Shown here: positions 1-64,000 of the stretch, piece after piece
Numbering within the stretch: the stretch's first letter is position 1
Layout: every line of letters starts with the position of its first letter
Source of the DNA: Phytoactinopolyspora alkaliphila
Lineage (GTDB): Bacteria; Actinomycetota; Actinomycetes; Jiangellales; Jiangellaceae
Assembly (NCBI RefSeq): GCF_010550695.1
Contig: NZ_JAAGOB010000013.1
Coordinates: 1 to 64,000, forward strand
Direction of reading: 5' to 3'
DNA length: 64,000 nt
The notes under the pieces: model-generated
Told to the model about the DNA's origin: nothing
Databases searched by the model: none
What the model saw: only the letters and a program-made list of their open reading frames with translations
Program-made: the position numbers and the translations under genes

Positions 1-1
1 C

Positions 2-103
2 GTCATCACCCGCGTCGCCTACGGATTCAAAGACCCTCACGCCCTCATCGCCCTGGCCATGCTCTCCCTCGGCGGCTACCGCCCAGCCCTCCCGGGCCGC
101 TAA
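2..103 (+). CDS. C-terminal end of an ISL3-like transposase (partial)
   Basis: Only the last 33 codons are inside the window. The peptide contains ITRVAYGFKDPHALIALAML and ends GGYRPALPGR, which I recognise as the usual C-terminus of ISL3-family (IS204/IS1001/IS1096/IS1165) transposases of actinomycetes; this is recall, not a search. The catalytic DDE core would lie to the left of the window. The stop is followed within 25 bases by a likely IS end and then by a palindromic element. It could be an intact element or a fragment, which cannot be told from here. Confidence 0.6.
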   Translation, partial: VITRVAYGFKDPHALIALAMLSLGGYRPALPGR

Positions 104-127
104 CCCACGGAAACGTCAGGAGAGCCC
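104..127 (+). repeat. Probable terminal inverted repeat end of the ISL3-like element
   Basis: Directly after the transposase stop the sequence runs CCCACGGAAACGTCAGGAGA then GCCC. Read from outside inward this is GGGCTCTCC..., the kind of GG(G/C)CTCT end seen in ISL3 elements. The matching left end is outside the window, so the assignment rests on position and resemblance. An 8-bp target duplicate would be expected to begin at about 128. Confidence 0.4.
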
Positions 128-128
128 C

Positions 129-216
129 AAATGATCATGTAAACCATGTTTTCTCGTGCGATACCAGGCCTGCAGGCATGGTGAAGCACGAGAAAACATG
201 GTTTACATGATCATTT
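129..216. repeat. 88-bp palindromic element, copy 1
   Basis: The arms 127-159 and 186-218 are perfect inverted repeats of 33 bp around a 26-nt centre. The core starts AAATGATCATGTAAACCATG. A second element of the same 88-bp length at 2767-2854 matches at about 80 of 88 positions in the same orientation. The copy sits between an IS end and the ROK regulator gene. It may be a MITE- or REP-like element, or an operator/terminator of the xylose genes; the sequence alone does not decide. Confidence 0.8.
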
Positions 217-323
217 GGAGCGGAGCCCCAGGCGGCCGCGGTTGACGCCGGCGTGCCGGGACGGATACCGTCGGCGTAATTTGTTGTAGGCATATCGAAA
301 TCCGGCGCGACGAGGGCGATGCC

Positions 324-1553
324 ATGCGGATCGAGCAGGGCTCCACGCACGAGGCGGTGCGCAGGCACAACCTCAGCGTCGTGCTGCGCCAGCTCCACCT
401 CGGCGGTGATCTCTCCCGCTCCGAGCTTGCGGTCAGGACCGAGCTGAACCGCAGCACTATCAAGGCCCTGGTACACCAGCTCGGCGGTCTCGGGCTCGTG
501 GCGGAGGGCCCGAGCGACCTGCGGGGAACCCCCGGCCGTCCCTCGCCCATGGTGGGCGTTCAGCGCAAGCGCCTCGCGGTGCTGGCCGTGGAGATCGCCG
601 TCGATTCCGTGGCGGTGGCCACCGTGGGCCTGGGGGGTCACGTCCACGACCGGCGTCGGGTGGAGCGCCCGGATGATCGGTCGGAACCGGCCGAGATCGT
701 CGGCATGGTGCGAGCGCTCGCCGCGGAGCTGATCCGCCCGGACCGGCCGATCATCGGTATCGGCGTGGCCATCGTCGGTATCGTCCGCGGCGACGACGGT
801 TTCGTCCACGTCGCACCCAACCTCGGCTGGACCGCGGTTCCGTTCGGGGACGTCGTCGCGCGCGGGCTTCGCCCACTGGTGAACAGCGACGACGCCCCGG
901 TCTTCGTGGCCAATGAAGGGGACCTCGGCGTGCTGGCCGAGCACACCCGCGGGGCGGCACGCGGATACGACGACGTCCTCTACGTCTCGGGGGAGGTCGG
1001 TATCGGCGGGGGCGCGATCGTCGGCGGGCAACGGCTGACCGGCGCCAGCGGCTACGCGGTCGAGGTCGGGCATCTGCCGGTGAACCCGCAGGGCAGCCGG
1101 TGCGGCTGTGGCGGTCGTGGGTGCTGGGAGACCGAGGCCGGTCAGCGCCGTCTCCTCCACCTGGCCGGCGTTCCCGACAGCGACGCCGGTCCTGCGGCCT
1201 TCGCCGGCGTCGTCGCCGCGGCGCGGGCCGGCGAACAGCGGGCTCGGCAGGCCGTGGAGGAGGTCGGCCGCTGGCTGGGGATCGGGCTGACCGGCCTGAT
1301 CAACGTCTTCAACCCCGAGCGAGTGCTCCTCGGCGGCATGTACGCCCGTGCCTTCGACATCCTGGAACCCGTCGTTGTGAACGTGCTGCGTGAGCGAGCG
1401 CTCACGCCGTCGCCGGCGGAGATCGTCCCCGCGGCGCTCGGCAGCGACGCCGCACTGATCGGCGCTGCCGAACTGGCCCTCGCCCCCCTGCTCGAACACC
1501 CGGACACCGGCCTGAACGGCCGCGTGTCACTCACCGACCAACCCACCGGATGA
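324..1553 (+). CDS. xylR: ROK-family transcriptional regulator, probable xylose repressor
   Basis: A 409-residue protein with an N-terminal winged helix-turn-helix (about residues 8-70, containing [20 protein letters not shown]) followed by a ROK sugar-kinase-like domain. The ROK zinc motif is visible as [20 protein letters not shown], and a glycine-rich ATP-like loop [13 protein letters not shown] precedes it. In actinomycetes and Bacillus, ROK repressors of this build sit beside xylAB and release DNA on xylose binding. Here it is directly upstream of xylA, and its TGA overlaps a possible upstream ATG at 1550, so the two are probably co-transcribed. The xylose role is inferred from context. 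Confidence 0.88.
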
Positions 1554-1564
1554 AGGGAACCACC

Positions 1565-2752
1565 ATGGCTGCGCATCCCACACGCGAGGACCGCTTCTCG
1601 TTCGGACTCTGGACGGTGGGCTGGCCCGCGCAGGACCCGTTCGGCCCCGCCACCCGTCCCGCGCTCGACCCGGTCGAGTCGGTACACCGGCTAGCCGAGC
1701 TGGGCGCCTACGGCGTGACGTTCCACGACGACGACCTCTTCCCCTTCGGGTCCTCGGACTCCGAACGGGCGGGACACATCGAGCGGTTCAAGACAGCACT
1801 GGCCGAGACCGGACTCGTCGTCCCGATGGTCACCACCAACCTCTTCAGTCACCCGGTCTTCAAGGACGGCGGCTTCACCAGCAACGACCGGTCGGTGCGG
1901 CGGTTCGCGCTGCGCAAGGTGATGCGCAACATCGACCTCGCCGCCGAGCTGGGCGCGTCCACCTTCGTCATGTGGGGCGGCCGGGAAGGCTCCGAGTCCG
2001 ACGCCGCGAAGGACGTCGTCGCCGCTCTCGACCGGTACCGCGAGGGGGTCGACACCCTGGCGGCCTACGTCGTCGAGCAGGGCTACGGCCTGCGCTTCGC
2101 CCTCGAGCCCAAGCCCAACGAGCCGCGCGGGGACATCCTGCTCCCCACCATCGGGCACGCCTTGGCATTCATCTCCACCCTGGAGCACGCCGACATGGTC
2201 GGGCTCAACCCGGAGGTCGGCCACGAGCAGATGGCCGGTCTGAACTTCGTGCACGGTGTCGCGCAGGCCATGTGGCAGAAGAAGCTGTTCCACATCGACC
2301 TCAATGGCCAGCGCAGCATCAAGTACGACCAGGACCTCGTCTTCGGCCACGGCGACCTGCTGAACGCGTTCTTCCTGGTCGACCTCCTGGAGCACGGCCC
2401 GTTCGGCGGCGGCCCCGGCTACGACGGGCCGCGGCACTTCGACTACAAGCCGCTGCGTACCGAGAACATCGACGGCGTCTGGGCCTCGGCCGCGGCGAAC
2501 ATGCGGACGTATCTGCTGCTCAAGGAGCGGGCTGCGGCATTCCGGGCCGACTCGGAGGTCAAGGAGGCCCTGGCGGCGGCGCGTGTCCTGGAGCTCTCCG
2601 AGCCCACGCTCGCGCCGGGGGAGACCTACACGGATCTCCTCGCGGATGCGTCCGCGTACGAGGACTACGATGCCGAGGCCGCGGGCGCGCAGGGCTACAG
2701 CGTGGTCCGGCTCAACCAGCTGGCGCTCGAGCATCTGGTCGGAGCCCGCTAG
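1565..2752 (+). CDS. xylA: Xylose isomerase
   Basis: Converts D-xylose to D-xylulose in the cytoplasm; the first catabolic step of xylose use. The 395-residue length matches the short (class I) actinomycete type. Visible active-site segments are [13 protein letters not shown] (catalytic His and Asp), [11 protein letters not shown] (metal-binding Glu and Lys) and [11 protein letters not shown] (metal-binding Glu and His). I chose ATG 1565 instead of ATG 1550 because GAAGGG lies 8-13 bases before it and the protein then begins [16 protein letters not shown], as family members do. It forms a unit with the ROK gene upstream, and xylB follows after the second palindromic element. Confidence 0.96.
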
Positions 2753-2766
2753 TCAGTCCCCGCCCT

Positions 2767-2854
2767 AAATGATCATGTAAACCATGTTTCTTCGTGCTTC
2801 ACCAGGCCTGTAAGCATGGTGAAGCACGAGAAATCATGGTTTACATGATCATTT
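2767..2854. repeat. 88-bp palindromic element, copy 2
   Basis: Located in the 134-bp gap between xylA and xylB. The arms 2764-2804 and 2817-2857 pair with only a few mismatches around a 12-nt loop. It has the same outer 23 bases as copy 1 at 129-216 and differs from it at about 8 of 88 positions, mostly near the centre of the left arm. It could act as a terminator or processing hairpin lowering xylB relative to xylA, or be an operator or a mobile palindromic repeat. Confidence 0.8.
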
Positions 2855-2886
2855 AGGAAAAGTCGTCGGAGAAGGAGGCAGGCAAC

Positions 2887-4278
2887 ATGGCGCTGGTCGC
2901 GGGAATCGACTCGTCCACGCAGGCGTGCAAGGTGGTGCTCGTCGACGCCGATTCAGGGAAGATCGTCGACACCGGCCGGGCCGATCACCCGGACGGCACC
3001 GAGGTGGACCCGCAGGCATGGTGGGATGCGCTGGGCACCGCTGGTGCCGGCCTGCTGGAGCGGGCCGACGCGGTCGCCGTCGGGGGACAGCAGCACGGCA
3101 TGGTCACCCTTGACGCTCAGCGCGACGTCGTCCGTCCGGCGCTGCTGTGGAACGACACCCGCTCCGCCGGCGCCGCGCGTGAGCTGACGAAGGAGTTCGG
3201 CGGGGCTCAGGCGTGGGCGGACGCGGTCGGCCTCGTGCTCGTCGCCAGCTTCACCGTCACCAAATTGCGCTGGCTGGCTCGGGAGGAGCCGGCCTCCGCC
3301 GAGCGTGTCGAGCAGGTCATGCTCCCGCACGACTGGCTCACCTGGCAGCTGGCCGGGCGCCCCGATCAGCCGACGACGGACCGCGGCGACGCGTCCGGCA
3401 CCGGGTACTGGTCAGCGGCCACGGGTGAGTATCGCCCGGATCTGTTGGGCCTCGCCTTCGGGCGGGAGATCGGGGTGCCCAGGGTCGCGGCACCGGCCGA
3501 GGTAGTCGGCCGGACGTCGTCCGGCGCCGTCGTCGCACCCGGTACGGGTGACAACATGGGCGCCGCGCTGGGCCTGGGGCTGGCACCGGGCGACGTCGTC
3601 GTGTCCCTCGGCACCAGCGGAACCGTGTTCGCCACGTCGGAGGTCTCGGTGGTCGACGCATCGGGGTTCGTCGCCGGCTTCGCCGACGCCACAGGCCGGC
3701 ACCTGCCGCTGGTCTGCACGCTGAACGCGGCGCGCGTGCTCTCCGCGACCGCCGCGATGCTCGGCGCCAGTTTGGCCGAGCTGGACCGGCTGGCCGTCCA
3801 GGCGCCGCCAGGATCCGGCGGACTGGTTCTGCTCCCGTACCTCGACGGCGAGCGGACACCCGACCTTCCGGATGCGACCGGAACCCTCGCCGGTCTGACC
3901 AGGGAATCTATGACCCCGCAAAACCTGGCCCGAGCGGCGATCGAGGGGATGCTCTGCGGCCTCGCCGACGGGGTGGACGCGCTCCGTGCGCACCAGGTGC
4001 CGGTGGAACGGATCTTCCTGATCGGCGGGGCGGCGCAGTCGGCCGCGGTTCAGCAGATCGCACCAGAAGTCTTCGGGGTCCCGGTTCTGGTGCCGAACCC
4101 GGGGGAGTACGTGGCGCTGGGAGCAGCGCGGCAGGCGGCATGGGCTCTGCACGGCGGCGACGAGGCGCCGGACTGGGACGTGAGCGTCGAGGCGGTCCTG
4201 GAACCCCAGGGTTCTGCGGACGCCATCCGCGACGCCTACCGGGCGGCGCGCATCCGCTCGCATCCCGAGACCGAGTGA
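2887..4278 (+). CDS. xylB: Xylulokinase (FGGY carbohydrate kinase)
   Basis: Phosphorylates D-xylulose to xylulose 5-phosphate, feeding the pentose phosphate pathway. The 463 residues show the FGGY layout: N-terminal phosphate loop [15 protein letters not shown], the GGQQHGMV and NDTRS substrate segments, then the C-terminal domain with LGTSGTVFA and the ATP-binding [18 protein letters not shown] strong ribosome site AAGGAGG (2872-2878) stands 8 bases before the ATG. It completes the xylR-xylA-xylB module. Its 3' end overlaps the convergent broken RNA-ligase-like gene by 43 bp. Confidence 0.96.
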
Positions 4279-4676
4279 GGATTGTTCGGTTTGCGGTGCA
4301 CGGCGTTCAAGCACGGCGTCGCACGGCGAGGGTCATCGGAACGGGAACCGAGCGAGCATGCGGCTGTCGCCCGGCTGGTACCAGTGCAGTGACGCAGGCG
4401 GAACTCGAACCGTTCCACCGTCGCGAAGAGCGCTGTGAGCTCGTCCAGGAGGCGTCGGTCGATGATGCTGATGTCCGCGAACGGCCCGAGGAGCGTGATG
4501 TGCGCGTGGACCGAGTCGCTGTCCCGGCATAGGAACTCCGGGGCGTTCTCCTCGATCTGACGGCGGACCAGCGGCTCGATCTCGGCTACCGGTACGAGCA
4601 GGACCGAGGTTCCTGTCGACTCGTGGTCCCGAGCCGTGCCTGCGTTGCTGGGAGCCTCAAGACGGCTGTCGGTCAC
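4236..4676 (-). pseudogene. 2'-5' RNA ligase-like (2H phosphoesterase) remnant
   Basis: The reading frame starts at a GTG that overlaps the TGA of the upstream methyltransferase gene (GTGA, 4673-4676), so it was translationally coupled. The first half looks real: TSVLLVPVAEIEPLVRRQ and the first catalytic HxT motif in HAHITLLGPFADI. After VERFEFRL the frame turns into an arginine/serine-rich tail without similarity, while the +1 frame (ending at 4333) continues with a plausible SLHWYQPGDSRMLARF. The second HxT motif required for activity is absent in both versions. I read this as a frameshifted and truncated gene; a sequencing error could explain the shift but not the missing second motif. 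Confidence 0.6.
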
Positions 4677-5311
4677 CGCGGCCGTCCGGTGAGACACAGC
4701 AGCGTGGCTCCGCTCCGGGCGGTTGCCGTGCACGTCGTCACCGCGTATCCGGCCTGTTCCAGCGCCGTTTCCGTGGTCTCGGCGGTGGAGCGGGCCTTGT
4801 CCCCGGACGGCGGCTCGTAGATGAGGTGGAGTGTCCCTCCGGGGGCGAGCATCCGGCGGATCTTCTCCAGTTCCTGGCCGGGGGGTCGAACCCAGAACAG
4901 GTTCACATTCACTGCGAAGACGGTGTCGAAAGCTAGGCCGGGCGGCTGGAGATCTTCGAGGGAGACGGTCCGGAGAGTAGCCAGGCCGGACGCGAGATGC
5001 CGGGCATTGAGCGCGGATGCGGCTTCTACCGCCGTGGACGATCGGTCGATCCCGCTCACCAGACCGGTTTCGAGCCGGTCGCAAATCAACGATATCGCCA
5101 CCCCGCGGCCGCAGCCGATCTCCAAGATGCGTTGGCCGGGAGCGACCTGGATCTGATCGACCGCCCACGTGATGCGTTCAGGCACGGTTCGGCTTGCCAT
5201 GGAGCAGGAGCCTAGCGCGGCGCCTCCTGGCTCGACGTTGCGCGTGGAGCCAGTATGAGGCTCGCACCCGCAACCTACGGCCAGGAGGTCCTCGGTAGGC
5301 TTCGCGGTCAT
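4673..5311 (-). CDS. SAM-dependent methyltransferase, class I
   Basis: The Rossmann-fold SAM-binding motif I is clear (RILEIGCGRGVAISLICDRL), followed by the acidic motif GLVSGIDRSSTAV, motif IV FDTVFAVNVNLFW and post-motif RMLAPGGTLHLIYEPP. Its substrate cannot be told. Two starts are possible: ATG 5311, which overlaps the stop of the Nudix gene as ATGA, or ATG 5200, which gives MASRTVPERITWAVDQ, closer to how the family usually begins. I list the long form because the overlap fits the neighbours. It lies in a minus-strand run with the Nudix gene before and the RNA-ligase relic after it. Confidence 0.8.
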   Translation of the reverse strand: MTAKPTEDLLAVGCGCEPHTGSTRNVEPGGAALGSCSMASRTVPERITWAVDQIQVAPGQRILEIGCGRGVAISLICDRLETGLVSGIDRSSTAVEAASALNARHLASGLATLRTVSLEDLQPPGLAFDTVFAVNVNLFWVRPPGQELEKIRRMLAPGGTLHLIYEPPSGDKARSTAETTETALEQAGYAVTTCTATARSGATLLCLTGRPR

Positions 5312-5775
5312 CCCGCGAGGTGCTGCTCAAGCCGTTCGAGGAAGGCTCGCTGCGCGGCGACGATCTTCTCGCCCGCCACGGCCAGGCCGAACCATTCCAC
5401 CCGATCGACCTCCGGAAACTCCTGTCTCCGCCCAGAACGGGGCGGCCACTCCAGTTCGAACGTCCCGGGCACCACCACGGCAGGATCGAGATCGGATTCG
5501 GCCGCCCAGACAGCCACGGTCTTGCCGCCGGACTGGCGTACGCTGCCCAGCTCTATCAGCTCGGTGTCGGGTGCCGGGACGCCGAGCTCCTCCTCGAACT
5601 CGCGTCGGGCCGCGGCCTGAGGATCCTCGTCGGGCTCGTACTCGCCCTTGATCACCGACCACGCGGCGGCGTCACGGCGCGCCCAGAACGGGCCGCCCAT
5701 GTGTCCGAGCAGCACCTCCAGCACACCTCCGGTGCGACGGAACAGAAGGACCCCCGCGCTGTGTTTGCCTGCCAC
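5308..5775 (-). CDS. Nudix hydrolase
   Basis: A 155-residue single-domain protein with an excellent Nudix box GEYEPDEDPQAAARREFEEELG (stated in parts: G at the start, REFEEELG at the end), which binds the metal used to cleave nucleoside diphosphate-X bonds. The N-terminus KHSAGVLLFRRTGG and the GGPFWARRDAAAWSVIKGEY segment are typical of the NUDIX proteins annotated as DNA mismatch repair or diadenosine hydrolases in actinomycetes; the exact substrate is unknown. It begins 21 bases after the response-regulator gene and ends overlapping the methyltransferase start, so it may belong to the same long operon. Confidence 0.88.
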   Translation of the reverse strand: MAGKHSAGVLLFRRTGGVLEVLLGHMGGPFWARRDAAAWSVIKGEYEPDEDPQAAARREFEEELGVPAPDTELIELGSVRQSGGKTVAVWAAESDLDPAVVVPGTFELEWPPRSGRRQEFPEVDRVEWFGLAVAGEKIVAAQRAFLERLEQHLAG

Positions 5776-5796
5776 GCCGCTGATTGTGCCAGTGCC

Positions 5797-6444
5797 CTAG
5801 GCGTCAGGACCGCCCGGGATCGGGAGGATACCCAGCCGGTACGCCTTGGTGACCGCGGCGGTGCGGTCGTCGACCTCGAGCTTGCTGAAGATGCGGATCA
5901 GGTGGGTCTTCACCGTCGCCTCGCCGATGTACAGCTCGCGGCCGATGTCGGGGTTGGACAGCCCGCGGGCGACCGCCGTGAGGACCTCCGTCTCGCGAGG
6001 CGTCAGCACCGGAACCGCCGGCGCGCGTAGCCGGCTGACCAGGCGTGCGGCCACGGGAGGCGCGAGTACCGTCTCACCGCGGGCAGCGGCCCGGATGGCC
6101 TCGGCGAGCTGAGCTCTCGGGGTGTCCTTGAGCAGGTAACCGGTAGCACCGGACTCGACTGCGCGGACGATGTCGGCGTCGGTGTCATAGGTGGTGAGCA
6201 CGAGCACGCGCGTACCCTGGCAGGACGACAGGATCGCGGCGGTGGCGTCCGCGCCGTCCATCTCGGGCATCCGCAGATCCATCAGGACGACGTCGGGGGA
6301 CAGCCGCTGAGCGAGCGTCACAGCCTCGGCGCCGTCGCCTGCTTCTCCGACGACGACGAGGTCCTCCTCCGCGCTGAGCATGCCGGCCAGGCCGGCGCGG
6401 ACCACGGGGTGGTCGTCGGCGAGCAGGATCCGCAGGGTGGTCAC
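5797..6444 (-). CDS. NarL/LuxR-type response regulator
   Basis: About 215 residues. The receiver domain starts LRILLADDHPVVRAGLAGML and carries the phosphorylation site in DVVLMDLRMPEMDG. The output domain is a LuxR helix-turn-helix: LTPRETEVLTAVARGL, then ATVKTHLIRIFSKLEV. I take GTG 6444 (VTTLRILL) as the start because family members begin just before the first strand; TTG 6453 is the alternative. It is the partner of the histidine kinase immediately upstream, and the pair probably controls the adjacent ABC exporter. Confidence 0.92.
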   Translation of the reverse strand: MTTLRILLADDHPVVRAGLAGMLSAEEDLVVVGEAGDGAEAVTLAQRLSPDVVLMDLRMPEMDGADATAAILSSCQGTRVLVLTTYDTDADIVRAVESGATGYLLKDTPRAQLAEAIRAAARGETVLAPPVAARLVSRLRAPAVPVLTPRETEVLTAVARGLSNPDIGRELYIGEATVKTHLIRIFSKLEVDDRTAAVTKAYRLGILPIPGGPDA

Positions 6445-6466
6445 GCGCGCCAACGCTACCCGGACC

Positions 6467-6527
6467 CTGCGTGATCATCGGCGATCGGCCGGGTAACGGC
6501 ACAGGACGATCGTCGATGATCACGCAG
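6467..6527. repeat. Near-perfect hairpin spanning the kinase stop codon
   Basis: The 21-nt arms 6467-6487 and 6507-6527 pair at 20 of 21 positions (CTGCGTGATCATCGGCGATC on the left) around a 19-nt loop. The right arm contains the TGA of the histidine kinase gene (6520-6522), so the hairpin lies in the transcript between kinase and regulator coding regions. It could tune the relative expression of kinase and regulator or serve as a partial terminator; no T-run follows. Confidence 0.7.
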
Positions 6528-7803
6528 AGATGGGAACGTGAACCCGGACCGTCGTGCCGGCGCCAGGCGCGCTGACCACCTCGAGTCCGCCCCCCACCTG
6601 CTGGGCACGGGACCGCATACCACGCAGACCGAAACCCTCGGAGCGCTCCACCAGGAATCCCCGGCCGTCGTCGGTGACGCTGACCGAGGCGAGACCGTGG
6701 CCCTCCGGCAGAAAGGAAATGGTGATCCGGACCTGGCTCGCAGCGGCGTGCTTGCCGACGTTGGCGAGAGACTCCTGCACCGCCCGGAGGAGGACGATCT
6801 CGCCGTGGACCGGGATGGCGACGCGCGAGCCTTCCTCCCTGATCTCCGTGCGGACCCCGGTCTCGTCACTGAACCGGGCCGCGACCCGGCGAACGGCCTC
6901 GGGCAGATTCGCCTGCTGAAGGTCGACGGGAGCAAGAGCGTTGACCAGGGCGCGAGTCTCGGCGAGGTTGTCTCGCGCGGTGCGCTCCAGCAGCGCCAGA
7001 CGCTCACGAACGGCGTCCGGGTCCCGCTCCAGGGAGGCGTCGATGGCCTGTGCGAGGGTCAGCACGCTGGTGAATCCCTGCGCCAGGGTGTCGTGGATCT
7101 CCCTGGCCAGCCGCTCTCGTTCGGCGAGGACGCCCCGCGCCCGCTCGGTCTCCGCGAGCTCCGACCGGGTCGCCTCGAGCTCGTCGATCACCGCGGCCCG
7201 GCTTTCCGCCTGGTTCACCACACCGACGATGAGCAGGCCCATCAGCAGCACCAGGCCGGCCTGCATGATCGCCTCGGGGACGTGGCGGACCGTCACGGTC
7301 CAGCCCCAGCCACCCAGGTGGATCAGCGTCAGCGTCATGCCGCAGATCCCGACCAGCGAGGCAGCCGCGGCCGCCCGAGGACTCGGCAAGAAGGCCCACA
7401 CCTGTGGGAAGAGGCCGAACAACAGGAGGAACGCGCTGGTGTCGCCGCTGGTGACGAGGAGGATGCCGTAGAACGCGGACCAGGTGAGTGACAGGTAGAG
7501 CACCGCCCGGAGCGGACCCGGCTCCTCGAACAGGCGCACGCCCAGCACGAGATAGCCGGCGGCCATCACGGCGATGAGACCGGCCGCCGCCCACCGCTGG
7601 TCCGCTCCCAGCCGGACATCGATGAGGGTCGTGACGGCCGCCAGCGCGAGCAGACCCAGGTAGAGCACGTGCCAGATCGGGATGATCCTGCCCCACCAGC
7701 GATCCAGCTCGTCGGATCCACCAGACACCGGCGGACGCTCGGCCTCGTTGCCAGGTAGGTACCGGCGCAGTACCTCGGCGGCCGAGAGCCGCCACGGGCT
7801 CAC
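6520..7803 (-). CDS. Sensor histidine kinase (HisKA_3 type)
   Basis: A 427-residue membrane kinase. Residues about 30-170 are a series of hydrophobic helices (IWHVLYLGLLALAAV, AAGLIAVMAAGYLVLGV, SAFYGILLVTSG and others). Then follows a short coiled region, the phosphoacceptor box LAREIHDTLAQGF and a HATPase_c domain (LVNALAP, VQESLANVGKHAAAS, VSVTDDGRGF, EGFGLRGMRSRAQQVGG). The start GTG 7803 overlaps the stop of the ABC permease as GTGA. Autophosphorylates on the His of the box and passes phosphate to the response regulator downstream. Confidence 0.93.
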   Translation of the reverse strand: MSPWRLSAAEVLRRYLPGNEAERPPVSGGSDELDRWWGRIIPIWHVLYLGLLALAAVTTLIDVRLGADQRWAAAGLIAVMAAGYLVLGVRLFEEPGPLRAVLYLSLTWSAFYGILLVTSGDTSAFLLLFGLFPQVWAFLPSPRAAAAASLVGICGMTLTLIHLGGWGWTVTVRHVPEAIMQAGLVLLMGLLIVGVVNQAESRAAVIDELEATRSELAETERARGVLAERERLAREIHDTLAQGFTSVLTLAQAIDASLERDPDAVRERLALLERTARDNLAETRALVNALAPVDLQQANLPEAVRRVAARFSDETGVRTEIREEGSRVAIPVHGEIVLLRAVQESLANVGKHAAASQVRITISFLPEGHGLASVSVTDDGRGFLVERSEGFGLRGMRSRAQQVGGGLEVVSAPGAGTTVRVHVPISA

Positions 7804-8651
7804 CCGTCGTCCCGTCGCATCCACCGGAACGTCCGCGCCGCCAAGATCAACCCCAGGACGATCCAGGCCGTCAGGATCAGCGCTGTGGCGCCGTGTTCCC
7901 ACGACCCCGATACTTCCATAGCCTCCATCTCGTCGGACAGCAGCGCGGAGCGCATCCCCTGGGCGAGCCACTTGACCGGGAATACCGACGCTACGGTCTG
8001 CAGCCACTCGGGAAGGTCGTTGAAGACGAAGAAGACGCCGGACACGAACAGCAGCACCAGCAGCGGTCCGACGACAAGGCTGTCGGCGCTCTTCGCCGAC
8101 TTCGGCACCGAGGAGTAGGCGATGCCGAGGGTGGTCCCGGCGGCGGTGCCGAGGACGAATACCCACGCGAACGTCAGCCACTTCGTCGCGTCTGACGGCA
8201 GCTCCACCCCGAAGGCGAGAACGGCGACTCCGAGCAGGAGAGCCAACTGAGCCGCAGCGGTGACCAGGACCATGCCGATCTTTCCGAGGAAGTAGGCGAC
8301 CGGCGGCATCGGCGTTCCGCGCAGCCGCTTGAGCGTGCGGTCGTCGCGTTCGGCCGCGATGCCGATTGCGAGCGTCTGGAAGCTGACCATCATGATCCCG
8401 GCGGCCGCCATGCCGGGAGTGAAGTATTGGACGAAGTCGACGCCTGGGGAGTCCTCGGTGAAGATCTCGCCGTCGGCGAACGCCACCGCGAAGACGGCCA
8501 GCAGCCCGATCGGCAGGAGAAAGCTGAAGACCACCGCGCCCTTCTCCCGGAAGAATCCCTTCAGCTCGAGCGTGGTCCGGGCGGCGGCGACGCGCAGCAG
8601 CGGGGGTGTAGCTGGGACGGTAGCGGTCCGAGGCCGGGTGGTGGTGTTCAT
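7800..8651 (-). CDS. ABC-2 type exporter permease
   Basis: 283 residues with six or so membrane helices: VVFSFLLPIGLLAVFAVAFA, FFTPGMAAAGIMMVSF-like, IGMVLVTAAAQLALLLGVAV, WLTFAWVFVLGTAAGTTLG, VGPLLVLLFVSGVFFVFNDL and TALILTAWIVLGLIL. This is the ABC-2 transporter/DrrB-like fold. The ATG overlaps the stop of the ATPase gene (ATGA, 8648-8651), so the two are made together. Likely role: export of a drug, lipid or antimicrobial peptide; substrate not visible. Confidence 0.9.
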   Translation of the reverse strand: MNTTTRPRTATVPATPPLLRVAAARTTLELKGFFREKGAVVFSFLLPIGLLAVFAVAFADGEIFTEDSPGVDFVQYFTPGMAAAGIMMVSFQTLAIGIAAERDDRTLKRLRGTPMPPVAYFLGKIGMVLVTAAAQLALLLGVAVLAFGVELPSDATKWLTFAWVFVLGTAAGTTLGIAYSSVPKSAKSADSLVVGPLLVLLFVSGVFFVFNDLPEWLQTVASVFPVKWLAQGMRSALLSDEMEAMEVSGSWEHGATALILTAWIVLGLILAARTFRWMRRDDG

Positions 8652-9535
8652 GCGTGCTCCAGGTGCTCGGTAGGGCCGTCGTGACGGGTGGATGCGCCGA
8701 TCAGGCGTAGGTAGGTGTCCTCGAGCGACGGGCGGGAGACCGTCAGTCCCGGGACCTCGCCGCCGAAGCGCGCGGAAAGGCCGGCGATGAATCGGGCCGG
8801 TTCGGCGGTCGCCATCTCCTGGCGGCTTCCACGGTCGACCCAGCCCACGACCGCCGTGTCCTGTTCTCGGCCGCCGAGGCGAGCAGGCGCGTCCACGGCG
8901 ACGATCCGTCCGCCGGCGATCACGCCCACCCGGTCGGCGAGGTGCTCGGCCTCGTCGAGATAGTGCGTGGTCAGCAGGATGGTGGTGCCGTCGTCGGCGA
9001 GGGAGGCGATCAGATCCCAGAACTCCCGTCGGGCTTCAGGGTCGAATCCTGTGGTCGGCTCGTCAAGAAACAGCAGCTCAGGCCGGCCGAGGATGCCGAG
9101 GGCCACGTCCAGGCGGCGGCGCTGGCCTCCGGAGAGATGCCGGACTCGGGTGGAGCGCTTGTCCTCGAGCCCTACGGCATGGATCACCTCGTCGGCGTCC
9201 CTCGCAGCCGGATAGTAGCCGGCGAAGTGCCGGATGACTTCGTCGACGGTGAGCTCGTCATGGCCCCCTGTGTTCTGCAGGACGATGCCGATCCGGGCCT
9301 GCCAGGTGCGATCGGCCGTGGCCGGGTCCGTCCCGAGGACGCTCACCTCACCCCCGTCTCGCCGGCGGAACCCTTCGAGGATCTCCACCGTGGTGGTCTT
9401 GCCCGCACCGTTGGGTCCGAGCAGGGCGAACACCTCGCCGTGGTCGATGTCGAGGTCGACGCCGTCGACGGCTGGTGTGCCGGCGTACGTCTTGCGCAGG
9501 CCACGCAGGCTGATGGCGGCATTGGTTGTGTTCAT
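8648..9535 (-). CDS. ABC transporter ATP-binding protein (DrrA/CcmA-like)
   Basis: 295 residues with all nucleotide-binding motifs: Walker A LGPNGAGKTTTVEIL, signature HLSGGQRRRLDVALG, Walker B PELLFLDEPTTGFDP, and the H-loop LLTTHYLDEAEHLADRV. The C-terminal 80 residues form the DrrA-like extension. I chose ATG 9535 (MNTTNAAISLRGLRKTY) over the upstream ATG 9628, because homologues begin there and the upstream 31 residues look non-coding. First gene of the exporter/two-component operon, reminiscent of daunorubicin- or linearmycin-type resistance sets. Confidence 0.93.
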   Translation of the reverse strand: MNTTNAAISLRGLRKTYAGTPAVDGVDLDIDHGEVFALLGPNGAGKTTTVEILEGFRRRDGGEVSVLGTDPATADRTWQARIGIVLQNTGGHDELTVDEVIRHFAGYYPAARDADEVIHAVGLEDKRSTRVRHLSGGQRRRLDVALGILGRPELLFLDEPTTGFDPEARREFWDLIASLADDGTTILLTTHYLDEAEHLADRVGVIAGGRIVAVDAPARLGGREQDTAVVGWVDRGSRQEMATAEPARFIAGLSARFGGEVPGLTVSRPSLEDTYLRLIGASTRHDGPTEHLEHA

Positions 9536-9633
9536 GGCTCTCAGCCTGCCGGCGGTCAGGTCGCCGCGGCGAGATCTAGGAGGCTGACATGGGGTCCACC
9601 GGTCGACGTACCCCGCGGCCGGTGCCATGCCCT

Positions 9634-9683
9634 AGGGGCCTTAGGCGAAGGCGGGTGGTCATGAGGGCCTGACTAAGGCCCCT
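9634..9683. promoter_or_regulatory. Inverted repeat in the divergent promoter region
   Basis: AGGGGCCTTAG (9634-9644) and CTAAGGCCCCT (9673-9683) are perfect 11-bp inverted repeats separated by 28 bases, about 100 bp upstream of the exporter operon on the minus strand and about 95 bp upstream of the small gene on the plus strand. The position fits an operator for the response regulator or another repressor. No regulator link is shown by the sequence itself. Confidence 0.45.
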
Positions 9684-9778
9684 CCTGAGGCCAAGATGCG
9701 GCACCTGCCCGATGTGGGGGTGCGGCACTTACGGCGAAGCTCGGGTTATCACCGGGAGAACCGACGGAAGGCCACATC

Positions 9779-9949
9779 ATGTTTTACACCGACGACGTGT
9801 TCCAGGCCATGCACGAGCAGCGTGCGCGGGAACTGCGAGACGAGAGCGTAGCGCGTGGCCTGCTTCGCAGGCAGCGGCCCACCCGGCGTCAGCGCCGACG
9901 TCGGCTCAGCCTGCCAGCGGCCGTGACCAGCCGCCCGCGGGCGATCTGA
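9779..9949 (+). CDS. Small basic protein of unknown function (56 aa)
   Basis: ATG 9779 is preceded by GGAAGG, a good ribosome site. The product starts [20 protein letters not shown] and ends in an arginine-rich tail ([13 protein letters not shown]). Its build, a short helical N-terminus with Met-His-Glu-Gln-Arg-Ala followed by basic residues, resembles small actinomycete proteins of unknown function that sit alone near promoters. It lies between the divergent exporter operon and the LuxR/AAA regulator and may be co-transcribed with the latter, 71 bases downstream. Confidence 0.55.
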
Positions 9950-10020
9950 TCGCCCGTCGGGTGGTGGCTTCGGACCCTCAGGCAGACGCAACCCGCACGA
10001 TGTCAGTGCCGAGTGGCACG

Positions 10021-12927
10021 ATGGAGGATGTGAGCCTTCACGTGACCCGTTCGGCGCTGCTAGGACGGGACGACGAGCTCGCCGATCTGCGTGACATCTT
10101 CAAGGCTGTTCGCGGCGGCGAGCCGTCTGCCGTGCTGATCAGCGGCGAGGCCGGCATCGGCAAGACCCGCCTGGTCGAGGAGTTCAGCGCGGAGGCGACC
10201 AGCGGCGGGGCACGGGTGGCCTTGGGCCGCTCCGTCGAGCTCGACGGCGACGAGCTGGCTTTCATGCCCGTCATCGGCCTGCTCCGCGACCTGCTTGCGG
10301 AGTTCGGTCCACAGCGTTTGATCGAGCTGGCCGGCCCAGGAGCTCAAGCGCTGAGTGCCCTTCTGCCTGAGGTGGGTGGCATCTCCGCCGGCACCAGCGC
10401 CGGTGGCCGTGGATCCTTGTATGAGGTCGTCACCTCGGTACTGGAAGGTGCCGCAGCCGACGTCCCGCTGGTGGCCGTTGTCGAAGACCTGCACTGGGCG
10501 GACGGGCCGAGCCGGGATCTGCTCCGGTTCGTGGTGCGCAGCATCATGGCCGCTCCGGTGCTGCTGATCATGACCTACCGGGCCGACGAGGTCGGTCGCG
10601 GTCATCCGCTCCGGCAGCTTCTCGCCGAGTTCGACCGATCCCGGCGAGTGGTCCGTGTCGACCTCCCCCGGCTCGGCCGAGAGGACGTAGGGGCGCAGCT
10701 TCAGCAGATCTCCGGCCACGACGTCGACACCGAACAGATCCAGCGAGTTTTCGAGCGCAGCGAAGGCGTGCCGTTTTACGTCGAGGAGCTGGCCCGCGCC
10801 GACCATCGCGACGGCGCGCCGGGTCTTCCCGACTCGCTGCGAGACATTCTGCTTGCCCGGTTCGAGCCGCTGCCCGAATCCACCCAGCGGTTGCTACGGC
10901 TGATGGCCATTGCAGGTCAGCGGGTCAGTCATGCGTTGCTTGACGCGGTGGCCGACTACGATCATGCCGCCCTCGAAGCGGCACTTCGCGATGCCATCTC
11001 CGCGGGCTTGATCGTCGTCGACGGTGACGGGTACGGATTCCGGCACGCGCTGCTGTGGGAGGCCGTCCATCAGGACCTGCTGCCCGGTGAGAGTGCCCGC
11101 ACCCACGCCCGCTATGCCTCCGCCCTGCAGCGACGCCCGGAGCTGGTGCCCACGGGGCAGGCCGCGGCAGTCGCGCATCATCTCTACATGGCGCACGATG
11201 TGCCGGGTGCGTTCCGGTGGTCTCTGGCCGCCGCCGACGAGCTGATCAAGGCCTATGCGCACAGCAGCGCCCAGCAGAAGCTCGAGCGGGCGCTTGAGCT
11301 GTGGGATCAGGTCGACGATCCCGAGGAGGTGTCCGGCGGCACGCGGCTGGACCTCATGATGAGGACCGCCCAGGAGGCGTATGAATCGGGCGAGCATGAG
11401 CGTGCCCTCACGCTCATGAAGGCTGCGTCGCGGTATATCGACGAGGACGCCCGCCCGGTGGAGGCCGGCGCCTTCCTCGGACGGTACGGACGGCTGATCG
11501 GCAAGGCCGGGCTGCCAGACGCGATGGACATGTTGAACCGGGCGCGTGACCTGCTGCCCGTGGAGCCACCGTCCATCGCCCGGGCTCGGGTGCTCGAATC
11601 CCTGGCCATGATGACGATGCTGGAGTGGCGTCACGAGGAATCGCTTCGACTGGCCGACGAGGCCGAGGCGGTCGCCCGGGCAGTGGACGCGGACCAGCTT
11701 GTGGCCTCCGCCCGAATCACGCGCGCTACGGTTTGGGGCTCGCAGGGAAAGGTCAGCCAGGCGCTGGCCGAGTTCGACGCCGTCCGGTTGGCCGGCGAGG
11801 CCGAGTCCACGTTCGCCTTGCGGTATTACGTGAACCTTTCCGATGCGCTCAACCTGTTCGGCAGGTACGCCGAGTCCGTGAAGGTGGCCACGGCCGGCAG
11901 GGATCGGGCCGAGGTGATCGGACGCCGGCGGTCGGTGGGATCAATGCTGGCGGGCAACGCCGCGGACGCCATGCTCTCCCTCGGTGAGTGGGAGCGCGCC
12001 GAGCGGTTGATCACACGTTCACTGGACCTCCAGCCACCAGCCGAGCACGTACGTCACCTGCGCAAGCTATGGGCATTGCTCTCGGTGTGGCGGGGAGATC
12101 TCGACCCGGCCGAGGCCACCGTCGATCAGCTTCGGCGGGACATGTCCGCTGAGGTGATCTTCCCTCAGGAGTCCAGGCACTTGGTGATGGTCCGCGCGGA
12201 CCTGCTTTATGCCCGTGGCGCGCACGAGGAAGCGTGGGCGATTGTGTCCGCCGAACTGCGATCCAGGGCCAGTCTGTGGGCCCCCGGCCACTACCTGCCC
12301 GTGGTGTATGCCGGTGCACGCGCCTTGGGTGCGCGCAAGCTCGCCCAGAGCGTGCCGGACGATGAGTTCATCGCCGAGGCGGACTGGTTGCGCACTAGGG
12401 CGGCGGAGCTCTCGGCAGCATCACCGATCACCATGTGGAGAGCGATGGTCGAGGCCGAGCTACGCGGGCATGATGGCGAGGCCTGGGACCGCGCGCTCGC
12501 CGAGTTGTCCGTGGCTGAAGGTCCCGCGCGTCTGGTCCCTTATGCGTGGTATCGACGTGGGTGGGCCGCCCTGCAGGCCGGTGACCGCCCAGAGGCGGAG
12601 AAGGCCCTTCGGCAGGCGGATGCCGAAGCCGGTGCGCTGGGCGCGGCTCTGGTCCAGGGGTGGGTGCGGACGCTGGCCGGGCGGACGCGTATCACGCTGG
12701 CTTCCGGTCACCCGGGTGGACGTCGCGGGTACGGCCTCACGGTGCGGGAGCGGGATGTGCTCCGTCTTGTGGCCGACGGCCGGAGTAACCGCGAGATCGG
12801 CGAGGCGTTGTTCATCTCCGCCAAGACAGCAAGCGTGCACGTCTCGAACATTCTGGCCAAGCTGGAAGTGAGCGGGCGTGGTGAGGCGGCGGCAGTGGCC
12901 CATCGGGAGGCTCTGCTCGATCCGTAG
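10021..12927 (+). CDS. LAL-type regulator: AAA ATPase with C-terminal LuxR HTH
   Basis: A large ATP-binding regulator of the LuxR family, about 968 residues. N-terminal AAA_16-like NTPase: [15 protein letters not shown], Walker [18 protein letters not shown], Walker [16 protein letters not shown]. The long middle part is helical and TPR-like. The C-terminus is a LuxR helix-turn-helix ([20 protein letters not shown] ... [13 protein letters not shown]). The open frame extends to 9712 but the first 100 codons look non-coding; starts at 10000, 10021 (ATG) and 10030 (GTG) are all possible, and I took 10021. Such proteins activate carbon or secondary-metabolite genes; the target here is unknown. 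Confidence 0.9.
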
Positions 12928-12985
12928 CTCGCTCACTTTGTAGCCAGGCGGACGTGTGGCTACGCGCCAGTGCGATCGACGGATG

Positions 12986-13609
12986 TCAGGCACTGGTCGC
13001 TGCTCGCCCGGGCGCAGACTCAGCGGTGATGGTGGTGGTGTCGCCATGACCGGGATACACCGTCGTGTCTGGCGGAAGGGTCAGCAAGCGGTCCTGGATC
13101 GACCGGGCGAGCGCGCCGGAGTCGCTGAATGATCCGCCCGTGGAACCCGCCCCTCCGCGGATCAGCGTGTCGCCGGTAAAGACTGCGTTCGCGGATGGCA
13201 GGTAAAAGCACACCGACCCGGGAGTGTGCCCCGGCGTGTGAAGAACGTGCAGGTCCTCTCCGCCGACGGTCAGGGTCTTGCCATCGACGAGGTGGGCGTC
13301 CGGAGCGACGCCGGGATAGACCCGATCCCACAGCATGCGGTCGGCCGGATGCAGGAATATCTGTGCGCCGGTGGCGTCCCACAGAGACCCGACTGCGCCG
13401 AGATGGTCATCGTGGCCATGGGTCAGCAGGATCGCCAAGACCTGGCGGCCGCTCACCACGTCGAGGATGGCACTGCCGTCGTGCGGCGCGTCGATCACCA
13501 CGCACTCGTGCTCGTCGCCGACTATCCAGGCATTGTTGTCCACGAGAATTGTCTTACCGTCGAGACTAAAAGTTCCGGACGTGGTCGTGTGGCCGATGCG
13601 CACAGTCAT
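12986..13609 (-). CDS. Metallo-beta-lactamase-fold hydrolase (glyoxalase II-like)
   Basis: 207 residues. The metal-binding HxHxDH motif is visible in ILLTHGHDDHLGAVG, a further His in HTPGHTPGSVCFYL, the bridging Asp in VFTGDTLIRGG and the last His in YPGHGDTTTI. This set matches hydroxyacylglutathione-hydrolase-like MBL proteins of actinomycetes. ATG 13609 is preceded by AGGAGT at the right distance; the open frame runs further upstream without a plausible protein. Stands alone, convergent with the LAL regulator gene. Confidence 0.92.
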   Translation of the reverse strand: MTVRIGHTTTSGTFSLDGKTILVDNNAWIVGDEHECVVIDAPHDGSAILDVVSGRQVLAILLTHGHDDHLGAVGSLWDATGAQIFLHPADRMLWDRVYPGVAPDAHLVDGKTLTVGGEDLHVLHTPGHTPGSVCFYLPSANAVFTGDTLIRGGAGSTGGSFSDSGALARSIQDRLLTLPPDTTVYPGHGDTTTITAESAPGRAATSA

Positions 13610-13994
13610 GAGTGACTCCTGATGTGGTTGGCCGACGTCTGGACTCCACCGTATGTACAGGATAAGGGTCGGGTGTTCGGTTGAAGAAATACGCGAGCAA
13701 ACGTGACGACTCAGGGCAACACTCACAAGTGAGCCTCTTGTCGAGAGTCTCGTCCGGGAAGATGGCGGACTGTGCGGCGGCGTTTCGGCCGATGATCCGG
13801 CGGTGTGTACGGGCGTACGCGCGAAGCCCCACAGGTTCCGGCCCGGACTTTCCCACGCAGAGCAGGAGTACAACTAGTGCGGGACACTTGTGCCGGAACG
13901 ACGACATGGCGGCGTGCACCTGACGGCACAGGCATGGCGGTGCGAACAGCGCGGCGCGGACGTGCGAGCCGACGGATGAGGGAGAATCTGGCTG
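13610..13994. other. 385-bp intergenic region without a supported gene
   Basis: Divergent promoters for the MBL hydrolase (minus) and the 138-aa gene (plus) must lie here. Open frames on both strands exist (for example an 80-codon frame from 13681), but they start with low-GC codons and have no recognisable content. I see no hairpin of note. Confidence 0.5.
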
Positions 13995-14411
13995 ATGGGA
14001 CTGCTGGACAGGGTAAAAGAGATGTTCAACCGGGACGCCGGCGAGGAGCCGCCCGAACTGCCTCTGGACGTGGAGAAGCGCCGTGCTCAGCTGGACGAGC
14101 TGGAGAACGCCTTGCGTTCCCTCACCCGGGCGATGGCCGGCGAAGGCGAGCGGATGAACAACCCGGGCTGGCGTGGCCGGGTCGACGACCTCCGGTTCGC
14201 GGCGAACGAGGCAGGCCGGCTCTCTCACGAGGGTTTCGACCGCGCTGCGTTGCATGACCTCGCTGCCGAGGTGCGGCCGCTGTATGGTGACGGTCCGGTT
14301 CCTGCGGAGTACGCCGCGTTCGCCGTGGAACACGAACGTGTCATGGGTGCCGTGCGGGAGCTGCGGCAGCCATTGCCCACCGAGGGCGAGGGCGACTCCG
14401 CACAGGGCTGA
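13995..14411 (+). CDS. Conserved hypothetical protein (138 aa)
   Basis: A soluble, charged, helical protein beginning MGLLDRVKEMFNRDAGEEPP. It contains a heptad-like stretch KRRAQLDELENALRSLTRAM, a central NNPGWRGRVDDLRFAANEAG and a C-terminal helix YAAFAVEHERVMGAVREL. No signal peptide or membrane segment is present. GGGAG about 11 bases upstream supports the ATG. I do not recognise a named family. It precedes the cupredoxin lipoprotein by 57 bases and could be co-transcribed with it. Confidence 0.75.
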   Translation: MGLLDRVKEMFNRDAGEEPPELPLDVEKRRAQLDELENALRSLTRAMAGEGERMNNPGWRGRVDDLRFAANEAGRLSHEGFDRAALHDLAAEVRPLYGDGPVPAEYAAFAVEHERVMGAVRELRQPLPTEGEGDSAQG

Positions 14412-14468
14412 CCGTACGGTTCTGCGATAGGACGACGCGACGAGGGAACGGCTGGGTAGGGTGGTGCG

Positions 14469-14942
14469 ATGCGACGCCACACTCTGATCGCCCTGGCAGC
14501 CGTCGGTGCCATCGGCCTGGCCGGGTGCGGTGGGGACGACGCCGATCCCGCCGCCGACATGCCGGCCGAGACCGAGCCGGCCGAGGACGCACTCACTGAG
14601 GATGACACAGCCGAAGACGATCCTGCTGAGGGCGAGCCGGCGGAGGAAGATCCCGCTGAAGACGGGGACGTCGTCGAGACGATCAACGTCGAGGCCGGCG
14701 ACCTCTACTTCGAGGGCATCCCGGATACTCTGCCGGCCGGCACCATCGAGATCGTGCTCGACAACGTGGGCGACATGCCGCACGACGTCACCATCGAGGA
14801 GCTGGATGACCTCCTCGTGGTGGCCGCGGGCGGCGGTGAGTCAGCCACCGGCACTGTGACCCTTGAGCCCGGCGAGTACACGTTCTACTGCGCGGTACCC
14901 GGACACCGGCCCCAGATGGAAGTGACCGTCACGGTCGAGTGA
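14469..14942 (+). CDS. Cupredoxin-like lipoprotein
   Basis: 157 residues. Lipoprotein signal with lipobox LAGC, the cysteine at residue 20, so the protein is anchored on the outer face of the membrane. Residues 23-67 are a very acidic linker of Asp/Glu/Ala/Pro repeats. The rest is a plastocyanin-like domain with candidate type 1 copper ligands His105 (MPHDVTIE), Cys141, His146 and Met150 (YCAVPGHRPQM). It may carry electrons or bind copper at the cell surface. A large palindrome follows the stop. Confidence 0.88.
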   Translation: MRRHTLIALAAVGAIGLAGCGGDDADPAADMPAETEPAEDALTEDDTAEDDPAEGEPAEEDPAEDGDVVETINVEAGDLYFEGIPDTLPAGTIEIVLDNVGDMPHDVTIEELDDLLVVAAGGGESATGTVTLEPGEYTFYCAVPGHRPQMEVTVTVE

Positions 14943-14957
14943 GCGCGAGGACGCCGG

Positions 14958-15063
14958 TCCTGACGCACTTCTGTCGTCCTGACGCCGTTCTGTCGCGCCA
15001 AAGGCTTCATGCCACGGGTTTGGCGCGACAAAAGAGGGTCAGGACGACAGGAGAGCGTCAGGA
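14958..15063. terminator. Large imperfect palindrome between convergent genes
   Basis: Arms of 45 nt (14958-15002 and 15019-15063) pair at about 39 positions around a 16-nt loop. Each arm contains a tandem duplication of an 18-bp unit (CCTGACGCACTTCTGTCG and CCTGACGCCGTTCTGTCG on the left). The right arm includes the stop codon of the glycosidase gene (15058-15060). The position between convergent genes suggests a two-way terminator, though no long T-run is present. Confidence 0.6.
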
Positions 15064-16227
15064 TTGCACGGCGCTGAGCAGGCGCCTGGCCTGCTGCTGG
15101 TGATCGCGCGAGCCCACCGTCTTGGCCACGATCTCCGGGTCCACGAGCGGGTCGTCGAAGAGCCCCGCGTTCTTCTTCAGCCGCAGGATCCGCTCGACGG
15201 ACTGGTCGAGCCGTTCCACGCTCAGCTCACCGTCTTCGACGGCCTTCCGGATCGTCTCGACAGCGGCGGTGAATGAACCGACGGTGGGGGTGAGCAGTTG
15301 GTCGGCTCCGGCCTGCAGGGCCCGCAGCGGCGCCTCGTGGTCGGGGTGCGCCATCCGGGCGGCGGACATCTCCAGCCCGTCGGTGACCACCACGCCGTCG
15401 AAGCCGAGTTCGGTGCGGAGGAGGTCGGTGAGGATCCGGCGGGACGTGGTGGCGATGGCTTCGGAGCGATCGAGCTCGGGGAAGATCAGATGCCCGGTCA
15501 TGATGGAGTCGACGCCGGCGGCGATCGCCGCCTGGAACGGCGGCAGGTCCAGTTCCTCCCACTCCTCGCGGGTGTGGGTGATGACTGCCCGGCCGGTGTG
15601 AGTGTCGACGGAGGTGTCTCCGTGCCCGGGAAAGTGCTTGACCGTGGCTCGCACACCACCGGCCTGGAAACCCTCCACCTGAGCCTGGACGAACTCCGAC
15701 GCCACTTGCGGGTCGGCGCTGAACGAGCGGTCGCCGATGACGGGGTTCGCCGGGTTCACGTTGACGTCCGCGACCGGCGCGTAGTTCTGCGCGATACCCA
15801 TGCAGCGCAACTCGCGGCCCATCAACGTCGCGGCGTCCGTTGCCGCCGCGGCACCCGCCGAGGCGAGCACTCGCGCCGCCGGTATCCATGTGGCCGGCGG
15901 TGACATCCGGGCCACCCGCCCGCCTTCGTGGTCTGTGGTGATCAGGACCGGGATAGGGTCGGAAGAGCGCTTCAGCGCGGCCTGCTGGATGGCGTTGGAG
16001 AGCTCTGCCACCTGCACCGGGTTCTCGATGTTCCCGGTGTCGCGGAAATAGATGACTCCGCCGGGCTGATATCGCTCGACCAGCTCGGCGGTGCTGTCGA
16101 CACCGTAGGCGGCCTGGGTGCGCGCCACCGACTCGGGGTCGGTGGTGTCAGCGGTGGCCCCGTACACCCGCAGGACGAACAGCTGGGTGATCTTCTCGTC
16201 CAATGTCATGTTCGCGACTCGCATCAT
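15058..16227 (-). CDS. Glycoside hydrolase family 3, beta-N-acetylhexosaminidase-like
   Basis: A 389-residue GH3 catalytic domain without the C-terminal domain of beta-glucosidases, as in NagZ. Visible are LITTDHEGGRVARM, the catalytic loop KHFPGHGDTSVDTH that carries the His/Asp general acid pair of NagZ-type enzymes, and the nucleophile Asp in GVVVTDGLEMSA. No signal peptide, so it should act in the cytoplasm on imported sugars. It is the last gene after an oligopeptide-type ABC importer (19-base gap), which points to uptake and hydrolysis of beta-linked amino-sugar oligosaccharides such as chitobiose or muropeptide sugars. The substrate is inferred. Confidence 0.88.
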   Translation of the reverse strand: MMRVANMTLDEKITQLFVLRVYGATADTTDPESVARTQAAYGVDSTAELVERYQPGGVIYFRDTGNIENPVQVAELSNAIQQAALKRSSDPIPVLITTDHEGGRVARMSPPATWIPAARVLASAGAAAATDAATLMGRELRCMGIAQNYAPVADVNVNPANPVIGDRSFSADPQVASEFVQAQVEGFQAGGVRATVKHFPGHGDTSVDTHTGRAVITHTREEWEELDLPPFQAAIAAGVDSIMTGHLIFPELDRSEAIATTSRRILTDLLRTELGFDGVVVTDGLEMSAARMAHPDHEAPLRALQAGADQLLTPTVGSFTAAVETIRKAVEDGELSVERLDQSVERILRLKKNAGLFDDPLVDPEIVAKTVGSRDHQQQARRLLSAVQS

Positions 16228-16246
16228 TCACCAAGGCTTCCATGTG

Positions 16247-17281
16247 TCATGACCGCTGGATTGGGGCGGCCGCGACCTGCCGCTGTACGGGGTGGAAACA
16301 CGCGTGCACCCGACCGCCCGGATCTTGTAGTGACTCATGTGCGTGACCCAGCCTAGGCCATTCTGTGACACAACGGTCATCGGCGAACGGACATCTGCTT
16401 GAGAACAGGCAATGTGCGCCGTCCTCGGCGTGGGACGCCGCGTCTGCGGCCTGCACCGGCTTGACCTGTTCCGCGCCAGGCTGCTCCACACCGTAGAGCA
16501 CCGGGATGGCCGACAGAAGAGCCTGCGTATACGGGTGCACCGGGTCCGCGATGATCGTCTCGGTCGGTCCACGCTCGATCACCTGGCCCCGATAGATGAC
16601 GTACATGTCGCCGTCGTCGCCGATGTAGCGGGCGGTGGCCACGTCGTGGGTGATGTAGAGGAGGCTCACACCGAGTCGTTCTCGCAGGTCGCGCAGCAAA
16701 CTGAGAATGCCCAGGCGCAATGATACGTCGATCATGGAGACCGCCTCGTCGGCGATGAGTACCTCGGGGTCGACGGTCAGTGCGCGGGCGATCACCACGC
16801 GCTGGCGCATTCCGCCGGAGAGCTGGTGCGGGTAGCGCGGCAGCACGTAGCCGGGGTCCAGGCCGACCAGGTTGAGCAGTTCCTCGGCACGGTCATAGGT
16901 CCACTGCCGGCTCCGGCCGGTCTGCCGGGCACGCAGTTTCAGCGGGTCGTGCAGCGACTGGTGGATGGTACGGGTGGGATTCAGTGCGGAGTACGGGTCC
17001 TGGTGAATGAGCTGGACCTTGCGGAAGTGCGGCTGCTGCGCGCGGTGGCGCAGCGACGACATGTCGACACCGCCGATGGTGATCTCACCGTCGTCGTAGG
17101 TCTCCAGCCCGGCGATGATCCTGCCCAGCGTCGTCTTGCCGCACCCGGATTCGCCGATGAAGGAGATCGCACCACCCTTGGGGATGGTGAAGTCGACGCC
17201 GCGCAACGCCGGAACCTCGCGCTTGTCCAGGACGTTGCCTCGCTGTTTGAACGTCTTGACGATGTTCGTCCCGGTGATCAC
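16247..17281 (-). CDS. Oligopeptide-type ABC importer ATPase (OppF/DppF-like)
   Basis: 344 residues. Walker A FIGESGCGKTTLGRI, signature LSGGMRQRVVIARALT, Walker B PEVLIADEAVSMIDV, and a C-terminal oligopeptide-transporter zone with the Cys cluster HCLFSSRCPFADDRC typical of Opp/Dpp ATPases, which can hold an iron-sulfur cluster. The Walker B has DEAVSMID where most have DEPTSALD, a common variant in this subfamily. Start GTG 17281 overlaps the TGA of the partner ATPase (GTGA); the open frame upstream of it lies inside that gene. Confidence 0.93.
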   Translation of the reverse strand: MITGTNIVKTFKQRGNVLDKREVPALRGVDFTIPKGGAISFIGESGCGKTTLGRIIAGLETYDDGEITIGGVDMSSLRHRAQQPHFRKVQLIHQDPYSALNPTRTIHQSLHDPLKLRARQTGRSRQWTYDRAEELLNLVGLDPGYVLPRYPHQLSGGMRQRVVIARALTVDPEVLIADEAVSMIDVSLRLGILSLLRDLRERLGVSLLYITHDVATARYIGDDGDMYVIYRGQVIERGPTETIIADPVHPYTQALLSAIPVLYGVEQPGAEQVKPVQAADAASHAEDGAHCLFSSRCPFADDRCVTEWPRLGHAHESLQDPGGRVHACFHPVQRQVAAAPIQRS

Positions 17282-18420
17282 GCGGAGTCTCCCTCGTTGG
17301 TCTCGCGGGCGACGACGCCGTCCCCGTCCGCGGCCGGCTCGCGCCTCCCCGAGCCGATGCCCGACCACGCCCTCGAAGGCGTCATTTCCCGCTCGCTCTC
17401 CGAGGTCGTCGTCGTGAAAGTTGCGGCAGGCGCGACCGCGTGGCAGGCGACCATGCGATCGCCGGTGCTCTGGAACAGCGGGTCCACCGTGTCGCATACG
17501 TCCATCCGCAGGGCGCACCGGCTCCGGAAGACGCAGCCCTGGTCCGGGATGGTGGTGAGCGTGGGCGGCCGGCCGGGCAGCGCCTGTGCCTCGTCGATGT
17601 CGCCGGTGAGCCGGGGGATCGCCTGGATCAGCCCGCGCGTGTACGGGTGGTGGGGATCGCCGAGCACCGCGCGCACCGGGCCCTGCTCGACCAGCCGCCC
17701 GCCGTACATCACGGCGATCTCGTCCGCCACCTCAGCGACCACACCGATGTCGTGCGTGATGACGAGCGTGGTGAGGCCCCGTTCGGCGTGGATCTCGCGA
17801 ATGATCTCCAGGATGTTCGCCTGGGTGATCATGTCGAGGGCGGTGGTGGGCTCGTCGAGGACGACGACGTGGGCGTTGAGCACGAGCGCGAGCATGATGC
17901 CGACTCGCTGGCGCATCCCGCCGGAGAGCTCGTGCTGGTAGGAGTCGAGGACTCGGGCGCCGTCCAGACCCATCCGGGCCAGCAGGTCGCGGGCTTCGGC
18001 CACGAGCGCGCGCAGATCCTTGACGTCGTGGGAACGGCCCAGGTCGAGGAGCTGTTTGCCGACAGTCTTCAGCGGGTTGAGTGAGTTCTGCGCCGCCTGG
18101 AAGACGTAGCCGATCTGTCCGCCGCGGGCCTGGCGGAGCTTGTCGCCGCGCAGCTGGACGACGTCGCCCAGGCCGCCGATGTCCACACTGCCCGCGCTGA
18201 TCCGGCCTGGCGGCTGCACGGCGTTGAGCAGGGACAGCGCCAGCGTGGACTTACCGGAGCCGGACTCACCGACCAGGCCGGTGACGGTGCCGGGCGCGAG
18301 ATCCATCGAGACATCACGGACGGCGGGCAGCTCGCCGGCAGCGGTCCGGTACACGACGGTCAGGTCGCGGATGCGTACGCTGGGAGGGCCGTCCGGAGAC
18401 ATGGGCGTGGTGAGGGTCAT
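17278..18420 (-). CDS. Oligopeptide-type ABC importer ATPase (OppD/DppD-like)
   Basis: 380 residues with Walker A LVGESGSGKSTLALSLL, signature HELSGGMRQRVGIMLA, Walker B AHVVVLDEPTTALDM and H-loop VITHDIGVVAEVADE. The Cys-containing Opp/Dpp C-terminal zone is present (GCVFRSRCALRMDVCDTV), followed by an unusual 40-residue hydrophilic tail. Paired with the OppF-like ATPase by a 4-base overlap, and begins 3 bases after the permease stop. Confidence 0.93.
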   Translation of the reverse strand: MTLTTPMSPDGPPSVRIRDLTVVYRTAAGELPAVRDVSMDLAPGTVTGLVGESGSGKSTLALSLLNAVQPPGRISAGSVDIGGLGDVVQLRGDKLRQARGGQIGYVFQAAQNSLNPLKTVGKQLLDLGRSHDVKDLRALVAEARDLLARMGLDGARVLDSYQHELSGGMRQRVGIMLALVLNAHVVVLDEPTTALDMITQANILEIIREIHAERGLTTLVITHDIGVVAEVADEIAVMYGGRLVEQGPVRAVLGDPHHPYTRGLIQAIPRLTGDIDEAQALPGRPPTLTTIPDQGCVFRSRCALRMDVCDTVDPLFQSTGDRMVACHAVAPAATFTTTTSESEREMTPSRAWSGIGSGRREPAADGDGVVARETNEGDSA

Positions 18421-18423
18421 CGG

Positions 18424-19332
18424 TCACTCCACCCGCAGCCGCGGGTTGAAGACCTCGTCCATCGCGTCGACGACGAGCACGATGGCGATGGTCAGCAACA
18501 GGATGGCCAGCAGCGGCGCCAGCATGTAGGGCAGCCGGGCCGGCGTGGTCATGGCGCCGAAGTCGAAGACGGCGCGGTTGAGCATCACGCCCCAGTTCTC
18601 GCCGATCACCGGCATCACGCCGAGGAAGAAGAGACCGACCTGGGCGTAGACGGCGACGATCAGGCTCATCAGCGCGTTCATGGCGATATAGGGCGCGATG
18701 GGCGGAAGTAGCTCACGTCCGACGATGTGCCTGTTCGGCAGCCCCAGACCCCGGGCGGCCTCGACGAATCCACGCTCCCGAAGGGACAGCGTTTGCGAGC
18801 GGACGGCGCGCGCCAGCCCGCCCCAGCCGAGCAGCCCCAGCACCAGGCCCATCTCCCAGGCACCGGAGAACTCCCACACCGTGGAGAGGACCAGGAGCAG
18901 CGGCAGACCCGGGATGGTGAGGTTCACGTCGGTGATGCGCATCAGGACGGCGTCGAGCGCGCCCCTCCGGAAGCCGGCGACCAGCCCGACGGCGGTCCCG
19001 AGCAGCACGCTGACGACGGCTGTGATCAACGCGGTGAGCAGCACGTACCGGGAGCCGATGACCAGGAGCGAGAACACGTCGGTGCCCTGGAAGTCGGTGC
19101 CGAACGGGTGCCGGAGGCTGGGGGAGGCGAATTGCACCGATGGATCCCGGGGCAGCGGCCGGTCGTAGAGCATCGGCCCGATGGAACCCATGAACGCGAA
19201 GCCGAGCATCAGGACGACGCCCAGCAGCCGGCTGGGCTTGCGCAGGAGGACTCGCCAGACGCTGCCCCAGAAGTTGCGCCGGAGAGTGGCCCGGGTGACG
19301 GTGGCACCCGTCATGGCGGCGACGTCGCTCAT
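18424..19332 (-). CDS. Oligopeptide-type ABC importer permease (OppC/DppC-like)
   Basis: 302 residues. N-terminal segment with LLGVVLMLGFAFMGSIGPML, a periplasm-facing loop with HPFGTDFQGTDVFSLLVIG that is characteristic of OppC/DppC, then five helices with the EAA-type loop RERGFVEAARGLGLPNRHI. ATG overlaps the stop of the other permease gene (ATGA at 19329-19332). Confidence 0.93.
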   Translation of the reverse strand: MSDVAAMTGATVTRATLRRNFWGSVWRVLLRKPSRLLGVVLMLGFAFMGSIGPMLYDRPLPRDPSVQFASPSLRHPFGTDFQGTDVFSLLVIGSRYVLLTALITAVVSVLLGTAVGLVAGFRRGALDAVLMRITDVNLTIPGLPLLLVLSTVWEFSGAWEMGLVLGLLGWGGLARAVRSQTLSLRERGFVEAARGLGLPNRHIVGRELLPPIAPYIAMNALMSLIVAVYAQVGLFFLGVMPVIGENWGVMLNRAVFDFGAMTTPARLPYMLAPLLAILLLTIAIVLVVDAMDEVFNPRLRVE

Positions 19333-20333
19333 GCGGCATCACCTGCCCGCCGCACCCTGGGATCGATCACCGTGTAGAACATGTCGGCGACGATGTTCGC
19401 GACGATCACCGCGGCCGTGATGAGCAGGAACGCGCCGGTCATGACCGTGATGTCGCGCCGTCCGATGCTGTTGATGAGGAGCATGCCGAGGCCCGGATAG
19501 TTGAAGATCCGCTCCACGAAGATCGCTCCGCTGAACAGCGCCGCGATCGAGAGGGCGAAGATGGTGAACAGGGGCAGGATGGCGTTGCGGGCGATGTAAC
19601 GGAAGATGACCGACCGCTTCATCCCGCGCAGCTCTGCCGCGAGGATGAAATCGTCGCCCAGCACGGTGACTACGCTGGACTTCATGGCCAGGATCCAGCC
19701 GCCGTAGCTGGAGATCGCGTACGTGGCGATCGGGAGGATGGCGTGCTGGCCGAGGGACAGGATGTAGTCCAGGTTGAATCCGGGCTCGTACAGGATGTTC
19801 ACCGCGCCGGACCGAGGCAGCACCGGCCACAGCGTGGCGAAGATGGCCGCCAGGATGAGCGCCACCACAAAGTCCGGCAGGCCGCGCAGCAGTGAGCCGG
19901 ACAGGGTGAGCGCGTCACCGAGTTTGCCGGAACGTTTGATCGCGGCGTACACCCCGATGAGCACGCCCAGGACGAAGCTGAGCACGGTGCCGATGAGGAC
20001 GGGGATGACAGTCCAGCGGGTGGCTTCGCCGAGGATCGTGGAGACATCCACCCGGGTGACCACCGACTGTCCCAGGTCGAGTCGGAGCAGCGACCCCATG
20101 TACTCCAGATACTGCTCGAGAACGCTGCCGGTGGGCCGGAACCGGTGCAGCATGGCGGTCTGCGCCTCGGCCTGCTGCGGGGAGTGCCCCTGCTGGAGCA
20201 GTAACTCGTATTCGGCCTGTACCGGGTCGCCCGGCATGATGCTGACGATCACGAAGGTGAACGTCAGCACCACCCAGATCATGACGAGCCCGCGGGCCAG
20301 ATGGCCCGCGAGCCGCCGTGCTATCCCCTTCAA
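19329..20333 (-). CDS. Oligopeptide-type ABC importer permease (OppB/DppB-like)
   Basis: 334 residues. First helix GLVMIWVVLTFTFVIVSIMP followed by GDPV, the hallmark of DppB/OppB. The EAA-type loop reads AAELRGMKRSVIFRYIARNA. An unusually long soluble insert with LLLQQGHSPQQAEAQTAML occurs after the first helix; related permeases of sugar-oligomer transporters have such inserts. Begins 18 bases after the stop of the binding-protein gene. Confidence 0.93.
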   Translation of the reverse strand: MKGIARRLAGHLARGLVMIWVVLTFTFVIVSIMPGDPVQAEYELLLQQGHSPQQAEAQTAMLHRFRPTGSVLEQYLEYMGSLLRLDLGQSVVTRVDVSTILGEATRWTVIPVLIGTVLSFVLGVLIGVYAAIKRSGKLGDALTLSGSLLRGLPDFVVALILAAIFATLWPVLPRSGAVNILYEPGFNLDYILSLGQHAILPIATYAISSYGGWILAMKSSVVTVLGDDFILAAELRGMKRSVIFRYIARNAILPLFTIFALSIAALFSGAIFVERIFNYPGLGMLLINSIGRRDITVMTGAFLLITAAVIVANIVADMFYTVIDPRVRRAGDAA

Positions 20334-20351
20334 CGTGCGTATCTCCGTGTA

Positions 20352-22223
20352 TCAGCCGGCCGCGCTGACCCAGCCCTGCTGGATCCAGACGCCAGCGAGG
20401 GCGGCGACACCGGTGATACGGCGGGCGTCGTCGGGCGGATCGGTGATGAACCGGTTGTTGTTGGAGAACTGGGTGTTGATGTAGTCCCACATCTGGATGG
20501 CGGGAAGGGTCTCGTTGGTCACCTGGGCGAGGATCGACATGATCTCGTCGACCCGCTCCGGGCTGGCTGTGTTGAGCTCGTGTGCCAGCTCACCCGGGTT
20601 GACCGTGCCGATGCCGTCGACCTCGACAGTCTCCGGGCCGCCCTTCCAGTTGCCGTCCTCGCCGGGCGGGGAGTAGCTGAGGTTCCCCTGCAGGACCTGC
20701 CAGCCGTTGGACTGGCCGTAGAGCCGCTGGAAGATGTTGTACGGGCTGGGGCCCAGGCCGATCAGCCAGAACCCCACCGGGTACTCGCCGTTGGCCATGT
20801 CCTCCTGGTACACCGTGAAGTCGGGTGCGGTCAGGATCTCCGACTGGATGCCGAACTCGTTGAGCTGAGTGGCGATGTTCTCTCCGGCGGTGATCCAGTC
20901 GGAGAAGCCGGTGACCACCTGGATGGGAACTTCGAAGGGCTCGCCGCTCGGAAGCATCCAGCGGCCGTTCTCCTGCGTCATTCCCGCAGCCTCGAGCTCC
21001 TCGGCAGCGCGGTCGAGATCATGTGCGTACGGCTCGAGCTCGCCCGCGACCTCTCCCGCCCAGGCGTCCAGGACCTCCTGGTGCATGCCGGAGGTGGTGA
21101 TGGCCGGCGTGCCGCCGTCGGGGGTCGCGATGCTCACGGTCTGCTCACGGTCGATCGCGAAGGCCAGCGCCCGGCGGACGTGGACGTCGTCGAACGGCTT
21201 GTAGCTCTGGTTGAAGGCGAGCCCCGCGACCACGGGCGAGTAGGTGCGGCTGACCTCGTTGCCGGGTACCTGCTCGATCTGCTGGACGACGTCCGGCGGG
21301 ACCGCGGTGAACTGTGCGAAGTCCAGCTCGCCGGCCCGCAGGTAGTCCCAGATCTGCTCGTTGCCGGTGTAGTTGCGCAGGATGACCTGGTCCGGGGCTA
21401 CGAGATGGTCGTGGTGAAAGTGCTCGTTGCGGACCAGGAGCGCCTCGCTCGGGTTGATCCGCTCCAGCACGTACGGCCCCGCGGACACGTCCTCCTCAGG
21501 TGCGAAGCTGGCCAGCGCCTCGCCTGCCTCGCTCACCGTCTCACGGGCGGCCTCGCCGGCGTCGTCGTCATTGCGCGCCGCCTCGAGGGTTTGGGCGAAG
21601 TCGTCCGGAAGCTGATCGGCGTAGACGTGCGCCGGCACGATGACCATGTCCATGATGCCGTTGATGAACGTGCTGGTGGGATTCTCCGGATCCTGGGTGA
21701 ACTGGACCGTCTTGTCGTCGATCACCTCGACGTCGGACGCTGTGCCGGCCGCGCCGGGGGAGAGGATGAACGCTCCGGCACCGCGGGTGTAGGCGATGTC
21801 GGAGGAGACGACGACGTCTTCCGCGGTCACCGGGGTGCCGTCGGACCAGGTGGCGTCGGGGTGAATGGTGACCGTGAGCGTCGAGTTGTCCGGCGCCACG
21901 TCCCATTCGGAAGCCAGGCCCGGATAAAATTCGCTGGGATTCGTCGGGTGGTTCTTCACCCAGCCCAGGCGCATGGAGTTGTAGCCCAGGTAGGAGTTGC
22001 CCTGGGGGAAGAACGGGTTCGGCGGCGCCGTGGCGTCCAGCTGCGTGGCGGCGATGGTGGTGTAGACCCCGCCGCGCTGAACCTCGCCCTCGGCCGGCGT
22101 CTCGTCGACGGCTCCGTTCTCGTCGTCGGGCGTGGTGGGCGAGTCGTCGTCGCCGTCGCCGCCGCATGCGGCGAGCACCAGCGCGACCGCCGCCAGGCTT
22201 GCTGTGAGTCGTGTGACCTTCAT
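20352..22223 (-). CDS. Oligopeptide-type ABC importer solute-binding lipoprotein
   Basis: 623 residues. MKVTRLTASLAAVALVLAAC is a lipoprotein signal with the acylated Cys at residue 20, followed by an acidic linker. The mature part is a family 5 extracellular solute-binding protein (VTIHPDATWSDGTPVTAEDV is the classic SBP_bac_5 segment). ATG 22223 has CGGGAG upstream; the longer frame to 22265 adds only 14 residues before the signal. First gene of the importer operon. With the GH3 enzyme at the other end, an oligosaccharide ligand is likelier than a peptide. Confidence 0.92.
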   Translation of the reverse strand: MKVTRLTASLAAVALVLAACGGDGDDDSPTTPDDENGAVDETPAEGEVQRGGVYTTIAATQLDATAPPNPFFPQGNSYLGYNSMRLGWVKNHPTNPSEFYPGLASEWDVAPDNSTLTVTIHPDATWSDGTPVTAEDVVVSSDIAYTRGAGAFILSPGAAGTASDVEVIDDKTVQFTQDPENPTSTFINGIMDMVIVPAHVYADQLPDDFAQTLEAARNDDDAGEAARETVSEAGEALASFAPEEDVSAGPYVLERINPSEALLVRNEHFHHDHLVAPDQVILRNYTGNEQIWDYLRAGELDFAQFTAVPPDVVQQIEQVPGNEVSRTYSPVVAGLAFNQSYKPFDDVHVRRALAFAIDREQTVSIATPDGGTPAITTSGMHQEVLDAWAGEVAGELEPYAHDLDRAAEELEAAGMTQENGRWMLPSGEPFEVPIQVVTGFSDWITAGENIATQLNEFGIQSEILTAPDFTVYQEDMANGEYPVGFWLIGLGPSPYNIFQRLYGQSNGWQVLQGNLSYSPPGEDGNWKGGPETVEVDGIGTVNPGELAHELNTASPERVDEIMSILAQVTNETLPAIQMWDYINTQFSNNNRFITDPPDDARRITGVAALAGVWIQQGWVSAAG

Positions 22224-22425
22224 GGTGCTGCTCCCGAGGTGCGTCGTCGTCGCCGCAAATGGCACCGGTGGTTTAGACCTTTGCCCGGAAGCTAGCGCGA
22301 AAATTATTACCGGTCAATAGAGAGGCAAACGGCTTTGTCGAAACTGTTACCAATCGGCCTCGCCTGCCGGTGGTACGCCGGATTTGTGCACGCTCACCGT
22401 GAGCGGTGGCTACGCCGCAAGGGCA

Positions 22426-24109
<1,684 letters not shown>

Positions 24110-24718
24110 GTGGCCAGGATCATCGTGACAAACAACGTGACGCTTGACGGTGTGATGCAGGCGCCGGGACGGGCGGATGAAGACCGCCGCGGTGGCTTCG
24201 AACACGGGGGATGGGCGCTGCCCTACAACGACGACGTCATGGGCCGGGTGATGGGTGAGAGTATGGCCGGCACCGGATCGCTGCTGCTCGGACGGCGGAC
24301 CTACCAGGACTTTCACGCCTTCTGGCCGCAACAGACCGGCAACCCGTTCACCGAGGTGCTCAACAAGACGCAGAAGTACGTCGTGTCGACGACGCTCGAC
24401 GAGCCGCTTCCCTGGGAGAACTCGACGCTGATCCCGGGGGATGTGGTCGCGGCGGTGTCGAAGCTCAAGCAGCAGCCGGGCAAGGACATCGCCGTCCTCG
24501 GTAGCGGCGAGCTCATCCAGACACTGGCCCGGCAGGATCTCGTCGACCAGTACACGCTGCTGATCCACCCCGTCCTCCTCGAATCGGGTCGCCGCCTCTT
24601 TCCCGACGGCGGCACATTCGCCTCGCTGCGGCTCGCCGATACCGTCACCACCACCACGGGGGTCATGATCGCGACATATCAGCCCGCCCGAACACACCCA
24701 GCACACAGCCGGCGGTAA
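24110..24718 (+). CDS. Dihydrofolate reductase family protein (RibD C-terminal-like)
   Basis: 202 residues of the RibD_C/YyaP-type fold common in actinomycetes. Features: [18 protein letters not shown] at the N-terminus, [16 protein letters not shown], a [20 protein letters not shown] strand, the [20 protein letters not shown] helix-strand and [15 protein letters not shown]. Likely an NADPH-dependent reductase of unknown substrate. GTG 24110 has GAAAGGAAG upstream. Only 29 bases separate it from the YCII gene, so these genes and the ECF42 sigma factor look like one operon. Confidence 0.9.
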
Positions 24719-24747
24719 CGTCGGCACCTCGAAGGAGGAGCATCACC

Positions 24748-25110
24748 ATGACGCAATACCTTCTCAGCATCTACCAGCCCGACGGTCCGACGCCGCCGCC
24801 GGAGTTCCTGGAGCCGATCATGCGCGACCTCCAGGCGGTCAACGCCGAGCTCCAGGCGGCCGGGGCGTGGGTTTTCGCCGCGGGGCTCCATCCGGCCAGC
24901 TCCGCCACCGTGCTTCGGGTCAGGGACGACGACGTTCTGGTCACCGACGGGCCCTACACCGAAGGAAAGGAGCACATCGGTGGCTTCACGGTGATCGAGG
25001 CGGCGGATCTGGATGCCGCGCTGAAGTGGGGCCGCAAGCTGGCCCGCGCTCTCACCCTCCCGGTGGAGGTCAGGCCGATGATCGACGACGAGGAGCGTAC
25101 CTTCGCGTGA
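24748..25110 (+). CDS. YCII/DGPF-domain protein
   Basis: A 120-residue single YCII domain starting [13 protein letters not shown]; the diagnostic [18 protein letters not shown] segment is complete. These small proteins are the established genomic partners of ECF42 sigma factors, and genes coding for them are regulated by those sigma factors in Streptomyces and Xanthomonas. A GAAGGAGG ribosome site precedes the ATG. The stop overlaps the sigma factor GTG (GTGA), giving translational coupling. Confidence 0.93.
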
Positions 25111-26432
25111 CTCCGGGCACGCCGCGACCGTCCGCTGCGGACATCGAGCACGTCTTCCGCGAGGAGTACGGCCGCGCGGTTGCCGTGCTGGTCCGCGCCT
25201 TCGGAGACATCGACGTCGCGGAGGAGGCGGTCCAGGACGCGTTCGCCGCGGCGGTACAACGGTGGCCGGAGGTCGGCCTGCCGTCGAGCCCGGCCGGATG
25301 GATCATCACCACGGCCCGCAACAAGGTCATCGATCGGCTACGGCGTGAAGCCTCCCGGGCTGATCGGCACGCCCAGGCGCTGCTGCTGCGCGCTGATGCC
25401 GAACCGGTCGAGGAGGGACCTGTGCGTGACGACCGCCTGCGCCTGATCTTCACCTGCTGCCATCCTGCTCTCGCCACCACGGCGCAGGTCGCGCTGACGC
25501 TCCGGCTCCTGGGCGGGCTCAGCACGGCGGACATCGCCCGGGCCTTTCTGGTGCCGGAGCCCACCATGGCGCAGCGACTCGTGCGGGCCAAGGGGAAGAT
25601 CCGCGACGCTGGGATCCCGTACCGGATCCCCGCCGAGGCGGATCTGCCGGAGAGGCTCAGCGCCGTCCTGGCGGTCGTCTATCTGATCTTCAACGAGGGA
25701 TACGCGGCAAGCTCGGGCGACGAGCTGGTCCGGGAAGACCTCGGTGCGGAGGCGATCCGCCTGGGCCGGGTGCTGGCCGAGCTGATGCCCGACGAGCCGG
25801 AGGTCCTCGGTCTGCTCGCGCTCATGCTGCTGATCGAGTCGCGTCGCGGCGCCCGGGTCGGAGCCGATGGCGGGCTTGTACTCCTGGGCGGCCAGGACCG
25901 CGCCCAGTGGGATCGTGCGCTGATAGGCGAGGGCCAGGAGCTGGTCCGGCGCTGCCTACGGCGTAACCAGCCGGGCCCGTATCAGATCCAGGCGGCGATC
26001 AACGCCGTGCACAGCGATGCGCCGACCGCGGCGGACACGGACTGGCGACAGATTCTGGCCTTGTACGACCAGCTCCTGTCCGTTGCACCGGGCCCGGTGG
26101 TGGCCCTCAACCGGGCGGTGGCGGTGGCCGAGGTGGACGGTCCCGGCGCGGCATTGGCTCTGGTGGAGGGGCTGGACCAGCGCGCGGTCCGCGGTTACCA
26201 CCTGTTCCACGCCATCCGCGCCGATCTGCTCCGCCGACTTGGCCGCGACGACGACGCGATCCAGGCGTACGGCGAGGCGATCACCCGGGCTGGCAACGCC
26301 GCCGAGCGTGAGTTCCTGCGCCGCCGCCGTGACGCCCTTCCCCACGATCACGGGGAGGGTGGGGAGGTGGTGCGGCCGGCTGTCCCACGCCCCTTGTCTC
26401 GTGGGACAGCCGGCCCCGACTCCGTGTCCTGA
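25107..26432 (+). CDS. ECF42 RNA polymerase sigma factor with C-terminal TPR-like domain
   Basis: 441 residues. Region 2 is seen in [19 protein letters not shown] and [21 protein letters not shown]; region 4 in [20 protein letters not shown]. The CCHPAL segment and the long C-terminal helical extension ([48 protein letters not shown]) define ECF42. No anti-sigma factor is expected; the C-terminal domain is thought to control it. The last 30 residues (after [10 protein letters not shown]) are Pro/Arg/Ser-rich and coincide with a strong hairpin, so the natural C-terminus may have been extended by read-through of a lost stop. Confidence 0.94.
26374..26415 (+). terminator. Strong hairpin inside the 3' end of the sigma factor gene
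   Basis: A perfect 16-bp stem (26374-26389 with 26400-26415; GGCCGGCTGTCCCACG on the left) with a 10-nt loop. It ends 15 bases before the TGA, so it lies within the open frame. There is no T-run. It would stop or pause transcription of the sigma factor operon; the position inside coding sequence suggests the original stop lay before it. Confidence 0.6.
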
Positions 26433-26686
26433 GGACCGGGTTCGGTGCCGGGAGTCTAATGCCCGGGCCCGGTGCTCGCCCCCGGATGGGGCGGGTGGGG
26501 GTGGCCCCAGTGCACCATGTGCGGCTGTCGCCAGCACTGCTCGGTGGCTGACACCAGCGCGCCGCGCGTCCGGCTGGAGAACGATGGAGACGGCAGCTGC
26601 ACACGGGGGAGCTCGCCAGCCGGCGGTCTCAATCGTCGCGACCCATCCACCTATGCCGAGTCCCGATGCCCGAGGAGGGCCGTACG

Positions 26687-28897
26687 GTGCCCCAGCAGAC
26701 AGCCCGTCCCCCATTCAGGATCCGCCCACCCGTGACAGTCCGGATCGCCCGGTGGAGCGCGACTCATCCGTGGCGCGCCATCGGGGCGTGGTTCACCTTC
26801 ATGGTCCTGTGTGTGGGCGCGCTGAGCCTGGCTGGGATTCAGCAAGCCAGCGATGTCGAACTCGGCGTGGGGGAGGCCGGCCGTGCGGACCAGATCGTCG
26901 CCGGCAGCGATCTGGAGCCGTCGATCACCGAGAATGTTCTGATCACCGCCGAATCGGGGTTGCTCGATCCTGCGACGGCTCGGGCGGCCGCCGCAGACGT
27001 CGCGGCGCGGATGTCGGCGCTGCCCGACGTGGCCGGCGTCGACGAGGCGATCCCCTCCGGGGACGGCGAGTCCGTGCTGGTTCCGGTCACCGTCGCTGGT
27101 GACGCCGAGACCGCTGACGAGCGGGTCGGTGCGTTGCTCGGTGTCACCGAATCGATCGACGAGCAGTACCCGGACCTGACGATCGAACAGGCCGGCGAGG
27201 CGTCGATCTCGGAGGCGTTCTTCGAACTGCTGGAAGAAGACCTGGGCACCATCGCCATGCTCAGTGTCCCCGTGACGCTGATCGTGCTGCTCCTGGCCTT
27301 CGGTGCGATTCTGGCCGCGGGTGTGCCGGTACTGCTGGGCATCTCCTCGGTGGCATCGGCGATCGGCCTCTACGCGCTGGCCTCTTACGCGATCCCGGAC
27401 GGCGGCACGGTGACGCATCTGATGCTCCTGATCGGGCTTGCCGTCGGTGTCGACTACTCGTTGTTCTACCTGCGCAGGGAACGGGAGGAGCGCGCCAGGG
27501 GACGGGGCACCGTCGAGGCGATCGAGATCGCCGCCGCCACGTCCGGGCACTCCGTAGTGGTGTCCGGCCTTGCCGTGGCCGTCTCGATGGCCGGGCTCTA
27601 CCTGTCCGCCGACGTCAACTTCTCTTCCATGGCCACCGGCGCGATTCTCGTGGTCGCGGTGGCCGTCGCCGGATCGCTCACCGTTCTGCCTGCCCTGCTC
27701 GCCAAGCTGGGCCATCGGATCGACCGGCCCCGGGTGCCGGTCCTGTGGCGGCTCACCAATCAGTCGCGGCCGGCGCGGTTCTGGCCTGCCGTGCTGCGGC
27801 CCGCGCTGCGGTATCCGGCGGCGACGCTCGTGGTCGCGGTGCTGGGCCTGCTCGCCGTCGCCGCGCCGGCCACGGACATGAAGCTCAGCGACCCGTCGGA
27901 GGAGAACTTTTCGCGCAGCCTGCCGGTCATGCAGACCTACGATCGGCTGGTCGAGGCGTTTCCCAGCTCCGGTACGTCACACATGGTGGCGGTCGAGGCC
28001 CGGGAGGGTGACGAGAACGTTCTGCGCTCGGCGCTGGCCGGTCTCGCGGCGCTGACAGCTCAGGACAGCCGCTTCGCTCACGATCAGGCCCCGGTGGTGC
28101 AGGTGTCCGGTGACGGTCGGGTGGCGACGATGACGGTCGGTGTTCCATACCCGGCGGAATCCGCGGAGGCCGAAGCGTCGCTGGACGTCTTGCGCGGGGA
28201 TTTCGCGCCACGCGCACTGGACGGGCTCGACGCCGAGTACGCCGTCGGCGGAGAGGTGGCGTCGACCGTCGACTACACGGACAACCTGGCCTCGAAGCTG
28301 CCGTGGATCATCGCGTTCGTCCTGGCGCTGGCGTTCATCATGATGACAGTCACCTTCCGGTCGGTGGTGATCGGCCTGACGACGGTGGCGGTGAACCTCC
28401 TGTCCACGGTGGCCGCGTTCGGAGTGCTGGCCGTCGTGTTCCAGAACACGTGGGCCGAAGGGCTGCTCGGCTTCACCTCGACCGGTTCCGTGGTGGTCTG
28501 GATCCCGCTCTTCCTGTTCGTGATCCTCTTCGGCCTGTCGATGGACTATCACGTGTTCGTGGTCAGCCGGATCCGCGAAGCCGTAGACCGAGGGCTGTCC
28601 ACCAAGGACGCCGTTCGAAACGGGATCACCGGTTCGGCCGGGGTCATCACCAGCGCGGCGGTGGTCATGGTGGCCATCTTCGGCCTGTTCGCGGCGATGC
28701 GCGTCGTGGAGATGAAGCAGATGGGTGTGGGCCTCGCGGTGGCGGTGCTCATCGACGCGGTGATCATCCGGGCCGTGGTGCTGCCGTCGCTGATGGTCCT
28801 GCTCGGCCGGGCCAACTGGTGGGCGCCTCGGTTCCTGCGGGGCCGGGTGCCGGTCTTTCCTGCGAATGAGGACCGTCAGCTGAAACCTGTGTCCTGA
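26687..28897 (+). CDS. MMPL/RND family membrane transporter
   Basis: 736 residues. Two six-helix halves, each after a large extracellular loop. Typical pieces: helix 1 WFTFMVLCVGALSLAGI, the HLMLLIGLAVGVDYSLFYLRR motif in the first half and LFLFVILFGLSMDYHVFVVSR in the second, where the conserved Asp-Tyr pair serves proton coupling. Exports lipids or drugs in mycobacterial relatives; the cargo here is unknown. I chose GTG 26687 because GAGGAGGG ends 8 bases before it; ATG 26666 is in frame but lacks a site. Preceded by 254 bases with no other gene. Confidence 0.93.
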   Translation: MPQQTARPPFRIRPPVTVRIARWSATHPWRAIGAWFTFMVLCVGALSLAGIQQASDVELGVGEAGRADQIVAGSDLEPSITENVLITAESGLLDPATARAAAADVAARMSALPDVAGVDEAIPSGDGESVLVPVTVAGDAETADERVGALLGVTESIDEQYPDLTIEQAGEASISEAFFELLEEDLGTIAMLSVPVTLIVLLLAFGAILAAGVPVLLGISSVASAIGLYALASYAIPDGGTVTHLMLLIGLAVGVDYSLFYLRREREERARGRGTVEAIEIAAATSGHSVVVSGLAVAVSMAGLYLSADVNFSSMATGAILVVAVAVAGSLTVLPALLAKLGHRIDRPRVPVLWRLTNQSRPARFWPAVLRPALRYPAATLVVAVLGLLAVAAPATDMKLSDPSEENFSRSLPVMQTYDRLVEAFPSSGTSHMVAVEAREGDENVLRSALAGLAALTAQDSRFAHDQAPVVQVSGDGRVATMTVGVPYPAESAEAEASLDVLRGDFAPRALDGLDAEYAVGGEVASTVDYTDNLASKLPWIIAFVLALAFIMMTVTFRSVVIGLTTVAVNLLSTVAAFGVLAVVFQNTWAEGLLGFTSTGSVVVWIPLFLFVILFGLSMDYHVFVVSRIREAVDRGLSTKDAVRNGITGSAGVITSAAVVMVAIFGLFAAMRVVEMKQMGVGLAVAVLIDAVIIRAVVLPSLMVLLGRANWWAPRFLRGRVPVFPANEDRQLKPVS

Positions 28898-28932
28898 CGG
28901 AGTCGGTACAACGGAGGAATGAGCCTGGTGTC

Positions 28933-28984
28933 GCGGAGGAGTGAATCCGTTGTTGTCATCGTGACATCAATGTCACTCCTCCGC
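28933..28984. terminator. Branched inverted repeat between convergent genes
   Basis: GCGGAGGAGTGA (28933-28944) pairs perfectly with TCACTCCTCCGC (28973-28984). Inside lies a smaller dyad GTCATCGTGAC. It is placed between the MMPL stop (28897) and the stop of the minus-strand MpaB-like gene (28995), where a two-way terminator is expected. Confidence 0.5.
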
Positions 28985-28994
28985 CGCAGTAACG

Positions 28995-29852
28995 TCACTC
29001 CGCCAGATTCGAGTGTCGATAGCGCGGCGTTGCCCCAGCGAGCTCCGCCCGGCGCATGGCGTCGCGGTATATCGGCCCCTCTCGGATCGGGAGGAGGCCG
29101 ATCACCGCGCGCAGACTCCGCGCGCTCAGACCCGCGACGATATCGGTGGTGGGGAGGCCGGGCGCCTTGTACAGGCGTCGAGCCCACGGGGGCAACAGCC
29201 CGAAGGCGGTGCCGGCAACGGCGAGCCAGGGGGGCCGTCCCACCGTCCAGCCGATCTTGCGTGGCATCGGCGGGAAGAGGAGGAAGCGGGCGACGTCGCG
29301 GGCCGCGGGTGTCAGCGCGAGTTCGGGGCGGACGCCGCGGTAGTAGTTCGCTACACCGGCGGCGGACGCGGGCACGATCGCGGGATCGAGACCGACCAGC
29401 TCGGCGGCTCGCAACTGTTCCGAGTAGTAGCCGTCCACCTCGTCATCGGTCAGCCGCACGCCGGCTCGCCGAGCTGTGCTGAGGAACGATTCCACCTCGG
29501 TGACGTGCACCCAGCGCAGCAGACCCGGCTCGTCGACCCGATACTCCTCGCCGGTCTCGGGATCCCGGGCGCGGAGCCGGTCATGAATCCTCTGGACACG
29601 CTGCCCCGCTTTCCTGGCGTCCTCGGTCGTCCCGTAGACCACCGTGGTGACGTACTCGGCGGTGCGGAACAGCCGCGCCCACGAGTCGCGCCGGAAATCC
29701 GTGTTCTGAACGACGCCGCCTACGGCGCGCGGGTGCAGGGCCTGCAGGTAGAGGGCCCGTATTCCGGCCACCCACAGGATCGGTTCGGCATGCACCCGCC
29801 AGCTGACGCTCTCCGGCCCGAACAGCCCGAGGTCCGCCTCGGCTTCCGTCAT
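28995..29852 (-). CDS. Oxygenase MpaB family protein (DUF2236)
   Basis: 285 residues. The family is recognised by WRVHAEPILWVAGIRALYLQ, LHPRAVGGVVQ(N), the FRTAEYVTTVVYGTTEDARK segment and HDRLRARDPETGEEYRVDEP followed by WVHVTEVESFL. The His residues in LHPRAV, IHDRL and WVHVTE are those thought to bind haem or metal in latex-clearing and MpaB-type proteins. Biochemical role here unknown. Start ATG 29852 (MTEAEADLGLFGPE); the open frame extends far upstream only as the shadow of the opposite gene. Confidence 0.88.
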   Translation of the reverse strand: MTEAEADLGLFGPESVSWRVHAEPILWVAGIRALYLQALHPRAVGGVVQNTDFRRDSWARLFRTAEYVTTVVYGTTEDARKAGQRVQRIHDRLRARDPETGEEYRVDEPGLLRWVHVTEVESFLSTARRAGVRLTDDEVDGYYSEQLRAAELVGLDPAIVPASAAGVANYYRGVRPELALTPAARDVARFLLFPPMPRKIGWTVGRPPWLAVAGTAFGLLPPWARRLYKAPGLPTTDIVAGLSARSLRAVIGLLPIREGPIYRDAMRRAELAGATPRYRHSNLAE

Positions 29853-29963
29853 AGCTCCAGCGTACGTCGCACGTGTCCCTCGCTCCCGATCCTGTGGAGG
29901 ACGTGACAGGGTGGGGGAGGAGCAGCGGGAGCGCCGGAGTCGCGGTGAAGGGACGGGGCCACC

Positions 29964-30881
29964 ATGGGCCGAGCAGTGGTGTTCGACGAGTACGGCGATG
30001 CTGAGGTGCTGCGGGTCGTCGACGCCGATCCGCCGGTACCCGGACCCGGAAAGGTGCGGATCCGGGTCCGCGCAGCTGGCCTGCAGCCGTTCGACGTCAA
30101 GCTCCGGCGCGGCGACACAGCCGACTGGGCCCCGGCGAGATTTCCGCAAGGCGGTGGGTCCGAGGCAGCGGGTGTGGTCGACGCTCTTGGCGACGGAGTC
30201 ACAAGATTCGCCGCGGGCGACGAGATCCTGGGCGGGACCACCGGGCCGGCACATGCCGAATACGCGCTCGCGAAGGTGGACGACCTTATCGTCAAGCCGG
30301 CCAACATGCCCTGGGACGAAGCGGGAGCGCTGTCGGCATCCGGGCAGACCGCCCATGCCGCCCTGACCGCTTTGGGGGTGCGGGCAGGGGAGACGGTGCT
30401 GATTCACGCTGCCGCGGGCGGAGTCGGATCGATGGCCGTGCAACTCGTACGGGCGTGGGGCGGCGTCGTCGTCGGAACCGCGAGCGAGCGCAACCACGCC
30501 TACCTGCGTGAGCTGGGAGCTGTCCCGGTCACGTACGGAGACGGGCTCGTGCAGCGGGTCCGCCAGGCGGCCCCCGGCGGGGTGGACGCCGTCCTCGACG
30601 CGGTGGGCACCCGCGAAGTGCTGGACGCCTCCGTCGAACTGGTTCCGGACCGGAACCGGATCGGCACCATCGCCGGTCAGGAGTTCGCGGGTGACCTGGG
30701 CATCCGTTCGCTCGGCCTGGAACGCTCCGCCGGCCGGCTGGCCGAGCTGGTCAGCCTGTACGACGACGGGCGGCTGCGGGTCCACGTGCATGCGACCTAC
30801 CCGCTTGAGGACGCCGCTGCGGCGCACCGCGAGGTCGAAAGCGGGCACGTGCGCGGCAAGATCGTGCTTACCGTGTCATAG
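29964..30881 (+). CDS. Zinc-free medium-chain dehydrogenase, quinone oxidoreductase type
   Basis: 305 residues. N-terminal GroES-like domain (VRAAGLQPFDVKLRRGDTAD) without zinc ligands, then the NADPH-binding Rossmann domain with VLIHAAAGGVGSMAVQLVRA, matching the AAxGGVGxxAxQ motif of NADPH:quinone reductases. ASGQTAHAALTALGV precedes it as usual. Divergent from the MpaB-like gene with 111 bases between them. Confidence 0.93.
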   Translation: MGRAVVFDEYGDAEVLRVVDADPPVPGPGKVRIRVRAAGLQPFDVKLRRGDTADWAPARFPQGGGSEAAGVVDALGDGVTRFAAGDEILGGTTGPAHAEYALAKVDDLIVKPANMPWDEAGALSASGQTAHAALTALGVRAGETVLIHAAAGGVGSMAVQLVRAWGGVVVGTASERNHAYLRELGAVPVTYGDGLVQRVRQAAPGGVDAVLDAVGTREVLDASVELVPDRNRIGTIAGQEFAGDLGIRSLGLERSAGRLAELVSLYDDGRLRVHVHATYPLEDAAAAHREVESGHVRGKIVLTVS

Positions 30882-30963
30882 GGAAGTATGGGGGTAGCCA
30901 GGCGTGACGCCGGAATCGTCTGCCGTCTCCCTGCTTCGGGCGACGAGGATCCATGCCGTGACT

Positions 30964-31001
30964 ACCGACATTGTCCGGGTGATTGCCCGGACAATGTCGG
31001 T
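30964..31001. repeat. Hairpin repeat with ACCGACATTGTCCGGG arms, copy 1
   Basis: A perfect 16-bp stem (30964-30979 with 30986-31001) with a 6-nt loop. A second copy lies at 32006-32043 with the same arm sequence and the same preceding CT. The two copies bracket the MerR and MFS relics and the rhodanese gene. This may be a REP-like element or the mark of a small inserted unit. Confidence 0.75.
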
Positions 31002-31028
31002 TCACTGCCCGACAAGGCGTCGCACACG

Positions 31029-31059
31029 TTGACCCTCAACCTGGTTGAGATGGCAAGGT
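31029..31059 (+). promoter_or_regulatory. MerR-type promoter/operator
   Basis: TTGACC (31029-31034) is followed directly by the perfect dyad CTCAAC-CTG-GTTGAG (31035-31049) and, after a spacer of 19 bases, CAAGGT as a possible -10. A dyad lying in an over-long 19-bp spacer after TTGACC is the arrangement bound and untwisted by MerR-family activators such as SoxR. It precedes the broken MerR gene by 17 bases and was probably its autoregulatory site. Confidence 0.7.
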
Positions 31060-31066
31060 GCGATCC

Positions 31067-31333
31067 ATGGACGACGAGCGGCTGGACGACGAGCAGGTGG
31101 ACCACGATCTGCGCGGCATCGGGCAGATGGCCCGAGCGAGCGGGCTGAGCGTCAGCGCTCTGCGTTTCTACGACCGTGCCGGCGTCCTGGTGTCCGCCGT
31201 CACTGACCCCGGTTCCGGGTATCGCCGCTACGCGCCCGATCAGGTACACGCCGCTCGGCTGGTGGCCGGGTTTGGCGCTGGCAGCCGGGCTTCGGCATCC
31301 GGCCCGCGCCGGCGGTGGCCGCGGCCCTGGTGA
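31067..31333 (+). pseudogene. Truncated MerR-family regulator
   Basis: The N-terminal winged helix-turn-helix is intact (GIGQMARASGLSVSALRFYD, then GYRRYAPDQVHAARLVAG). MerR proteins continue with a long dimerisation helix, but here the reading frame leaves homology after VAGF and ends in an arginine-rich tail after about 89 codons. From that point another frame encodes the end of a membrane transporter, so a deletion appears to have joined two genes. GTG 31058 is an alternative start. Confidence 0.65.
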
Positions 31334-31594
31334 CCGGCTTCGGCACCGGGCTGTTCACCACCCATGTGGTGCCCATGGTGCTCGGCAATGCCCCGCGCAC
31401 GCACCCTTGCCCGCGTCCAGGCCGTCGTCCTCATCGCCCAGTCGGCCCCCTTGCTGCTCACCAACAACGGGCCCGGCCTGCTCGCTGATGCGACTCGAGC
31501 CGATCTGGTGATCGGCGTCTGCGCGGGCAGCCTGATCATGTGCACGCTGGTGGCGCTGTCCTCTCCGGCACTGCGCGGGCATCGGACCCGGTGA
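31274..31594 (+). pseudogene. Fragment of an MFS-type transporter (last helices)
   Basis: Beginning in the frame that reads WRWQPGFGIRPAPAVAAALV, then TGFGTGLFTTHVVPMVLGNA, and after a frameshift near 31400 continuing TLARVQAVVLIAQSAPLLLT and VIGVCAGSLIMCTLVALSSP to the TGA at 31594. These are hydrophobic helices like the final ones of a major-facilitator protein. No start and at least one frame change make this a relic. With the MerR head upstream it looks like the remains of a regulator-efflux pair. Confidence 0.5.
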
Positions 31595-31619
31595 GCCTGG
31601 CCTTCCGGTGCTGCTGGGG

Positions 31620-31979
31620 TCACCGCCTCAGCAGCCGCCGCCACAGTGACCGAGTGCGGCGCCGTCCGGGCTCGGCTCCCGTGACCACCGGGTGCCCGGC
31701 CGCTGCCCACGCCTTGGTCCCGCCCCGCAGCGAGAACGACGTCCGGCCGGTCCGCGCCAGCGCGGTGGCGCCGCGGAGCGATCGGATGCCCGTCGAACAC
31801 ACAGTGACCACCTGGCCGCGGGGGAGCTCCCCCTCGCGGACCGCCAGCTCGCGCAGCGGGATGTTCACAGCTCCGGCGACGTGGCCGGCGGCGAACTCCT
31901 CAGGCGAACGGACGTCGACGATGAGGTCACCGGCCATCCACATGGCGTAGGCGGTGGGGACGTCGATCTCTTCGCTCAC
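31620..31979 (-). CDS. Rhodanese-domain protein
   Basis: 119 residues, single rhodanese domain. LIVDVRSPEEFAAGHVAGAV, NIPLREL, the active-site loop VCSTGIRS with the catalytic Cys, and GGTKAWAAAGHPV are all present. Rhodaneses carry persulfide sulfur on this Cys. A basic tail RRRTRSLWRRLLRR follows. Stands between the MFS relic and hairpin copy 2. Confidence 0.92.
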   Translation of the reverse strand: MSEEIDVPTAYAMWMAGDLIVDVRSPEEFAAGHVAGAVNIPLRELAVREGELPRGQVVTVCSTGIRSLRGATALARTGRTSFSLRGGTKAWAAAGHPVVTGAEPGRRRTRSLWRRLLRR

Positions 31980-32005
31980 GGTGCCGTCGTGCCCTCCGTT
32001 TGTCT

Positions 32006-32043
32006 ACCGACATTGTCCGGGTGATCACCCGGACGATGTCGGT
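32006..32043. repeat. Hairpin repeat with ACCGACATTGTCCGGG arms, copy 2
   Basis: Same left arm as copy 1 (30964), right arm CCCGGACGATGTCGGT with one change that still allows a G-U pair. Here the 6-nt loop TGATCA is itself a palindrome, so the whole 38-bp element is almost fully symmetrical. It lies just upstream of the rhodanese start on the minus strand, in its promoter region. Confidence 0.75.
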
Positions 32044-32095
32044 TCGCTTGGCTTGGTGCCGGCTGCCGGATCCGTCCTTGCCGCTGCGCCCTGGT

Positions 32096-32419
32096 TCACC
32101 CCTGGATTGGACGCAGCCGCAGCACGTCATCGGTGAGGTCGGCGATGCGCAGGACGGCGTCGGTTCCGCCGTCGGGGCCGAGCAGCCGGAGGGTATCTTC
32201 GCTGTCGCCGCTCCAAGTCTGCTCGTCCGAGGCCACCGGCGCGTCCACCGGGCCGAGCGCCCAGCGGACGAAGGTGCCGTCCGGGCGGAACTCGATGCCG
32301 TCGCGGCTCCGGGCTGGCGGCAGTGGGTACTCGGCCGGCCGGTAGACACGGATGTCCTCGGTGTCCTCCTCCTGCATGTGGACCCAGCGGCGGAAGAGTC
32401 CGGGCGGCAAAACAGGCAT
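32096..32419 (-). CDS. Conserved hypothetical protein (107 aa)
   Basis: Begins MPVLPPGLFRRWVHMQEEDT and contains RVYRPAEYPLPPARSRDGIE and FRPDGTFVRWALGPVDAPV. The residues WVHxxEEDT...VYRPxxxPxPPxR...GxxxxxDGxF recur in a family of small actinomycete proteins that I recall only as hypothetical. Soluble, no signal peptide. ATG 32419 is chosen as the family-like start; ATG 32434 is also in frame. Confidence 0.7.
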   Translation of the reverse strand: MPVLPPGLFRRWVHMQEEDTEDIRVYRPAEYPLPPARSRDGIEFRPDGTFVRWALGPVDAPVASDEQTWSGDSEDTLRLLGPDGGTDAVLRIADLTDDVLRLRPIQG

Positions 32420-32444
32420 GCTTCCAGTGTGCACGCTTGCGGGA

Positions 32445-32519
32445 CAGCGAGCCCGGGAATCAGCGAGCCCGGCGGGTCAGCCGGCTTGGCTCAGTGAGCC
32501 AGGGATCCGTGAGCCAGGG
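32445..32519. repeat. Imperfect tandem repeat, about 15.5-bp period
   Basis: Four recognisable copies of a 13-bp unit: CAGCGAGCCCGGG (32445), CAGCGAGCCCGGC (32461), CAGTGAGCCAGGG (32492) and CCGTGAGCCAGGG (32507), with a degenerate unit near 32478. Spacing is 16, 31 and 15 bases. It lies in the gap between two minus-strand genes and upstream of the 107-aa protein start. Confidence 0.6.
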
Positions 32520-32552
32520 TCTGCCAGTCCGCGGTCCACGCTCTGCCGGCGA

Positions 32553-33077
32553 TCAGGGGATATGGCCCAGCGGCCAGCGCTCACCGGTGCCGCTGTCGAT
32601 CAGCGCCGCCCGGTCGGCTCGGACCTTCAACGGCACGACGTCGTTGACCGCCGCCGCGATCTTCGGCAGCGCGGCGAGCTGAACCCGCGGCGCGAGAGTG
32701 CAATGCGGTATCCAGGCACCGGGAAGGTAGTTGTGGTGCAGTTGCGCACCCGTAGCCACCAAGGCCTCCGCAATCCTTGCCTGCCTGGCCACGACGTTCG
32801 CGTCCATGGCGGGGATCAGCCAGGTCCGGCCTCTGGGGAACGTGCCGACACCGTCGAAGGACAGCTCCACCGGCCCGCCGTCGGGTACCTGCTCGACGGC
32901 CGACCGGACGTCGTCCAGACACCATTCCCGCAGCACGGCATAGGAGAGATGCGGGACGTGGCGGCCATGGGTGTGGGAGCGCAACGTGGGAACGCCGCCT
33001 TCCTCCAACCGGTCCCAGAGCCGGCGCACGGCTCGCTCGGATCGGGCGTCGAAGAGCAGGCACACCGCCAGAGCCAC
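32553..33077 (-). CDS. 2H phosphoesterase / 2'-5' RNA ligase family protein
   Basis: 174 residues with both catalytic HxT/S motifs in place: HGRHVPHLSYAVL (HLS) and GAWIPHCTLAPR (HCT), the two-histidine pair that hydrolyses or forms 2'-5' or 2',3'-cyclic phosphate bonds. In contrast to the relic at 4236-4676 this copy is intact. The start MALAVCLLFDARSERAV is normal. It follows the metalloprotease gene with a 9-base gap and is probably co-transcribed with it. Confidence 0.88.
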   Translation of the reverse strand: MALAVCLLFDARSERAVRRLWDRLEEGGVPTLRSHTHGRHVPHLSYAVLREWCLDDVRSAVEQVPDGGPVELSFDGVGTFPRGRTWLIPAMDANVVARQARIAEALVATGAQLHHNYLPGAWIPHCTLAPRVQLAALPKIAAAVNDVVPLKVRADRAALIDSGTGERWPLGHIP

Positions 33078-33086
33078 GACTCCACA

Positions 33087-34067
33087 CTAGTGTCCGGCGG
33101 AAGCCTGGCCGGCGGTCGACGCGGTTCCCGTCGCCGCGGTGCCGGCTGACGGGCTTCCGGCTGGTGCGGTGAGCAATGCCGCACGAGGGCCGGACAAGGC
33201 GGCGTTCATCCGCTCCACCTGCCCGGCCGTGAACATCGCCATGCAGGCGTCGTCGGTGTAGTCCATGAAATTCATGAACATATCGCCGTGCGGACCGTTG
33301 GCGCAGCTGACGGTGGGATAGGTGGGGCGGCCCTGGTTCGGGCCGCCCTGGTTGGGGGTGTCGTCGACGAAATCGCTGCCGTGGCAGCCTTCGCCGTCGT
33401 CGCCCCAGATGTGGCGCAGGTTGAGCCAGTGGCCTACCTCGTGCGTGGTGGTGCGACCGCCGTCGAACGGAGTGATCGCGGTGCCGGTGGTGCCGAAGGC
33501 GGTATGGGTGATCACCACGCCGTCCGTGGTGGGCGGGCCGCTGGGAAACTGCGCGTAGCCCAGCACGCCGCCGGCCAGCTGGCAGACCCAGATGTTCAGG
33601 TAATGCTCGGCCGGCCAGGCGTCGGAGCCGCCGGTGGCTCCCGCCTTGACCGAGTCGTCGGTGCCGAAGGCAGGCACGGACGTAGGTACCCGGATGATGC
33701 CGCTGGTCGGCTCGCCGTCCGGATCCTCCTCCGCCAGGAAGAACTCCACACGCGCGTCGCCGACGAGACCGCGCCACACCTCCGGAATGAGGGCGATGTC
33801 CGGCGTCTCCCCGCGGAAATCCCGGTTCAGCACCTCGATCTGGCCGGCCACCTGCTCGTCGCCGACGTCGTCGGGCGACTCCCGCACCACATGGACGACC
33901 ACGGGGATCCGGGCGACCTCCTGCCGCGCCGCCTCGGGACGCCGGAAGGTGAAGTTCTCCAGCTCGGCGCACCGGCCCGCGTATCCCGGCGCGGAGTCCA
34001 GCAGCCGGCGGTGCACCGGCATGGTCGCGCATCGCTGCGGGGTCGCGACGTAGGGCAGCTCAGTCAC
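33087..34067 (-). CDS. Zinc metalloprotease, pappalysin-like (M43)
   Basis: 326 residues. The zinc site THEVGHWLNLRHIWGDD fits HExxHxxGxxH, and the Met-turn MNFMDYTDDACMAMFT follows 60 residues later, both hallmarks of M43 metzincins. RIPVVVHVVRESPDDVGDEQ, which opens the catalytic domain, is also typical. The annotated start gives no signal peptide (MTELPYVATPQRCATMP), unusual for a family that is mostly secreted; a start further upstream is not available. Substrates unknown. Confidence 0.9.
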   Translation of the reverse strand: MTELPYVATPQRCATMPVHRRLLDSAPGYAGRCAELENFTFRRPEAARQEVARIPVVVHVVRESPDDVGDEQVAGQIEVLNRDFRGETPDIALIPEVWRGLVGDARVEFFLAEEDPDGEPTSGIIRVPTSVPAFGTDDSVKAGATGGSDAWPAEHYLNIWVCQLAGGVLGYAQFPSGPPTTDGVVITHTAFGTTGTAITPFDGGRTTTHEVGHWLNLRHIWGDDGEGCHGSDFVDDTPNQGGPNQGRPTYPTVSCANGPHGDMFMNFMDYTDDACMAMFTAGQVERMNAALSGPRAALLTAPAGSPSAGTAATGTASTAGQASAGH

Positions 34068-34346
34068 ACTCCGACGTTATCGCCGGCTTCGGGGGAAGAT
34101 CACGTCAACGGTGAACAGAGGGCAGAAACAGCAGGCTCCACGCCAGCGTGAGGGCGGTCGATCCGACCCACATGGCGGGGTTGGATGCCGCCGGGCTCGT
34201 CACCCGGACACCGCGTGGGACGAAATGTCCCATATGCCCGGACGGCGCCTGCGGACCGCTGTTCTCGGATTGACGATCAGGAACTCACCTGGTCAAGTAG
34301 CCGTTGGGGGAGATGTCAGGGTGTGGGCGGAGCTACGGGGACTCGG

Positions 34347-35111
34347 ATGACCATGCGTGAACAGGCGGAGACGGGACAGCCACGCTCGGGCGCGAGGGTG
34401 CGGGGCACGCCACCACGGCGCAGCGTGCCCGCGATGATCGCGGGCGGGTTCGGGGAACTGCTGCTGACCGCTGGTGCGCTCGTCCTCCTCTTCGTGGTCT
34501 ACCTTCTGTGGGGAACCGGCCTGCAGACGGCGGCTGCGCAGGACGACCTTCGCGGCCAGCTCGATCTTGGCGGTTCAGCGAGCTCGTCGCAGGACGGCTC
34601 GTCGCCGGACGAGTCGGACAGCTCATCGGACAGGTCGCTGGATGAGCTGGCTCTCGGTGACGCGTACGGCATCATCCGGATCCCCCGCTTCGGTGACGAC
34701 TGGGAATGGGTGATCGTCCAGGGAGTCGAGGACGATGATCTGCGCAATGGCCCCGGGCACTATCCGGACAGTGCCAATCCGGGGGAGCTGGGAAACTTCG
34801 CCGTCGCGGCGCATCGGTCCGGTCATGGCGAGCCGTTCGCCCCGTTCCCGCGATTGCACGTGGGTGACATCGTGGAGATCGAGACCGTCGACGGCACCTT
34901 CGTCTACAAGCTCGACGACGCCCCCGACGGCGACTCCGACGGGAATCGCATCTCGATCAGCGACAGCTGGGTGGTGGACCCGGTCCCGGGCCAGCCGCGG
35001 GATGCCGAGCCGGTGGAGAAGCGGATTACCCTGACTACGTGCTGGCCGCGGTTCGGCTCGTCCCACCGCATGTACGCGACCGGAGTTCTGATCGAGGAGG
35101 AACAGCGTTAG
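34347..35111 (+). CDS. Class E sortase
   Basis: 254 residues. N-terminal cytoplasmic arm, one signal-anchor helix (GELLLTAGALVLLFVVYLLW), a Ser/Asp-rich linker and the sortase barrel. Catalytic residues are visible: His in VAAHRSGHGEPF, the Cys232 in ITLTTCWPRFGSS, and Arg in SSHRMYATG. The TLTTC form and the actinomycete anchor layout mark class E, which ligates LAxTG-type surface proteins to the wall. No substrate gene with such a signal is seen nearby. The stop is immediately followed by the start of a tiny membrane protein. Confidence 0.92.
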   Translation: MTMREQAETGQPRSGARVRGTPPRRSVPAMIAGGFGELLLTAGALVLLFVVYLLWGTGLQTAAAQDDLRGQLDLGGSASSSQDGSSPDESDSSSDRSLDELALGDAYGIIRIPRFGDDWEWVIVQGVEDDDLRNGPGHYPDSANPGELGNFAVAAHRSGHGEPFAPFPRLHVGDIVEIETVDGTFVYKLDDAPDGDSDGNRISISDSWVVDPVPGQPRDAEPVEKRITLTTCWPRFGSSHRMYATGVLIEEEQR

Positions 35112-35267
35112 ATGTATGCCTGGGTGTGGCGCCACCTGCCCGGACCGTGGCCGGTCCGGCTGGTCATCTTCCTGATCCTACTCGCAGCGATCGTGTACGC
35201 GCTGTTCATCTGGGTCTTTCCCTGGGTTGAGGAGACTCTGGAGATCAGCGAGGTCACCGTCGGCTGA
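35112..35267 (+). CDS. Small membrane protein paired with sortase E (51 aa)
   Basis: Begins MYAWVWRHLPGPWPVRL, followed by one helix VIFLILLAAIVYALFIWVFP and the tail WVEETLEISEVTVG. I recall nearly identical 50-residue proteins (MYxWxWRHLPG...VFPW...DVTV) directly downstream of class E sortases in many actinomycetes. The ATG abuts the sortase TAG with no gap. Function unknown; a sortase accessory or membrane anchor role is inferred from the fixed association. Confidence 0.85.
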   Translation: MYAWVWRHLPGPWPVRLVIFLILLAAIVYALFIWVFPWVEETLEISEVTVG

Positions 35268-35432
35268 CGCCGGCCTACCGCCTGCGCTCGCGTCCCGCGA
35301 CCCATCTGCTCCTGGTGGGCGGACCGGGTCTTCTCATGCTGCCCGGGAACCGGCAGGGTAGGAGTGCCCGGAGCGGACGGACGACGTGTCCCGGCCGCGC
35401 GGGCGGAGTGCCCGGACCGTGAGGAGCAGGCC

Positions 35433-37268
35433 ATGACGTGGAAACGGCAGAGTCGAATGGGAGCCGTCGCCGTGACGGCGACGGTGCTGGCAGCGGGGCT
35501 TCTCGGGCCCGCGCACGCCGGAGACGCAGACCCGCAGGGGCGCGGTGGGCCGAAGGAGCCACCGAAGACGCCGGTGGCCGTCGGGATTGGCGGCGCCGTC
35601 TCCACGGTGGACGCGGATGCCACCGCCGCGGGCCTGCGGATGTTGCGCCGTGGCGGCACCGCCGTGGACGCCGCGGTCGCCGCCGCGGCCGCGCTGGGCG
35701 TGACCGAGCCGTTCTCAGCCGGCATCGGCGGCGGCGGGTTCTTCGTCTACTACGACGCCGCGTCTGGCACGGTCTCCACGCTCGACGGCCGGGAGACGGC
35801 GCCGGCTACGGCGGGAGCGGATCTCCTGCTCGACCCGGAGGCCGGCGAACCCCTGCCCTTCCAGGAGGCGCGGGTCAGCGGCCTGTCCATCGGCACGCCC
35901 GGCACGCTTCAGACGTGGGACGACGCGCTCGACCGCTGGGGCAGGTTCTCCCTGCGGACCACCCTGCAGCCGGCGATCCGCCTGGCCAGGAGTGGGTTCG
36001 TCGTCGATGAGACCTTCCATTCCCAGGTAGAGGACAATGCGGATATCTTCGCCGACTTCCCGGCATCCGCCGAGCTGTTCCTGCCGGATGGAGCACCGCC
36101 CGAGGTCGGCACAAAGCTGCGTAATCGGGACCTGGCCGACACATACAAGCTGATCGCCAAGCACGGCACCGACGTCTTCTACTCCGGTGAGATCGCGGAG
36201 GAGATCGCCGCGACGGTCCAGGCACCTCCGGTGGCCGACGATGCGGAGCGCGTCGTCCGTTCCGGCGAGCTCAGTGTCGACGACCTTGCCGGCTACCGGG
36301 TGATCGAGCGCGAGCCGACGCTCGTCGAGTACGACGGTCTGGAGGTCTACGGCATGGGCCCGCCGTCGTCGGGCGGATCCACCGTGGGAGAGGCGCTCAA
36401 CATCCTGGAGAACTTCGAGCTCGACTCCGGCGACGAGGCCTCTGCCCTGCACGTGTACCTGGAGGCCAGCGCGCTGGCGTTCGCGGATCGCAACCGTTAC
36501 GTCGGCGACCCCGACGTGATCGACGTGCCACTCGCCGAGCTGCTCTCCCAGGGGTTCGCCGACGAGCGGGCGTGTGAGATCGACCCGGATCAGGCGGCAC
36601 CGAAGCCGGTGGCGCCGGGCAGCCCGGACGGAGACTACGCCCCGTGCGGTGAGTCCGCCGATGCTGCCGGGGCTGTCCCGGGTGGCGGCTCGACCACCCA
36701 TCTGACCACAGCCGACCGGTGGGGCAACGTCGTGTCCTACACGCTGACCATCGAGCAGACCGGCGGCAGCGGGATCACCGTCCCCGGCCGTGGGTTCCTG
36801 CTGAACAACGAGCTGACCGACTTCAACGCCGTGCCCACCCAGGGCGATGCGCCGGATCCGAACCTGCCCGGCCCGGGCAAGCGGCCGCGCTCGTCGATGT
36901 CTCCCACCATCGTGCTCGATGAGGGGGAGCCCTTCCTTGCACTGGGCAGTCCCGGCGGCGCCACCATCATCACCACGGTCCTGCAGACGCTGCTCAACCG
37001 GATCGATCTCGGTATGGATCTTCCGGACGCGGTGGCGGCGCCGCGGCTGTCGCAGCGCAACGGCGCGGTCACCAACGCCGAGCCGGCGGCACTCGGGACG
37101 CCGGTGGCTGCCGAGCTGGAGGAGCTGGGTCACGTGTTCAGCGAGACTGCCGAGATCGGCGCGGTGACCGGCATCGAGTTCCTGCCCCGTGGGCGGATGA
37201 TGGCGGTCGCGGAGCCGGAGCGGCGTGGCGGAGGCAGCGCGGGAGTGCTGGTCCCGGTCAGGCGCTGA
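35433..37268 (+). CDS. ggt: Gamma-glutamyltransferase (secreted)
   Basis: 611 residues. A signal peptide (MTWKRQSRMGAVAVTATVLA to about PAHA) sends it across the membrane. The proenzyme cleaves itself before Thr421 in GGSTTHLTTADRWGNVVSYT, making that Thr the nucleophile; the GIGGGGFFVYYD loop and RPRSSMSPTIVL of the active site are present. Hydrolyses or transfers the gamma-glutamyl group of glutathione. ATG 35433 is supported by GAGGAG 7 bases upstream. The last 11 bases overlap the convergent oxidase-like gene. Confidence 0.94.
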   Translation: MTWKRQSRMGAVAVTATVLAAGLLGPAHAGDADPQGRGGPKEPPKTPVAVGIGGAVSTVDADATAAGLRMLRRGGTAVDAAVAAAAALGVTEPFSAGIGGGGFFVYYDAASGTVSTLDGRETAPATAGADLLLDPEAGEPLPFQEARVSGLSIGTPGTLQTWDDALDRWGRFSLRTTLQPAIRLARSGFVVDETFHSQVEDNADIFADFPASAELFLPDGAPPEVGTKLRNRDLADTYKLIAKHGTDVFYSGEIAEEIAATVQAPPVADDAERVVRSGELSVDDLAGYRVIEREPTLVEYDGLEVYGMGPPSSGGSTVGEALNILENFELDSGDEASALHVYLEASALAFADRNRYVGDPDVIDVPLAELLSQGFADERACEIDPDQAAPKPVAPGSPDGDYAPCGESADAAGAVPGGGSTTHLTTADRWGNVVSYTLTIEQTGGSGITVPGRGFLLNNELTDFNAVPTQGDAPDPNLPGPGKRPRSSMSPTIVLDEGEPFLALGSPGGATIITTVLQTLLNRIDLGMDLPDAVAAPRLSQRNGAVTNAEPAALGTPVAAELEELGHVFSETAEIGAVTGIEFLPRGRMMAVAEPERRGGGSAGVLVPVRR

Positions 37269-38613
37269 CGCGGCAGGAGACGCGGATGGCGACCTGACCC
37301 TTGGGCGGGACCCGGTAGGTGTCCCGCCAGATCTCGGGGTCGGTGTGCCAGGACGCGTCTCCGGCCGGAGCTCCCCGCACCTCCAGCACCTGGAACGGGT
37401 TGCCCAAGAGATGCACCGGCCGCTGCACGTCGTCGTCGTTGATCACGAGCCAGTCCTCGACGGTGCCGAGGCTGTCGCGTGCCCACCTGTCCAGGGTGAC
37501 CTCGCGGCCGTCCGCGAGATATCGGCAACCGGAGCCGTCGTGCCCGTTCTGGTCTCCGGCGACGCGCACGGTGCGTTGCTTGACGACCGGCCCCGTGGGA
37601 ATGGGTAGCGTGTCGACCAGCTGCCTCGGCAGCCGGCTGAAGATGGGGCGCCCGTCGACCACCATCGACGCCAGCTCCGCGGCCGGGACCGCAACGCTGC
37701 GAGCGTCGTGCTGGTAACCCTGCGCAAAGACCCGGTAGGTGCCTGGCTTGGTCGCTCGCACCAGCAGCTCGGCCCGGTTTCCCGGCATGAGCATGACGCC
37801 CTGGACCGGTCGCGCGCGGGTGAACGGGATGCCGTCCTGGCCGATGTGGTGGAGCGTGTGCCCCTCGGCATGCAGCCAGACGCAGCGTTCGGGATGGGCG
37901 TTCAGCACTCGCCAGCGCTGGATCTCGCCGGGCCGGATGTCGATCTCCGGCTGCCGCTGGCCGTTCACCCGGAGAAGCGGGACGGCAGCTCCGTGACGTC
38001 CGGGCCCGTGCCCGTCGATCACCAGCACCCGGTCACGGGCCGCCGCGATGGCAGGCACCCGGTCGATGTCGCCCTCGACGACGACCGGCCCAACGAGGCG
38101 GCCGCACGAGCGGCGGGCACGTTCGCCGAGCGGGTAGTACCAGTGCAGGCCGGACGGCTGGTCGGCTGGGACGTCGTAGTCGTACTGGTGGCTGCTGCCG
38201 GGCGGCACCCGGACGAACACGTTGTCGCTCACGCCGCTGGCCGAGACGTGCGGCCCGGTGACCGGCACGTCGGCGGAATCGGTGCCGTTGTGGATCCGGA
38301 TGGTGATCCGGTCACCCGCTCGTACCCGGAGCAACTCTCCCGGGCCCGCGTGTCCGTATCCTGCCAGGCCAGGCTTCGATGCCGCCGCGACGTCCTCGGG
38401 GGTGACGCGCACCGAGTGGTACAGCTTCCGTTCGTGACTGCGGATCTGCTCCAGATCACGCAACGGCCGGCCCGCGGAAAGCGCCGGATGCGGGCTGCCG
38501 GGCTGCCGCTGTGCCGGGACGGCGGTGTCGTTCCCCATGGTGGGCCGCGCGGCAAGGTCGCCTGGTTCGGCGGGCTGTGGCCTGCGGGTGCCCGGGTAGC
38601 GTGCAACCGTCAT
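37258..38613 (-). CDS. Multicopper oxidase-like protein lacking copper ligands
   Basis: 451 residues with clear cupredoxin-domain similarity to multicopper oxidases, yet the four copper motifs are degraded. The first HxH reads TGPHVSASG (one His, 122); the second, normally HWYHPH, is HWYYPL (157-162); the third, normally HPFHxH, is RPVHLLGNPFQVL (His401); and the protein ends KGQVAIRVSCRVSA before the final HCHxxxH would occur. It cannot form the usual trinuclear centre. The long intact frame with normal codon use argues that the product is still made, perhaps as a binding protein. No signal peptide. ATG 38613 has GGAG upstream; ATG 38658 does not. Confidence 0.8.
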   Translation of the reverse strand: MTVARYPGTRRPQPAEPGDLAARPTMGNDTAVPAQRQPGSPHPALSAGRPLRDLEQIRSHERKLYHSVRVTPEDVAAASKPGLAGYGHAGPGELLRVRAGDRITIRIHNGTDSADVPVTGPHVSASGVSDNVFVRVPPGSSHQYDYDVPADQPSGLHWYYPLGERARRSCGRLVGPVVVEGDIDRVPAIAAARDRVLVIDGHGPGRHGAAVPLLRVNGQRQPEIDIRPGEIQRWRVLNAHPERCVWLHAEGHTLHHIGQDGIPFTRARPVQGVMLMPGNRAELLVRATKPGTYRVFAQGYQHDARSVAVPAAELASMVVDGRPIFSRLPRQLVDTLPIPTGPVVKQRTVRVAGDQNGHDGSGCRYLADGREVTLDRWARDSLGTVEDWLVINDDDVQRPVHLLGNPFQVLEVRGAPAGDASWHTDPEIWRDTYRVPPKGQVAIRVSCRVSA

Positions 38614-38759
38614 CGTGGCGTTCTCCGTCCCGAATGCGTGTAATGTCATGGATGTCATAAAGTCAAGAGCAGAGTCATGTTCTCGGGACGGATCTTGCCA
38701 CAGCTGGGGCGGCAGGTGCGATCAGCCGACCGGATGAACTCGTCTCGGCTGGGCGTCCC

Positions 38760-39659
38760 TCAGCGCGCCGGCCACGGATTGGCCGTGCAGCCCTCCAGCG
38801 ATTTGGTCTGCTGAACCATCACGGGGGCGCGGGCTCCCTCGGCGGGACAGCCCACGTGGCCGTGGCCCAGCGCATGACCGACCTCGTGGTTGATCAGGTA
38901 CTCGCGGTAGCTGAGGAGATCCGCGCCGAAGGTGCGCGATCCCAAGCCCCAGCGCTCGGCGTTGATGACGGCCCGCGTGCCGTTCCAGCACGAGACCCGC
39001 CCACGGGTGAGCAGCGGGTAGCACTGGTCGTCGGTCAGGCCGGCGCTGGACAGGGAGACGCGGAAGTCCACGTCGCCGCGCTCCACTCGCCGGAACCGGA
39101 CGCTGTCGTCATGGCCCCATCCGCGCTCGTCGTTGAGGATGCTGTGCACGTCGTCGGCGAACTCGTCGGCGCTGAACGGAAGGCCGCGCTCCACCTCGAC
39201 CACGTAGCGCCGGACATCGCCAGACCTACCGCGGGGCGGCCGCGCACCGCCAGGCACCGTGCGGTACTTGCCCTCGGCGCTGTCCGGCGGGTCCACGGGG
39301 TACGGCTGGCGGCGGCCGTTGACCACGGGCCCGTAGACCCTGGCCGGAACGGACGGATCGAGCGTCGGCTTGCGCCGGCTGTCCTGGCTGCGGGAGTGGT
39401 CCGGGTCGCGCTGGGCCGGATCGTCCGGGCCGTTCACGTCGGGATGCCCCAACTGCGGCCCGGCCAGAACAGTCCCGCGGCCGTCAGTTGGGCCATCCTG
39501 CTCGCCGGGCACGGCGGCGACGATCGTGGCCGCGCCGGCGCAGAGCAGGATGACCGAGCCCAGCAGGGCTCGCCATGCGCGGGCGGGATGTGCCGGCGGC
39601 CGCGCTGACTCGGTGCGCGTGCGAAGCCGGCGGAAGGCGCGGATGAATGATCTACTCAT
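38760..39659 (-). CDS. DUF3152 protein, membrane-anchored with HExxH motif
   Basis: 299 residues. Basic N-terminus, one membrane helix (ALLGSVILLCAGAATIVAAV), a proline/arginine-rich linker, and the DUF3152 domain found in most actinomycetes: YVVEVERGLPFSADEFADDV, WNGTRAVINAERWGLG and NHEVGHALGHGHVGCP, a metzincin-like zinc site HExxHxxGHxH. It may be a surface protease; no substrate is known to me. Start ATG 39659. Divergent from the flavoprotein gene. Confidence 0.9.
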   Translation of the reverse strand: MSRSFIRAFRRLRTRTESARPPAHPARAWRALLGSVILLCAGAATIVAAVPGEQDGPTDGRGTVLAGPQLGHPDVNGPDDPAQRDPDHSRSQDSRRKPTLDPSVPARVYGPVVNGRRQPYPVDPPDSAEGKYRTVPGGARPPRGRSGDVRRYVVEVERGLPFSADEFADDVHSILNDERGWGHDDSVRFRRVERGDVDFRVSLSSAGLTDDQCYPLLTRGRVSCWNGTRAVINAERWGLGSRTFGADLLSYREYLINHEVGHALGHGHVGCPAEGARAPVMVQQTKSLEGCTANPWPAR

Positions 39660-39740
39660 GACCACTGAACAGGCTAGCCTGTGTGGAGTGGTCGTGAGCA
39701 ATTCCTGCGACGAGCGGTGGACGGAGCGTGAGCGAGACTC

Positions 39741-41099
39741 ATGAGCGAGCAAGCGGATGTCGTGGTTCTCGGCCTGGGCGTCGGCGGCGAAGCCGTGGCC
39801 GGGTGGCTCGCGGAGGCGGGTCTTGACGTCGTCGGCGTCGAGGGGAACCTCGTCGGCGGCGAATGCCCGTACTGGGGATGCATTCCCAGCAAGATGATGA
39901 TTCGCTCGGCGGGCCTGCTCGCGGAGGGCCGCCGGATCGACGGCATGGCCGGCCACGCCGAGGTCCACCCGGACTGGGCACCGGTGGCGCAGCGCATTCG
40001 CGACGAGGCCACCACGGACTGGAACGATCAGATCGCGGCAGACCGGCTGACCGGCAAGGGCGCGCGGCTGGTCCGCGGATGGGGCCGGCTGGCCGGGCCG
40101 GGCGCCGTGGAGGTCGACGGAACCGTCTATCGGGCGCGCCGGGCCGTCGTCGTCGGCGCGGGCACAGCACCGGCCATCCCTCCCATCGAAGGGCTCGCCG
40201 ACACGCCGTACTGGACCAACCGCGAAGCCCTGGAGACCAAGGAGCTTCCTGAGTCCCTGCTGGTGCTCGGTGGCGGCGCCATCGGGCTGGAACTCGCTCA
40301 GGCGTTCGCCAGATTCGGCTCGCAGGTCACCGTCGCTGAGGCCGCGGACCGCTTGCTGTCGATGGAGGAACCGGAGGCCTCCGACGTGGTTCGTGCCGCG
40401 ATGGAGGCTGACGGCGTCCGGGTGCACACCGGCAATGCCGCATCCATGGTGAGCCACGACGGGCTCGAGTTCGCGGTCACTCTCCAGGACGGCACGGACC
40501 ACACCGTCCAGCGCCTGCTCGTCTCGGTGGGCCGCCGGGTGCAGCTCGGGAATCTGGGCGTGGATACGGTGGGCCTCGACCCGTCGGCGCGGGCCATCGA
40601 GGTCGACGAGCGGATGCGGGCGGCCGAGAAACTCTGGGCGGTAGGCGACGTCACGGGTCGTGGCGCGTTCACCCACGTCGCGATGTACCAGGCCGCGATC
40701 GTCGTCCGCGACATCCTCGGGCAGGAAGGGCCGCCGGCTGACTACTCGGCGCTGCCGAGGGTCACGTTCACCGACCCGGAGGTCGGCGCGGTGGGGATGA
40801 CCCAGGCTCAGGCGGAGAAGGCCGGACTGCGGGTGCGGGTCGGAGTCGCCGAGGTGCCCTCCACCACCCGCGGCTGGATCCACAAAGCCGGCAACGATGG
40901 CGTCATCAAGCTGGTCGAAGACGCGGACCGGGGCGTGCTGGTCGGGGCCACGACGGCCGGACCGCACGGCGGTGAGGTGCTCGGTGCGCTGGCGGTCGCC
41001 GTCCACGGCGAGGTGCCGGTGGAACGCCTGAGGCACATGATCTATGCGTACCCGACGTTCCACCGCGGCATCGAGGAGGCCGTTCAGTCGCTGGCCTGA
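39741..41099 (+). CDS. FAD-dependent pyridine nucleotide-disulfide oxidoreductase
   Basis: 452 residues, class I family like dihydrolipoyl dehydrogenase or mercuric reductase. FAD site VVLGLGVGGEAVAGWLAEAG, redox-active pair in GGECPYWGCIPSKMM, NADH site LVLGGGAIGLELAQAFARFG, second FAD site KLWAVGDVTGRGAFTHVA, and dimer interface FTDPEVGAVG. The C-terminal motif, HxxPTxxE in lipoamide dehydrogenases, reads YAYPTFHRGIEEA, so the substrate may differ. No 2-oxoacid dehydrogenase genes are near. The 3' end overlaps the convergent DAHP synthase gene by 16 bp. Confidence 0.92.
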   Translation: MSEQADVVVLGLGVGGEAVAGWLAEAGLDVVGVEGNLVGGECPYWGCIPSKMMIRSAGLLAEGRRIDGMAGHAEVHPDWAPVAQRIRDEATTDWNDQIAADRLTGKGARLVRGWGRLAGPGAVEVDGTVYRARRAVVVGAGTAPAIPPIEGLADTPYWTNREALETKELPESLLVLGGGAIGLELAQAFARFGSQVTVAEAADRLLSMEEPEASDVVRAAMEADGVRVHTGNAASMVSHDGLEFAVTLQDGTDHTVQRLLVSVGRRVQLGNLGVDTVGLDPSARAIEVDERMRAAEKLWAVGDVTGRGAFTHVAMYQAAIVVRDILGQEGPPADYSALPRVTFTDPEVGAVGMTQAQAEKAGLRVRVGVAEVPSTTRGWIHKAGNDGVIKLVEDADRGVLVGATTAGPHGGEVLGALAVAVHGEVPVERLRHMIYAYPTFHRGIEEAVQSLA

Positions 41100-42253
41100 G
41101 TTCCCGTCGTGCGGCGTGCGCGGACGGCGCCGGCGAGCTCGCTCAGGACGTCGGTGGTGGCCTCCCACCCCATGCACGCGTCGGTGACGCTCTGGCCGTA
41201 GGTCAGGGGCGCGTCGCCGAGATTCTGCCGGCCGGCAACCAGGAAGCTCTCCAGCATGATCCCGGCGATGCCGGATTCCCCGGCCGTGATCTGCCCGGCG
41301 ATCTCACCAGCGACGGCCGCCTGCCGGATGTGGTCCTTGCCGCTGTTTCCGTGGCTCGCGTCGATGACGAGCCGCTCTGGCAGTTCCGCCTTGTGCAGCA
41401 AGGCCAGGGCGTCTCGGACGTCTGTAGGCCCGTAGTTGGGTCCGGCCTGGCCGCCGCGGAGGATGACATGGCAGTCCGGGTTCCCCGCCGTGGACACCGC
41501 GGCGGCCCGGCCGTCCTCGTCGACGCCGAAGAAGACGTGGCTGTTCGCCGCCGTGATGCATCCGTCGATGGCGGCCTGGACGTCGCCGCTGGTGGCGTTC
41601 TTGAATCCCACGGGCATCGAGAGTCCGGACGCGAGCTGGCGGTGGACCTGGCTCTCCGGTGTCCGGGCGCCGATAGCGCCCCACGACACCGTGTCGGCGA
41701 TGTACTGCGGGCTGATCGGCTCCAAGAACTCGCACCCCACCGGGAGGCCGGTGCCGAGGACGTCGAACAGCAGCGTCCGCGCCGTGCGCAGGCCGCGCTG
41801 GACGTCGAACGTCCCGTCCAGGCCGGGATCGTTGATCAGGCCCTTCCAGCCGACCGTCGTCCGCGGCTTCTCGAAGTACACCCGCATGACGATGGCCAGA
41901 TCGGCGCGGTGCTGCTCGGCCAGCGGGGCGAGGCGGCGTGCGTAGTCCAGGGCAGCGTCGGGATCGTGGACCGAGCACGGCCCGACGACGACGAGCAACC
42001 GGTCGTCGTCGCCGGCGAGGATGGCCCGGACGTCGTTCCGTGACCGGCGGACCAGCTCGGCATGCTCCTCACTGAGGGGGAGCTCCTCGAGCAGCTCACG
42101 CGGAGCGGTCAGAGGTTTGAAGCCGGTGATTCGCAGGTCGCTGGTGGTGAGGTGGTCGCTGGGCGTGTGCCGTTCGCCGGGTGTGGGGTGTTCGCTGGGC
42201 GTGGGGGCGCCCGCGGCGTCGGTCGAACGGCTGCTGGGGTGAGTGTGCGACAT
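41084..42253 (-). CDS. aroG: 3-deoxy-7-phosphoheptulonate synthase (class I)
   Basis: First step of aromatic amino acid synthesis: phosphoenolpyruvate plus erythrose 4-phosphate. The 389 residues hold the type I core, seen in LLVVVGPCSVHDPDAALDYA, MRVYFEKPRTTVGWKGLIND, GARTPESQVHRQLASGLSMP and VIDASHGNSGKDH. An N-terminal Ser/Thr/Pro/His-rich extension of about 45 residues is unusual and may be mistranslated 5' leader. ATG 42253 (MSHTHPSSRS) is chosen over 42307. A terminator-like hairpin stands about 80 bases upstream, suggesting attenuation control. Confidence 0.93.
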   Translation of the reverse strand: MSHTHPSSRSTDAAGAPTPSEHPTPGERHTPSDHLTTSDLRITGFKPLTAPRELLEELPLSEEHAELVRRSRNDVRAILAGDDDRLLVVVGPCSVHDPDAALDYARRLAPLAEQHRADLAIVMRVYFEKPRTTVGWKGLINDPGLDGTFDVQRGLRTARTLLFDVLGTGLPVGCEFLEPISPQYIADTVSWGAIGARTPESQVHRQLASGLSMPVGFKNATSGDVQAAIDGCITAANSHVFFGVDEDGRAAAVSTAGNPDCHVILRGGQAGPNYGPTDVRDALALLHKAELPERLVIDASHGNSGKDHIRQAAVAGEIAGQITAGESGIAGIMLESFLVAGRQNLGDAPLTYGQSVTDACMGWEATTDVLSELAGAVRARRTTGTQASD

Positions 42254-42331
42254 GGCTGGGTGCGCTTTCCGTCTCTGGTATGGACGGCGGGAGACCCAGA
42301 GTTCCACCGGAGCCGCCCGCCTGAATGACGA

Positions 42332-42358
42332 AAGGCAGAGACGAGACGTCTCTGCCTT
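42332..42358 (-). promoter_or_regulatory. Attenuator-like hairpin in the DAHP synthase leader
   Basis: On the minus strand the RNA would fold AAGGCAGAGACG-UCU-CGUCUCUGCCUU, a perfect 12-bp stem (42332-42343 with 42347-42358), followed by UUCGU. It lies about 80 nt before the start codon, and further GGAGCC/GGCTCC segments on either side (for example near 42310 and 42365) could form an alternative pairing. A candidate -10 TATAGT is found farther upstream near 42460. This has the look of an attenuator; I could not find a leader peptide rich in aromatic residues. Confidence 0.55.
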
Positions 42359-42594
42359 AGTGGCTCCGGGTGGAGATGTTGGTCAGCGTGCGCTGCCTCC
42401 GGCTCGACCCGGAGCCGCAGTAAAGCGCCGATACCAACGATTCTCAACCACGTCGCGGACTATAACACAACACGTCCGTGTGAAGCTCTGGATCTCCGCG
42501 TGTGAGTCCTGACCGCTTGTGGATCAGATGGCGAAAGCGCGCCGAGGAACGTCGTTCGTTCACCTGATCGTTTAGCGTCCACGAATTGAGACGA

Positions 42595-42674
42595 GATCAG
42601 ACGGCACATCGAGGCATCTACCGCGGTGTTTGCCCCCTGATCATCACCGCCGGGGCGATCAGACGACATATCGA
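42595..42674. repeat. Pair of 18-bp direct repeats before the amidase gene
   Basis: GATCAGACGGCACATCGA (42595-42612) and GATCAGACGACATATCGA (42657-42674) match at 16 of 18 positions, 62 bases apart start to start. The inverted pair CACCTGATCG (42561-42570) and CGATCAGGTG (42675-42684) frames them. Located within 150 bp of the amidase start, so an operator for it is possible. Confidence 0.5.
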
Positions 42675-42743
42675 CGATCAGGTGGTCAACGGATACTGCG
42701 GCGATTCGCCGGACACGTCGCGCACTCGCCGTCGTAGGGTCGA

Positions 42744-44207
42744 ATGGTGACCGAGATCCACGAGCTGACGGCGCTGGAGCTCGCGGCGGCCGTCCGCGCC
42801 GGCGAGACATCTCCGCACGAGGTGCTCTCGCACGCGCTGAACCGGGCCGAGAGGCTGGGTCCGGACCTCGGAGCGTTCATCACGCTGACCCCCGAACTGG
42901 CCCGCCATCACGCCGATGCAGCCGCCGGCGCCGCGGCTGAGCGGCTCACGGCCGCCGAACATCGGGAGCGCCCACTGCTGGGCGTGCCGTGCCCGGTCAA
43001 GGACCTGAGCATGGTTGCCGGGGTGCCCACCCGGGCAGGCAGCGCTGCCGTGGAAGAGGTGGTCGCCGAGGTCGACGACGGTGTCGTCACGCTGCTGCGC
43101 GCAGCCGGCACCATGATGCTGGGCAAGACCAACACCCCCGAGTTCGGCCTGCCGGCGTACACCGAGCCCGCCATCGCGCCGCCGGCCCGCAGCCCGTGGG
43201 ATCCGCGCCGGTCGGCCGGGGGATCGAGCGGGGGAGCCGCAGCCGCCGTGGCGGCGGGCATCGCGCCGATCGCGCACGCCAGCGACGGCGGAGGCTCGAT
43301 CCGCATCCCGGCCGCGGCGTGCGGCCTGGTGGGGCTCAAGCCGAGCCGTGGACGGGTCAGTCCCGGTCCCTACGGCGTCGACGGCGCCGGGTTTGCGGTG
43401 CACGGCGTGCTCACGCGTGATGTCCGGGACACCGCCGCCGGCCTGGATGTCCTGGCGCAGCCGTGGCCAGGGGACACCTACACGCTCCCGGGGCCGCGCA
43501 CCAGCTTCCTGGACGCCTGTGACCGCGATCCCGGACGGCTGCGCATCGGTGTGCTCATTCAGCCGGTCATCACCGACACCGAGGTGGATCCGGAGTGCCT
43601 CACCGCGGTGCGCGAGACGGCGACACTCCTGCAGGAGCTGGGCCACGACGTCGAACCCGCCCCGGTGCCCTTCCCGGCGAAGCGATGGTCGTCGTTCGAG
43701 GCGCTCTGGGCGGTGCTGGCGCTCAGCGCTCCGGTGGCGCCGGAGGCCGAAGACCGCCTGACCCCGCTGACGCGCTGGCTACGAGACGCGGGCCGTTCGG
43801 TGTCCGGGCTCAAGTATGCCCAGGCGTTCAACACGGTGCAGCTGATCACACGAGAGGCCGCGGCGACGTGGGCCGAGTACGACGTCATCTTGTCGCCTAC
43901 GCTGGCCCGCCCGCCCGCGTTCGTCGGGGAATTGCGCGACGACGACGATCCGGCCGCCGATTTCTCGGCACAGATGGCTTACACGCCCTGGACGAGCGTC
44001 TGGAACATCACCGGCTGGCCGGCGGTCAGTTTGCCCCTGCACTGGACGGAACTGCCGGCGACGGGACGGGACGAGCCGCACGGCACGCCGCTGCCGATCG
44101 GGGTGATGCTGGGCGGGCGGCTGGGCGCCGAGGAAGGCCTTCTGTCGCTGTCCGCGCAGCTCGAAGAGGCGCGCCCGTGGCGGCACCGCCGCCCGCCGAT
44201 CTGGTAA
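42744..44207 (+). CDS. Amidase (amidase signature family)
   Basis: 487 residues. The Ser-cisSer-Lys triad segments are present: Lys in [15 protein letters not shown] and the two serines in the Gly/Ser stretch [20 protein letters not shown], then [20 protein letters not shown]. Hydrolyses an amide of unknown identity; the family includes GatA, but no gatB or gatC is near, so this is a catabolic amidase. ATG 42744 is followed at once by GTG, which is an alternative start. Confidence 0.93.
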
Positions 44208-44252
44208 GAAGCGGCCGAAGTGATGCAGGTCACATTTTACTCAGGAATTAGT

Positions 44253-44338
44253 GGGGACCCAGTCCCCGTTTCACCCGGTGTTCGGTGCAAAGCGGGGATT
44301 CAGTCCCCAGATGCCGAAAAAATGGGGAGACAATCCCC
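44253..44338. promoter_or_regulatory. Three GGGGA-N5-TCCCC dyads upstream of the TetR gene
   Basis: GGGGACCCAGTCCCC (44253-44267), GGGGATTCAGTCCCC (44294-44308) and GGGGAGACAATCCCC (44324-44338) share the same 15-bp inverted-repeat design with different centres. Centres are 41 and 30 bases apart, roughly four and three helical turns, so a protein could bind all on one face. They lie 36-121 bases before the TetR start, the expected place for its own operators. Confidence 0.7.
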
Positions 44339-44373
44339 GGATTGCCGTGGATGATGGCAGGGAAGGGCTCGAG

Positions 44374-45054
44374 ATGGCAGCAGCCCGAGGAGTGGAGCAG
44401 GAGATGGGCGCGAAGAGCGTGGGGGTGGCCCCGCCGGAGAGACTGCGGGCGGACGCGTCCCGCAATCGGGACCGCATCGTCAGCGCCGCTCGCGACGTCC
44501 TCGTCGAGTTCGGCCCGGACGTCCCGCTGGACACCATCGCGAGCCGGGCGGGAGTCGGTAACGCCACTGTATACCGGCACTTCGCCAGTCGGCGGGAGCT
44601 GATTCTGCAGGCCACGCTGTACTCGATGGCCCGGATCGCGGACGAGGCCGAGGCCGCCCTGACCGACGGCGACGATCCCTTCGAAGCGCTGCGGGGTTTC
44701 ATCATCCGTGCCGCGGACGAGCGATTCGGTTCGTTGTGTTCGTTCTTCGGCGACGACTTCGACAAGTCCGACCCGCAGGTCCGTGCCGCCATCGACCGGC
44801 TCGAGGGCGCCGTCAACGCCCTGATGGACCGGGCTCGCCGCTCGGGCCAGTTGCGTCGCGACGTCGCCCTTGGCGATCTCATGGTCGCCGTCACGCAGCT
44901 GACCCGCCCCATCGCGGGCACCGGCTGTGAGTTCGCCATCCGCTATTTCCGTCGTCATCTGCAGTTGTTCGTCGACGGACTGCACAATCCTGTCCGGTCA
45001 GAGCTGCCCGGCGTAGCTGTCACCTTGGAAGATCTGGAGCGCCGCCAAAGCTGA
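44374..45054 (+). CDS. TetR-family transcriptional regulator
   Basis: 226 residues. The DNA-binding domain covers about residues 25-70: RDRIVSAARDVLVEFGPDVP, then LDTIASRAGVGNATVYRHFA. The C-terminal ligand domain is helical (RRELILQATLYSMARIADEA and following). ATG 44374 has GGAAGGG 6 bases upstream; ATG 44404 with GGAG is nearly as good. The MFS pump gene follows after 129 bases in the same direction, so the regulator probably represses itself and the pump until an inducer binds. Confidence 0.92.
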   Translation: MAAARGVEQEMGAKSVGVAPPERLRADASRNRDRIVSAARDVLVEFGPDVPLDTIASRAGVGNATVYRHFASRRELILQATLYSMARIADEAEAALTDGDDPFEALRGFIIRAADERFGSLCSFFGDDFDKSDPQVRAAIDRLEGAVNALMDRARRSGQLRRDVALGDLMVAVTQLTRPIAGTGCEFAIRYFRRHLQLFVDGLHNPVRSELPGVAVTLEDLERRQS

Positions 45055-45183
45055 TCACGAAAGACCGAAACACTCCGTAGGCCACACGCCGATCTGCGCC
45101 ACCGCGATGCGCACGCGGCCGGGCTGACGGCGGTCACTCACGTCACTCACCACCCCTTTGAACAACCGATTGGTGGATCACGC

Positions 45184-46704
45184 ATGTCCGAAACATCCGA
45201 ACTAGCGGCGCGGCCGGGGGCCGATCCGCGCCGGTGGCGGGCGCTGGCCTTCATCGCCATCGCCCAGCTGATGGTCGTCCTCGACGGCACCATCGTGAAC
45301 ATCGCCCTCCCATCCGCTCAGGCCGACCTCGGCATCTCCGACGCGAACCGTCAGTGGGTCATCACCGCCTACGCGCTGGCCTTCGGAGGACTCCTCCTGC
45401 TCGGTGGCCGCATCGCCGACCTGTGGGGCCGGAAGAACACGTTTCTGACCGGGCTGGTCGGATTCGCGATCGCCTCGGCCATCGGAGGCGTCGCCGCCAA
45501 CGAGGCGATGCTGTTCGCCTCCCGTGCCCTGCAGGGCGTCTTCGGCGCACTGCTGGCTCCCGCCGCACTGTCCCTCCTTGCCGTCACCTTCACCGACGGC
45601 AAGGAGCGCGCGAAGGCGTTCGGCATCTTCGGCGCTATCGCCGGTGGCGGCGCTGCTGTGGGGCTGATCCTCGGCGGCGTCCTGACCGAGTATTTGGACT
45701 GGCGCTGGGTATTCTTCGTCAACATTCCCATCGCCGCGGTCGCCTTCTTCGGTGCGCTGACCGAAATCCGCGATCCCAAGGAAAGCCGGAACCCCTCGCC
45801 CCTCGACATTCCCGGAACGCTCCTGGGCACATTGGGTCTGGTGGCTCTCGTCTACGGCTTCACCCGCGCCGAGACCGACGGCTGGACCGACCCCGTGACC
45901 GTCGGCATGTTCGTGGCGACCGTCGTGTTGCTTGGTGTGTTCGTCGCTGTCGAACGGAAAGTGAAGGCTCCGCTGCTGCCGCTGCGCGTCGTCCTCGACC
46001 GCAACCGTGGCGGTGTCTACCTGTCAATGGGGCTGGCGATCGTCTCGATGTTCGGCCTGTTCCTGTTCCTGACGTACTACCTGCAGATCGTCGAGGGCTA
46101 CAGCCCGGTGCGCACCGGCGTGGCGTTCCTGCCGATGGTCGCCGGCATGATTACCGGTTCCACCCAGATCGGCGCCAGGCTGATGACCCGGATTCCCGCC
46201 CGCTACCTCATGGGCCCGGGTCTGGCGATCGCCGCGGTAGGCATGTTGATGCTTACCCAGCTGGAGCCCGGCAGCTCGTACGTGGGCCTGATCCTGCCCG
46301 CCCAGGTCTTGCTCGGACTCGGCCTGGGGACGACGTTCATGCCGGCGATGAGCCTGGCGACGTACGGTGTGGAGCCGCGCGACTCCGGGATCGCCTCCGC
46401 CATGATCAACACCTCGCAGCAGGTGGGTGGCGCGATCGGCATCGCGTTGCTGAACACCATCGCTGCAAGTGCCACCACCACCTACGTCGCGGCCAACGCC
46501 GCTTCGGCGGCGTCGCCCGAGCTGCTCCGGCTCGACGCGATGGTGTACGGCTTCACGTCGGCGATCTGGTGGGCGGTCGTCATCCTGGCGGCAGCCGCGG
46601 TGGTGGCCTACACCTTCGTCACCGCAGGCAAGCCGGCCGACGACGTCGCACTAGCCGCTGACGGCGAGGGCGACGGTGAGCTGGCGCCGGTGATGGTCCA
46701 CTAG
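45184..46704 (+). CDS. MFS drug transporter, DHA2 (EmrB/QacA) type
   Basis: 506 residues, 14 hydrophobic helices. Motif A appears in LLGGRIADLWGRKNTFLTG, motif C-like in AIAGGGAAVGLILGGVLTE, and motif D1 QLMVVLDGTIVNIALPSAQA at the first helix is typical of DHA2 antiporters that expel drugs in exchange for protons. Preceded by GGTGGATC as ribosome site. Acts with the TetR regulator upstream. Confidence 0.94.
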   Translation: MSETSELAARPGADPRRWRALAFIAIAQLMVVLDGTIVNIALPSAQADLGISDANRQWVITAYALAFGGLLLLGGRIADLWGRKNTFLTGLVGFAIASAIGGVAANEAMLFASRALQGVFGALLAPAALSLLAVTFTDGKERAKAFGIFGAIAGGGAAVGLILGGVLTEYLDWRWVFFVNIPIAAVAFFGALTEIRDPKESRNPSPLDIPGTLLGTLGLVALVYGFTRAETDGWTDPVTVGMFVATVVLLGVFVAVERKVKAPLLPLRVVLDRNRGGVYLSMGLAIVSMFGLFLFLTYYLQIVEGYSPVRTGVAFLPMVAGMITGSTQIGARLMTRIPARYLMGPGLAIAAVGMLMLTQLEPGSSYVGLILPAQVLLGLGLGTTFMPAMSLATYGVEPRDSGIASAMINTSQQVGGAIGIALLNTIAASATTTYVAANAASAASPELLRLDAMVYGFTSAIWWAVVILAAAAVVAYTFVTAGKPADDVALAADGEGDGELAPVMVH

Positions 46705-46744
46705 CGCCGGCACCTCCCGGGGGTGTTCACCCTCCCCCTCCTAG

Positions 46745-46816
46745 CCCTTGGCATGGGTTGCGGTCGTTGAAATCGGGCAAATCGGACCGAATCACGACCA
46801 CAACCCATGCCAGGGG
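46745..46816. terminator. Inverted repeat after the MFS gene
   Basis: Arms 46745-46767 and 46794-46816 pair with about two mismatches (core GGCATGGGTTGCGGTCGT) around a 26-nt loop, starting 41 bases after the MFS stop. Probably stops transcription before the TIGR03936 gene; no T-run follows. Confidence 0.55.
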
Positions 46817-46878
46817 TTGTGGTCGTGCGGGTGGAGGGGGCGCGCGGGATGGTACTGGGGGCTCGTAGGCTGTCCGGC

Positions 46879-47634
46879 GTGAGCACCCAGTCCCACAGAG
46901 CGGCGCCGGACCGTCATCAGCTGCCGGCCGTGCAGAAGCTCCGAGTCCGCTTCGCCAAGCGAGGCCGGCTGCGGTTTACCAGTCACCGGGACTTCCAGCG
47001 CGCGTTCGAGCGAGCACTCAGGCGTGCGAAGGTGCCCATGGCCTACTCGCACGGGTTCACCCCGCACCCGAAGGTCTCCTTCGTCGGGGCGGCGCCCACG
47101 GGCGCGGCCAGCGAGGCAGAGTACCTGGAGATCTCGCTCACCGAGCGACGAGATCCCGCCCAGGTCCGGGCCGACCTGGACGCGGCGCTGCCGCCCGGCC
47201 TGGACGTCCTCGAGGTCAGTGACACCGAGGGCCAGAAGACGGCGCTGGCGGATCTGCTGCGCGCATCGTCGTGGGAAATCGCACTCGACGAAGCGTCCGG
47301 GGCGGAGGTCGCTGCCGCCGTGACGGCGTTCATGGCCGAGGAATCGGTGCCGGTGGAGCGCCTGACGAAGAAGGGCGTGCGCACCCTCGAAGCCCGCGGA
47401 GCGGTTCTTGACGCCGCAGTGCACGTAGCCGCGTCGTCGCCGGGGCAGGCGGACCAGCCGAGCACGGTGGTGATCCGGTGCGTCGTCGAACACCAGGCGC
47501 CCACCGTGCGCCCGGAGGAGATCCTGGCCGGTCTACGGGTCGCCACCGGGTTCACGCCGGTGTCCCCGCCGCGGAACAAGCGGCTCGCGCAGGGCGTCTG
47601 GGATGCGCAGCGGCGTGAGGTGGTGGCTCCTTAG
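46879..47634 (+). CDS. TIGR03936 family radical-SAM-associated protein (DUF2344)
   Basis: 251 residues. Recognised by RVRFAKRGRLRFTSHRDFQR, RALRRAKVPMAYSHGFTPHP, KVSFVGAAPTGAASEAEYLE and FTPVSPPRNKRLAQG. In actinomycetes this gene usually follows a B12-binding radical-SAM gene and precedes an RNase E/G gene and rplU. Here both partners are missing: an MFS gene lies upstream and rplU follows after 164 bases. Start GTG 46879 (VSTQSHRAAPDRHQL) is the most family-like; the frame opens at 46807. Function unknown, perhaps tRNA modification. Confidence 0.88.
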   Translation: MSTQSHRAAPDRHQLPAVQKLRVRFAKRGRLRFTSHRDFQRAFERALRRAKVPMAYSHGFTPHPKVSFVGAAPTGAASEAEYLEISLTERRDPAQVRADLDAALPPGLDVLEVSDTEGQKTALADLLRASSWEIALDEASGAEVAAAVTAFMAEESVPVERLTKKGVRTLEARGAVLDAAVHVAASSPGQADQPSTVVIRCVVEHQAPTVRPEEILAGLRVATGFTPVSPPRNKRLAQGVWDAQRREVVAP

Positions 47635-47798
47635 TGCCGGTGTCCCAGCCTCCTGCGCCGGTTTGACCTGACGCGGCCGGAGTCCGTATTCTTGGTCGTC
47701 GGCGTGCTTCACGCCTGAGCTCGTGTGCCCGCTAGCGGCGCGCGTGTGCCCAAATCCCGAGCTAGACCATTAGGCCCGATTGAGAGAGTGAGCCCGCG

Positions 47799-48110
47799 GT
47801 GTACGCGATTGTCCGTAGCGGCGGCAACCAGCAGAAGGTTTCTGTCGGCGATGTCATCAATGTCGACCGGCTCGACAGCAAGGCCGGATCCTCGGTGACC
47901 CTGCCGGCGCTGCTCGTGGTCGACGGCGACGCCGTCACCAGCGAGGCGAAGAAGCTCGCCAAGTACACGGTGACCGCCGAGGTCGTCGACGAGGTGAAGG
48001 GTCCCAAGATCCACATCCTTCGCTACAAGAACAAGACCGGATACCGCAGGCGCCAAGGGCACCGGCAGAAGTACACGCAGGTGAAGATCACCGGCATCGA
48101 GACGAAGTAG
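47799..48110 (+). CDS. rplU: 50S ribosomal protein L21
   Basis: 103 residues, begins [23 protein letters not shown] and the basic C-terminal signature [20 protein letters not shown] identify L21, which binds 23S rRNA. Twelve bases separate it from rpmA, the usual pairing. The 164-bp region before it may hold an rRNA-protein leader, but no structure stands out. Confidence 0.98.
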
Positions 48111-48122
48111 GCAGGAAGCGCT

Positions 48123-48380
48123 ATGGCTCACAAGAAGGGCGCCTCGTCCAGCAAGAACGGGCGCGACTCCAACGCACAGCGGCTCGGCGTGAAGCGTTTC
48201 GGCGGCCAGCTGGTCAACGCCGGCGAGATCATCGTCCGTCAGCGCGGCACCCACTTCCACCCTGGTGAGAATGTCGGGCGCGGCAAGGACGACACGCTGT
48301 TCGCCACGTCCGCGGGCGCGGTCGAGTTCGGCCGCAAGCGCGGCCGCAAAGTTGTCAACATTGTCCCGGCGGGGGAATGA
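48123..48380 (+). CDS. rpmA: 50S ribosomal protein L27
   Basis: 85 residues. [20 protein letters not shown] then [20 protein letters not shown] and [20 protein letters not shown] are invariant parts of L27, whose N-terminus reaches the peptidyl transferase centre. AGGAAG upstream of the ATG. A classic intrinsic terminator follows, which separates it from obgE. Confidence 0.98.
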
Positions 48381-48406
48381 CCCCCCGTCTTCAGACGTTG
48401 TGAGAG

Positions 48407-48441
48407 AAAGCGGGCCGGTCAACGCGACCGGCCCGCTTTTT
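48407..48441 (+). terminator. Rho-independent terminator after rpmA
   Basis: AAAGCGGGCCGGTC (48407-48420) pairs perfectly with GACCGGCCCGCTTT (48426-48439) around the 5-nt loop AACGC, and TTTTT runs to 48441. This is the clearest intrinsic terminator of the window. Confidence 0.93.
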
Positions 48442-48489
48442 CGTCGGGCAGAGCGTCCGGATTGAGGGTAAGGAAGGGAGGTTCGGGCC

Positions 48490-49851
48490 GTGGCGATTCC
48501 GTCGTTCGTAGACCGCGTCGTACTGCACCTGTCCGCCGGCAACGGCGGTCATGGCTGCGCGTCCGTGCACCGGGAGAAGTTCAAGCCATTGGGTGGCCCG
48601 GACGGCGGTAACGGTGGGCGCGGGGGCGACGTCGTACTCGTCGTCGACGCCAACACCACCACCCTGCTCGACTACCACCGCTCGCCGCACCGCCGCGCCG
48701 GGAACGGAAGCCCGGGCGAGGGCGGCCACCGCAACGGCGCCGACGGCGACGACGTGATCTTGAAGGTCCCGGATGGCACCGTCGTGTCCGCTGCGGACGG
48801 GGAGGTTCTCGCGGACCTCGTCGGCGACGGCTCGCGGCTGGTCGTGGCGCACGGCGGCCGGGGCGGGCTCGGCAACGCCGCGCTTGCCAGCACCAGGCGC
48901 AAGGCGCCGGGCTTCGCTCTCAAGGGCGAGCCGGGCGAGGCTCTGGACGTCGTCCTCGAACTGAAGAGCGTCGCGGACATCGGGCTGGTCGGCTATCCGA
49001 GTGCGGGCAAGTCCAGCCTGATCGCGGCGATCTCCGCTGCGCGCCCCAAGATCGCGGACTACCCGTTCACCACGCTGGTGCCGAACCTCGGTGTCGTCGA
49101 GGCCGGCGACGTCAGGTTCACCGTCGCCGACGTTCCTGGACTGATCGAGGGCGCCAGCGAGGGCCGGGGTCTCGGGCACACGTTCCTCCGCCACGTCGAG
49201 CGGTGCGCCGCCCTGGCGCACGTGGTCGACTGTGCGACGCTGGAGCCGGGCCGCGACCCGCTCAGCGACATCGACGTCATCGAGACCGAGCTGGAACGCT
49301 ACGGCGGGCTCGCGGACCGGCCACGCTTCGTCGTCCTGAACAAGATCGACGTCCCGGAGGCGCGGGAGCTTGCTGAGTTCGTCCGCGCCGACGTCGAGGT
49401 GCGCGGCTGGCAGGCGTTCAGCGTCTCGGCGGTGAGCCGGGAGGGCCTGCGGGAACTCACCTTCGAGATGGCGAAGATCGTCAGCGCGGCGCGTGCCGCG
49501 GCGCCGCCGCCGGAGGCCACCCGGGTCATCCTGCGGCCCACGGCGGTCGACGATGAAGGCTTCACCATCACCCACGAGCGCACCCACGACGGTGAGCGCT
49601 TCCGCATCCGGGGCCGCAAGCCGGAGCGCTGGGTTCTGCAGACCGACTTCTCCAACGACGAGGCCGTCGGTTACCTCGCGGACCGGCTGGCCAGGCTGGG
49701 CATCGAGGAGCAGCTTGTCAAGGCCGGAGCGAAGGCCGGCGACGAGGTAGTGATCGGCGGCGAGGACGCCGTCGTCTTCGACTGGGAGCCCACGGTTCAG
49801 GCCGGGGCGGAGCGGCTGGGGCCGCGCGGCACCGATTCCCGCCTGGCCTGA
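48490..49851 (+). CDS. obgE: Obg GTPase
   Basis: 453 residues, begins GTG after GGGAGG. N-terminal glycine-rich Obg fold ([38 protein letters not shown]), then the G domain with G1 [16 protein letters not shown]3 [18 protein letters not shown] and G4 [10 protein letters not shown], then the C-terminal OCT domain ([20 protein letters not shown]). Acts in late 50S assembly and stress control. Followed by proB after 64 bases. Confidence 0.98.
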
Positions 49852-49915
49852 CCGGTCTCAGGGGAGATCGGCACGAGCACCCGGCACGAGCAGGGCACGA
49901 GAGTTGAGGAGTGAC

Positions 49916-51070
49916 GTGGACATGGGGTCGGCCAGGACCCGCGAGCCGATCGCGAAGGCGGCCCGGGTGGTGGTCAAGGTCGGGTCGTCGTCGCTGACCA
50001 CCACCAGTGGTGGCCTGGACGAGACGAGGCTCACGGCGCTGGTGGACACCCTGGGCTGGGCCCGGGCAACCGGCCGCGAGGTGGTGCTGGTCTCCTCCGG
50101 CGCCATCGCGGCCGGACTCGCGCCGCTGGGCATCCCGAGCCGGCCGCGCGACCTGGCCCGGCAGCAAGCCGCCGCGAGTGTGGGGCAAGGCCTGCTCGTC
50201 GCCTACTACACGGCGGCGTTCGCTTCGCACGGCCTTCAGGTGGGCCAGGTGCTGCTGACCGTTGACGACGTCACCCGGCGCTCGCACTACCGCAACGCCT
50301 ACCGGACCCTGCACAAGCTGCTCAGCCTGGGCGTGGTGCCCGTCGTCAACGAGAACGACACCGTCGCCACCCACGAGATCAGGTTCGGCGACAACGACCG
50401 GCTGGCGGCGCTGGTGGCGCAGCTCGTCCACGCGGACGCCCTCGTCCTGCTGTCGGACGTGGACGGCCTGTACGACGGCGACCCGCGGCGGCCCGGCGCG
50501 TCGCGCGTCGCCGACGTGCATGACCCCGCCGACCTGGACGGGCTGCAGATTGGCGGCACCGGCCGGTCCGGGCTCGGCAGCGGGGGCATGCAGACCAAGG
50601 TTGAGGCGGCGGCGATCGCCACCGGCGCCGCCATCGAGGTGGTCCTTGCCTCCGCCCCCGAGGCGCGCGACGCCCTGGCCGGGGCCGAGGTCGGCACGTG
50701 GTTCCATTCCCGGTCGCGGCGGCGCTCCACCCGCCTGCTGTGGCTGGAGCACGCCGCGGATGGGCTCGGCCGGTTGCACCTGGACGCCGGTGCCGTGCGG
50801 GCCGTCGTCGAGCGGCGCAGTTCGCTCCTGCCGGCCGGCGTCACAGCCGTTGACGGGCGCTTCACCGCGGGAGATCCCGTGGACCTGGTGGACGAGGAGG
50901 GGCGCGTCGTCGCTCGCGGGCTGGTGAACTACGACGCCGCCGAGCTGCCGCCGCTGCTCGGCCGGTCCACCCGCGAGCTGGCCCGCGAACTCGGCGCCGA
51001 ATACGAGCGGGAGCTGGTGCATCGCGACGACCTGGTTGTGCTCGCGTCCCGCTCCGGGCGCTCTGGCTAG
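49916..51070 (+). CDS. proB: Glutamate 5-kinase
   Basis: 384 residues. First step of proline synthesis. Amino-acid-kinase domain: VVVKVGSSSLTTTSGGLDET, VVLVSSGAIAAGLAPLG, NENDTVATHEIRFGDNDRLA, and GTGRSGLGSGGMQTKVEAA; the C-terminal PUA domain (LHLDAGAVRAVVERRSSLLP to VARGLVNYDAAEL) is also present. GTG 49916 has GAGGAG 5 bases upstream; ATG 49922 is possible. Its partner proA is 2.1 kb away because four accessory genes stand between them. Confidence 0.97.
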   Translation: MDMGSARTREPIAKAARVVVKVGSSSLTTTSGGLDETRLTALVDTLGWARATGREVVLVSSGAIAAGLAPLGIPSRPRDLARQQAAASVGQGLLVAYYTAAFASHGLQVGQVLLTVDDVTRRSHYRNAYRTLHKLLSLGVVPVVNENDTVATHEIRFGDNDRLAALVAQLVHADALVLLSDVDGLYDGDPRRPGASRVADVHDPADLDGLQIGGTGRSGLGSGGMQTKVEAAAIATGAAIEVVLASAPEARDALAGAEVGTWFHSRSRRRSTRLLWLEHAADGLGRLHLDAGAVRAVVERRSSLLPAGVTAVDGRFTAGDPVDLVDEEGRVVARGLVNYDAAELPPLLGRSTRELARELGAEYERELVHRDDLVVLASRSGRSG

Positions 51071-51079
51071 GATCGGCGG

Positions 51080-52057
51080 ATGCCCTCCGCCCCCGTCCGC
51101 TACCGCTCCTACGACGACGACAGCTCCCGCTGGCTGAGCTTTCCGTTCCGCGAGGGTGACATCGTCATCAGCACCCGATCCAAGAGCGGCACCACCTGGA
51201 TGCAGATGATCTGCGCGCTCCTGGTGTTGCAGACGCCGGAGCTTCCGGCACCGCTGCCGACACTCTCACCATGGCTGGACTGGCTGGTCGAGCCGCGCGA
51301 GGACGTGTACCGGCGGCTGGCCGAGCAGGATCACCGGCGTTTCATCAAGACGCACACCCCGCTGGACGGCCTGCCGATCGACCCCCGCGCCACCTACGTC
51401 GTGGTGGCCCGCCATCCGCTGGACATGGCCGTCTCGCTGTATCATCACGCGGAGAACCTCGACCGCGACCGGATGCGTGAGCTGATCTCCCCGGACGAGC
51501 CGGGACCTCCGCGTCGAGCCCGGCCGGAGCTGCGGGAGTGGGTCCTCGGCTGGATCGAGCGCGACGACGACCCGCGCGAGCAACTGGACTCCCTCGCGGG
51601 AGTCATGCTGCACCTGTCCGACGCGTGGTCTCGCCGAACCGAGCCGAACGTCGTTCTCGTGCACTACGACGACCTCTCCGCAGACCTCGCGGGCGAGATG
51701 CGCCGGCTGGCCGAGCGGCTGGGGATCACCGTCCCGGAGGAGCGGTGGCCTGCCCTGGTACGGGCCGCGTCGTTCGACCAGATGCGTGCCGACGCGGACC
51801 GGGTGGCACCGGACCCCGCCGGCATCATGAAGAGCAAGGCGGCGTTCTTCCGCTCCGGCACGTCCGGCGCCGGGCGCGACATGCTCTCCGACGACGAGCT
51901 GGCCCGCTACCGCGCCCGGGCCGCGGAACTGGCACCGCCGGACATGCTGGCCTGGCTGCACCGGGACGCGCACGCCCCGGACGCGGAGGTCTATCAGATC
52001 GCCGCCGGCCTTGCCGACCGATACGCCGACGCGCTGCGCCGGCTGGGCACGGCATGA
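51080..52057 (+). CDS. Sulfotransferase
   Basis: 325 residues, like cytosolic PAPS-dependent sulfotransferases. The 5'-phosphosulfate loop reads ISTRSKSGTTWMQMICALL and the 3'-phosphate segment YVVVARHPLDMAVSLYHHAE. HTPLDGLPI and the C-terminal SKAAFFRSGTSGAGRDMLSD, resembling the RKGxxGDW end motif region, follow. Acceptor unknown. Nine bases after proB and overlapping the Doc-like gene by 4 bases (ATGA), so co-transcribed with both. Not a normal member of the proline block. Confidence 0.9.
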   Translation: MPSAPVRYRSYDDDSSRWLSFPFREGDIVISTRSKSGTTWMQMICALLVLQTPELPAPLPTLSPWLDWLVEPREDVYRRLAEQDHRRFIKTHTPLDGLPIDPRATYVVVARHPLDMAVSLYHHAENLDRDRMRELISPDEPGPPRRARPELREWVLGWIERDDDPREQLDSLAGVMLHLSDAWSRRTEPNVVLVHYDDLSADLAGEMRRLAERLGITVPEERWPALVRAASFDQMRADADRVAPDPAGIMKSKAAFFRSGTSGAGRDMLSDDELARYRARAAELAPPDMLAWLHRDAHAPDAEVYQIAAGLADRYADALRRLGTA

Positions 52058-52440
52058 GCGGTATCCGGTATCTCACCGCTGGCCAGATGGTTCGAATCGC
52101 GGAATTGGCCACGGGGTCGACGCCTATGATCCGGGACCGCGGGCAGCTTGCGTCGGCCGCTGAGCGCCCGTCGTCGTCGATGTTCGGCGCCGAGATGTAT
52201 CCCGGAGTACTCGACAAGGCAGCCGCGACGTTCCATTCGATCGCGCGATTCCATCCTCTCGTCGACGGCAACAAGAGGATGGCGTGGCTCGCCGCGGCGG
52301 TCTTGTGCGAGCTCAACGGGCTCGAGGTGATCGCCACGAACGACGAGGCGTTCGACCTCACGATGGCGGTGGCACGCGGCGAGTATGACGACGTGCCGGA
52401 GCTCGCCCGGGCGCTGGAGCCGCTGATTCGAACTGTATAA
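52054..52440 (+). CDS. Doc-like Fic-fold toxin
   Basis: 128 residues. The Fic motif reads FHPLVDGNKRMAW with His67, Asp71, Gly72, Asn73, Lys74 and Arg75, the Doc pattern HxFxD(G)NKR that phosphorylates and inactivates elongation factor Tu. IRYLTAGQMVRIAELATGS and the RDRGQLASAAERP segment are typical of Doc. The ATG overlaps the sulfotransferase stop. The Phd-type gene follows 28 bases downstream: the order toxin-antitoxin is the reverse of P1 phd-doc. Confidence 0.9.
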   Translation: MSGIRYLTAGQMVRIAELATGSTPMIRDRGQLASAAERPSSSMFGAEMYPGVLDKAAATFHSIARFHPLVDGNKRMAWLAAAVLCELNGLEVIATNDEAFDLTMAVARGEYDDVPELARALEPLIRTV

Positions 52441-52468
52441 AACAGCGTGTGTTCTGTACATTTCAGTC

Positions 52469-52714
52469 ATGGCTGCAGAGCCGTTGCGCGAGATTCCGGA
52501 CGAGATCTCGGTGACCGAGGCCAGGAAGATCCTTGGTGAGCTCGCCGAAGCCGCGGAGAATGGCCGGGTGATCCATTTGACCAAGCGCGGTCAGCGCATC
52601 GCGAAGATCATGCCCGAGCACTCTCAGGCCGATGTCGACGAGGCGTTCATGCAAAGCGCCGACTGGATCATCGACCGGTACAGCGACATGTTTGACCGCA
52701 TGGCAGAGCTGTGA
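52469..52714 (+). CDS. Phd/YefM-like antitoxin
   Basis: 81 residues. The N-terminal half is the Phd/YefM fold that binds DNA (EISVTEARKILGELAEAAEN, GRVIHLTKRGQRIAKIMP). The C-terminal half (DEAFMQSADWIIDRYSDMFD) is the flexible segment expected to wrap the toxin. It sits between two Doc-like genes and its TGA overlaps the GTG of the second one (GTGA). It should neutralise the first Doc; whether it also binds the second is open. Confidence 0.88.
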   Translation: MAAEPLREIPDEISVTEARKILGELAEAAENGRVIHLTKRGQRIAKIMPEHSQADVDEAFMQSADWIIDRYSDMFDRMAEL

Positions 52715-53124
52715 CCAATACGCGATTTCCCACCCTTGGCGAAGCGCTGGCGATCAACCGGAGATTCACCGGTCTCGCCGTGCGCGACATCGGCCTGCTC
52801 GCATCTGCGCTGGGTCGGCCGCAAGCCTCGGCATTCGGGCGGGACGCGTATCCCGATCTTTGGAGCAAGGCGGCCGCCCTGGTGCATTCGGTGATCCGCA
52901 ACTACCCCTTCATGGAGGCGAACAAGCGCACTTCAACGGTTCTGGCGCTCAACCTCCTCCGAGTAAACGGCACAGACGTGGACGACGTGGATACTGAAGC
53001 GATGCTCAGTATCGCCGTTGCGGTCGCCAACAGCGATATCGACGTGGACAAGATCGCTGTCGCCTTGCGCGTGGCGGTGGAGCGGGTCGAGCCGTTCGAT
53101 CCACGCTGGCACCTGCTCGCCTGA
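52711..53124 (+). CDS. Second Doc-like protein with altered Fic motif
   Basis: 137 residues, same fold as the Doc gene 270 bases upstream (INRRFTGLAVRDIGLLASAL; AYPDLWSKAAALVHSVIRN). The Fic motif reads NYPFMEANKRTS: Tyr65 stands where the catalytic His should be, Glu replaces Asp and Ala replaces Gly, while Asn-Lys-Arg remain. The codon is TAC, one base from CAC. It is likely inactive as a kinase or AMP transferase, or works differently; it may be a decoy or regulator for the antitoxin. Start GTG 52711 is coupled to the antitoxin. Confidence 0.85.
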   Translation: MTNTRFPTLGEALAINRRFTGLAVRDIGLLASALGRPQASAFGRDAYPDLWSKAAALVHSVIRNYPFMEANKRTSTVLALNLLRVNGTDVDDVDTEAMLSIAVAVANSDIDVDKIAVALRVAVERVEPFDPRWHLLA

Positions 53125-53195
53125 TCCGCCGATCAGAACACGGATCGCACCCCGCCTGGGGGCCCGGCGCGTGCTTCGCGACGTAGAATTCCGGC

Positions 53196-54458
53196 ATGAC
53201 CGATGAGCTTGCCGACTCCGTTCTGGGCGCTGCGCGCCGTGCCCGCGCAGCCGCCGCTGACCTCGCCGTCCTGACCCGGGCGCAGAAGGACGCCGCGCTG
53301 GAGGCTATGGCCAGCGCGCTTGAGGCGGAGACGCCGCGCATCACCGATGCCAATGCGCAGGACGTGGCGCGGGCCCGGGAGAACGGCACCAGCGAGGCGA
53401 TCATCGACCGGCTCCGGCTGGACGAGAAGCGGATCGCCGCGATGGCCGACGGGTTGCGCCAGGTGGCCGGTCTCCCGGACCCCGTCGGGGAGGTCGAGCG
53501 CGGCTATGCGCTGCCGAACGGGCTGCAAGTCACGCAGCGCCGGGTGCCCATGGGAGTCGTCGGCATCATCTACGAGGCGCGGCCGAACGTGACCGCCGAT
53601 GCCGCGGGGCTGGCGCTCAAGAGCGGAAACGCGGTGCTGCTGCGGGGCTCCTCCAGCGCGCTGGCGTCCAACACCGCCATCGTCGACGTCGTGCGAGCGG
53701 CCACCGCACGCACCGACGTGCCGCAGGACGCCGTCCAGCTGGTGCCGGGTGACGGGCACGAAGCCGCGAAGCATTTGATGCGCGCCCGTGGCCTGGTCGA
53801 CGTCCTGATCCCGCGCGGCGGGGCGGGCTTGATCCGCAGCGTCGTGGAGGAGTCCACGGTGCCGGTGATCGAAACCGGCGTCGGCAACTGCCATGTCTAC
53901 GTCGACGCCGACGCCGACCTCGACAAGGCCGTCGACATCGTCCTCAACGCCAAGACGCACCGGCCCAGCGTCTGCAACGCGGCCGAGACGCTGCTGGTGC
54001 ACGCGGACGTCGCCGGTGCGTTCCTGCCGCGGGTCCTGGGTGCGCTGCAGGATGCGGGGGTCACCATCCACGGCGACGAGCGGGTACGGGGTTACGCCGA
54101 GCACGTCGTTCCCGCCACCGACGACGACTGGGCTGTGGAGTACCTCTCCCTGGACCTGGCCGTCGCGGTCGTCGACTCGCTGGACGACGCCGTCGCGCAC
54201 ATCAGGCGCTGGGGGAGCGGGCACACCGAAGCGATCGTCACCCGGTCCCTGGCCGCGTCTCAGCGCTTCGCCGCGACCACAGACTCGGCGGCGGTGATGA
54301 TCAACGCCTCCACCCGGTTCACCGACGGCGAGCAGTTCGGCTTCGGCGCGGAGATCGGCATCTCGACCCAGAAGCTGCACGCGCGCGGGCCGATGGGGCT
54401 GCGTGAACTCACTACCACCACCTACGTCGTCACCGGCGACGGGCACGTGCGCGGCTGA
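53196..54458 (+). CDS. proA: Gamma-glutamyl phosphate reductase
   Basis: 420 residues. Second step of proline synthesis, NADPH-dependent. [38 protein letters not shown], the catalytic Cys region [15 protein letters not shown] and [19 protein letters not shown] are all present. Starts 71 bases after the second Doc-like gene, with its own possible promoter in that gap. Confidence 0.97.
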
Positions 54459-54486
54459 GCTCGGCGGCTGGGATAAAGTGTCGGGC

Positions 54487-54633
54487 ATGGACAAGCTCGT
54501 GCTGCTGGCGGAAGAGGCCCACGTTGACGAAGGCGGCTTCCCCGCCGTGGGGTGGGGCATCGGGGCTTTGGTCATCCTGATGACGCTGCTGCTGGTGACG
54601 CTCGCGTTCGGCAAGGGCCGGCCGCACGCCTGA
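54487..54633 (+). CDS. Small conserved membrane protein (48 aa)
   Basis: MDKLVLLAEEAHVDEGGFPA, then one helix VGWGIGALVILMTLLLVTLA, ending FGKGRPHA. I recall the same tail LxFGKGRPHA in small proteins encoded between proA and nadD in many actinomycetes, so it is a genuine gene. Function unknown. It precedes nadD by 12 bases and is probably in the same transcript. Confidence 0.85.
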   Translation: MDKLVLLAEEAHVDEGGFPAVGWGIGALVILMTLLLVTLAFGKGRPHA

Positions 54634-54645
54634 GGTGGCGCCGCG

Positions 54646-55242
54646 GTGAGTGAGCGTAAGCGGCTGGGCATCATGGGCGGAACGTTCGACCCGATCCACC
54701 ATGGTCACCTGGTCGCCGCGAGCGAGGTCCAGCATGATTTCGGCCTGGACGAGGTCGTTTTCGTGCCTACCGGTCAGCCCTGGCAGAAGGGTGATCGCGA
54801 CGTCACCGCCGCTGAGGACCGCTACCTGATGACGGTGATCGCGACCGCCTCCAACCCGCGATTCTCCGTCAGCCGGGTCGACATCGACCGCGGCGGACTC
54901 ACCTACACGGTGGACACCCTGCGCGACCTGCGCGACGAGCGGGGTGACAACACCGACCTGTACTTCATCACCGGGGCCGATGCCCTGGAACAGATCCTGT
55001 CCTGGCGCGACGTCGACGAGCTGTTCGACCTCGCGCACTTCGTCGGCTGTACCCGTCCCGGCCATGCGCTCTCGGATGTGGGGCTGCCGGACGGCAAGGT
55101 GACCTTGGTCGAGGTGCCGGCGCTGGCCATCTCCTCGAGCGAGTGCCGGGAGCGGGTGGGCACGGGTGAGCCGATCTGGTATCTGGTGCCGGATGGGATC
55201 GTGCAGTACATCAACAAGCGTCGCCTCTACGTCTCGGCGTAG
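54646..55242 (+). CDS. nadD: Nicotinate-nucleotide adenylyltransferase
   Basis: 198 residues. Joins ATP and nicotinate mononucleotide in NAD synthesis. [20 protein letters not shown] holds the nucleotide-binding HxGH, and [20 protein letters not shown] the ISSTxxR-like motif. GTG 54646 after GAGGTGG. The rsfS gene follows after 51 bases. Confidence 0.97.
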
Positions 55243-55293
55243 GATCAACGGTGAGAACACACCGTTTTCCCGCCCAGATGAAAGGTTTGGGAT

Positions 55294-55689
55294 TTGCCCG
55301 CAACCGAACGAGCTGTCCAACTCGTCGTCGCGGCCGCTGAAGCGGCGGCCGACAAGCTGGCCGAGAATATCGTCGCCTTCGACGTCTCTGAGCAGCTGGC
55401 CATCACCGACGCGTTCGTCGTCTGTTCCGCGTCCAACGACCGCCAGGTCCGTGCCATCGTCGATGCCATCGAAGACCGGCTGCGCGACCTCGATGCCAAG
55501 CCGGTGCGGCGCGAGGGTGAGCGCGAGGGCCGGTGGATCCTGATCGACTACATCGACGTCGTCATCCATGTCCAGCACGCTGAGGACCGCGTGTACTACT
55601 CGCTCGAGCGGCTGTGGAAGGACTGCCCCACCATCGCGCTCCCGGAGAGTGTGCAGGTGGGCCGGGACGGCCACGGGGCTGGGGAGTGA
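55294..55689 (+). CDS. rsfS: Ribosomal silencing factor RsfS
   Basis: 131 residues. ERAVQLVVAAAEAAADKLAE, DVSEQLAITDAFVVCSASND and GRWILIDYIDVVIHVQHAED identify RsfS, which binds L14 and blocks subunit joining. The start is a TTG (55294) preceded by AAAGGTTTGGG; no better ATG or GTG is in frame. The TGA overlaps the GTG of the phosphatase gene. Confidence 0.96.
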   Translation: MPATERAVQLVVAAAEAAADKLAENIVAFDVSEQLAITDAFVVCSASNDRQVRAIVDAIEDRLRDLDAKPVRREGEREGRWILIDYIDVVIHVQHAEDRVYYSLERLWKDCPTIALPESVQVGRDGHGAGE

Positions 55690-56321
55690 GCCGGCGGATC
55701 GTGCTGTGGCGACACGGCCGCACGGAGTGGAACGCAGCGGGCCGGTTCCAGGGGCAGACCGATGTCGAGCTCGACGACGTGGGCCGGCAGCAGGCCCGCG
55801 ACTCGGCCGCCCGGCTCGCAGCCTTGGAGCCGGATTTGCTCGTCACCTCCGATCTCAAGCGCACCCGGGACACGATGGCCATGCTGGCCGCGCTGACCGG
55901 AGCCGAGGCCGAGCTGGACGTCCGCCTGCGGGAAACCTACGCGGGGGAGTGGCAGGGCTGCACAGCCGCGGAGATCGCGATGCGCTGGCCGATCGAGTAC
56001 AAGGCGTGGCGTGCCGGTGACCCGCTGCTGAGGGTAGGCGGAGGCGAAACCCGCCAGGAGGTGGCGGACCGGATGAAGGCTGCCGTCGTGGATGCCGCCG
56101 CCCGCCTACCGGGAGACGGATTGGCCGTCCTGACCTCGCACGGTGGGGCGGCCCGGCTGGGGATCGCGGCTTTGATCGGCATGCCCCTGGAGCTGTTCAC
56201 CAACATCGGCGGGCTGTCGAACTGCTCGTGGTCCATGTTGCGTGAAGGCGACGACGGCTGGATCCTCGTCGAGCACAACGCCGGGACGCTTCCTCCGCCG
56301 GTGGTCATCGAAGAGGGCTGA
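55686..56321 (+). CDS. Histidine phosphatase (phosphoglycerate mutase-like)
   Basis: 211 residues. The RHG catalytic motif is in IVLWRHGRTEWNAAGRFQGQ; the second His is in VLTSHGGAARLGIAALIG; the acidic Glu is in LRETYAGEWQG. Starts GTG 55686 (VSRRIVLWRHG), coupled to rsfS by GTGA. Often annotated as a phosphoglycerate mutase family protein in this place; the substrate is not known. Confidence 0.93.
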   Translation: MSRRIVLWRHGRTEWNAAGRFQGQTDVELDDVGRQQARDSAARLAALEPDLLVTSDLKRTRDTMAMLAALTGAEAELDVRLRETYAGEWQGCTAAEIAMRWPIEYKAWRAGDPLLRVGGGETRQEVADRMKAAVVDAAARLPGDGLAVLTSHGGAARLGIAALIGMPLELFTNIGGLSNCSWSMLREGDDGWILVEHNAGTLPPPVVIEEG

Positions 56322-56367
56322 GAACGTCAAGCACTATCTCCGCTGTGGCGGGAAAGCAATCGTCGGC

Positions 56368-58569
56368 TCAGCGGCTCGTGCTTTGTGCCGGCCGCCGGTT
56401 GTCGCCGGCTTGGTCGGTGAGTCGGGCGCCCTCCACGTCGAGGCTCGGCAGCAGGCGGTCCAGCCAGTGTGGCAACCACCAGGCTCGATCGCCTACCAGC
56501 GCCAGCACTGCGGGCACGATCGACATGCGCACGACGAACGCGTCGAACGCGATCGCCGCGGCCAGTGCCAGGCCGATCTGCCGGACGTCGCTGGCGTCAC
56601 CCAAGGCGAACCCGCCGAAGACGCTGATCATGATGACAGCGGCGGCAGCCACCACGCGAGATCCGTGCTGGAACCCGACCCGGATGGCCGACGTCGCGTC
56701 CGCGCCGTGCACGTACTCCTCGCGCATCCGGGTCACCAGGAACACCTCGTAGTCCATGGCAAGTCCGAACACCACACCGACGATGAAGATGGGCAGGAGA
56801 CTGATGACCGATCCGGTCGGCTCCAGGCCGAGCGGCCCCTCCAGCCAGCCCCACTGGAACACGGCCACAAGCGCGCCGAAGGTCGCCGCGATGGTCAGCA
56901 GGAAGCCGGCCGCGGCCTTGGCCGGAACCACGATCGACCGGAAGGCGATCATGAGCAGGACGAACGACAGCCCCACCACCAGGAGGAGATAGGGGAGCAG
57001 GGCGTCACCCATCTTCTCGGTGAAGTCGATGAACACGGCGGTGGTCCCCGTGACGGCCACCGCGGCGCCAGACTGTTCGGCCGTGGCCGCTATGTCATCG
57101 CGGAGACGGCCGACGAGCTGTTCGGTCTCCTGGCTGTCCGGGCCGCTGGCTGGGATGACGCCGACGATGGCGGTGTCGCCCGCGGCGTTGAACTCCGGCG
57201 GAGCCGCGGACTGCACTCCCTGGAGCTCAGTCACGGCGGCGTGGACCTGGTCGGCGGCGGCCTCGGGTGCGTCGCTGCCGGCAGCGTCGACCACCACCAT
57301 CAGCGGGCCGTTGAACCCGGGACCGAACGCCTGGGCGGTGAGATCGTATGCCCGGCGCTGCGTGCTGTCCTCGGGATAGGTGCCCTCGTCCGGTATGCCG
57401 AGCCGCAGGTCGGCGATGGGGCTGGCGAGCACTGCCATGCCCACGACGGCGACGCTGAGAACTGCGACCGGCCGCCGTGTGACGAGGTCCGCCCACCGGC
57501 GGCCGAGCGTCGGCTTCTGCTGATCCTCGCCTTCAGGATCGCGCACCCTCAGGCCGGGGACCCGGACACCGAGCACGCGCCTGCCCGCAAAGCCCAGAAG
57601 CGCCGGGAGCAGCGTCAGAGCGACGACAACAGCGATCACGACGGTGACGGCGGCCGCCAGGCCCATCTCGGTGAGGATCGGGATTCCGACGACGGACAAG
57701 CCGGCCAGCGCGATCATGACGGTCAGGCCGGCGAACACCACGGCCGAGCCGGCGGTGCCGATGGCACGCCCGGCGGCGTCGGCACCCTCCCGGCCGGTGG
57801 CCAGCTCGTGCCGATACCTGGAGACAATGAACAGGGCGTAGTCGATGCCCACCGCCAGGCCGAGCATCAGCGCCAGGATGGGCGTCGTCGAGCCCATGTC
57901 GATGAAACCTGTGGCCGCCGTGATGGCGGCGATGCCGACGGCGACGCCGGTGATGCCGGTGACCAGTGGCATACCGGCCGAGACCAAGGAACCGAAGGTG
58001 ATGATGAGCACCATGGCGGCGACGCCGAGACCGAGCAGCTCGCTGCCGACCTCGGGCTCACTCTCGATCGCATCCCCGCCGAGCTCGACGGTCAAGCCGG
58101 CGGACCGGCCGGACTCAGCGGCGGCGAACAGCGCCTCCTTCGTTTCCTCTTCGATCTCGATGAACGGCACGGCATAGGTGATCTGGGCCAGTCCGATGGT
58201 GCCGTCCTCGGAGACGAGGCCGGTGTCGTATGGGCTCTCCACCTGCGCGACCTGCTGGTTCGCCGTGACCTCGTCGAGTACGCGGGCGACGATCGCCTCC
58301 GTCTCAGGGCCTTCGAGTGTCTGGCCGTCGTCGGCCACGAACACCACGCGGGCCGAGGCGCCGTCCACGGGGGTGCCGGGGAAGCGCTCGTCGAGCAGGT
58401 CGAACGCCTCCTGGGACTCGGTGCCGGGAATGGTGAACGAGTCCGATGTCTGCCCGGACAAGGTGGCGGCGCCAATACCGACGGCGACGACGACGGCCAG
58501 CCAGATCAAGCCGACCAGCCTCCGGCTCTGATAGGAGAACCGGCCGAGCCGGTACAGAAACATCGCCAT
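56368..58569 (-). CDS. MMPL/RND family membrane transporter
   Basis: 733 residues, two repeats of a helix plus extracellular loop plus five helices. LVGLIWLAVVVAVGIGAATL is the first helix; ALMLGLAVGIDYALFIVSRY and IFIVGVVFGLAMDYEVFLVT are the paired GxxxDY motifs needed for proton-driven export. ATG 58569 (MAMFLYRLGRFSYQSR) follows GGAGGG by 6 bases. A perfect 15-bp palindrome lies 56 bases upstream. Cargo unknown; no regulator gene adjoins. Confidence 0.93.
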   Translation of the reverse strand: MAMFLYRLGRFSYQSRRLVGLIWLAVVVAVGIGAATLSGQTSDSFTIPGTESQEAFDLLDERFPGTPVDGASARVVFVADDGQTLEGPETEAIVARVLDEVTANQQVAQVESPYDTGLVSEDGTIGLAQITYAVPFIEIEEETKEALFAAAESGRSAGLTVELGGDAIESEPEVGSELLGLGVAAMVLIITFGSLVSAGMPLVTGITGVAVGIAAITAATGFIDMGSTTPILALMLGLAVGIDYALFIVSRYRHELATGREGADAAGRAIGTAGSAVVFAGLTVMIALAGLSVVGIPILTEMGLAAAVTVVIAVVVALTLLPALLGFAGRRVLGVRVPGLRVRDPEGEDQQKPTLGRRWADLVTRRPVAVLSVAVVGMAVLASPIADLRLGIPDEGTYPEDSTQRRAYDLTAQAFGPGFNGPLMVVVDAAGSDAPEAAADQVHAAVTELQGVQSAAPPEFNAAGDTAIVGVIPASGPDSQETEQLVGRLRDDIAATAEQSGAAVAVTGTTAVFIDFTEKMGDALLPYLLLVVGLSFVLLMIAFRSIVVPAKAAAGFLLTIAATFGALVAVFQWGWLEGPLGLEPTGSVISLLPIFIVGVVFGLAMDYEVFLVTRMREEYVHGADATSAIRVGFQHGSRVVAAAAVIMISVFGGFALGDASDVRQIGLALAAAIAFDAFVVRMSIVPAVLALVGDRAWWLPHWLDRLLPSLDVEGARLTDQAGDNRRPAQSTSR

Positions 58570-58624
58570 GGCACCCTCCACAGTTCGGTCACGCAGCGCG
58601 CGAAACCTGAAAGTCACTCCTATT

Positions 58625-58639
58625 TGACAGTAACTGTCA
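58625..58639. promoter_or_regulatory. Perfect palindrome TGACAGTAACTGTCA, likely operator
   Basis: A 15-bp perfect palindrome (TGACAGT-A-ACTGTCA) in the region between the MMPL gene (minus) and tRNA-Ala (plus). Palindromes of this length and build are typical TetR-family operators over efflux promoters. The AT-rich ATTATGAC beside it may be part of the promoter. No TetR gene is adjacent, so the regulator would act from elsewhere. Confidence 0.65.
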
Positions 58640-58715
58640 TAATGATCGGACGCAAGGCGGACCCGATTATGAGCTTCGGCCGGGTGTCGGTTAAGCTAGC
58701 CGGGCTGTTCGAAAA

Positions 58716-58791
58716 GGGGCTGTGGCGCAGCTGGTAGCGCACCTCCATGGCATGGAGGGGGTCAGGGGTTCGAGTCCCCTCAGCTCCACCA
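58716..58791 (+). tRNA. tRNA-Ala (GGC)
   Basis: A 76-nt cloverleaf with an encoded CCA. Acceptor GGGGCTG pairs with CAGCTCC; D arm GCGC-AGCTGGTA-GCGC; anticodon stem CCTCC/GGAGG with loop ATGGCAT, giving anticodon GGC for alanine; T arm AGGGG-TTCGAGT-CCCCT. Discriminator A at 58788, CCA at 58789-58791. All stems fit by eye. Confidence 0.96.
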
Positions 58792-58803
58792 TTTGGTCGA
58801 AGT

Positions 58804-59021
58804 TCAACCCTGCCCCGTTTCGGTGGGCAGGGTTGCTTCGCAGAACTCGGCGTGCAGGCGGTTCGTCGGGTTGAGGACGGTCTCGTAGACGCCGGTGAAC
58901 TCGGATCGCACGTCGAGGTTCTCGGTGAGGTGATCTTGGCGAAGAATGCCTGGTTGCACAGCCTCAGGCGGGCGTCGTCGCACGCGGCGGTCGAGTGGGT
59001 GGCTCGGATGACGGCGTTGTG
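58804..59021 (-). pseudogene. Relic of a serine recombinase C-terminus
   Basis: On the minus strand one frame reads HNAVIRATHSTAACDDARLR and LRLCNQAFFAKI, and after a one-base shift near 58940 the next frame reads LTENLDVRSEFTGVYETVL and ends NRLHAEFCEATLPTETGQG. LRLxNQAFFxK(I/L) followed by an acidic strand is the usual tail of large serine recombinases. Everything N-terminal is gone. Its end lies 13 bases from tRNA-Ala, a favoured integration site, so I read it as the scar of an integrated element. The family call is by eye only. Confidence 0.4.
58806..58834. terminator. Hairpin 14 bases after tRNA-Ala
   Basis: AACCCTGCCC (58806-58815) pairs perfectly with GGGCAGGGTT (58825-58834) around a 9-nt loop. 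It also covers the last codons and stop of the minus-strand recombinase relic. Probable terminator for the tRNA transcript or for the relic; no T-run. Confidence 0.55.
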
Positions 59022-59126
59022 TTAGTCGATGGGTGATCCGCCGATGGTCCAGCACACGGTCGGGTCGTCGCGTCCTTCGGCGGCTCCGGCTCGGCCGAGT
59101 GCGAACAGGAATTGGTCGAGGTTCAC
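59022..59126 (-). CDS. Possible 34-aa protein of a decayed element
   Basis: GTG start, sequence VNLDQFLFALGRAGAAEGRD then DPTVCWTIGGSPID and a TAA stop, with normal high-GC codon use. Its GTG overlaps the TGA of an even smaller frame, MSTTKRPIVRPIE (59164 to 59123), as if translated in series. No family is recognised. The recombinase relic follows. Either two genuine micro-proteins or remnants of larger genes. Confidence 0.3.
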   Translation of the reverse strand: MNLDQFLFALGRAGAAEGRDDPTVCWTIGGSPID

Positions 59127-59320
59127 TCGATCGGCCGGACGATTGGGCGCTTGGTCGTGCTCATTCGGGATGGTGGTTGGCTCCTCGTGCTGTCCGTGCG
59201 GTCTTCTCGGTGGTGGCGTGGTGGTGTCGGCACTCCTTCGCCGGAGACACGCGGAGGCCTTCGATCGTAGGGTCTCTTGAGCCCTGGCGGCGTTCTCGGT
59301 GGTCGGCGATGCTGTGATGT

Positions 59321-60160
59321 GTGAAGTATGTATCTAGAGTGGCGCGCCCGCCACTGGACGAATTGATCGATGATCTCTACTACCTGGAGGGCGCGCGGCC
59401 GTACCCTCGCCTCACGCTGCCGCCTATGCCGTCGGCGGTGCTCATCCTCAATCTCGGGGAGCCGTTCCACATCCGTGCCGGCACCGAGGTCGAGACGGCT
59501 GAGTATGCCGACGGTTGTGTGGTGACCATGCCTACCCGCGCTTTCGAGTTCGGCTACCCGCCCGGAACCCGGTCGGTCGGCGTGCACTTCAAGCCGTGGG
59601 GGCTGGCGCCGTTCCTGCCGATGCCCGCGGCCGAGCTGCGGGACCGGCCGGTCACGGTGGAGCAGGTGTGGGGCCGCTCCGGCGTTGCCGAGCTCCGAGA
59701 CAGGCTGACCATGGCGAGCGGTCCGCACGAGATGCTGACGTTGCTTGAGCTTGAGTTGATGCGACGCCTTGGCGACACCGTCGGCTTGGGCCTGGTCCGG
59801 CAGGCGAGCACTGTCATCGCGGCGGCCTCGGGAGCGCTGGCGATCAGTGACCTGGGCGTGGCGACCGGCGTCAGCAGCACCCACCTCGCGCAGCGGTTCA
59901 AGGAACTGATCGGCGTCACCCCCAAGCGGCTCGCCCGCACGTACCGCTTCGCCGCGACGGTGCAGGCGATCGATCCCGCGGGTCCGGTCGACTGGGTCGA
60001 CCTCGCCGATCGCGCCGGGTACTTTGACCAGGCCCATTTCGGCCACGAGTTCCGGGCATTCACGGGGCTCACGCCGACCCAGTACGTCGAAGTCCGGCGG
60101 CGGTTCCTCCGCGAGCATCCCGGCCATGCGCTCGACGTCGGCCCGCTGCCGGCCGATTGA
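59321..60160 (+). CDS. AraC-family transcriptional regulator (DUF6597-like N-terminus)
   Basis: 279 residues, GTG start. The N-terminal sensor part includes AVLILNLGEPFHIRAGTEVE and VGVHFKPWGLAPFLPMPAAE, as in regulators where this domain precedes AraC. The C-terminus is the double helix-turn-helix: AISDLGVATGVSSTHLAQRF, LIGVTPKRLARTYRF, then DRAGYFDQAHFGHEFRAFTG and LTPTQYVEVRRRF. It probably controlled the reductase-like genes downstream. Intact in an otherwise decaying stretch. Confidence 0.9.
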   Translation: MKYVSRVARPPLDELIDDLYYLEGARPYPRLTLPPMPSAVLILNLGEPFHIRAGTEVETAEYADGCVVTMPTRAFEFGYPPGTRSVGVHFKPWGLAPFLPMPAAELRDRPVTVEQVWGRSGVAELRDRLTMASGPHEMLTLLELELMRRLGDTVGLGLVRQASTVIAAASGALAISDLGVATGVSSTHLAQRFKELIGVTPKRLARTYRFAATVQAIDPAGPVDWVDLADRAGYFDQAHFGHEFRAFTGLTPTQYVEVRRRFLREHPGHALDVGPLPAD

Positions 60161-60233
60161 TTTCTTACAAGACCCGACAGCCCTCGATCCGCCACGATAG
60201 GCACCCTGAGCGGAGGGGAGGCACACGGGCAAG

Positions 60234-60494
60234 GTGGTCATGGACAACACGGTGTCGGTGGACGGCTTGATTGCCGACGAGAACCACAGGATCGGGCTGC
60301 TGTTCGACTGGATGTCCAACGGTGACGCGTGTGGCCGGGTGCTCGCCGCGGGACTCGTCGACCAGGTCACCATGGACGTCTTGCCGGTCGTGTTCCGGCC
60401 TAGCATCCGCTGCTTCGGATCGATTGACTCACATCCCATTCCGCCGGTGGCGGCGGCCGTTGCGGCCGCGGAAACCGGTGGGCTGAGTTCATGA
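60234..60494 (+). pseudogene. Dihydrofolate-reductase-like gene with large internal deletion
   Basis: The first 30 codons (MDNTVSVDGLIADENHRIGL, FDWMSNGD) match the start of actinomycete RibD-C proteins, and the next codons (GRVLAAGLVDQVTMDVLPVV, FRPSIRCFGSIDSH) match the last third. About 100 residues between them are missing, including the nucleotide-binding centre, yet the frame is preserved. The product cannot be an active reductase. Its TGA overlaps the ATG of the next relic. Confidence 0.75.
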
Positions 60495-60780
60495 CCGGGA
60501 CGATCGGGGACGCTGAACAGGATCACGCAGCGATAGCTAGGGCGGTCATCGAGTCCAACGTGTACCTGACGTTGGGACGGCCGACGAGACGGCCACTCCC
60601 TGGAGGCGAGGGATTCGACCAACCCTGTCCAAGCGCCCGCGGATCAGCATGGTGATCTTCGACTCGACCCTGCCGATCTACACCGGCCAGGCGGTCTACA
60701 TGTCCGACGTGGCCGAGGAGCTGTCCGGAGCCGAGTTGGAGCGGGGCCTGGAGCCAGATTCATGCCCACACAACCTAGAG
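60491..60780 (+). pseudogene. Pyridoxamine-phosphate-oxidase-like gene with deletion and frameshift
   Basis: The start MTGTIGDAEQDHAAIARAVI, ESNVYLTLG is that of FMN-binding PPOX-family proteins. One base is lost after LTLG: the next frame continues TADETATPWR, then jumps to KRPRISMVIFDSTLPIYTGQ and AVYMSDVAEELSGAELERGL, skipping the middle of the fold. So a frameshift and an internal deletion are combined. The same kind of internal loss is seen in the preceding gene. Confidence 0.7.
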
Positions 60781-60788
60781 GAGCAGCA

Positions 60789-61343
60789 ATGGGAAAGATC
60801 ATCGTCTACAACCAGATCACCGTCAACGGCGCCTTCGAGGCGCCCTCCCCCGAGGAATGGTTGGAGCTCGACGCCGACAGTGGTGAAGCTAACCTCCAAC
60901 AGTTGATCTTGGCCGACGCGATGCTCCTCGGCCGCAAGACGTACGAGGGCCTGGCAGCCGTCTGGCCGCACCTCGGCGAGGATCCGACGATGGGCTACTT
61001 CGCGGAGCGAGTCAACAGCATGCCGAAGTACGTCGCCTCGCGGACGCTGAGCGGACCGCTGGCGTGGAACGCCACCCTGATAGAAGGCGAGGTCGTTCAG
61101 GCCGTCCCCGCACTCAAGGAGAAGCACACCGGCAACCTGATCGTCTCCGGATGCGGGGAACTAGCGCACACCCTCGCACAGGAGGGCCTGGTCGACGAGT
61201 TCTGGTTCTGCGTGAATCCGCATCTGTGGCCGTCCGGGCCGCGGGTCTTCGACGGTGTCGGCCCGATCCGCCTCCAGCTCGTCTCGGCCACACCCTATCG
61301 TTCCGGCGTCGTCTGGCTACGCTACCGGCCGGCCGGGGCCTGA
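60789..61343 (+). CDS. Dihydrofolate reductase family protein (RibD C-terminal-like)
   Basis: 184 residues. GKIIVYNQITVNGAFEAPSP, AMLLGRKTYEGLAAVWPHLG, KYVASRTLSGPLAWNATLIE, GNLIVSGCGELAHTLAQEGL and a WPSGPRVFDG strand are the familiar blocks. Likely NADPH-dependent; substrate unknown. Ribosome site GAGGAG before ATG 60789. Intact; the next homologue follows after 13 bases. Confidence 0.9.
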   Translation: MGKIIVYNQITVNGAFEAPSPEEWLELDADSGEANLQQLILADAMLLGRKTYEGLAAVWPHLGEDPTMGYFAERVNSMPKYVASRTLSGPLAWNATLIEGEVVQAVPALKEKHTGNLIVSGCGELAHTLAQEGLVDEFWFCVNPHLWPSGPRVFDGVGPIRLQLVSATPYRSGVVWLRYRPAGA

Positions 61344-61356
61344 GGGGGGAAGAGTC

Positions 61357-61956
61357 ATGGGAAAGACGATCATGTACGCCGCTATGTCGGCCGACGGCTA
61401 TGTCGCGAGGACCGATGGTGATATCGGCCCACTCTTCGACTGGTTCGGAAACGGCCCGATCGCCTGGAACTGGTTGGGCGGGGAGATGCGTACCAACCAG
61501 GCCTCCAAGGACTTCATCCAGACCGTCTACTCCGACATCGGCGCGATGGTAGTCGGACGGTATGTGTTCGACCAGACCAACGGCTGGGATGGTCAGGCCG
61601 TGGCCGGTGATCACGTCTTCGTGGTGACGCACGAGCCGCCCAGGACCTGGGAGTACGCTGACACCGCGCCGTTCACTTTCGTGACCGGCGGGGTCGAGTC
61701 GGCCATTGCCCAGGCACGCGAGGTCGCTGGCGACCGGATCGTGGATGTCGCGGCCGGGAACGTCGGTGGCCAGGCTCTGCGCCTCGGGGTGATCGACCAG
61801 GTGGTGATGAACGTGGTTCCAGTGGTGTTCGGCGACGGCCGGCCGTTCTTCGGCAGCGCCGCCGGCGAGGTCACCCTCGCCAACCCCTCCCTCGTCGCCC
61901 AGGGTGACGGGGTGACTCATCTCCTGTACGACGTGCCAAGATCGGCCAAGATCTGA
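61357..61956 (+). CDS. Dihydrofolate reductase family protein (RibD C-terminal-like)
   Basis: 199 residues. Begins MGKTIMYAAMSADGYVARTD, with GDIGPLFDWFGNGPIAWNWL, GAMVVGRYVFDQTNGWDGQA, and near the end DQVVMNVVPVVFGDGRPFFG. It resembles the broken copy at 60234 in the DGxIGxLFDW segment and could be that gene's closest paralogue. GGGGGGAAG stands before ATG 61357. Forms a tandem pair with the gene before it. Confidence 0.9.
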   Translation: MGKTIMYAAMSADGYVARTDGDIGPLFDWFGNGPIAWNWLGGEMRTNQASKDFIQTVYSDIGAMVVGRYVFDQTNGWDGQAVAGDHVFVVTHEPPRTWEYADTAPFTFVTGGVESAIAQAREVAGDRIVDVAAGNVGGQALRLGVIDQVVMNVVPVVFGDGRPFFGSAAGEVTLANPSLVAQGDGVTHLLYDVPRSAKI

Positions 61957-62111
61957 CCAGCAGCGGGCCGGGGCGTGCCGGTCGCATCCTGGTGCCGCTA
62001 CTGGTTGGTGGTCGGATCGAGCCTGCGTGGTTTCTCGGTCCCGCAGCTGAGATCTCGCAGCATGTTCGGACGGCCCGTTGGCCTGGCCATAACCCCGCAC
62101 CAGATGTCGGG

Positions 62112-63034
62112 TCAGGCGGCCATCGCTTCCCAGGTAGCGAACGCCAGGCCAAGAGAGCGCTCGTCCCCCGGTGGTGGTGCCGGTCATCTTGTTCATGGTG
62201 TAGGCCAGCGTCATGCCCGCGTCGAGATCGATGATCACCAGTGAGCCACCGTAACCGCCCCAGTACAGCGTGTTGGCGTTGGGCATGCCCGTACCGATGG
62301 CGAAACCGAGCCCGAACCGGATCGGTATGTCGAGGACGAGGTCGCGCCCGTCGACCTGTGGCGTCAGCGCCTTGCGGCATCCCGCCTCGAGGCATCGGCA
62401 ACGCCCGCTCGCTCGCCAAACTGCACGCGGCCAGCCCGATGTGGAAGTCGATGCCGAGAGGTTCGGCGAGTTGCTCACGGAAGACTGTGCCCACCGTCTG
62501 CCCCGTGATCCGGCGGACCACCTCGCCCACAAGGTACCCCTGGGTGATGGCGTGGTAGCCCGAGGCCGTCCCCGGCTCCCAGAACGGAGCCTGCGCCGCC
62601 AGCAGCGTCGTCACCTTCTCCCCATCCAGCAGGTCTTCGGCGGTGATCGGCATCTCCCAGCCGGACAGGCCGGACGAGTGGCTCATCACCTGCGCCACGG
62701 TGACGTGCTCTTTGCCGTTGGCCGCGAACTCCGGCCAATAGCGCGCCACTGGCACATCGAAATCGAGCTCGCCATGGTCGGCTAGTAGCAGCGCAGTCAA
62801 TGCTGTGACCGTCTTGGTGGTGGAGTAGACGCCCACGATTGTGTCCTGCAGCCACGGACGACTCTGGCCGTGGTCGGCGAATCCGCCCCACAGGTCGACG
62901 ACGATGTCGCCTTCGACCGTCACACAGAACGACGCGCCCACGTCTCGTCCGGTGGCCAGGTTCTCCTCGAAGACCCGACGCGCCCCGTCGTAAGCGTCGT
63001 CGGTGAAGCCGTGCACGGAGATCTCGCTGGTCAC
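62112..63034 (-). pseudogene. Frameshifted beta-lactamase-fold esterase (EstB-like)
   Basis: The first 200 codons are a normal beta-lactamase-family serine hydrolase: VGVYSTTKTVTALTALLLAD with the SxxK nucleophile, a YHAITQGYLVGEVVRRITGQ segment with the active-site Tyr, and GIDFHIGLAA. Near 62400 the frame changes and the continuation IRFGLGFAIGTGMPNANTLY, WGGYGGSLVIIDL lies in another frame; near 62170 a second change leads to RSLGLAFATWEAMAA and the TGA at 62112. Two shifts in one gene point to decay, although sequencing error is possible. Confidence 0.7.
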
Positions 63035-63255
63035 ATGCGCTCCTCACGCTGGAATCGGCCGATGACCACGTCGCCGCACCCAATGATGCATGCGAACGGC
63101 ACGAGCCGCCAGGAGTTTCTTGTCCGCTCGAAGCCCGGGTGCTACGACAAGCCGATCGAGGGATCGCGCGGCTCGCAGGACAACGATCGGGTGTGTGTGG
63201 TCGTCTTTGTCTGTGACGGGACGTGACCGGCGGCCCGCATGGCGGTAGGAGCACA

Positions 63256-63807
63256 GTGACAGCCGAGGATGCGCTCGTTGTCGTGGCCGGCGAACGCCAC
63301 CGCGCGCTGGTCGGGTATGCCTATCTGCTGACCGCGGATCTGGCGGAAGCCGAGGACCTGGTCCAGGAGGCGATCGTGCGGACGTTCGCCCGGTCATTGC
63401 GCGGCCTGGAACTCCAGGATGCGGAAAGCTATGTGCGCCGTGCGGTCTTGCGGCTGTACGTCGATGGTCACCGGCGCTGGGGTCGCTGGCTCGGCGTCCG
63501 GCATCTGGTGGCCACGAGAAGCGACGATCGAGGAGCGCTGGCCGGCCCAGAACTCACCGACACTCAGATCGACGTGCGACGAGCGCTGGCCGATCTCCCT
63601 CGCCGGGAACGCGCCTGCGTGGTCCTGCGCTACTTCGAGGACTTGACCGTTCCGCAGATCGCGGACCGGTTGGGCGTGAGCGACGGATCGGTGAAGCGAT
63701 ACCTGAGCCAGGGTGTGCGGCGGCTGAGGACCGTGCTTGGCGCGGCGGTCCCCGCCGCCGACGACGGCGATCCCGCGCCCGGCGGCGTGGGCACGAAGGA
63801 GCGATGA
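63256..63807 (+). CDS. ECF sigma factor (SigE-like family)
   Basis: 183 residues. Region 2: RHRALVGYAYLLTADLAEAE, DLVQEAIVRTFAR. Region 4: ALADLPRRERACVVLRYFED, then LTVPQIADRLGVSDGSVKRY. This is the pattern of the SigE-like ECF group of actinomycetes. GTG 63256 follows AGGAG. The stop overlaps the next ATG (ATGA), so the following membrane protein is probably its anti-sigma factor. Confidence 0.92.
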   Translation: MTAEDALVVVAGERHRALVGYAYLLTADLAEAEDLVQEAIVRTFARSLRGLELQDAESYVRRAVLRLYVDGHRRWGRWLGVRHLVATRSDDRGALAGPELTDTQIDVRRALADLPRRERACVVLRYFEDLTVPQIADRLGVSDGSVKRYLSQGVRRLRTVLGAAVPAADDGDPAPGGVGTKER

Positions 63808-64000
63808 TGACCGACGAACTGAGGCAGCGGCTCCAGGAGATCGCAACCGCGGCAGGGAGCGCTGCCCGCGACGGTGACATCGCCGGGATGCGTGCGCGGG
63901 TGCGCAAGGGTCGACGGCGCCGGATGGTCGCGGCTACGGGCATCGGCGTGATGGTTGCCGCGGCGAGCGTCGGCGTGGTTGTGGCGCTCGACGGTTCTCC
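63804..64000 (+). CDS. Probable anti-sigma factor or membrane partner (5' part)
   Basis: Runs off the window after 65 codons. MMTDELRQRLQEIATAAGSA is followed by a basic stretch (RARVRKGRRRRM) and a membrane helix (ATGIGVMVAAASVGVVVALD). AAGGAG precedes the start; ATG 63807 is the alternative. The helical N-terminus, basic patch and one helix resemble membrane proteins coupled to SigE-like sigma factors. Confidence 0.7.
   Translation, partial: MMTDELRQRLQEIATAAGSAARDGDIAGMRARVRKGRRRRMVAATGIGVMVAAASVGVVVALDGS

Follow-up and report, generated by a model that had tools for sequence, protein, structure and literature searches.

The stretch of DNA analysed here, hereafter the window (64,000 nucleotides of contig NZ_JAAGOB010000013.1 of Phytoactinopolyspora alkaliphila), holds a real and retained gene for a multicopper oxidase (MCO) homologue that has lost its copper ligands. 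Proteins of this kind are already known, and copper-free MCO homologues comprise several families; the window protein has what defines them, namely an MCO fold, the absence of most ligands and purifying selection. The setting is new: it is unusual that export was lost and that the protein has eroded by degrees within one genus, and the lineage preserves an instructive series of remnants. We consider it reasonably probable that the protein is a lineage-specific pseudoenzyme, cytosolic and copper-free, with a binding or scaffold role centred on its second domain.

Three Pfam models, Cu-oxidase_2, Cu-oxidase_3 and Cu-oxidase, all exceed their cut-offs over three segments of the encoded protein (P0001), identifying it as an MCO homologue, and its best solved relatives by sequence are Thermus laccases. 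The G+C content by codon position (0.75/0.51/0.85) is as expected for a coding gene. Purine-rich sites also stand ahead of the aligned ATG in the other members of the clade described below, and the short N-terminus therefore looks like the true start. The coordinates are collected in Table 1.

Table 1. Positions in the window of the gene for the MCO homologue, of its parts and of adjoining elements.
Feature	Position	Strand	Remark
Copper-ligand-less MCO homologue CDS (P0001, 451 aa)	37258..38613, stop included	-	ATG at 38613, stop ending 37258
GGAG, probable ribosome-binding site	38623..38626	-	9 nt before ATG 38613
Domain 1 (residues 46-180)	38074..38478	-	HxH and HPH ligands replaced or deleted
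Domain 2 (residues 181-320)	37654..38073	-	Most constrained domain; 0 canonical copper ligands
Residues 221-295 block	37729..37953	-	Invariant at 38/75 sites in clade
Domain 3 (residues 321-451)	37261..37653	-	HPxHxH = RPVHLL; C-terminal HCHxxxH segment absent
His401, sole canonical copper ligand remaining	37411..37413	-	Present in 6/6 clade members
11-bp tail-to-tail overlap of the P0001 gene and the gamma-glutamyltranspeptidase gene (35457-37268, +)	37258..37268	.	

Among the 22 genomes of the family that were searched, the clade of the window protein is represented in 5/5 genomes of the window's genus (its own included) and in 1/1 of a second genus, that of P. halophila. Besides the window genome and G001, these are P. 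halotolerans (G002), P. endophytica (G003), P. limicola (G004) and P. halophila (G005). The remaining 16 family genomes gave no clade member: 13 had no MCO match at all, and the other three had nothing beyond distant ones (27-33% identity). Neither the window genome nor G001 gave a second match to PF07731. The nearest relatives outside the clade are all intact: they come from Nocardia uniformis (L025), Longimycelium tulufanense (L027), the genomes G234 and G344, and an alphaproteobacterial MAG (L028). Over BLAST alignments, those of L025, L027 and L028 share 35-43% identity with the window protein. In a maximum-likelihood tree of 20 proteins the six copper-free proteins form one clade (100/100) next to the five intact relatives, and all eleven are joined at 100/100. 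The tree pairs the window protein weakly with that of P. halotolerans (81/75), a fork that may be wrong because the P. halotolerans protein has a C-terminus and the window protein has none. The intact subfamily shares its three domains with the window protein, but differs from it in having 11/11 ligands, a hydrophobic N-terminal signal and an adjacent gene for a secreted partner; its actinobacterial members also carry a large insert in domain 1 that the window protein lacks. This comparison shows that the clade descends from a ligated MCO, and that the loss of the trinuclear site, of the signal peptide and of the partner is common to the clade.

Copper ligands were scored at 11 canonical positions in an alignment to 14 MCOs, five close and nine more distant. 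All five close references keep 11/11 ligands, as do eight of the nine distant ones, the last (G033) keeping 10. The window protein keeps 1/11 and has no axial Met. Its domain 1 HxH positions are P117 and T119, the HPH positions are Y160 and a gap, and the HPxHxH positions are R398, H401 and L403, while nothing is present of the HCHxxxH segment, the protein ending a few residues short of it. We assign these positions to the T1, T2 and T3 sites on what we take to hold for MCOs in general. Cupredoxin domains of the MCO superfamily are present, and of the ten His and one Cys that hold the copper of the three sites in the enzyme, H401 alone is left. An initial sequence-only reading of the window had stated that nearly all copper ligands are lost, which the alignment bears out. 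Its motif readings were right with one exception: the His of 'TGPHVS' does not occupy a ligand position, the aligned residues being the P and T of 'PVTG'.

The ligands kept, out of 11, number one in the window protein, three each in P. halotolerans, P. halophila, G001 and P. limicola, and six in P. endophytica. In all six members neither HxH ligand of domain 1 is present and the second His is missing from both HPH and HCH, and therefore no clade member can build a trinuclear site; the earlier assertion that catalysis by the known MCO mechanism is impossible is supported. The C-terminal HCHxxxH segment is missing in four members (window, P. halophila, G001 and P. limicola), and inspection by eye of three frames past the stop, in the window and the three other truncated members, revealed no remnant of it. 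P. endophytica alone in the clade retains the type-1 set (His, Cys, His and axial Met), in a protein whose domain 1 is deleted. This gene lies at 9818-11014 of L026 (the same gene as in L004 and L040), and its type-1 set in domain 3 is full.

The clade proteins might bind metal, with H401 and new ligands holding a single metal ion and the P. endophytica type-1 set (H, C, H, M) binding one copper. H401 is the only ligand His common to 6/6 members, T2-type His are also retained in the insect protein MCORP and in plant SKU5 (PMC4203857), and the P. endophytica gene lies near those for a heavy-metal ATPase and a MerR regulator. We nevertheless regard metal binding as unlikely. The other ligand positions vary by species (the second HPH His position reads gap, G, L, R, Q and R across the six), so that no new metal site is evident and one at the old place is improbable; the window protein lacks the type-1 Cys and His, and MCORP contained little copper (PMC4203857). 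No new invariant His or Cys has appeared either. The clade-specific invariant residues are four only (I231, L284, R322 and R330), and a new active site made of them was rejected, as no His or Cys is among them. Of the checks proposed by the sequence-only reading, the one for shared substitutions thus fails, the residues at the former ligand positions varying from species to species. Nor is there support for conservation of the altered residues (among the ligand His, H401 is the one kept in 6/6) or for selection of metal binding at the old site, the main constraint being on domain 2, where there are no copper ligands.

The gene itself is clearly retained. All six frames are open, with 50-67% identity in domains 2 and 3, and the 11 distinct gap intervals in these domains are every one in frame. 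Over the same two domains, second-position identity in the 15 clade pairs is 0.74-0.83 vs 0.48-0.61 at third positions, much like the 10 pairs of intact relatives, alphaproteobacterial MAG included (0.70-0.84 and 0.42-0.64, respectively). Codon likelihoods were obtained with a purpose-written codon model and four intact relatives, the MAG being left out. They give ω ~0.09 for the clade vs 0.03 for the intact relatives, rough values because dS is saturated. Over domains 2 and 3, neutrality (ω=1) can be rejected for the clade as a whole (2dL 544), the window tip (2dL 40.7) and every other tip (2dL at least 10.6); given the saturation of synonymous sites, these results are tests against neutrality and not exact values. 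The ω of the clade over domains 2 and 3 exceeds that of the intact relatives (2dL 6.6). It is raised in domain 3 (0.137 vs 0.028, 2dL 15.7) and shows no rise in domain 2 (2dL 0.5), although for some individual tips the test on domain 2 by itself is weak (G001, 2dL 1.7); ω of domain 1 was not used, because branch lengths reached their upper limit. Together, these substitution patterns show purifying selection on the clade gene, strongest in domain 2. A young pseudogene is ruled out by the open frames in six genomes, the position-wise identities and the codon likelihoods. The frame of 451 open, coding-like codons described by the sequence-only reading was confirmed, and the dN/dS comparison that it had proposed as a check favours function, neutrality being rejected for the clade and for the window branch. 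Its idea of a selected non-catalytic role fared unevenly: retention of the gene by selection holds, and metal binding at the variable old site finds no support.

Where the constraint lies can be narrowed further. Residues 221-295 are invariant at 38/75 sites in the clade vs 27/75 in the five intact relatives, and outside this block the counts are 49/331 and 121/331, respectively. The alphaproteobacterial MAG was included in the tree, in the ligand table and in the counts for the block, and left out of those for the invariance profile. Fisher tests for the block give P 3.9e-5 vs all other sites and 0.007 vs the edge of domain 2 plus domain 3 (6e-4 and 0.02, respectively, without P. endophytica), values that are descriptive since the block was picked after the profile had been seen. 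Adjacent to the block, residues 296-310 (37684-37728, reverse strand) are aligned to YDQGHPGG of the intact enzymes; this stretch has zero invariant sites in the copper-free clade and 10/15 in four intact enzymes, and may mark a substrate or partner contact of the intact enzyme.

Slow decay could be another explanation, in which the common ancestor had already lost the function and the frame survives by chance or under weak residual selection. The gene evolves fast: between G001 and P. limicola the proteins are 54.5% identical, the lowest of 14, vs 59.5-93.1% for 13 syntenic neighbours. The raised ω of domain 3 and the C-terminal ligand segment missing from 4/6 members point the same way, and so could domain 1, which is absent from P. 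endophytica, has lost parts in others and shows a different pattern of erosion in each species. However, decay of this sort is hard to reconcile with six open frames at that level of identity and gaps that are all in frame, with the rejection of ω=1 at all six tips (2dL 10.6-40.7 in domains 2 and 3), or with a block at residues 221-295 whose invariance is not below that of the intact enzymes, and we think it quite unlikely.

AlphaFold2 models were built for 13 sequences, with a mean pLDDT of 72.8 for the window protein and 67.9 for that of P. endophytica, in which the first 59 residues fall under 50. The window model matches the laccase of Thermus thermophilus (2xu9; Z 31.6, 4.0 Å over 377), a copper-containing laccase that ranks among its best matches with a solved structure, in sequence as in fold. 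It also matches the copper-free SufI (Z 26.9, 4.0 Å over 357), and the P. endophytica model matches the same Thermus laccases over about 320 columns. The predicted fold of the window protein is still MCO-like.

A hydrophobic N-terminal stretch is found in 0/6 clade members vs 5/5 intact relatives, one of which was tested and matches a TAT signal model. In the first 70 residues of the window protein the best 15-residue mean hydropathy is 0.04. These N-termini suggest that the clade protein is cytosolic. The intact MCO is followed directly downstream by the gene for a homologous partner protein in 5/5 cases. The two full sequences, of 182 and 197 aa, have a hydrophobic start and gave no Pfam or NCBIfam match; their genes lie at 11215-11808 of L027 and 11533-12081 of L025, and partner genes also stand 3' of the MCO in L049, L050 and L028. 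Among 393 genomes of the class the partner was found at E 1e-5 solely in G234 and G344, the two holding the intact MCO subfamily, and at E 0.1 the five genomes of the window's genus gave none. P. halophila has a weak partner-like fragment (G005 contig 39; 40% over query residues 124-181, with one stop) whose E of 3.3e-4 falls short of E 1e-5. This secreted-looking protein may be a partner or a copper chaperone of the intact enzyme.

SufI (FtsP) of E. coli is a useful comparison: it has the MCO fold without copper and keeps 2/12 canonical residues, and those who studied it detected no copper and preferred to see it as a scaffold (PMC2661564). SufI is Tat-exported to the periplasm (PMC2661564). 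The window protein has no signal peptide, and it has no C-terminal HCHxxxH segment. The FtsP equivalog model NF008135 scores 31.5 bits on it vs a cut-off of 581, and neither the window protein nor its five clade relatives have a Tat signal peptide, lacking the hydrophobic N-terminal segment. That the clade protein is exported by another route and acts outside the cell, perhaps in the envelope, is highly doubtful, for although SufI, periplasmic as described there (PMC2661564), is among its best fold matches, its N-termini offer no hydrophobic segment. Other cases come from eukaryotes. Insect MCORP is MCO-related with many copper ligands missing, showed no detected oxidase activity as a recombinant protein and is essential by the title of the paper (PMC4203857); it keeps two T2-type His, and the window protein one. 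Plant SKU5 and Bp10, as summarised in the same source (PMC4203857), miss most copper ligands or those of T1 and T3, and have roles or expression in plant growth; unlike the window protein, they are plant proteins related to ascorbate oxidase, and SKU5 is extracellular. Our literature search found no report on a multicopper oxidase in Phytoactinopolyspora, and the literature on SufI, MCORP and SKU5 that it covered gave no report of this copper-free clade.

The gene neighbourhood says little about function. A run of neighbours is common to G001 and P. limicola alone within the clade, which rules out a conserved operon as a clue. For the genes beside that of the window (gamma-glutamyltranspeptidase, a DUF3152 protein and a flavin disulfide oxidoreductase), no close counterpart stands near the clade gene of the other five members within stretches of 20 kb. 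The gene for the DUF3152 protein (38763-39605, reverse strand), which by eye has an HExGH-type motif, adjoins that of the MCO homologue, and a Peptidase_M43 family protein is encoded at 33087-34067 (reverse strand). A HAD-type gene (72%) lies near the clade gene in P. halotolerans and P. endophytica. The P. endophytica gene is also near one for a redoxin, 55% identical to two redoxins near the Nocardia gene; together with the MerR regulator and the heavy-metal ATPase, these neighbours suggest that the ancestral gene may have stood in a metal or redox island. Elsewhere in the clade the gene has other neighbours.

Since selection preserves part of a protein that has neither copper site nor signal, it has probably taken on another task within the cell. 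On this reading, an ancestor in the Phytoactinopolyspora lineage possessed an MCO that was exported and complete in its ligands, belonged to a small subfamily and was encoded beside a secreted partner. Partner, signal peptide and trinuclear copper site were then lost and the gene retained, as comparison with the intact relatives shows. The protein would most likely stay in the cytosol as a copper-free binding or scaffold protein; its contact surface might be formed by domain 2 together with the portion of domain 3 that packs against it, and domain 1 and the old copper pocket, no longer needed, would erode at rates that differ by species. We infer the cytosolic location, the absence of copper and the binding or scaffold role, the scaffold role by analogy with SufI. 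Sharing of neighbours limited to G001 and P. limicola, fast evolution and the higher ω over domains 2 and 3 speak against the pseudoenzyme. Tentatively, one could go further and propose that a secreted copper enzyme was internalised and became a cytosolic copper-free protein in one lineage, the retained function being that of the ligand-free middle domain. P. endophytica, with a type-1 site and no domain 1, and the window protein, with three domains and no copper site, would be remnants of that route.

For annotation the case calls for caution, given that three Pfam MCO models score above their cut-offs on a protein incapable of the known oxidase mechanism. How an enzyme becomes a copper-free homologue is usually visible as an end state only. 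Here, six species with different remnants, intact relatives and a lost partner make it possible to study the loss of export, partner and ligands as a process.
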